A DNA stretch of 20,934 bases from a virus, in the IMG/VR virus record IMGVR_UViG_3300008116_000689, positions 1-20,934 of that record. One strand, written 5' to 3'. Position numbers and translations under genes: made by a program. Shown here in pieces: positions 1 through 20,934 of this stretch. The notes beneath the pieces were generated by a model. The model had not been told where the DNA came from and searched no databases. It saw only the letters and a program-made list of their open reading frames with translations. The stretch's first letter is position 1. Each line of letters begins with the position of its first letter.

Positions 1-1693
1 ATCCAAAGAAGTTTGCGAGAACACCAGTTAACATAATAAGTGGTCCCGCTGCTGCAGTTATTCCTCCTAGTACAGCAAGAACATTTTTTAATGGCTTCGG
101 AAGCTTGTTTGCGAAATCAATAATTCCATCAATAAAATTAATAAGCTTGGTATTAATATTTAAGAAAGCTTCTCCAATTGTTGCAAGGTCTGCTTTTAGC
201 CCTTCAAGAGCTCTTCTATATCTACCTGATGCAGACTCTGTAACTTGAGCTAATTCTCGACTTGCAACACTTGCTAGATCTTCGCTGCTGGCCTTCATTA
301 ACTCCATAACCTTTAGCGTCTGACTTCCTTGTTGCCCTAAATTAGAGAATAAAGCATTCATTCTTGCAAATTGGAATTTACCAAATAACTGCTCTAATGC
401 TTTTTGTTTTGATAGCGGGTCTAAAGTGTTAAGTGCTGCTTGAAGATCTAAAATAGTTTGTGTTACATTTCCTGCATTTCCTGAAACAATTCTTTCTAAA
501 TCTATTCCAAATCCAGAAAACATCTCTCTTGCAACTTTTGTTGGGTTAATTAACGACGCTAAAGATGACTTAATTGCGTTTGCACCTTCCGATGCATTAA
601 CTCCACCTTCTTTCATTGCCGTTAAATAAAGAGCTAGGTCTTTTACGCTTCCGCCCATTCCTTCAATAACTGTACCTGCTTTAGGAATAGCTTCCACTAA
701 ATCTGCAAGTGTTGTTGATGTCTGGTTTTCTACTGAGTTTAAAAAGTTAATTGAATTTGCAAGTTCATCTGAACTCTGCTTAAATGCTGTTTGTATTGCA
801 AGAGTTGCTTTCATTGCTTCTTGCCTATCTACTTCACCGAGAACTGCAAGACGTGTTGTTTCTTGAACTGATTTTAATAATTCATTTCCTGTTTTACCAG
901 TTGCTGCGATATCTGCTGCAAGACCGATAGTTTCTTTAAATGAAACGCCGTATGCGTTTGCAATATCTCTAGATGTTTCAACAACATCTTTTCTTACTCT
1001 TCCTAATTCTTCTGATGAAGTTCCTGCTATATCTCCGTAAACCTTTGTTAATCTTACAAGTTCTTGATCTGCTTGTCTAAACGCATCTGCTGCAGCTTTA
1101 CCAAATGCTGCAATTGGAACTGTTAATCCTACTGTTAACTGGCGTCCTGCCCACTGAGTGTTTTTACCCCAGTTAATTAACTGATTAGCTCCTTCTTGAA
1201 CAACCTTATTCATAATTTGCAATTCTTGTCTAGCAATTGCACTCTTATTTTTTATTTCATCAAGTCCTCTTGGAATATGAACATTAAACTGCTGTAGACC
1301 TTGTGCGTTTTTACCTAGGGATTGAAATACAGCATTCTGTAATGTTACTTGTTGTTTTGCAAGATCTCGCACAAGGCCAGTGGATGTCCTATGGTGCTCG
1401 TTCCATGTTTTATAATAGTCTTTTAATTTTAATTTTCCAGAGTCTAGCCTTTTACCAAACTTTTCTGCATCTGATGAAAGGCTTACAAAGTGTGTTGAAA
1501 ATTGACCTGTACTTTTAATTGTATCGGAAAATGTTTGATGCATTTTTCCGATTTGGCCCTGCATGGTCCTATTAAGGTTTGCAGTTTGTTCTTGCATTCT
1601 AGATAAGGCATTTGTAACCTTATAGACATCTGCTATAAGGTTTGAGAAATCGGAGCTAGCAACTATATTTGTTACTATATTCTCATTGGCCAT
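1..1693 (-). CDS. Tail tape measure protein, N-terminal 564 codons (runs off the window)
   Basis: The reading frame is open from the ATG at 1693 to base 1, so the gene continues beyond the window. The tape measure protein sets tail length, threads the tail lumen and often helps DNA cross the envelope. The first ~130 residues are rich in Gln, Asn and Lys and predicted helical, as expected for a coiled rod. The middle holds the conserved block with QWAGRQLTVGLTVPIAAFGK (about residues 180-200) and then an alanine-rich stretch with VEAIPKAGTVIEGMGGSV, both typical of the TP901-type tape measure core. Near the window edge the chain becomes hydrophobic (PLKNVLAVLGGITAAAGPLI), probably the start of membrane-active segments. 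AAGGAG, 12 bases upstream inside the end of the chaperone gene, serves as ribosome binding site. Placement directly after the frameshifted chaperone is diagnostic. Confidence 0.95.
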   Translation of the reverse strand, partial: MANENIVTNIVASSDFSNLIADVYKVTNALSRMQEQTANLNRTMQGQIGKMHQTFSDTIKSTGQFSTHFVSLSSDAEKFGKRLDSGKLKLKDYYKTWNEHHRTSTGLVRDLAKQQVTLQNAVFQSLGKNAQGLQQFNVHIPRGLDEIKNKSAIARQELQIMNKVVQEGANQLINWGKNTQWAGRQLTVGLTVPIAAFGKAAADAFRQADQELVRLTKVYGDIAGTSSEELGRVRKDVVETSRDIANAYGVSFKETIGLAADIAATGKTGNELLKSVQETTRLAVLGEVDRQEAMKATLAIQTAFKQSSDELANSINFLNSVENQTSTTLADLVEAIPKAGTVIEGMGGSVKDLALYLTAMKEGGVNASEGANAIKSSLASLINPTKVAREMFSGFGIDLERIVSGNAGNVTQTILDLQAALNTLDPLSKQKALEQLFGKFQFARMNALFSNLGQQGSQTLKVMELMKASSEDLASVASRELAQVTESASGRYRRALEGLKADLATIGEAFLNINTKLINFIDGIIDFANKLPKPLKNVLAVLGGITAAAGPLIMLTGVLANFFG

Positions 1694-1702
1694 TAATCTA
1701 TA

Positions 1703-2364
1703 TTACTCCTTAGAGTATCCCAATCCTGCTCCGATTCCAAATCCTGCGCTTGCTGCAAGAGATCCTTGTAGTGAAACTACATCGTCTTTACTTGCTGTTA
1801 TTCCAAGTGCTCTCATTCTTATGTCTTCGAAGGTGGGACCTTCATTTTTTTCTTCTTCAATCTCTAAATTAACTCCTTGGAGTCCTGCTAAGAATTTTCT
1901 ATTTGAAGATTCTCTTTTTTGCATTGCATCTAGAGTTTGAATAAGTTCTGGCATTGATAAGTTTTCTTCAAGTTCTTGGTAGTTACTCCAATGTCCTAAT
2001 AGAAAAACTTCTCCTTCTAAAGCGGCTAAATCTAGTTCTGACCAGCCAGAACCGCTGCCGCTAGAAGATTTGGGTCGTCAAGTTTAATCCCTCCGCATAC
2101 CTCAAGTATGCGATTGATTGTTGGTACGTCCAAAGCTTCTTCTAATGCTTGTCTATCTTTTACTAGATCAGGAACTTGCTTTTCTAAAGCAACTCCACAT
2201 GCATCTACTAGTGCTGTTAATGTATCATTTTCTGATGTAGACTGGCCAGTTTTTTCTACTGCAATCATAAACTTTCTAAGTTCGCTAATTGATAGTGGCT
2301 TAAGAGTTACCACTGTGCCGTTCTGTAATTTGATTTCTTCTACGTTATATACTGTAGTTGCCAA
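1703..2364 (-). CDS. Tail assembly chaperone, long form made by -1 frameshifting (gpG-GT type)
   Basis: This is a composite gene: frame 0 runs from 2364 to the slippery site at 2074-2068, and after a -1 slip translation continues from base 2068 to the TAA at 1705-1703. That gives 99 + 121 = 220 residues. The -1 part begins SSSGSGWSELDLAALEGEVF and includes LSMPELIQTLDAMQ, which reads like the T half of siphovirus chaperones. These proteins bind the tape measure and recruit major tail protein during tail assembly, and are not in the mature virion. The -1 frame has no convincing start of its own: the ATG at 1954 lies inside the conserved domain with no ribosome binding site. The gene sits between major tail protein and tape measure, the canonical position. 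The fusion point is inferred from the heptamer and protein similarity, not shown experimentally. Confidence 0.88.
2032..2364 (-). CDS. Tail assembly chaperone, short form (gpG type)
   Basis: The product is 110 residues when ribosomes do not slip. It begins with a TTG codon at 2364, chosen because a strong AAGGAGG sits five bases upstream (2370-2376) and the protein starts MATTVYNVEEIKLQNG, a usual N terminus for this family. The body is a small helical domain (TLKPLSISELRKFMIAVEK ...) resembling gpG-like chaperones. It ends LLAAAVLAGQN at the TAG at 2034-2032, eleven codons beyond the slippery site. In lambda the ratio of short to long form is fixed by slip frequency and matters for tail assembly; the same is expected here. 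A promoter at 2391-2419 probably drives this gene and the tape measure. Confidence 0.9.
   Translation of the reverse strand: MATTVYNVEEIKLQNGTVVTLKPLSISELRKFMIAVEKTGQSTSENDTLTALVDACGVALEKQVPDLVKDRQALEEALDVPTINRILEVCGGIKLDDPNLLAAAVLAGQN
2068..2074 (-). promoter_or_regulatory. -1 ribosomal slippery heptamer C CCA AAT
   Basis: Read on the minus strand in the chaperone frame, codons 97-99 are GAC CCA AAT, giving the heptamer CCCAAAT with the X XXY YYZ pattern. Slipping back one base pairs the P-site tRNA with CCC and the A-site tRNA with AAA. It is the only such heptamer I see in the overlap of the two frames, which ends at the frame 0 stop at 2034-2032. I did not identify a clear downstream pseudoknot, though the following bases are GC-rich. 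Confidence 0.75.
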
Positions 2365-2369
2365 TTTAT

Positions 2370-2376
2370 CCTCCTT
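2370..2376 (-). promoter_or_regulatory. Ribosome binding site that fixes a TTG start (chaperone)
   Basis: AAGGAGG lies five bases before the TTG at 2364. It decides in favour of TTG as start, since no ATG occurs nearby in frame. Confidence 0.8.
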
Positions 2377-2390
2377 GGATAGTCTTAACC

Positions 2391-2419
2391 ATTATAACAA
2401 AATAATTTTACCAATACAA
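2391..2419 (-). promoter_or_regulatory. Sigma70-type promoter for chaperone and tape measure genes
   Basis: On the minus strand there is a perfect -10 TATAAT (2396-2391) and a -35-like TTGTAT (2419-2414) spaced 17 bases. It lies between the hairpin behind the major tail protein and the chaperone start, with an expected start of transcription around 2384. The exact -10 and ideal spacing make this one of the better promoters in the window. Confidence 0.65.
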
Positions 2420-2424
2420 GCAGA

Positions 2425-2446
2425 AACCCCCAAATTAATGGGGGTT
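2425..2446 (-). terminator. Hairpin terminator after the major tail protein
   Basis: Minus strand AACCCCC, an 8-base loop, then GGGGGTT: a 7 bp stem with five G-C pairs, 22 bases past the tail protein stop. The run after the stem (TCTGCTTG) is only weakly T-rich, so it may be a partial terminator or an mRNA 3' stabiliser. A promoter follows directly. Confidence 0.6.
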
Positions 2447-2468
2447 CCCTATTATAATAAATTAATTA

Positions 2469-3173
2469 TTATGCTGTGATAACACGGTCAATAATCTTGC
2501 CGTACTCAGATCCAGCATATGCTGCATCTGGAAGAAGACGGAAGTTTACTGGGAATGTTGTTGCTGTGGTACGAGCTAGAGAGAATTGTGATTGCTGTAC
2601 TGACAATACACGACGTGCATAATATACACGCTCTGCTGCTGTTACGTCATTTCCACCCTGTGAAGTAGGTGCTTGACCTACTGCAATAAGTTGACGCTCT
2701 GTTGGCTTTTCGCCAAGGGCTCCACCAGCGATACCAAGTGTCTCTTTGTATGAGGTACCTGTTCCTGTTTCTGATTTAGTGCCTTCTCCTTGACCGAATA
2801 CAACTAGAACGTTTTCTAGTGTACCTTCGGACATTTCTGTTGCAATCATAACTTCCATTGCAGACTTGAACAGCTTAGCTGTATCTAGCAACTGGTCAAC
2901 AGTCACTGAGTCGTATGTTGGGTTATAAGTAATTTGAAGACCGTTGTTTGTAAATCCAACGTTTCTGTAATAAAAATCTCCTGAACTAATTGTGTTCAAT
3001 GAGTCTGTATATGATGTTCCTGTTGAAAATGCTGGTACTGAACCACCACTTGTAATAGCTACGCCTGCCTCTGCGTTTTCAATGTAATCTGCTGATGTAA
3101 CGTCTACATTTGAAATAAAGAGTGGTGAAGCACCGACAAGAATATTTTTAGCATTACCTGCTACTTGTGCCAT
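2469..3173 (-). CDS. Major tail protein (tail tube)
   Basis: The product is 234 residues, a typical size for a siphovirus tube protein. It forms the stacked hexamer rings of the tail tube. The sequence is rich in Thr, Ser, Gly and Val with little charge, in keeping with a beta-sandwich tube fold, and contains GLQITYNPTYDSVTVDQLLD (about 76-95) and ATTFPVNFRLLPDAA near the C terminus, a pattern I associate with major tail proteins. G+C and codon choice look higher than in neighbouring genes, as often seen for highly expressed structural genes. It has its own promoter and a strong AGGAGGT seven bases before the ATG, and is closed by a hairpin. Its place between tail terminator and chaperone supports the call. 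No Ig-like C-terminal extension is evident. Confidence 0.88.
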   Translation of the reverse strand: MAQVAGNAKNILVGASPLFISNVDVTSADYIENAEAGVAITSGGSVPAFSTGTSYTDSLNTISSGDFYYRNVGFTNNGLQITYNPTYDSVTVDQLLDTAKLFKSAMEVMIATEMSEGTLENVLVVFGQGEGTKSETGTGTSYKETLGIAGGALGEKPTERQLIAVGQAPTSQGGNDVTAAERVYYARRVLSVQQSQFSLARTTATTFPVNFRLLPDAAYAGSEYGKIIDRVITA

Positions 3174-3180
3174 TTATTCT

Positions 3181-3187
3181 ACCTCCT
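3181..3187 (-). promoter_or_regulatory. Strong ribosome binding site of the major tail protein
   Basis: AGGAGGT on the minus strand with a 7-base spacer to the ATG at 3173. It is the best match to the anti-SD sequence among the sites I inspected, in keeping with very high expression. Confidence 0.8.
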
Positions 3188-3235
3188 GTAAAATTTTAAA
3201 AAGTTGTTTGCTGGCTAGGCCTTTCCTCTAGACCA

Positions 3236-3264
3236 ATTTTAGTCGATTTAACCTAATAAGGCAA
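3236..3264 (-). promoter_or_regulatory. Promoter for the major tail protein
   Basis: On the minus strand TTGCCT (3264-3259) and TAAAAT (3241-3236) are spaced 17 bases, in the 92-base gap behind the tail terminator gene. This would give a leader of roughly 55-60 bases before the ATG. The leader includes TGGTCTAG and CTAGCCA, which can pair with one bulged base around AGGAAAGGC. Matches are four of six and five of six to consensus. Confidence 0.5.
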
Positions 3265-3265
3265 A

Positions 3266-3775
3266 TTACAAATATCTGCCTGAGCCATCTAGGATTCTTG
3301 AATATTTAACTTCTAATACCACATCTGCTGATAAAAACCCCTGTATTTCTTCTGAGGGGCTAGTTGGAGATATATCGGCAATATAAATACTATGGAATTT
3401 AAACTTTTCTGAAAGACCGCTATATCGATTTAGATCTCCTGCTGATTCATCCATTCTTCTAAATAGGTCTACCATAAAGTTTCTAATTTCATTAATTTTG
3501 GCATAGTCTGAGTCATAAATAGTAAATAGGATTTGCTCACAGCATATTGCCCAGTTGTCCTCATACGACATTCCGACCTTATCATAAACAATATGAGTTT
3601 TATTATTTAGAAATTGATTCATTTCGGGCTGTTGTTGAACGGGCAATATTGGAACAATTGACTTGCCTAAATTATCGCTGTAATAATCGTCCTTATCAAT
3701 GATTCCAGAGTCCTGCAAATTTGTCCATATGAATTGACGAAGATCGTACATTGCATCAAAATTCCATTTTGTCAT
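3266..3775 (-). CDS. Tail terminator protein
   Basis: The product has 169 residues. Tail terminators cap the finished tail tube and join it to the head. Identification rests mainly on position (between tail completion protein and major tail protein) and size. The sequence fits the mixed alpha/beta fold of the lambda gpU / HK97 gp10-neighbour group: an N-terminal helix (YDLRQFIWTNL), a strand-rich centre (HIVYDKVGMSYEDNWAICCEQILFTIYDSD), a helix (INEIRNFMVDLFRRMDES) and a final strand DVVLEVKYSRIL. The start ATG shares its A with the upstream TAA (TAATG), so translation is coupled to the preceding gene. The following 92 bases carry a promoter, so this is the last gene of its transcription block. 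Confidence 0.7.
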   Translation of the reverse strand: MTKWNFDAMYDLRQFIWTNLQDSGIIDKDDYYSDNLGKSIVPILPVQQQPEMNQFLNNKTHIVYDKVGMSYEDNWAICCEQILFTIYDSDYAKINEIRNFMVDLFRRMDESAGDLNRYSGLSEKFKFHSIYIADISPTSPSEEIQGFLSADVVLEVKYSRILDGSGRYL

Positions 3776-4557
3776 TATAGTGCTCCTCCAAATGATGATG
3801 TCAAAGCTGCATCTGCCTGAAGTCTAATTGAGTTTGGGGAAAATGAATACTGAACTCTTTTAATTTCTGATGGAACCTTTAATGCCTTTGATAATGATTG
3901 ATTAAATAAGTTTTGAAATCCCGATTTTTTAATTGAAAGGCTTACAAGATTTGAAGAAAACCATCTACTGTAATTTAGAGAGAATTGATTTTTTACACCG
4001 CTTCCGCCTGGCCTCTGAACGGTCACTGAAGCTCCTTTTGGCATAAAGACTACATTTCCATCAATCTCAAATACTATGCGCTCAGCGGCCCTTGGAGCAA
4101 TTTTAACAGGCATTCCTGCTTCCATTACAGAAGCCTTGTTTTTAAATACGTGCCTATGCTTGCCTCTTTGAGTTGGAACAAAAGACTTTGATGGCATTAA
4201 TTCATAATTTAATTTAAATGAAAGACCATCTTGTGATACTTTATTTAATTTAAATAGTCTTCCAGATGGGTCTCCTACTTTTTTCCATTCATAAACATGG
4301 TGTAATGATCTTGATGAAGTTCTTGATTTGGCGTCAATATATTCTCCAAAATCTTTATTAATTTGATCAAAAATTGTTTTAGTAAATTTATTTTGAAATG
4401 ATTTGTTATTTGTCATTTTAGCTATTACGTTTGCTTGATAATAAATAAAAGCAGAAATTTGTGCAACATTGCTATCTTTAATTGGACCTGGTCTAGCGCC
4501 AACCATGAGTCTTTCAAGTCCGCTTGCTGCTTGAATTAATGCTGTACTAGATTCCAA
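3775..4557 (-). CDS. Probable tail completion / neck protein
   Basis: The product has 260 residues with a TTG start at 4557, preceded by GGAG ten bases upstream and overlapping the stopper gene by 11 bases; the first internal ATG is at 4506. The sequence is basic. A helical N-terminal half leads to HHVYEWKKVGDPSGRLFKL (about 86-104) and then a beta-rich part with AAERIVFEIDGNVVFMPKG. I recognise the HxYEW...VGDPSxRLF pattern as common in phage neck-region proteins but recall no proven function. The location between stopper and tail terminator is where HK97-gp10-like tail completion proteins are encoded, though this chain is about twice as long. Function is inferred from position. Confidence 0.55.
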   Translation of the reverse strand: MESSTALIQAASGLERLMVGARPGPIKDSNVAQISAFIYYQANVIAKMTNNKSFQNKFTKTIFDQINKDFGEYIDAKSRTSSRSLHHVYEWKKVGDPSGRLFKLNKVSQDGLSFKLNYELMPSKSFVPTQRGKHRHVFKNKASVMEAGMPVKIAPRAAERIVFEIDGNVVFMPKGASVTVQRPGGSGVKNQFSLNYSRWFSSNLVSLSIKKSGFQNLFNQSLSKALKVPSEIKRVQYSFSPNSIRLQADAALTSSFGGAL

Positions 4558-4975
4558 TTGTCTGGTTCTCCGATCTCTTTAGAGTCGAGTTAAATCCTAG
4601 GGTTCCGCCGAATGGGTCAGTGATAGGTGTTACGCCAACAACTTCAAAAACAGTTGGAGTTTCTTGAGGATAATCAATTTCACTCCAAATTACATTTCCA
4701 GAGCTATCTCTAATGTTTGTTATTTTTTGCCTTACATTAAGCTTTTCTATAGTTCTAATTTGTATGGTTTGGTCATTTATATATTTTGCCCCAAAAACCT
4801 GTTTATCCCCAGACCTGGCTGTTGCTGAATTGCTTACTATTCCTTTTGCATGACATGGAATTGTTTTAGAAAACATCCATTCCTTTTTAATTGCTCCAGT
4901 ATTGGCATCTTGTGTTTCGGATTGCACATATAAATCCAGATCCATTGATAATATTGAATCAATTAGATCGATCAT
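4547..4975 (-). CDS. Head-tail stopper (head closure) protein
   Basis: The product has 142 residues from the ATG at 4975, chosen over an upstream TTG at 4987 because the ATG lies one base past the preceding TAA (4979-4977). Stopper proteins form the ring that closes the portal channel after packaging. The chain is a predicted small beta-barrel: DLDLYVQSETQDANTGAIKK, then TIPCHAKGIVSNSATARS, VFGAKYINDQTIQIRT and a C-terminal TVFEVVGVTPITDPFGG. This matches the layout of SPP1 gp16 / lambda FII-like closure proteins, which begin with a strand pair containing an N/D-T-G turn. It sits directly after the connector, as expected. The call rests on length, position and predicted fold, not on a motif match. 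Confidence 0.6.
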   Translation of the reverse strand: MIDLIDSILSMDLDLYVQSETQDANTGAIKKEWMFSKTIPCHAKGIVSNSATARSGDKQVFGAKYINDQTIQIRTIEKLNVRQKITNIRDSSGNVIWSEIDYPQETPTVFEVVGVTPITDPFGGTLGFNSTLKRSENQTIGI

Positions 4976-4976
4976 T

Positions 4977-5963
4977 TTACACCACAACCATTTGAGTCAG
5001 CACGTATGGATCTAGTAGCTGATCTACATATTTATTTCCAGTCCCCTTGTATGCCGTTGTATCGTATTCAAAATTCCAGTCAAAAGTCTGTATTCGTTTT
5101 ACATACTTATTATTCCATGCTCTATCTTTTGCAAAATAATCTTTCATTAGCTCTATGCATGCTAGTTCAATGTCGTCTGGAACATAGTCCCATCCAAATT
5201 TACCTTGAATTTTATATTCATATCCATTAATAAATGATCCTGCTGTAACATCATTAACTGAAGGCGGTACCATTCCGTTTGTAGTGTATACAATACTATC
5301 TAATGCGGCTGATCTGTTTACTCTAAGACCGTATCCGCTTTCTGTAATTTCAACAACTCTACCCCAATTATTAACTTCATTAATATTGTCTAGAAGTAGG
5401 CTTCCATTTGCATATATTTCATGTAAATCATTTATTTTGTATGGTAGTGGCAAAGTGTCTGAGCCTCCACCATAAATAACATGTGCATCATCATAAAGAT
5501 AAAAATTTTGTCCAGTGTAAGCTTCTATTGTTTTTCTTGCATATCTTTCTGCATTTGTTAATTCTTTAATACTCTTATATCCAGGGTCATAAGGTTCTGT
5601 ACTTACTCCCAATATTTCTGCTGCCTGTGTTAAATCAGTATATGGAGTTACAATAAAAACTTTGTGTTCCTTTGTAATCGTTTGACCATCCATATCATAT
5701 TGCCAAACTAGCTTTAAAGATCTTTGTCTCTGTATGTAAGATACTGGCAAATGACAGTGATAGGTTCCAACATCAACTTCTGACAATTCTGAAGACAGTG
5801 TTGTGAGAAGTTGCGTCGGAAGTATTGCAGGGTATATGGCTGGATCTTCAGTCACGTCATAGACTTTAACTATTGGTGCTGCATCTGGTTGTGCTGGTTC
5901 TCCACGATACATTACTCGTAAAGAAAGTGGTGAACTGTCTCCACCAATTAATATTTCAGACAT
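4977..5963 (-). CDS. Head-tail connector (adaptor) with an extra N-terminal beta domain
   Basis: The product has 328 residues. The C-terminal two thirds (about 115-328) look like a phage connector: helical YTDLTQAAEILGVS, then ELTNAERYARKTIEAYTGQNFY, a beta-rich centre (LPLPYKINDLHEIYANG) and a late helix PDDIELACIELMKDYFAKDRAW, the usual HK97 gp6-like order. Adaptors bind the portal and build the neck. The first ~110 residues are an additional domain rich in strands (SLRVMYRGEPAQPDA ... VGTYHCHLP ... SLKLVWQYDMDG) resembling an Ig-like fold. Classical adaptors are about half as long, so this is a fusion or extended version. No Shine-Dalgarno site is visible before the ATG at 5963, which lies 15 bases after the preceding stop, so it may depend on coupling. 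Confidence 0.68.
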   Translation of the reverse strand: MSEILIGGDSSPLSLRVMYRGEPAQPDAAPIVKVYDVTEDPAIYPAILPTQLLTTLSSELSEVDVGTYHCHLPVSYIQRQRSLKLVWQYDMDGQTITKEHKVFIVTPYTDLTQAAEILGVSTEPYDPGYKSIKELTNAERYARKTIEAYTGQNFYLYDDAHVIYGGGSDTLPLPYKINDLHEIYANGSLLLDNINEVNNWGRVVEITESGYGLRVNRSAALDSIVYTTNGMVPPSVNDVTAGSFINGYEYKIQGKFGWDYVPDDIELACIELMKDYFAKDRAWNNKYVKRIQTFDWNFEYDTTAYKGTGNKYVDQLLDPYVLTQMVVV

Positions 5964-5978
5964 TTTTTATGTTTACGT

Positions 5979-6377
5979 TTAGTGGTAGTACTCCTGTACT
6001 TCCTTCGGAGTTGCTAAACGAAAACCCTCCTCTTTATCAAAAATTTCTTGTGCTTTCTTTTTATTTACAGCAGCAAATGGATGTTCTTTTGTAAACGTAA
6101 TACCCATTATATCGTATCTAAAATTATCCCTAGTCATCCTAACTAGTACGCTGTCTTCTGGCTGTTCAGCATTTGGATCAAACTTTGCAATTACTTCATC
6201 TGACTGATCTTCAGATTCTTCTGGCAAGTTTAATGTTTTAGCATAAATTGACCATGTGACGCCTTCTTCTGCTAGAGCTGCGATTATATCTTTTTTGCTT
6301 TTTAGGCTTTCTGTGCTTACGGCAAAGTCTTCCGCAATTTTATGTAGTTCTGATACCTTTAATGTCTCAAATGACAT
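5979..6377 (-). CDS. Small capsid-associated protein with N-terminal SAP/HeH-like motif
   Basis: The product has 132 residues. The first ~40 (LKVSELHKIAEDFAVSTESLKSKKDIIAALAEEG, split here as LKVSELHKIAEDF and STESLKSKKDIIAAL) resemble a helix-extension-helix fold of the SAP/HeH/Rho-N type, often nucleic acid binding. An acidic linker (EESEDQSDE) follows, then a second small domain with SVLVRMTRDNFRYDIMGITF and TKEHPFAAV. Such small proteins are regularly encoded between capsid and connector genes in siphoviruses, some annotated as Rho N-terminal or head-tail proteins; their role is unproven. It has a clear AAGGAG ribosome binding site five bases before the ATG and a good promoter (6404-6432), so it opens a new transcription unit behind the capsid terminator. 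Confidence 0.6.
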   Translation of the reverse strand: MSFETLKVSELHKIAEDFAVSTESLKSKKDIIAALAEEGVTWSIYAKTLNLPEESEDQSDEVIAKFDPNAEQPEDSVLVRMTRDNFRYDIMGITFTKEHPFAAVNKKKAQEIFDKEEGFRLATPKEVQEYYH

Positions 6378-6403
6378 ATTTACTCCTTAGTCTAAGTAAA
6401 TTA

Positions 6404-6432
6404 ATTATAGCATTAGTAAATTAAAATGAAAA
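6404..6432 (-). promoter_or_regulatory. Promoter behind the capsid gene terminator
   Basis: On the minus strand a perfect TATAAT (6409-6404) is preceded by TGC, making an extended -10, and lies 17 bases from TTTTCA (6432-6427). The -35 element is the T-tract of the capsid terminator, so the two signals overlap. Confidence 0.65.
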
Positions 6433-6454
6433 GCCCCTAAAATTAATTAGGGGC
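6427..6454 (-). terminator. Rho-independent terminator after the major capsid gene
   Basis: On the minus strand GCCCCTAA, a 6-base loop and TTAGGGGC form a perfect 8 bp stem (6454-6433), followed by TTTTCATTTTAA. It begins 24 bases past the capsid stop and is the clearest intrinsic terminator in the window. Confidence 0.85.
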
Positions 6455-6477
6455 CTTTCTTGAGATTTTATCCTAAA

Positions 6478-7436
6478 TTAGGAAGCAACCTTTACGTTCT
6501 TAACAACAACCCAAGCGTCTGCCTGCTCGATTTGAACGCCAACACGAGTATACATTGTGTACTCAATTGAGTCCTTACGTGGCCAGAAGAAGCGGTATAG
6601 TGTTACATCACGCTTAATACCAATAACAACGTTATTTGGGAATGTTAGGTGGACGTCTCCGTGGTCACCTGATGCTCCTGAATAATCGCCGTCTTCAGCT
6701 TCCTTTAGAAGTGGAACTTCTACAATTGGAATACCGAATGCGAATGGTGCTACGAATCCAGCTGGACCGCCAAGACCTGGCTGATCACCACGGATAATGC
6801 TTGAAGCAATATCTTGTGGGTTTACGTTCTGGATGTTTTGTGATGTTGAATACAAGTAATCTTGAATCAAGTTTGATCCTGCTAGGAAGCGGAGATCTTG
6901 ACGACGTTGCTTGTACTTACGTGGAAGTGCCTTAAGTGCTGAGTTGAATACTGCACGTGAGATATTAGCTCCCGCTGCGTCAACTACGTGACCTGATGCC
7001 TTTGCCTTCTTTACAACACCATCAAATGACTTGTATAGTGCATCTGATGAAAGTGCTGTATTACCATTGAGAACTACGTCTTCAATGTCGTTACCTGCTT
7101 GTGTTGCCATCAAGCGGGCGATGTGATCTTCTAGATCTGGACCTTCAATGTTATCTTCTAGAGATTCTGTTGAAAGCTCCCAGTCCAAGCGAAGCTTCTT
7201 TGTTGTAAGAGAGATCTTTGAGAAGTCTACCTTAGCATTTGATGATGTATCGTCGCCTTCGGTTGCAAGCTTCATAAGCTTCTCACCAACGCCAATACGA
7301 TCGATTTCTGTTGTGTCTGCCTTCATACGGACAGTACGTGCTACCTTACCAATAACTGTTGCATCGAACATATAGTCCAAGAAACGTGCTGACTGCTCAG
7401 GATTGAGAAGTCCACTTCTAACAATTCATTACTCAT
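6478..7436 (-). CDS. Major capsid protein (HK97 fold), with an apparent one-base frameshift near its start
   Basis: The coat protein of the head. From the TTG at 7380 the frame encodes 300 residues with HK97-fold character, including the acidic N-arm region, GNDIEDVVLNGN (about 95-106 of that frame) and a beta-rich C terminus (VHLTFPNNVVIGIKRDVTLYRFF). Upstream, the same frame continues as IVRSGLLNPEQSARFLDYMF back to a TGA, with no normal start. The only ATG with a good ribosome binding site (AGGTG eight bases upstream) is at 7436 and reads MSNELLE..., one frame off. Adding one base after its sixth codon gives MSNELLRSGLLNPEQSARFL, the usual N terminus of such capsid proteins, and 319 residues. 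I therefore give the full span and treat the break at 7418/7419 as an error, mutation or recoding event. Strong codon bias and a dedicated terminator fit the most abundant phage protein. Confidence 0.85.
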
Positions 7437-7444
7437 TTATTTTT

Positions 7445-7454
7445 CACCTATCCT
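7445..7454 (-). promoter_or_regulatory. Ribosome binding site that fixes the capsid start at 7436
   Basis: On the minus strand AGGATAGGTG has two overlapping Shine-Dalgarno cores; AGGTG is eight bases before the ATG at 7436. No comparable site precedes the TTG at 7380, the ATG at 7371 or the ATT at 7425. Confidence 0.7.
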
Positions 7455-7459
7455 TTTTC

Positions 7460-8770
7460 TTATTTAAATAATTCGTTCACGGAACCGAGGAAAGAACCGT
7501 TCCATTTAGATTTGTTTATTACTACCTCCTGAGACCCGCCAAGGTCTGAGGACTTCTTAAATGCAGTATCTGATTCTACTGCGTCAACACGCTTTTCAAC
7601 GTTGTTGATTGTGCCCTTGATTTCTTCAACGGCTGCACTTAGTGCTACTGACTTTTCTGCTAACTCTGAAATTCTAGCATCTACATTCTTGCTAAACGCT
7701 TCAACAGTTCCCTTAATATCTAGGACCTGTGCTGCATTTGCCTCTGTTGCTTTTGCCAAAGTATCTGAGAAGAATCCCTTTAAGTCGCCTAACATTTTTG
7801 CAAAATCAGGTTCATCAACCATAACTTCTGATACGTCGGCTGCTTTTTCTAGAGATTCGGCAGGAGCGTCTTCTGTAACTGCAACTTCCGCAACAGCTTT
7901 TTCAACAACTGATGCTTCTGCAACAGCTGGTGTTTCTTCTACGGTAGTTTCAACTACTGTATTTTCTGTGTTTTCTGACACTTCATTACCTCCTTCTACG
8001 TTTGCCTGTTTTGCAATTGTTTGTATTTCAGGCAACGACAATCTTGACTTTTTATGTAAATCAAGAATCTTATCTATTTCTTTCGATTTGTTAACATCAT
8101 TGGATTCCACCCATCCAATAAGTGTTGCTGGTTTACCAGTCACTGGTGAATTGTAAGATGACTCTGTAGACATGAATACCGAATCGCTATCCTCACAATA
8201 AAAAATATTTTCTGCAATTACTTCTGTAGCCATTCCTTTAAATATCAATTTACCATTAGACTTTTGAATTGAAAGTACATTGCATAACTCGTTTGCTGGA
8301 GAGTCTACAATTGATAGCTCAATAAGATCATAAGACTTTATAAATCTAACAGACTTTCCGTCTGACTTATTAACTTCATTGTCTGACTCTGTAATTTTTC
8401 CGCCTATTGAAAATCCAGTAAGTGTGCCATCAAGAACTTTTTCCCAAGTGTCTTGTGCTCCCTTTGATACGTATACGTCTACATAAATTCCACTATAAAA
8501 AGATTTTGATATTGGATCATAAAATGTTTCTGGTTTAAATGAAAGCATCTTTCCTACCGCAAGAGGCGTATGCATTTCACGTATGTTACCTCTAAAGCTT
8601 TCAAATGCTTTTAGGCTTGCTTCAGATGTTACAACATCTCCAGTTTGGTCAATATTATCTAGCGTAGCAAATCCAGAGACGGTTCTCTTTTCTCGGTTGA
8701 CCTTTGTAAAAGGAACCGATAAATTTATACTATCACCATTGGAAGACCAATATGATTTTTCAATATTCAT
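7460..8770 (-). CDS. Prohead protease fused to a scaffold-like C-terminal domain
   Basis: The product has 436 residues. The N-terminal ~170 match the XkdF/HK97-type prohead (herpesvirus-like) serine protease: REMHTPLAVG with the likely catalytic His67, GTLTGFSIGG (116-124) and IELSIVDSPANELC with the likely nucleophile Ser153. The protease matures the capsid and digests the scaffold after assembly. Residues ~185-260 form a linker, ~265-320 are a low-complexity Val/Glu/Ala stretch, and ~330-405 are predicted coiled coil (AEKSVALSAAVEEIKGTINN), followed by a basic tail. That half probably serves as the scaffold, so protease and scaffold are one polypeptide, as known for several phages. It sits between portal and capsid gene, the expected place. 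No good Shine-Dalgarno site is seen before the ATG at 8770. Confidence 0.87.
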   Translation of the reverse strand: MNIEKSYWSSNGDSINLSVPFTKVNREKRTVSGFATLDNIDQTGDVVTSEASLKAFESFRGNIREMHTPLAVGKMLSFKPETFYDPISKSFYSGIYVDVYVSKGAQDTWEKVLDGTLTGFSIGGKITESDNEVNKSDGKSVRFIKSYDLIELSIVDSPANELCNVLSIQKSNGKLIFKGMATEVIAENIFYCEDSDSVFMSTESSYNSPVTGKPATLIGWVESNDVNKSKEIDKILDLHKKSRLSLPEIQTIAKQANVEGGNEVSENTENTVVETTVEETPAVAEASVVEKAVAEVAVTEDAPAESLEKAADVSEVMVDEPDFAKMLGDLKGFFSDTLAKATEANAAQVLDIKGTVEAFSKNVDARISELAEKSVALSAAVEEIKGTINNVEKRVDAVESDTAFKKSSDLGGSQEVVINKSKWNGSFLGSVNELFK

Positions 8771-8823
8771 ATGCTTAATTTTACTTACTTATATGTAAAA
8801 AGGCAAATAATGGTTGAGTAGGG

Positions 8824-10401
8824 TTAGTCGACTTGCCTTCCGTCGCCCTGAGTATTTCTTCCCTCTCCAGAAATATCTGGGGAATTTGCAGATCTTTCAG
8901 AATCCCTTGCCCGTGTTTTTCCTGCCTGAGCTCTGGTTTCTGCCTGTTGCTGTGGCTTTAATTCAATTACTTTATCTCCACCATCAATTGGAATCATTCC
9001 TTTTCTAATTCTAACCTCATTCGGTGTTAATACCTGCATTCTCAAATATCTTTCATCAATTTTAGACTGGGTATCTTCATCGGTTAATGTTAGCTCATTA
9101 AATTTAATTACAAGGGCATCGGTTTTTTCAGAGATAATTCTATTTATTTTCTTTTCTAAATTATCCTGGGCTGGCCTGCAAACCTGCTCTTTAAATGTTT
9201 TATCTGCATCACGGGCAACTGCTAAATTAACCCCTGCTGGTGTTCCTACTTTATTAATTGGAACTCTATGTGATAATAAAATTTCATCACGATTTGACTG
9301 CCTATAAATATTAAATGAAGATTCCTGTGACCCTGCTTCAATTGGTTCCATTTTAAATTCTGTTTTTGAATCAGGTGTATCTGCTGGAAGGGGAATATAT
9401 AGAGATCTATGATTTTTACCTCTTAGTCCAACCTGGAAAAATTCAAGCAATTTTCTTTCTGATTCTGGTGAAAGTTTTGCTCCCTTTACGGTGATAATAT
9501 ATCTAGGGACTGCTTTATTTTCAAAATAATCTAAGTTGTATTTACCAGCAAATTCGTTTCCAGCCATTGCATTTTGTGCTGCAATAATATCTGGTATTCC
9601 GTAATAATTATTCATTGGAGTATATTTTTTTAAATGAATAATTTCATTTGGTCTTCCTTCTTGTGAGGAAATTGGGCTTGGGGTTTCTGTGTCTCCAAAG
9701 TTTCTAAAATATACTGCCTTGCCATAAAGCAGCTGAATAAATCCATCACGCAATCTTCTTACACGCATGGTCTTTGCTGGAATATGTCCAATGTATCCTA
9801 TGTTTCCAGCCGATGTTCTTCCTATTTCAATAAAACCGTTTCCTGTGGCTTCTAAATCTACATAGGCTTTAATTAAAGTTTCTGTAAATGTTTCTTCTTC
9901 GTTTGTTGACTCTAGCCATTCGTCTAAAGCAAGTCTTAGTCTTTCTAGTTTATTTCTTGCTCTATCTAATTGCTTTGAATCTGTTATCGAGTCTAATGCT
10001 TCTTTAGTTCTACTTGTTTCAACAAAAGAATATCCAAGTCCGACAATGTTTGAAACCTTAGCATTAATTGCTGCATAATTGTATGGAGATATTTCGTAAA
10101 TTTGTGAAAGATAATCTAGGTTATATGGCGGTTGTACAAGATCAAACATTGAGTATCCGCTAATGGCCTGTGCAAGAAGGTTTTGCTGAGTTGATGTTCC
10201 TTCTGTTCCAACAAATCTTTTTTCTAGAGTTCTAGAAATTTTTCTTTTAAATGCTGGGCTTAACCCATCAATCTTTTTTAATTCTTCTCCGTCAATACTA
10301 AAAGGATCATTATTTTTTTCAACTTTATTATTGAACATAAACCAATCGGCTGTGTTTGAGATCTGTATGTCTTGTGCTGAATCGTCGTCTAAAAATTCCA
10401 T
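8824..10401 (-). CDS. Portal protein (PBSX / HK97-like family)
   Basis: The product has 525 residues, a usual portal length. Twelve copies form the channel at one capsid vertex through which DNA is packaged and ejected. Recognisable parts are the N-terminal wing segment FDLVQPPYNLDYLSQIYEIS with SPYNYAAINAKVSNIVGLGY, the core with ATGNGFIEIGR and HIPAKTMRVRR, the clip/stem region with NEIIHLKKYTPMNNYYGIPD and NLDYFENKAVPRYIITVKG, and the C-terminal LLSHRVPINKVGTP and LTPNEVRIRKGMIPI blocks. This order is characteristic of PBSX-type portals. The last ~45 residues are polar and probably disordered. The start ATG overlaps the upstream stop (TAATG). The large terminase, which normally precedes the portal, is not found within this window. 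Confidence 0.93.
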   Translation of the reverse strand: MEFLDDDSAQDIQISNTADWFMFNNKVEKNNDPFSIDGEELKKIDGLSPAFKRKISRTLEKRFVGTEGTSTQQNLLAQAISGYSMFDLVQPPYNLDYLSQIYEISPYNYAAINAKVSNIVGLGYSFVETSRTKEALDSITDSKQLDRARNKLERLRLALDEWLESTNEEETFTETLIKAYVDLEATGNGFIEIGRTSAGNIGYIGHIPAKTMRVRRLRDGFIQLLYGKAVYFRNFGDTETPSPISSQEGRPNEIIHLKKYTPMNNYYGIPDIIAAQNAMAGNEFAGKYNLDYFENKAVPRYIITVKGAKLSPESERKLLEFFQVGLRGKNHRSLYIPLPADTPDSKTEFKMEPIEAGSQESSFNIYRQSNRDEILLSHRVPINKVGTPAGVNLAVARDADKTFKEQVCRPAQDNLEKKINRIISEKTDALVIKFNELTLTDEDTQSKIDERYLRMQVLTPNEVRIRKGMIPIDGGDKVIELKPQQQAETRAQAGKTRARDSERSANSPDISGEGRNTQGDGRQVD

Positions 10402-10745
10402 TATCTTTTTCTTCCTTTATTGGCAGAAGCCATTTCGTCTTTATAATTTCCTATGTCTAGTGGATCTGGTACTAGACCCCAATCTAATCTTTGTTTTTGG
10501 TGCTCAAATTCTTCGTCATCAATTTTTCTACGACCTGGAAGGAATAAGGGTCCGCCTTCGTTAATACCGTAAGATCTAACAGCTTTTGCAAGAGCATTAA
10601 CTTTTTCTTTATTATCTTTCATTGATGTTACAGATAAAAAGTTTCCATCATCATCGCCAATCCAGCGACCGTCTGGCATTTCCCAGACATATATGCCTAG
10701 CCTGGTGTCCTCTACATAGCTGTGCTTAACCTTATTTATGTTCAT
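10401..10745 (-). CDS. Conserved small phage protein upstream of the portal
   Basis: The product has 114 residues and I do not recognise a function. The N-terminal half (DTRLGIYVWEMPDGRWIGDD) suggests a short beta-sheet with an aromatic, glycine-turn repeat; the middle (NKEKVNALAKAVRSYGINEGG) is helical; the end is basic (ANKGRKR). RLDWGLVPDPLDIGNYKDE near the C terminus looks conserved in style and follows GRRKIDDEEFEHQKQ. It is coupled to the portal through a TAATG overlap, suggesting a role in head assembly or packaging. The start is weakly supported: no clear ribosome binding site precedes the ATG at 10745. Confidence 0.6.
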   Translation of the reverse strand: MNINKVKHSYVEDTRLGIYVWEMPDGRWIGDDDGNFLSVTSMKDNKEKVNALAKAVRSYGINEGGPLFLPGRRKIDDEEFEHQKQRLDWGLVPDPLDIGNYKDEMASANKGRKR

Positions 10746-10786
10746 AGATATTTATTTTACCATTCTTTGCTGCCAAAGTCCATATT

Positions 10787-10807
10787 TTTGTCAACAATTA
10801 TGACAAA
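10787..10807. promoter_or_regulatory. Inverted repeat in the gap before the portal block
   Basis: TTTGTCA and TGACAAA are perfect inverted arms separated by 7 bases, placed directly after the stop of the LamG-like gene. One arm contains a consensus TTGACA on the minus strand (10794-10789), but no -10 lies at 16-18 bases; a TAAAAT occurs 29 bases on. It could be an operator, or a weak hairpin ending the upstream operon (no T-tract follows). Confidence 0.35.
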
Positions 10808-12541
10808 TTAAACGCTTTGGACTACAATCCAGTCGTTATCGTAATACTTTACACCATTTTCTGTCAAAGACAATGACGAATCATTGGCTTCTGTAGATAT
10901 ATTTGATGCATATATACCGTAGTGATTTGCCGAACCTTCTTGGGTTAGTGTATTTTCATACAGGGATATATTTTGATAAAGGCTAGATTTAGACCCAGAC
11001 GGGCTGTAGTTGAAATTAATTGACCCACTTATGGGTTGTGCTAAATTAATACCTATAAAGTTTAAATCATTAAAATTTAATATATTGCCTATATTGGTTT
11101 CTGAAGATTTATCTACACCATTTACATAAATTGAGGATATATTTGTTTTTGATAAAGCCCCAGACGAGTTCCATGAAATCTGTGTAGATGGGGTTCCGCA
11201 AGAAATTAGCAGGCTTTGATCAGGTGAAGATGGGGTATAAAAAAATTCTATATGGGATATGTCTTTTTCTGTATTAATTAAAAAGCCAGAGTTATCGTAG
11301 GCTCTAATTCCGTTCCTAAAATCTCTAGAAAATAAAGGATAAACTTTTGATCCCAATGATATGTCGGTGTCTGAGGATATATAGTCTGATGAGTTTATAG
11401 AATATGTAGAATTATCATTATAAAAAGTCATTGCTAAAAAGCTTAGTCTTGGACTACTAACACTTGCATTGTCTGTGCTTAATGTTATTTTTAAATATAC
11501 AATTCTTTCTGAATCAAAATTATCTATAGTATATCCTGGTATTGGGGCTCCATTAATACAATTATTATATGTTGTGCCGTCTGTGCTTACTTCTACAGAT
11601 ATGCCATTATCTCCACCCCACTCTATTTTTGAAGAATTCATATTTGGTGCCAAGGGTAGGGAAATTATATCTTCTATTACGACTGTCTTTGAATCAGAAG
11701 AATCTGTTTTCAATATCTCTAAGTATTGTTCTTGGTTATTATAATGCAGATCCTCATTTATAAAATATGTCCACGGTTTGTTTCCTGGGTATGAATAATA
11801 ATATTTTGTTGATATGTTATTATCGTATATTTCAAAAATGCTTGCGCCTTCTGGACCTCCGACTTGAATTGCTGGAACTTGTATATTTGAATTATAGTGT
11901 TCTAAAATACTGGATTGTTTTAAATCATATCTATACACTGCTGGAGAATCAAATAAAAAATAATCTCCTAATTCATTTGTTGGGCCTGACTGAAATGTTG
12001 TTGTTGAATTTGTTATTTCTGGAGTATTTGTAACGTATGAATAAGATACAACTTTTCCATCAATATATAGATAAATTGCTGAAACAGAATAAACTCCAAC
12101 TACGTGGTAGGACTTTTTTAAATTTAATAATTTATATACACATTCGTATTGACCAAATTTAAATTTTAAATTGCCATTTTCATAAAAAATTCCTGCGTCT
12201 CCGTCTGCAAATACTGGAACCTCTGATGAGTCTGATATGTTTGGAGCAAACCAGCACTCTATTGAAAATGAACTGTCTAAAGAATTTATATTTGCAACTC
12301 CGCCACTTCCAACAACTCCGTAGTAATTCTTTGTTATTGGAAAAGAAATATATTTTGATGAATTAATTTTATTGCTAACAACTCCTCCAATAACTAATGG
12401 TGGATTGTTATCTGATACAGCTTCGCTAAATGTTCCATTATTTCCTGCTCCAGAGTAGTCTATAGCGGATGTGCCAGATAGCTCGTCTAATTTCCAAAAG
12501 CCTATCGGGTTATCTTTTAAAACTCTAAAGTAGTAGGACAT
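10808..12541 (-). CDS. LamG / concanavalin-like phage structural protein (probable tail or receptor-binding role)
   Basis: The product has 577 residues from the ATG at 12541; a GTG at 12559 would add six residues but overlaps the dehydrogenase gene with no ribosome binding site. The first ~210 residues fit a LamG-type jelly roll: YYFRVLKDNPIGFWKLDE, IDYSGAGNNGTFS, then SSFSIECWFAPN, a short strand pair, and AIYLYIDGKVVSYSY. These domains usually bind carbohydrate or mediate adhesion. A second strand-rich region (about 225-390) holds ISVEVSTDGTTYNNCINGAP, and a third (about 430-560) again looks LamG-like (ISHIEFFYTP ... SIYVNGVDKS ... QPISGSINFNYSPSG). Composition is rich in Ser, Asn, Tyr and Ile, common for fibres. 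It follows the accessory operon by only 7 bases, suggesting shared expression. The role in host recognition is inference. Confidence 0.75.
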   Translation of the reverse strand: MSYYFRVLKDNPIGFWKLDELSGTSAIDYSGAGNNGTFSEAVSDNNPPLVIGGVVSNKINSSKYISFPITKNYYGVVGSGGVANINSLDSSFSIECWFAPNISDSSEVPVFADGDAGIFYENGNLKFKFGQYECVYKLLNLKKSYHVVGVYSVSAIYLYIDGKVVSYSYVTNTPEITNSTTTFQSGPTNELGDYFLFDSPAVYRYDLKQSSILEHYNSNIQVPAIQVGGPEGASIFEIYDNNISTKYYYSYPGNKPWTYFINEDLHYNNQEQYLEILKTDSSDSKTVVIEDIISLPLAPNMNSSKIEWGGDNGISVEVSTDGTTYNNCINGAPIPGYTIDNFDSERIVYLKITLSTDNASVSSPRLSFLAMTFYNDNSTYSINSSDYISSDTDISLGSKVYPLFSRDFRNGIRAYDNSGFLINTEKDISHIEFFYTPSSPDQSLLISCGTPSTQISWNSSGALSKTNISSIYVNGVDKSSETNIGNILNFNDLNFIGINLAQPISGSINFNYSPSGSKSSLYQNISLYENTLTQEGSANHYGIYASNISTEANDSSLSLTENGVKYYDNDWIVVQSV

Positions 12542-12548
12542 CTTTATA

Positions 12549-13241
12549 TTATACCCCACCTATACTTATTGACTCACCTATAATGCTAGAAGATCTTTCA
12601 TCCATCAAAAGCTCTACAACATTTGCAATATCATCAACAGTAAACATTTTTTCTATTATCTGTCTAGATACACCAGCCTCTGCCATTTGAGCAGGCATAA
12701 ATCTAATAAAATTAGTTCCTATTGGTCCTGGGGCAATACAGTTTGGTCTTATTTTTGTTTTACTGACCTGCTTTGCAATTGATTTTGTAAGAGACTCTAC
12801 TGCGGCTTTTGAAGCAGAATACATAGAAGCTTCATTTGTTATAGTTGCTGCCATGCTGGACATTGTAATTATTGGAGTGTGCTTATTTGTATCCATCAAT
12901 GGGATAAATGCCTGACAAGCGTTAAATACTCCTTTAACATTTGTATCAAGGACATTATAAACTTGTTCTGGAAAAACGTATTTAATTGGAGAATTATGAT
13001 ATACGCCAGCGCAATTGATTAGGGCCTCTACCGTTTTTCCTTCTTTACGCAGCTCATCAGAAATTTTATATAGCTCATTAATATTACGGACATCTGCTTT
13101 ATAGTACCTAAATTTATCTTCATGTTTATTTTCATACTGCTCATATTTTGAAACACCTACTATTTCATATCCTTTAGACAATAGTCTATCTGCTATTGCC
13201 TTTCCTATACCGCTTGCGGATCCAGTTACGACTACGGTCAT
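12549..13241 (-). CDS. Short-chain dehydrogenase/reductase (classical SDR)
   Basis: The product has 230 residues, a full classical SDR. Visible motifs are the dinucleotide-binding TGSASGIG (6-13), an Asp at 50 in KADV, NCAG (77-80), the structural Asn101 in DTNVKG, the catalytic Ser128/129 in TMSSM, YSASK (catalytic Tyr141 and Lys145) and PGP (171-173). All catalytic residues are present, so it should be an active NAD(P)H oxidoreductase acting on a hydroxyl or keto group. The best general resemblance is to FabG-like 3-ketoacyl and sugar/alcohol dehydrogenases; the substrate cannot be told. No Asp follows the second strand (VGVSK), which slightly favours NADPH. The start overlaps the upstream gene by ATGA. 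Placement behind four oxygenases and a glycosyltransferase suggests it completes the same pathway. Confidence 0.9.
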   Translation of the reverse strand: MTVVVTGSASGIGKAIADRLLSKGYEIVGVSKYEQYENKHEDKFRYYKADVRNINELYKISDELRKEGKTVEALINCAGVYHNSPIKYVFPEQVYNVLDTNVKGVFNACQAFIPLMDTNKHTPIITMSSMAATITNEASMYSASKAAVESLTKSIAKQVSKTKIRPNCIAPGPIGTNFIRFMPAQMAEAGVSRQIIEKMFTVDDIANVVELLMDERSSSIIGESISIGGV

Positions 13242-13891
13242 TCTGTTCCGTCCGAATAATACGGCTGAGTTCTATTGTGATACCAGTTAGGTAGTGCATA
13301 TCTTGTTCCTTTTGTTATTGCAGAAACCTCATGAATATAAATATAGTTTGATGGGAAAAATAATAAACTTCCAGCCTCTGGCTTCATGTCGATATCACAA
13401 TGTGGGAATCTAATATTTCCGCCATCGTAATCGTCATTAAGGTATAGCAGAGCTGACAATACCCTGCTGCTAATTCCATGATCTGAATGTGCTGGGAGAA
13501 AGCCTGCTTCTTTATATTTTAATAAGTGCATAGTTTTTTCCCTAGATTTTATATTTTTTTGTGCATATGGATATATTGAAAAATAATCATTTAATCCTTT
13601 TTCTAAACCTCCGAACAGCGCTTCTGAAATTTCTAGTTGCTCTTTATAGAATTTATCGGAAGTGGGAATGTCTTCTGGTTTAGGTATAAATTTTTGCCAA
13701 CAGAAAACTGTTCTTTCTTTGCCACCCTGGTCATAATCCCATGGTTGCCACGGTCTAACAAACAAAGACTTGTATTCTGGAGAATCTGCTCTTTTATTTT
13801 CTAAAGCCTCTATTTTACTTATTAATACATCTGGATCTGGAATTATATTTTTATAATAAACCATTCCTAGTGCTAGTATATCTCTTTCCAT
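13238..13891 (-). CDS. 2OG-Fe(II) dioxygenase, prolyl-4-hydroxylase type (second of two)
   Basis: The product has 217 residues and belongs to the P4Hc-type double-stranded beta-helix oxygenases. Iron ligands are His135 and Asp137 in PAHSDHG and His187 in YIYIHEV; Arg197 in KGTRYALPNW should bind the 2OG carboxylate. LYLNDDYDGGNIRFPH (149-164) is the hallmark strand-turn of the family. It should couple 2OG and O2 to hydroxylation of a protein side chain, sugar or small molecule. The ~110-residue N-terminal region (WQPWDYDQGG, CWQKFIPKPEDIP) is aromatic and may recognise the substrate. AAGGA lies six bases before the start, which is coupled to the preceding oxygenase by TAATG. With its neighbour it forms a tandem of related but clearly different enzymes. 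Similar genes are known from T4-like cyanophages, without known substrate. Confidence 0.88.
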   Translation of the reverse strand: MERDILALGMVYYKNIIPDPDVLISKIEALENKRADSPEYKSLFVRPWQPWDYDQGGKERTVFCWQKFIPKPEDIPTSDKFYKEQLEISEALFGGLEKGLNDYFSIYPYAQKNIKSREKTMHLLKYKEAGFLPAHSDHGISSRVLSALLYLNDDYDGGNIRFPHCDIDMKPEAGSLLFFPSNYIYIHEVSAITKGTRYALPNWYHNRTQPYYSDGTE

Positions 13892-14433
13892 TAGCAGTCC
13901 TTAAAGTCTGGATCAACAAACTCTTTTTGAGTTGATTGCATAAATAATGCGGTGTATCTATTACCGCTAATAATTTCTTTTACACCGTGTAAGTATTCGT
14001 ACTTGTTTCCTGGAAAAAATATTGCAGAATATTTTAATGGTCTATGTTCAAAATTTTGTTTTGGGAAATAGATTTCTCCACCTTCATAGTCATCGTTTAA
14101 ATATATAACAGTGCTATATTCTATAAATGGTTCTTTTTCAATAGCGTCTATATGAGGATTTCCTTTGGTGCCTGGAACCCATCCAGACCCGAATGCTTTG
14201 GTAACAATAACGCCCTTATCTAAATTAAAAAATTTCTTTTGAACAAGGTTTGCTCTAATGGCATGCTTTTTTAATATGCTCATTACTCTGTCATTGTAAG
14301 GTAATGCTGTTCCGCCATTACGATTTTTATAATATTCTGGATATGGATTTATTTCTGAAGGTCTTTGTATTTCTTCAATTAACGCAAGTGCGTCTGATTC
14401 AGCTATAAAATCTTCTACAATTTTTATCATCAT
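13891..14433 (-). CDS. 2OG-Fe(II) dioxygenase, prolyl-4-hydroxylase type (first of two)
   Basis: The product has 180 residues, essentially one P4Hc-type domain. The iron-binding triad is His94 and Asp96 in GNPHIDA and His149 in EYLHGV; Arg159 in SGNRYTALF is the 2OG-binding basic residue. VIYLNDDYEGGEIYFPKQ (109-126) matches the same strand in the next gene, so the two are paralogues. The N-terminal MIKIVEDFIAESDALALIEE is the usual entry helix of this group. All catalytic residues are intact and an active hydroxylase is expected. The start overlaps the methyltransferase stop by ATGA. No signal peptide or membrane segment is seen, so it should act in the cytoplasm of the infected cell. Confidence 0.88.
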   Translation of the reverse strand: MMIKIVEDFIAESDALALIEEIQRPSEINPYPEYYKNRNGGTALPYNDRVMSILKKHAIRANLVQKKFFNLDKGVIVTKAFGSGWVPGTKGNPHIDAIEKEPFIEYSTVIYLNDDYEGGEIYFPKQNFEHRPLKYSAIFFPGNKYEYLHGVKEIISGNRYTALFMQSTQKEFVDPDFKDC

Positions 14434-15146
14434 TGTGATGGATGTGCTCCTTCTACTATTAATACAACTTTAACATCTCTAAATTGATATGCTCGAAAAT
14501 CTGGGGTCTTGCACCATTCTAACATATCAGAAGCTTTCTTTGTAATAATTCTTTCTATTCCTTCTGTTAAATCAATGCAAATACAAATTTTTCTTTCTGG
14601 ACCTATTATTTCGTTTAACCACTCTACACTCATTCTAACATTTATAATTTTATCAAAATATATAGTTGTTCTTTTTTCATTTTTTAGAACTGTATATACC
14701 TCTAACGCTTCTTTATAATTTTGTGGAGCATCTGAATCAAATATAAATTTTACTGTTTCTAGTCCAGATACGCAGAGAGCTGCTATTGGGGCAGACGGAC
14801 CTGGAATTACGGTAATATTTAAATTAGAATCAACAACAGATTTTACAATTTCCCAGCCTGGATCATGTATTAGAGGCATCCCTTCATTAGATAATAATAA
14901 AACATCTTTTCCTTCAATAATAGTATCGTGTACAGTTTTTATAACCTTTTCTGGATTATGCATTTCTGGTAAATAGTTTATTATCTCTGCCTTATACGCT
15001 TTTTTATTTTTATCTAGAAAGTTTTTGAAAGCAGTGCCATGTTCGGCTACAATCAGGTCTACGGACTCGATGGCCTCTATGGTTCTTTGAGGAATATCTT
15101 TAAAATTACCTATCGCCACTCCACCTACTATTAATTTACCAGCCAT
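14430..15146 (-). CDS. RsmI-like SAM methyltransferase (tetrapyrrole methylase fold), lacking the usual C-terminal domain
   Basis: The product has 238 residues and aligns by eye along the catalytic part of RsmI, the 16S rRNA C1402 2'-O-methyltransferase: KLIVGGVAIGNFKDIPQRTI (4-23), VDLIVAEHG (29-37), EGKDVLLLSNEGMPLIHDPG (78-97), VIPGPSAPIAALCVSGLE (113-130) and VKVVLIVEG (225-233). These are the SAM-binding and domain-joining motifs of the tetrapyrrole methylase superfamily. Differences from bacterial RsmI are the loss of Pro in the PIGN motif (AIGN), AEHGT in place of AEDTR, NEGMP in place of DAGTP, and the absence of the last ~45-50 residues. The substrate may therefore be the ribosome or something quite different. 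It is coupled to both neighbours (TAATG and ATGA). A host-derived gene acquired by the phage is the simplest origin. Confidence 0.82.
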   Translation of the reverse strand: MAGKLIVGGVAIGNFKDIPQRTIEAIESVDLIVAEHGTAFKNFLDKNKKAYKAEIINYLPEMHNPEKVIKTVHDTIIEGKDVLLLSNEGMPLIHDPGWEIVKSVVDSNLNITVIPGPSAPIAALCVSGLETVKFIFDSDAPQNYKEALEVYTVLKNEKRTTIYFDKIINVRMSVEWLNEIIGPERKICICIDLTEGIERIITKKASDMLEWCKTPDFRAYQFRDVKVVLIVEGAHPSQ

Positions 15147-15967
15147 TAGTTTATTATCCTTGTCTTGTTAATGTATCTGCTGCCACCAATTTTATCGGTT
15201 TGAGACCTTGCTAAATCATAAACCACGTCATCTCCATCAAAAGGCAATTTTTTAATTTCAATTCCATAAATATCTAAAATTGATTCTTTATTTTTTTCAA
15301 CAAACTTATTGTATCCATGATAAAGAGAAAATGGAACATATTGAATATTATTTAATGGCACCGTTCTATTTATTAAAAAATTAGTTGGCATTGACATAAT
15401 TTTAGAATGTTTAAAAAATATAGAGACCTCTTCATCCTCTCCATAATATTTTAAATATTCTGGAAATATAACTCTTTTAAAATCTGAAGATAGGCAAAAT
15501 AAAAAATCTTTGTCTATGCACTTATTATATTCAAAATTTTCTGATTCTATTTTTTTATAATCAATAATAAATTGATTTTTATTAAATGGAACTAGCTTGT
15601 GGTTTCCAGATATGACGGTTGTGTTTACATATTTTACTTCGTTCATTTTATTAATAAGATCTAAATCCCAGTTGCTGTTAAGCTCTATTCCGTCTCCACA
15701 AACCATAAAATATTTTTTATTTAAAATTCTAAAGGCATCTTTTTTATATGAAATAGGGCTTTTAATAGAGTCCCACTTAATATATTTATAAACAATTTTA
15801 CAATGAGATAAATCTATACTAATATTTCTAGATCTTTCAATATTATTTTGGTCTACTACATAAAAATATAAATTATTTAAACCACTTGATTTTATGGCAA
15901 TATCGGATAAGTTTTCAATTAATTTTTTATTTTGAAAACTATAAATATAAATTCCAATATCTTCCAT
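15146..15967 (-). CDS. GT-A glycosyltransferase, GlcNAc-transferase-like (GT60-type)
   Basis: The product has 273 residues. The pattern resembles the PF11397/GT60 group: an N-terminal strand-helix unit (GIYIYSFQNKKLIENLSDIA), LYFYVVDQN (33-41), YFMVCGDGIELNSNWD (86-101) in place of the DxD/DSH sugar-nucleotide and metal site, and YYGEDEEVSIFFKHSKIMSM (174-193), which matches the GEE..S.R....G segment before the acceptor site. It would transfer a sugar from a nucleotide donor, in GT60 members GlcNAc onto hydroxyproline or serine. The coding sequence is notably AT-rich with long A/T runs, more than its neighbours, suggesting separate acquisition. No membrane segment is seen. It starts in a TAATG overlap with the oxygenase gene and shares its stop base with the next start. 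Substrate identity is not proven, but hydroxylation plus glycosylation genes side by side is suggestive. Confidence 0.68.
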   Translation of the reverse strand: MEDIGIYIYSFQNKKLIENLSDIAIKSSGLNNLYFYVVDQNNIERSRNISIDLSHCKIVYKYIKWDSIKSPISYKKDAFRILNKKYFMVCGDGIELNSNWDLDLINKMNEVKYVNTTVISGNHKLVPFNKNQFIIDYKKIESENFEYNKCIDKDFLFCLSSDFKRVIFPEYLKYYGEDEEVSIFFKHSKIMSMPTNFLINRTVPLNNIQYVPFSLYHGYNKFVEKNKESILDIYGIEIKKLPFDGDDVVYDLARSQTDKIGGSRYINKTRIIN

Positions 15968-16668
15968 TAGTCAAGCATTACCCAAACGCTTCCATCATCC
16001 AGTCTTCCACCTGGGACTGGTGTAATGTCGTATGCTATAGTAATTCTGCTTTCTTCTAGTCGCCAGTCATCTCTTCCATGCGGATGACCAGTTTCGGAAA
16101 GAATTGCACGATCATTTTTATTGATATTTTCAAAAAGAGTTTCGTTATTTATTTTATAATAAGTAATTGATGGTTCTGCATTTACACAGTAATAGCCGTG
16201 AAAATTTGGAGCGCCACTTCCATCTAAATGATCATGAAAAAACTTTTCTTGATTTACTGGATTAATACTTTTTTCTTCTCTAATTTTTTGCTCAAGATTA
16301 AACCATCCATGAATCATATATTTTTGCTCTTCGTAATTTACTCCGTAATATTCACATGCTTCTTTTACCATGCTGCGTATTGCGTCTTTTAGCTTATGCA
16401 TCTCTGGGTAGTCATAACTAAATACGTTATAGGATTCTCCTTTTCTTGTAGAAAATCCGTCCCAATTAATCCTACTTAATAGCATTATTATATTTTGATT
16501 ATTTTGACTCATTCTTTGTGTTGCTGTTTGATTTTCATCATCTCTTTGTGTAATTTTATCAATTTCAGCCAATATCATTTCTTTATTTTTTTCCACAAGG
16601 TACTTATTTAAAGCAACAACATCTATTCCTGGATATTTTTCAAAAAATCTATGTTCTTTTTTTGTCAT
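15967..16668 (-). CDS. 2OG-Fe(II) oxygenase, 2OG-FeII_Oxy_5-like (paralogue 2)
   Basis: The product has 233 residues. KYMIHGWFNLEQKI is followed by the metal motif FFHDHLD (His145, His147), then PNFHGYYCVNAEPSITYYKI, and the distal GHPHGRDDW (His195/His197) with Arg208 in SRITIAYDI for 2OG. This is the HxH...H...R order of the family found widely in marine and freshwater phages. It is a close paralogue of the gene just upstream: GYYCVNAEPS, TGHPH/MGHPH and the KYMI.GWFN block are shared, and both begin with a K-x-H-+-FFE+Y motif. It also carries extra inserts before HDH (about 127-141). The ATGA overlap with the upstream paralogue indicates a local duplication kept in one operon. Active enzyme expected; substrate unknown. 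Confidence 0.83.
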   Translation of the reverse strand: MTKKEHRFFEKYPGIDVVALNKYLVEKNKEMILAEIDKITQRDDENQTATQRMSQNNQNIIMLLSRINWDGFSTRKGESYNVFSYDYPEMHKLKDAIRSMVKEACEYYGVNYEEQKYMIHGWFNLEQKIREEKSINPVNQEKFFHDHLDGSGAPNFHGYYCVNAEPSITYYKINNETLFENINKNDRAILSETGHPHGRDDWRLEESRITIAYDITPVPGGRLDDGSVWVMLD

Positions 16669-17312
16669 AACAATGGTATCCAGTGCTGCTGTCCTGCATC
16701 TGAGTTTATAATGCTTTCTAATGGCATTACGTCATATGCAATTGTTACTCTTGGGCCATCCCAGTCCCAGTCTCCCATAGCGTGTGGGTGTCCCATTTCT
16801 GAAATAATCATTCTGTTATTTTTATTATGGTTATCTACCTGTTCCCCAAAAACACGATAATACGTTACTGATGGTTCTGCATTTACGCAGTAATAGCCGT
16901 GAAAATATGGAGCATATGGTCCGCCGTGGTCATGCCAGTCTAGTTTGCCAGTGTGGTTGTAGTTAATGTTAAACCATCCCTGTATCATGTACTTTTGTTT
17001 ATCAAAGTCTAGATCGTAATAAGCACATGCTTCTTTTACTGTATCTGAAATTGATTTATATAAATTATAAATTCCATCGTGATAAAACTGAAATACGTTA
17101 TACTCTCGCCATTTAATAGTAGAAACGCTTGCAGAAGATAGCCAAAAATCTTTTTGGTTTACCTGTGATATTCCCTTAAGCTTTAAATTTTCCATGTCGA
17201 CATATTGTTTTTGTAAAAATCTTGATAGATCTTCAAGATTGTTGTCTAGGTATCTTTCAAAAAACTTATGGGGTTTTCCACTAGGTTTATTTAAAAATGG
17301 ATTCATCTCCAT
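16665..17312 (-). CDS. 2OG-Fe(II) oxygenase, 2OG-FeII_Oxy_5-like (paralogue 1)
   Basis: The product has 215 residues from the ATG at 17312, chosen over the more distant start at 17369 because AAGGA lies seven bases upstream and the alignable domain (KPHKFFERY) starts soon after; another ATG at 17306 is possible. QKYMIQGWFNINYN leads to the metal motif DWHDHGG (His127, His129), PYFHGYYCVNAEPSVTYYRV, and the distal MGHPHAMGDW (His175/His177) with Arg188 in GPRVTIAYDV. All residues expected for iron and 2OG binding are present. The C terminus ends in WIPLL, matched by WIPLI in the degenerate relative at 19467-20027. It overlaps the upstream gene by 26 bases. A cytoplasmic dioxygenase; hydroxylation is the default reaction of the family. 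Confidence 0.84.
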   Translation of the reverse strand: MEMNPFLNKPSGKPHKFFERYLDNNLEDLSRFLQKQYVDMENLKLKGISQVNQKDFWLSSASVSTIKWREYNVFQFYHDGIYNLYKSISDTVKEACAYYDLDFDKQKYMIQGWFNINYNHTGKLDWHDHGGPYAPYFHGYYCVNAEPSVTYYRVFGEQVDNHNKNNRMIISEMGHPHAMGDWDWDGPRVTIAYDVMPLESIINSDAGQQHWIPLL

Positions 17313-18066
17313 TAGATATTCCTTTTCTGTACTGTTTACGTTGCCATATATAGTTTTTATAATATGCAAATATTGAAATTCTTCTTCTTTCTTCTTTTAC
17401 TTTATTTAGTTCTATAGAATCTATTGTATAGTCTACTTCCATATTCCAGGATTCTCTTTTTATTGGCACCATCTGGAATATAGGTGTTCCTTTTGGTATT
17501 GTTCCAATAAAATTTCTTTTTAGAAAAAATGCTGTAAATACTGGAGCATGCCATTTATCTGTATCTATTATCCCAGAAAGAGTGGTGAATGGCAAGTCAT
17601 GCCTATTAAATGGATGTGTAATTAACATTGAATATCCTGGGGGTGTTTCGCAATACCAATTTACTTTCCATCCAAAATGTAATGGGTGGTGGAATGTGGG
17701 GACCGCAACATCAATCATAGATCTTTTATCAACTATCATTGAATCACCCTCCCATGATAGGGTTGGAAATCCTTGTGGGTCTAAATCTACGTGTAGGTCA
17801 TAATCAAGGCTAAAGATATATCCAGATGTGAGTGTGTCTAAAAATGGCATACATAATTTTGTAGACGCTGCGCTTCCGTCTGTGCCCATATTGTTTACTG
17901 GGTGCAACTTAGAAATATTATTAGATTTTTGAAACCTAGATAGCCTTCTGTACCAGTCTGGTAAAAAATTTACCGATGGCTCAGGTTCTGAAACATAGTT
18001 ATCTTTATTAACAAAAAAATTATTATCAGTAATTGCTGGAGTAAATTTTATTATTAAATCATCCAT
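17287..18066 (-). CDS. Uncharacterised phage protein, DUF6065-like (paralogue b)
   Basis: The product has 259 residues and no known activity. The N terminus (FLPDWYRRLSRFQKSNN) is followed by TKLCMPFLDTLTSGYIFSLD (69-88), a strand-rich middle, and the signature TPPGYSMLITHPFNRHDLPF (141-160), LSGIIDTD (163-170) and KGTPIFQMVPIKRESW (192-207). The order PPGY...P.NR....LTG..+TD...F...G.P....P..R is reminiscent of DUF6065, and similar proteins occur, as far as I recall, in T4-like cyanophages and metagenomic phages. The repeated glycine turns suggest a beta-helix or cupin-like barrel, but no conserved His-x-Asp iron site is seen. It is clearly a paralogue of the gene at 18754-19470 and lies directly before an oxygenase of family 5, so a joint function is likely. 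The start at 18066 overlaps the upstream gene by 8 bases. Confidence 0.65.
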   Translation of the reverse strand: MDDLIIKFTPAITDNNFFVNKDNYVSEPEPSVNFLPDWYRRLSRFQKSNNISKLHPVNNMGTDGSAASTKLCMPFLDTLTSGYIFSLDYDLHVDLDPQGFPTLSWEGDSMIVDKRSMIDVAVPTFHHPLHFGWKVNWYCETPPGYSMLITHPFNRHDLPFTTLSGIIDTDKWHAPVFTAFFLKRNFIGTIPKGTPIFQMVPIKRESWNMEVDYTIDSIELNKVKEERRRISIFAYYKNYIWQRKQYRKGISNGDESIFK

Positions 18067-18757
18067 TAAATAATCTCTCCATATCTTCTTTTGTTAATTC
18101 AACTTCAATTTCATATAAATTGCTTCCACGTTCTATGACCCCACAAGTTTGCGTAACCATATTGTCTTTAAAATTAGTAAAATAAAAATCAACATAATTT
18201 GCTTCATTTATTGGTTTATTTATATTTTTAACAAACTTATCTGTCTTTTCTATTATGCTAACAGAGTTTCCATTTTCTGTTTGCTTTATTTTATAATCAA
18301 CGTCTATGTCTAAAACCCAGGGTATGTAGAATTTAAAAACTCTGTCTGACATAAAGCTTTCTGTATTTATATTGTACGTATTCAGTGATGGATAAAATTG
18401 TCTCTGCCAGCATTTGTCAGTTGCATAAAATAATGTTCTAATTGGATTAGGTTTAAAAATTCCTTTTTCTCCCATTGGCGGATCAACAATCTGAATAAGA
18501 ATGTCTGAATAATTTTTATATATTAATGTTATTTTATTTTCAGAAATTTTCTTTATCTCTGGTTTAATTCCAAAATGGTGGACATACATGTTTATTGGCT
18601 TTAAAATTGAATTTCCATATTCTTTATTTACTTCTTCCCACAATGACCATTTTGTAAACATGTTGGAGTATCTCATTATTTCTTCAAAAGACATTGAACT
18701 CATTTCGTTCCATGCGCTTGATTCGTAAGGTGCTCTTGGTATTTTTATATTATTCAT
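18059..18757 (-). CDS. Hypothetical protein between the two DUF6065-like genes
   Basis: The product has 232 residues and I do not recognise it. The first ~60 residues are predicted helical and aromatic (EEIMRYSNMFTKWSLWEEVN). Then come alternating strands: IKKISENKITLIYKNYSDIL, a proline-rich turn IVDPPMGEKGIFKPNPIR, RVFKFYIPWVLDIDVDYKI (about 139-157), and YVDFYFTNFKDNMV near the C terminus. The all-beta tail resembles a receptor- or tube-type structural fold in composition only. No metal motif, signal peptide or membrane segment is visible. It overlaps both neighbours (ATGA upstream, 8 bases downstream), so it is made together with the paralogous pair that flanks it and could be their partner subunit. 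Function unknown. Confidence 0.6.
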   Translation of the reverse strand: MNNIKIPRAPYESSAWNEMSSMSFEEIMRYSNMFTKWSLWEEVNKEYGNSILKPINMYVHHFGIKPEIKKISENKITLIYKNYSDILIQIVDPPMGEKGIFKPNPIRTLFYATDKCWQRQFYPSLNTYNINTESFMSDRVFKFYIPWVLDIDVDYKIKQTENGNSVSIIEKTDKFVKNINKPINEANYVDFYFTNFKDNMVTQTCGVIERGSNLYEIEVELTKEDMERLFNG

Positions 18758-19470
18758 TTAAATGTTTTTTTAGACCACATTTTTTTTCTGTATCCATTTT
18801 GAAATACAGATCTTACAGATAATTGGTTTGCTCTATTTTTTTCATCTGATTTTTTATCTTGATTCAAAGAGCTTTCCCAATCTTCTCTTTTAAATGGAAT
18901 AACCTGAACTATTGGAGTTCCTTGTTTAATAATACCTTTAAATCCTTTTTCTACAAAAAAAGATAGGTAGCCGTCTGAAGGATATTTATCTGTGTCTACC
19001 AAACCTGGTATCGCCTGTATGGGACTCTTATCTCCATGTATTGGTGAAATAAATAAACTGCTGTATCCCTCTGGTGTTTTTACAAGCCACATGGGATGTA
19101 TTCTTAAAACACCTTGATGAAAATATGCTGGAATTGGATATTCTTTAATTTGTTCCTTTAAATGATGTGCAAGTAGAAATTTTTGAAATTCCATAACGTC
19201 ATTGGTTACTTCAAATTTTAAAATATCTTCTGTTGCATCTATATATAAATCTGTAGGACAAAGAAGGTAATAACCAAATGATAGTGCATCAAATACAGCT
19301 TGGCATTTCTTAACCGTAAGAAGCATATTTCCGCTATAAACATTGTTATCATTGTTTAAATAACTTTCCTGCCTTTTCCACCATTCTGGTATATGCGATT
19401 GTATTGGAATTGGACTTGGAAATATCTTTTCAAATGATCTATATTTAGGTATAAACTCTATTTTAATCAT
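18754..19470 (-). CDS. Uncharacterised phage protein, DUF6065-like (paralogue a)
   Basis: The product has 238 residues from the ATG at 19470; an ATG at 19485 is also in frame, but 19470 gives the ATGA overlap used throughout this operon. It shares with the protein at 17287-18066 the blocks IPEWWKR (28-33), CQAVFDALSFGYYLLCPTDL (56-75), TPEGYSSLFISPIHGDKSPI (132-151), IPGLVDTDK (154-162), KQGTPIVQVIPFKREDW (182-198) and a basic C-terminal tail (SVFQNGYRKKMWSKK). Differences include HG in place of NR in the P.NR motif, suggesting it has diverged. It follows the degenerate oxygenase, while its paralogue precedes an intact one. Biochemical function unknown; no signal peptide or membrane segment. 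Confidence 0.65.
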   Translation of the reverse strand: MIKIEFIPKYRSFEKIFPSPIPIQSHIPEWWKRQESYLNNDNNVYSGNMLLTVKKCQAVFDALSFGYYLLCPTDLYIDATEDILKFEVTNDVMEFQKFLLAHHLKEQIKEYPIPAYFHQGVLRIHPMWLVKTPEGYSSLFISPIHGDKSPIQAIPGLVDTDKYPSDGYLSFFVEKGFKGIIKQGTPIVQVIPFKREDWESSLNQDKKSDEKNRANQLSVRSVFQNGYRKKMWSKKTFK

Positions 19471-20027
19471 ATTAAAGGTATCCATTTTTGATAATACTGT
19501 CTATGTAAGTATTCTAATGGAGAAGCGTTAAAATACAAAATGGTTAATTCTTTGCTCATTTTACTAAACGTTACCTTCTCTTCTGGGTCTAATAATAACA
19601 TTAAGCCTGGCTCTAAGTCAATATCTTTTCCTTCAATATTAATTTTATCTAAATTTGAAGAAATTACATATATTCCACAAAATTCTACTTTAAAATTAGG
19701 TGCCATTCTTAGGGCTACATCTTTTTGTATTTTTTCGTTATCTAAAATATTACCTAAAAGATAGAAATAGTTTCTTTCAAAATTAATATTTTTTTCAATA
19801 CATCTTTCTTTAATTTGTAAACTAATTTCTTTATAAAGCTTATATATTTCTGTATTATACATGCTAAAAAAATTAAATGTTCTATAGTCTATTAAGGATA
19901 TCTTTTTTGGCTTTATTGGAATTCTGACTCCACGTTTTGAACTAATAGTATACTCGTGCATGGAATCAAGCATTTTAAAATAACTTGATTTTAAATATTC
20001 GTTATTTATTGTTAATATTTTTTTCAT
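19467..20027 (-). CDS. Degenerate 2OG-oxygenase-like protein without iron ligands
   Basis: The product has 186 residues. It aligns with the two family-5 oxygenases downstream: YRTFNFFSMYNTEIYKLYKE (48-67) with YNVFQFYHDGIYNLYKSISD, the FERNYFYLLGNI segment with FDKQKYMIQGWFNI, MAPNFKVEFCGIYVISS (108-124) with YAPYFHGYYCVNAEP, and the closing WIPLI with WIPLL. The catalytic residues are missing: the HDH position reads VAL, the GHPH position reads DPEE (147-150), and the Arg of the last strand is Glu160. The beta-helix skeleton seems retained (KINIEGKDIDLEPGLMLLLD is a plausible strand pair). It is therefore probably a non-enzymatic binding, structural or regulatory subunit. The gene is intact, starts directly after the upstream TAA and overlaps the next gene by ATGA, arguing against simple decay. 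Confidence 0.6.
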   Translation of the reverse strand: MKKILTINNEYLKSSYFKMLDSMHEYTISSKRGVRIPIKPKKISLIDYRTFNFFSMYNTEIYKLYKEISLQIKERCIEKNINFERNYFYLLGNILDNEKIQKDVALRMAPNFKVEFCGIYVISSNLDKINIEGKDIDLEPGLMLLLDPEEKVTFSKMSKELTILYFNASPLEYLHRQYYQKWIPLI

Positions 20028-20642
20028 TTATTCCCATGTTCTAATAGAATGCCAAACGGCTGGAACCATTGGGTCTTGTGTATAACCCATGTCATTATCC
20101 AATATCATTTCGGAGGAATTCCCAATTACCTCTGTCATTGCTTTTTTATTTAATCTATTTTTACCTTTAAATAGCATTATTGATTCTGCTGCTTGAGTTT
20201 GCATTTCATATGCAGTTGTAGTTGCAGATTTGCCTTGTTGAACTCTTATTCTATAATAACCCCAAAAAACTGTATACCCTAATATAGCTAAAGATAGTCC
20301 TATTTTTTTTCTTCTGTATACTGGATCGCAATAAAGCCTATCAATTACTGCAGTATAATAGTTATCTTTTTTATTGTGCCCTGTCAGAATTATATTTGCC
20401 CAGGCTGTTGGGTATTCATTATTTATAAAATTAGAAAATACCAGTGTTCCTGAAGGTTGATTGTTATTAAAATATAATGTCTCTAGAGCCCTATGCCCGT
20501 ATTGATCATCGCATAATGTCCACTGACACCAGGATCCCTTTATGTAATCAGGATATTTTCTAAATAATGGAAATATAAAACCATTTTGTTTTTTGGTTCT
20601 ATAGAACCCCATTTTATTTATATGCTTAAGTAACTTAAGCAT
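20028..20642 (-). CDS. GNAT-like acyltransferase (N-acetyltransferase fold)
   Basis: The product has 204 residues. The most convincing part is YTAVIDRLYCDPVYRRKKIG (101-120) followed by LSLAILGYTVF, which matches strand 4 and the acyl-CoA pyrophosphate loop of GNAT enzymes (consensus YRGKGIGSAL), except that the first loop Gly is Lys. The preceding beta-strands (ALETLYFNN, GTLVFSNFIN) and the later KSATTTAYEMQTQAAESIML helix also fit. It would move an acetyl or other acyl group onto an amine, possibly an amino-sugar or a protein. The start is uncertain: ATG 20642 lies in a palindrome, has no ribosome binding site and gives MLKLLKHINK; ATG 20612 gives MGFYRTKKQNG. No further motif defines the substrate. 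Confidence 0.55.
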   Translation of the reverse strand: MLKLLKHINKMGFYRTKKQNGFIFPLFRKYPDYIKGSWCQWTLCDDQYGHRALETLYFNNNQPSGTLVFSNFINNEYPTAWANIILTGHNKKDNYYTAVIDRLYCDPVYRRKKIGLSLAILGYTVFWGYYRIRVQQGKSATTTAYEMQTQAAESIMLFKGKNRLNKKAMTEVIGNSSEMILDNDMGYTQDPMVPAVWHSIRTWE

Positions 20643-20654
20643 AATTTATTATGC
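20624..20654. repeat. Two abutting palindromes at the start of the acyltransferase gene
   Basis: GCATAAT-TT-ATTATGC (20639-20654, 16 bases) and GCTTAAG-TAA-CTTAAGC (20624-20640) are both perfect inverted repeats and overlap by two bases. They cover the stop of the upstream gene and the first codons of the next one. They may form tandem hairpins controlling translation or bind a dimeric regulator. No T-tract follows, so a terminator is unlikely. Confidence 0.55.
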
Positions 20655-20934
20655 TGGTGGGTTATCGTCTGAAGCTGAGGAAAGTTTCCACTGCTGATAT
20701 AGTGACTCTAGTGATTGTGCAAGACTTTGGTCTGAATTTGTAATAACGTTTGGTGAATCAAGTTCTAGTCTTTGTGAGTCGTGAACAAGGGCGTTATCTG
20801 TAAAGAATACGTCGTAAGGTTCACAGTTGATTGTTATAACAAGTTCTGATCCAGAAGAAACTCTGTTTTCAATAACTGGCTGCCAATCATTAAATGTTGG
20901 CGAATAAATTAAATCGGATTCTAAAACTTGATCC
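20649..20934 (-). CDS. C-terminal part of an unidentified protein (starts outside the window)
   Basis: From base 20933 a single frame is open to the TAA at 20651-20649, giving the last 94 residues of a protein. The chain has VSSGSELVITINCEPYDVFF, a strand pair typical of beta-rich structural proteins, then NALVHDSQRLELDSPNVITN and an amphipathic helix LAQSLESLYQQWKLS before a polar tail ending DDNPPA. Codon use is more G+C-rich than in the accessory genes that follow. It might be a tail or fibre component, but this is a guess. It ends six bases before the acyltransferase start, so the accessory operon may be read from a promoter beyond the window. Confidence 0.6.
   Translation of the reverse strand, partial: DQVLESDLIYSPTFNDWQPVIENRVSSGSELVITINCEPYDVFFTDNALVHDSQRLELDSPNVITNSDQSLAQSLESLYQQWKLSSASDDNPPA

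Follow-up and report, generated by a model that had tools for sequence, protein, structure and literature searches.

Related systems

In the Skp1 pathway, the prolyl 4-hydroxylase (P4H) PhyA acts first, followed by the GT60-type transferase Gnt1 on hydroxyproline. The Skp1 pathway of Dictyostelium and Toxoplasma is the subject of PMC8724618, PMC6939170 and PMC11570480. The phage operon described here likewise combines a P4H-type enzyme with a GT60/PF11397-like transferase, a likeness that is one of gene presence and neighbourhood only. It differs in belonging to a phage, in lying beside a repetitive tail rather than acting on one proline, in its additional genes (oxyA, oxyB, DUF6065 and SDR), and in that its activities are predicted.

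Mimivirus encodes collagen together with a lysyl hydroxylase/glycosyltransferase of its own. Here, too, a virus encodes a repeat structural protein and, by prediction, its own 2OG hydroxylase and glycosyltransferase, but the repeats are of a Phe/Pro rather than a Gly-X-Y kind; oxygenases were absent from all five portal-anchored loci whose Pro-rich repeats are collagen-like. In RiPP gene clusters, a repeated core peptide is followed by dedicated tailoring enzymes, an arrangement that this locus resembles except that the core would be the tail of a fibre-type protein.

Cyanophages with 2OG-Fe(II) oxygenase/PiuC genes provide a further parallel, with a P4H-type gene among tail genes in three of six cultured records (S-CAM7, ACG-2014f and P-SSM2). 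The cyanophage stretch nevertheless differs, as it holds a single such gene and collagen-like rather than F/P repeats, and DUF6065 and Hint were not seen there. In the other three cultured records the matched oxygenase has no annotated tail-fibre gene next to it, although in S-H9-1 another oxygenase adjoins a tail assembly chaperone. To our knowledge, no substrates are known for the PHROG 61 2OG-Fe(II) oxygenases of marine-bacteria phages. Enzymes of this group are described as widespread in such phages in PMC12774648. Matched repeat/enzyme pairs point to a concrete candidate substrate that would be cheap to test, namely the short repeat peptide encoded next door.

Gene content of the operon

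The window (the whole 20,934-nucleotide stretch that was analysed) contains twelve overlapping minus-strand genes between a tail-fibre-type gene and the LamG-portal genes (Table 1). The original prediction had their coordinates and overlaps right but counted eleven genes, overlooking unk9. The overlap between D6065b and oxyA is 26 bp when oxyA is started at ATG 17312, probably the true start as orthologues suggest, versus 83 bp from the listed TTG. The claim that LamG follows within 7 bases holds if ATG 12541 is used, which lies 7 bp past the SDR end. LamG is a core gene that portal relatives lacking oxygenase carry as well (e.g., L007, L024, L048 and L064), and we therefore regard it as no part of the operon's function.

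Table 1. Features of the operon and its flanks, in window coordinates.
Feature	Coordinates	Strand	Basis
GNAT-like protein (weak)	20028..20642	-	PF00583 E 0.0074, under cut-off
ox11, degenerate oxyA/oxyB paralogue	19467..20027	-	hhalign to oxyA; His not conserved
DUF6065 protein a (D6065a), predicted dUTPase fold	18754..19485	-	PF19541, PHROG_7084, structure model
unk9, conserved, 232 aa	18059..18757	-	ORF and orthologues
DUF6065 protein b (D6065b)	17287..18066	-	PF19541 near cut-off, PHROG_7084 4.2e-36
oxyA, putative Fe(II)/2OG-type oxygenase	16665..17369	-	invariant His/Arg pattern
oxyB, oxyA paralogue	15967..16668	-	40% identity to oxyA, same invariant residues
GT60-like glycosyltransferase, PF11397-type family	15146..15967	-	PF11397 matches in family members
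Tetrapyrrole-methylase-family methyltransferase, RsmI-like, optional	14430..15146	-	PF00590 1.3e-20
P4Ha, predicted prolyl-hydroxylase-type 2OG oxygenase	13891..14433	-	PHROG_2297, PHROG_61, conserved motif
P4Hb, predicted prolyl-hydroxylase-type 2OG oxygenase	13238..13891	-	PF13640 1.9e-15, conserved motif
SDR dehydrogenase	12549..13241	-	PF00106 5.2e-43; N101, Y141, K145
LamG protein, PHROG_11584	10808..12559	-	PF13385 2.1e-10; outside cassette
Upstream FnIII-repeat-Hint protein, last 94 codons	20649..20933	-	open ORF, C-terminal match to L084

In 35 dereplicated repeat loci, orthologues were surveyed over the 8.5 kb that follow the repeat gene. Gene order is kept across the long cassettes, and smaller subsets also exist, with one to three oxygenases or with DUF6065 alone. 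Orthologues of unk9, which had no convincing family match among Pfam and PHROG profiles, are present in 17 of the 35 loci, those of the GNAT-like protein in 15 and the methyltransferase in two.

Predicted enzyme families

Profile matches and an iron triad mark P4Ha and P4Hb as predicted prolyl-4-hydroxylase-type 2OG/Fe(II) oxygenases, as originally proposed. P4Hb scored 58 bits against PF13640 (cut-off 27), and among homologues at >=38% identity its H135, D137 and H187 are kept in 64/64 rows; the 2OG-binding basic residue is not among the columns conserved at >=95%. The Pfam search gave no match for P4Ha, which instead matched PHROG_2297 (6.7e-16) and PHROG_61 (7.5e-16) and, at the same identity threshold, has an HxD..H..R motif with H94, D96 and H149 in 45/45 rows and R159 in 98%. 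The best solved-chain matches were prolyl 4-hydroxylases for P4Ha (5e-4) and prolyl 3-/4-hydroxylases for P4Hb (3e-6 to 5e-5).

The assignment of oxyA and oxyB to 2OG-FeII_Oxy_5 did not survive: none of 45 family members matched PF13759 at E<=1, and no curated oxygenase family was matched in the profile search. Both are putative oxygenases by an HxH..H..R pattern only (H146, H148, H157, H196 and R207 of oxyA, invariant in the 45-member alignment), with HxH instead of HxD. The proposal of a catalytically dead relative is borne out by ox11, which aligns to oxyA (hhalign probability 96.5, E 8.5e-10) and has no conserved His across 22 aligned rows.

The label GT60-like is supported at the level of the family, because 14 of its 34 members match PF11397 at E<=1 (best 1.6e-7), but not for the window protein itself, which PF11397 did not match. 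The RsmI-like methyltransferase falls within the tetrapyrrole-methylase family but fell far short of both RsmI equivalog cut-offs (113.6 versus 502 and 103.4 versus 167.9 bits). The GNAT-like match is weak, at 17 bits under a PF00583 cut-off of 20.7, and the SDR is confirmed, with the catalytic residues of Table 1 invariant in 21 rows.

The two proteins called DUF6065-like both match PHROG_7084; D6065a exceeds the PF19541 cut-off (30.4 versus 26.6 bits) and D6065b falls just under it (23.9). A dUTPase fold is predicted for DUF6065: all 50 structure matches listed for the D6065a model (pLDDT 86.8) are dUTPases (best Z 9.8, rmsd 5.0, 128 aligned), and the best Foldseek match is a dCTP deaminase (E 3.3e-4), with TM by query of only 0.23-0.41 across Foldseek matches. 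Some residues of GIIDTD and GTPxxQ, which we take to resemble dUTPase motifs, are invariant in 64 rows. Some loci have DUF6065 but no oxygenase (L006, L011, L032, L043, L075, L331, L355 and L362), which weighs against a role tied to the cassette.

The upstream repeat protein

Only the last 94 codons of the upstream gene lie in the window, covering the C-terminal part of a Hint-like domain and the tail, and 83 of these 94 residues are identical to the C-terminus of L084:7539-8837. The original prediction could not take account of the repeat because the window cuts this gene; the repeat lies past the window edge and was seen only in relatives, where the product of this gene combines a Hint (intein-like) domain with fibronectin domains and a PF(G/S)F(T/S) repeat. 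Repeat units differ chiefly by synonymous codons (2959 versus 779 codon pairs; N/S 0.26 versus 3.19 under random changes), a pattern indicating that the peptide sequence is conserved.

The C-terminal domain of L084 is predicted to have an intein fold: its model (pLDDT 89.5) matches inteins/BIL, with Z 17.5 to BIL2 (rmsd 1.7, 133 residues aligned) and 16.6 to hedgehog. By automatic residue picking, the nucleophile position is Ser or Cys in 40/49 sequences (S 26, C 14). Unlike BIL and hedgehog Hint domains, this one stands at the end of an F/P repeat in a phage fibre-type protein, and HD is commoner than HN at its end (22 and 14 of 49, likewise picked automatically). A neighbouring gene of L084 carries an Mtd_N tropism domain.

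Co-occurrence of repeat and enzymes

A search of IMG/VR by repeat DNA alone returned 114 stretches, which were dereplicated with a flank of at least 3 kb needed. Counting oxyA/B, ox11, P4H or DUF6065 by HMM, 34 of 36 dereplicated repeat genes are followed by a same-strand cassette gene in the next 3 kb, and 32 of 36 by a member of an oxygenase family (the dead ox11 counted); upstream, none was found within 3 kb (0/25). The two repeat genes without an enzyme in 3 kb are L206, with only a weaker P4H match (2e-6), and the first of two in L245. Only P4Hb stands behind an FGF-type repeat in 5/35 loci (L227, L262, L265, L267 and L303); L262 and the L227 contig do, however, have a second repeat gene with oxyA after it.

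Portal-anchored locus sets were picked irrespective of the cassette. The 67 loci that had 7 kb upstream were reduced to 66, L042 being dropped because a contig edge cuts its cassette. Oxygenases and repeat (Phe/Pro type, once Val-Thr-Pro) are both present in 32 loci, both absent in 34 and never found one alone. The repeat trait behind these counts was defined during data reading and not in the same way for both portal sets, and in five loci the score came from inspection of the upstream gene. On the portal tree there were 11 changes, and 10/10 independent pairs were concordant (p 0.002).

Furthermore, repeat type fits enzyme class in all 59 deduplicated portal-bearing loci with a class assigned, a count outside which 17 loci without a repeat class were left. 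FGF-type repeats occur with oxyA/B (45/45) and FFxPP-type repeats with P4H homologues only (14/14), and 6/6 independent pairs agree (p 0.031). The pairing persists with differing N-terminal parts on the repeat protein and differing enzyme sets, and minimal units of one repeat gene and one oxygenase exist. Independent occurrence in random combinations and loci had been raised as a check on the operon's unity; in the loci compared, gene order is conserved across the long cassettes and presence tracks the repeat gene, but subsets and a second setting do exist.

In that setting (e.g., L143, L160 and L174), oxyA-family members lie beside a NodU-type carbamoyltransferase-like gene, and L160 and L174 also hold GT, P4Ha, D6065b and unk9. 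The FGFTP repeat is not adjacent in these loci, and its pattern is absent from records G001, G002 and G005; in G001 and G003, two genomes with this setting, an (FGA)n gene does lie close to the portal and adjoins DUF6065a. The missing adjoining repeat counts against the repeat as substrate.

Proposed function and alternatives

That the enzymes come and go with the repeat tail among the relatives studied suggests that they chemically modify this tail of the adjoining tail-fibre-like protein. We put at roughly 70% the probability that the operon is a dedicated maturation cassette that hydroxylates the repeat tail of the upstream adhesin and, in its long versions, also glycosylates it. The idea of one pathway acting on a virion or host-surface molecule is partly supported and can be narrowed to a likely substrate, with the subsets and second setting as exceptions. 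The upstream product would be a tail-fibre-type adhesin with fibronectin domains and a C-terminal low-complexity PF(G/S)F(T/S) tail, and its Hint domain, usually present, may cut itself off just past the repeat. The P4H-type enzymes and oxyA/B would hydroxylate repeat residues, most likely proline for the former; in the long version, the GT60-like transferase could place a sugar on the new hydroxyls (or Thr/Ser), and SDR, GNAT and the optional methyltransferase may trim the product. DUF6065, unk9 and ox11 would be helpers, and the outcome a chemically modified virion tail for host contact.

Alternatively, the enzymes may produce a small molecule, or act on a glycan of the phage or the host surface (to block superinfection, for example), and share the hypervariable host-recognition island of the tail-fibre genes with no action on the repeat. 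We consider this unlikely: GT, SDR, GNAT and methyltransferase suit glycan chemistry, and in the second setting cassette genes adjoin what we read from the sequences as NodU-like carbamoyltransferases (in L143 also a nucleotidyltransferase-like gene), but such a role predicts neither the loss of enzymes with the repeat (0/66 discordant) nor the match between repeat type and enzyme class (59/59) nor the minimal units. Fe(II)-dependent oxygenases are placed in marine phage host-recognition islands in PMC3909814, which also fits this alternative. Repeat gene and enzymes could instead travel as exchangeable but functionally unlinked island blocks. The matching of enzyme class to repeat type, and a pairing that spans varied N-terminal parts, varied enzyme sets and 10 independent contrasts, make such hitch-hiking improbable, even though GC is lower in the cassette than in the structural genes (0.312 versus 0.363) and some relatives have glycine-rich fibres without enzymes at the same place.

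Oxygenase plus glycosyltransferase is also the logic of base J and glucosylated 5hmC, and with the dUTPase matches of DUF6065 this could indicate JBP/TET-like hypermodification of DNA or nucleotides. This seems very improbable given that P4Ha and P4Hb best match P4H-type families, with a Tet-like chain only weakly matched in the P4Hb search (E 0.005), that the genes sit among late structural genes, and that enzyme presence follows a protein repeat.

Returning to modification of the repeat tail, phages would be hydroxylating and glycosylating their own adhesins. The modified repeats would be a new type of genetically encoded material, and the place of such genes in host-recognition islands would be explained. 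More tentatively, and rather doubtfully, phages may pair adhesin repeats with tailored oxygenase sets as a RiPP-like core-repeat-plus-tailoring unit within a tail fibre, in which the pairs co-evolve and the modified tail is released or coupled by Hint. Swapping such matched pairs would then vary host range chemically, on top of any variation in protein sequence. The hosts are uncultured and, by portal similarity, probably actinobacterial.

Co-occurrence of the oxygenases and an upstream repeat

In relatives of the window phage, the cassette oxygenases co-occur with a directly upstream fibre-type gene whose product carries a Phe/Pro repeat, typically PF(G/S)F(T/S). This association was found in loci selected by portal similarity alone: from two sets of 80 loci among the portal matches listed, 35 and 32 with 7 kb of upstream sequence were kept, and one of these (L042) was left out because its contig begins inside the cassette. 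Oxygenases and repeat were both present in 32 of the remaining 66 loci, both absent in 34, and in no case was one found alone, although the repeat definition was altered during scoring; under the earliest one, L065 (counted among the 32, with a Val-Thr-Pro-Pro [VTPP] repeat, lacking Phe, instead of Phe/Pro) and L042 would each be an oxygenase locus without the Phe/Pro repeat. One locus (L333) was scored by eye from a short repeat tail and four (L356, L365, L366, L403) by reading the gene directly upstream of the oxygenases, at or past the locus edge. On the portal tree, the oxygenase/repeat trait changed 11 times, and 10/10 independent pairs were concordant (p = 0.002). Among the fibre genes of the oxygenase-free portal loci were glycine-rich and collagen-like ones.

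The same link was recovered starting from the repeat. A DNA pattern that covers two PFGF(T/S) units and contains nothing of the enzymes matched 114 stretches in IMG/VR, in which cassette genes were detected by HMMs built from cassette orthologues. A cassette gene lay within 3 kb downstream on the same strand for 57 of the 63 repeat genes with enough sequence (34/36 dereplicated), compared with 125/299 other ORFs of at least 200 residues in the same stretches, many of which probably belong to the same cassettes or immediately precede them. Oxygenase families alone, with ox11 counted, were found within this distance of 32 of the 36 dereplicated repeat genes. No cassette gene lay within 3 kb upstream of the repeat gene (0/55; 0/25 dereplicated).

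Genomic context and the repeat protein

The window is a virus record of 20,934 bases. Its structural genes (portal, head maturation protease, capsid-type protein, and head-tail adaptor) are on the minus strand, and the cassette is positioned upstream of a LamG gene and the portal. The overlapping gene arrangement of the original prediction held, but its list of eleven genes was incomplete, the true count being twelve. Orthologues such as that of L084, the nearest relative found, suggest an ATG rather than the TTG start for oxyA. The portal is ~58-60% identical to Streptomyces phages of Stanwilliamsviridae (the best cultured relatives among the matches listed), and from this similarity we can reasonably infer an actinobacterial host. 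The annotations of StarPlatinum and Muntaha show no oxygenase over the 12-14 kb upstream of the portal.

Coordinates of cassette features in the window and of two DUF6065 loci
Sequence	Positions	Strand	Feature
Window	12549-20642	minus	Cassette of 12 genes, with overlaps between nearly all
Window	17287-17369		83-base overlap of the oxyA frame with TTG start and DUF6065b
Window	17312		ATG, suggested true start of oxyA
Window	18059-18757		Gene missing from the original prediction's list
Window	20649-20933		ORF, 3' end of a gene running past the window edge
L011	1806-6349		DUF6065 flanked by two tryptophan-halogenase-like flavoproteins (read by eye), plus an unk9-like protein
L006	2717-7262		As for L011

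The incomplete ORF upstream of the cassette shares 83 of 94 residues with L084, its closest relative found, which is also 99% identical to the window in the portal and 92% in DUF6065a. The repeat gene of L084 encodes 432 residues comprising a fibronectin type III domain (PF00041, 1.4e-8), a repeat run (FSFAPFGFTPFGFTPFGFTPFGFTP), and a C-terminal domain, and the preceding gene contains an Mtd_N tropism-determinant domain (6.7e-10). Sequences read by eye had several kinds of N-terminal part joined to the repeat. Judging from codon pairs between repeat units, the repeat peptide is kept beyond DNA-level likeness, since N/S was 0.26 versus 3.19 for random single changes (2959 synonymous versus 779 non-synonymous differences in 60 distinct arrays; unit pairs are not independent). 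Some phages (L262; contigs of L227/L223 and L236/L285) have a pair of repeat genes, with oxyA behind one of them and a lone P4Hb behind the other.

The predicted structure of the C-terminal domain (from 46 sequences; pLDDT 89.5) has its matches in bacterial intein-like domains, in inteins, and in hedgehog, with Z of 17.5 to 13.2 among the 50 listed. The 64 dereplicated complete repeat proteins come in two forms: 49 continue for at least 120 residues past the repeat, and 15 stop no more than 34 residues after it; a block-B-like His was present in 39 of the long-ended proteins and Ser/Cys at the nucleophile place in 40, both residues being picked automatically. Provided that the Hint domain cuts, both forms would thus have the repeat at the mature C-terminus or close to it.

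Repeat class and enzyme class

A repeat class was assigned to 59 deduplicated portal-bearing loci, a set that contains loci originally found via enzymes or repeats. In this set, oxyA/B occurred in 45/45 loci with FGF-type tails, and P4H homologues without oxyA/B in 14/14 with FFxPP-type tails; 6/6 independent pairs were concordant (p = 0.031). In the portal-anchored sets only, the class split was 13/13 and 18/18, with the VTPP locus separate. The 59-locus count excludes 17 further portal-bearing oxygenase loci without an assigned repeat class. In 11 of these, no more than 1.1 kb lies between the locus edge and the start of the cassette; L108, L169, and L173 (all oxyA/B) have Phe-rich tails on reading, as does L109; L065 has the VTPP repeat and no oxyA/B; and L170 is the remaining locus. 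The choice of Thr or Ser in the repeat was rejected as a determinant of glycosyltransferase (GT) presence, the pattern not being clean. In L019, L053, L030, L365, and L408, the genes behind the FFxPP-type tails comprise five to seven P4H homologues, DUF6065b, and a conserved ~240-aa protein of no assigned family that has a C-terminal (F/Y)YRDAVD/N...HE.K motif.

Putative functions of the cassette enzymes

P4Ha and P4Hb retain the iron ligands, and their nearest known structures by sequence are prolyl hydroxylases. OxyA and oxyB are putative oxygenases on a motif argument, with invariant His and Arg residues; none of the 45 family members matched PF13759 or any other curated oxygenase family, and the family gave a single weak match to PHROG_81 (0.013) and, in 11/45, a link to PHROG_2696 (function unknown). 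Ox11 is a degenerate oxyA/B copy, and the GT family resembles PF11397. DUF6065, a family with no named function, gave a model that matches dUTPases with modest TM-scores, and its partly invariant GIIDTD and GTPxxQ stretches are presumably at the places of dUTPase motifs III and IV. Homology of unk9 to DUF6065 is not claimed, the alignment being weak (probability 41 over 37 columns). Searching PDB sequences with the profiles of DUF6065, GT, and oxyA/B gave no useful match.

Proposed modification of the repeat tail

Gene families and neighbourhood suggest that the repeat protein would be made first and its repeat residues then hydroxylated by the oxygenases, after which the GT (present in 17/35 dereplicated repeat loci) may add sugar and other cassette enzymes may refine the product. 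The Hint domain would excise itself, and the modified tail would be shown on the virion. The closest working analogue is the Skp1 pathway (P4H, then GT60), and the closest among viruses is mimivirus collagen modification. Giant viruses that hydroxylate and glycosylate their own repeat protein are of a known kind; relative to that precedent, a phage adhesin whose repeat is paired with matching oxygenases would be a new variation.

No such system was described among the matches listed in the literature searched, including passages of PMC3556154, PMC10202952, PMC10611076, and PMC12774648; among the papers searched, 'FGFTP' occurred in a single one, on yeast enzymes, and DUF6065 in none. A 2014 study of marine phage islands classed Fe(II)-dependent oxygenases (8/390 genes) under host recognition, naming no substrate for them in that section (PMC3909814).

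Other substrates and settings

Two other substrates were considered. The LamG protein was dropped because its gene also occurs in relatives without oxygenases. Collagen was likewise dropped: no oxygenase was present in the portal-anchored loci whose Pro-rich repeats are collagen-like (L036, L043, L074, L374, L402), although three cultured cyanophages do have a tail-located oxygenase and collagen-like repeats within one stretch. The enzymes are not bound to the Phe/Pro repeat in every genome, because cassette parts also adjoin apparent carbamoyltransferase and proline-rich protein genes with no neighbouring FGF repeat, eight portal-anchored loci have DUF6065 but no oxygenase, and P4Hb stands alone behind the repeat in 5/35 FGF-type repeat loci.

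In the carbamoyltransferase setting (L160, L143, L174, G001, G003), oxyA lies beside a NodU-like carbamoyltransferase; the gene order is unk9-DUF6065b-oxyA-GT-P4Ha in L160 and L174, with P4Hb additionally in L174, and a (PTPEP)n protein is encoded a few genes upstream in G001. In the whole records G001 and G003, an (FGA)n gene that ends in a Hint-like part also lies near the portal, and DUF6065a adjoins it. In L011 and L006, two of the eight oxygenase-free DUF6065 loci, the flavoproteins replace the oxygenases at the same locus upstream of LamG-portal.

Cultured phages had no match to three repeat proteins (low-complexity filter on) or to oxyA at E 1e-5. Four P4H-type genes lie near the neck gene of cyanophage Sf-FS3 (PV340856.1), interspersed with carbamoyltransferases, a phosphoheptose isomerase, and a PfkB-domain kinase (stretch L431). 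DUF6065 relatives occurred in 50 cultured-phage records, chiefly haloviruses such as HF2; in HF2-like haloviruses (AF222060.2, L188, and relatives), DUF6065 is a few genes from minor virion protein VP1, which has a predicted concanavalin A-like domain. In a collection of 84,980 bacterial genomes, 16 stretches matched the repeat pattern, four of them having an open frame that encodes PFGF(T/S) twice, and one of the stretches, a 3.2 kb MAG contig (L418), had DUF6065 adjoining the repeat.
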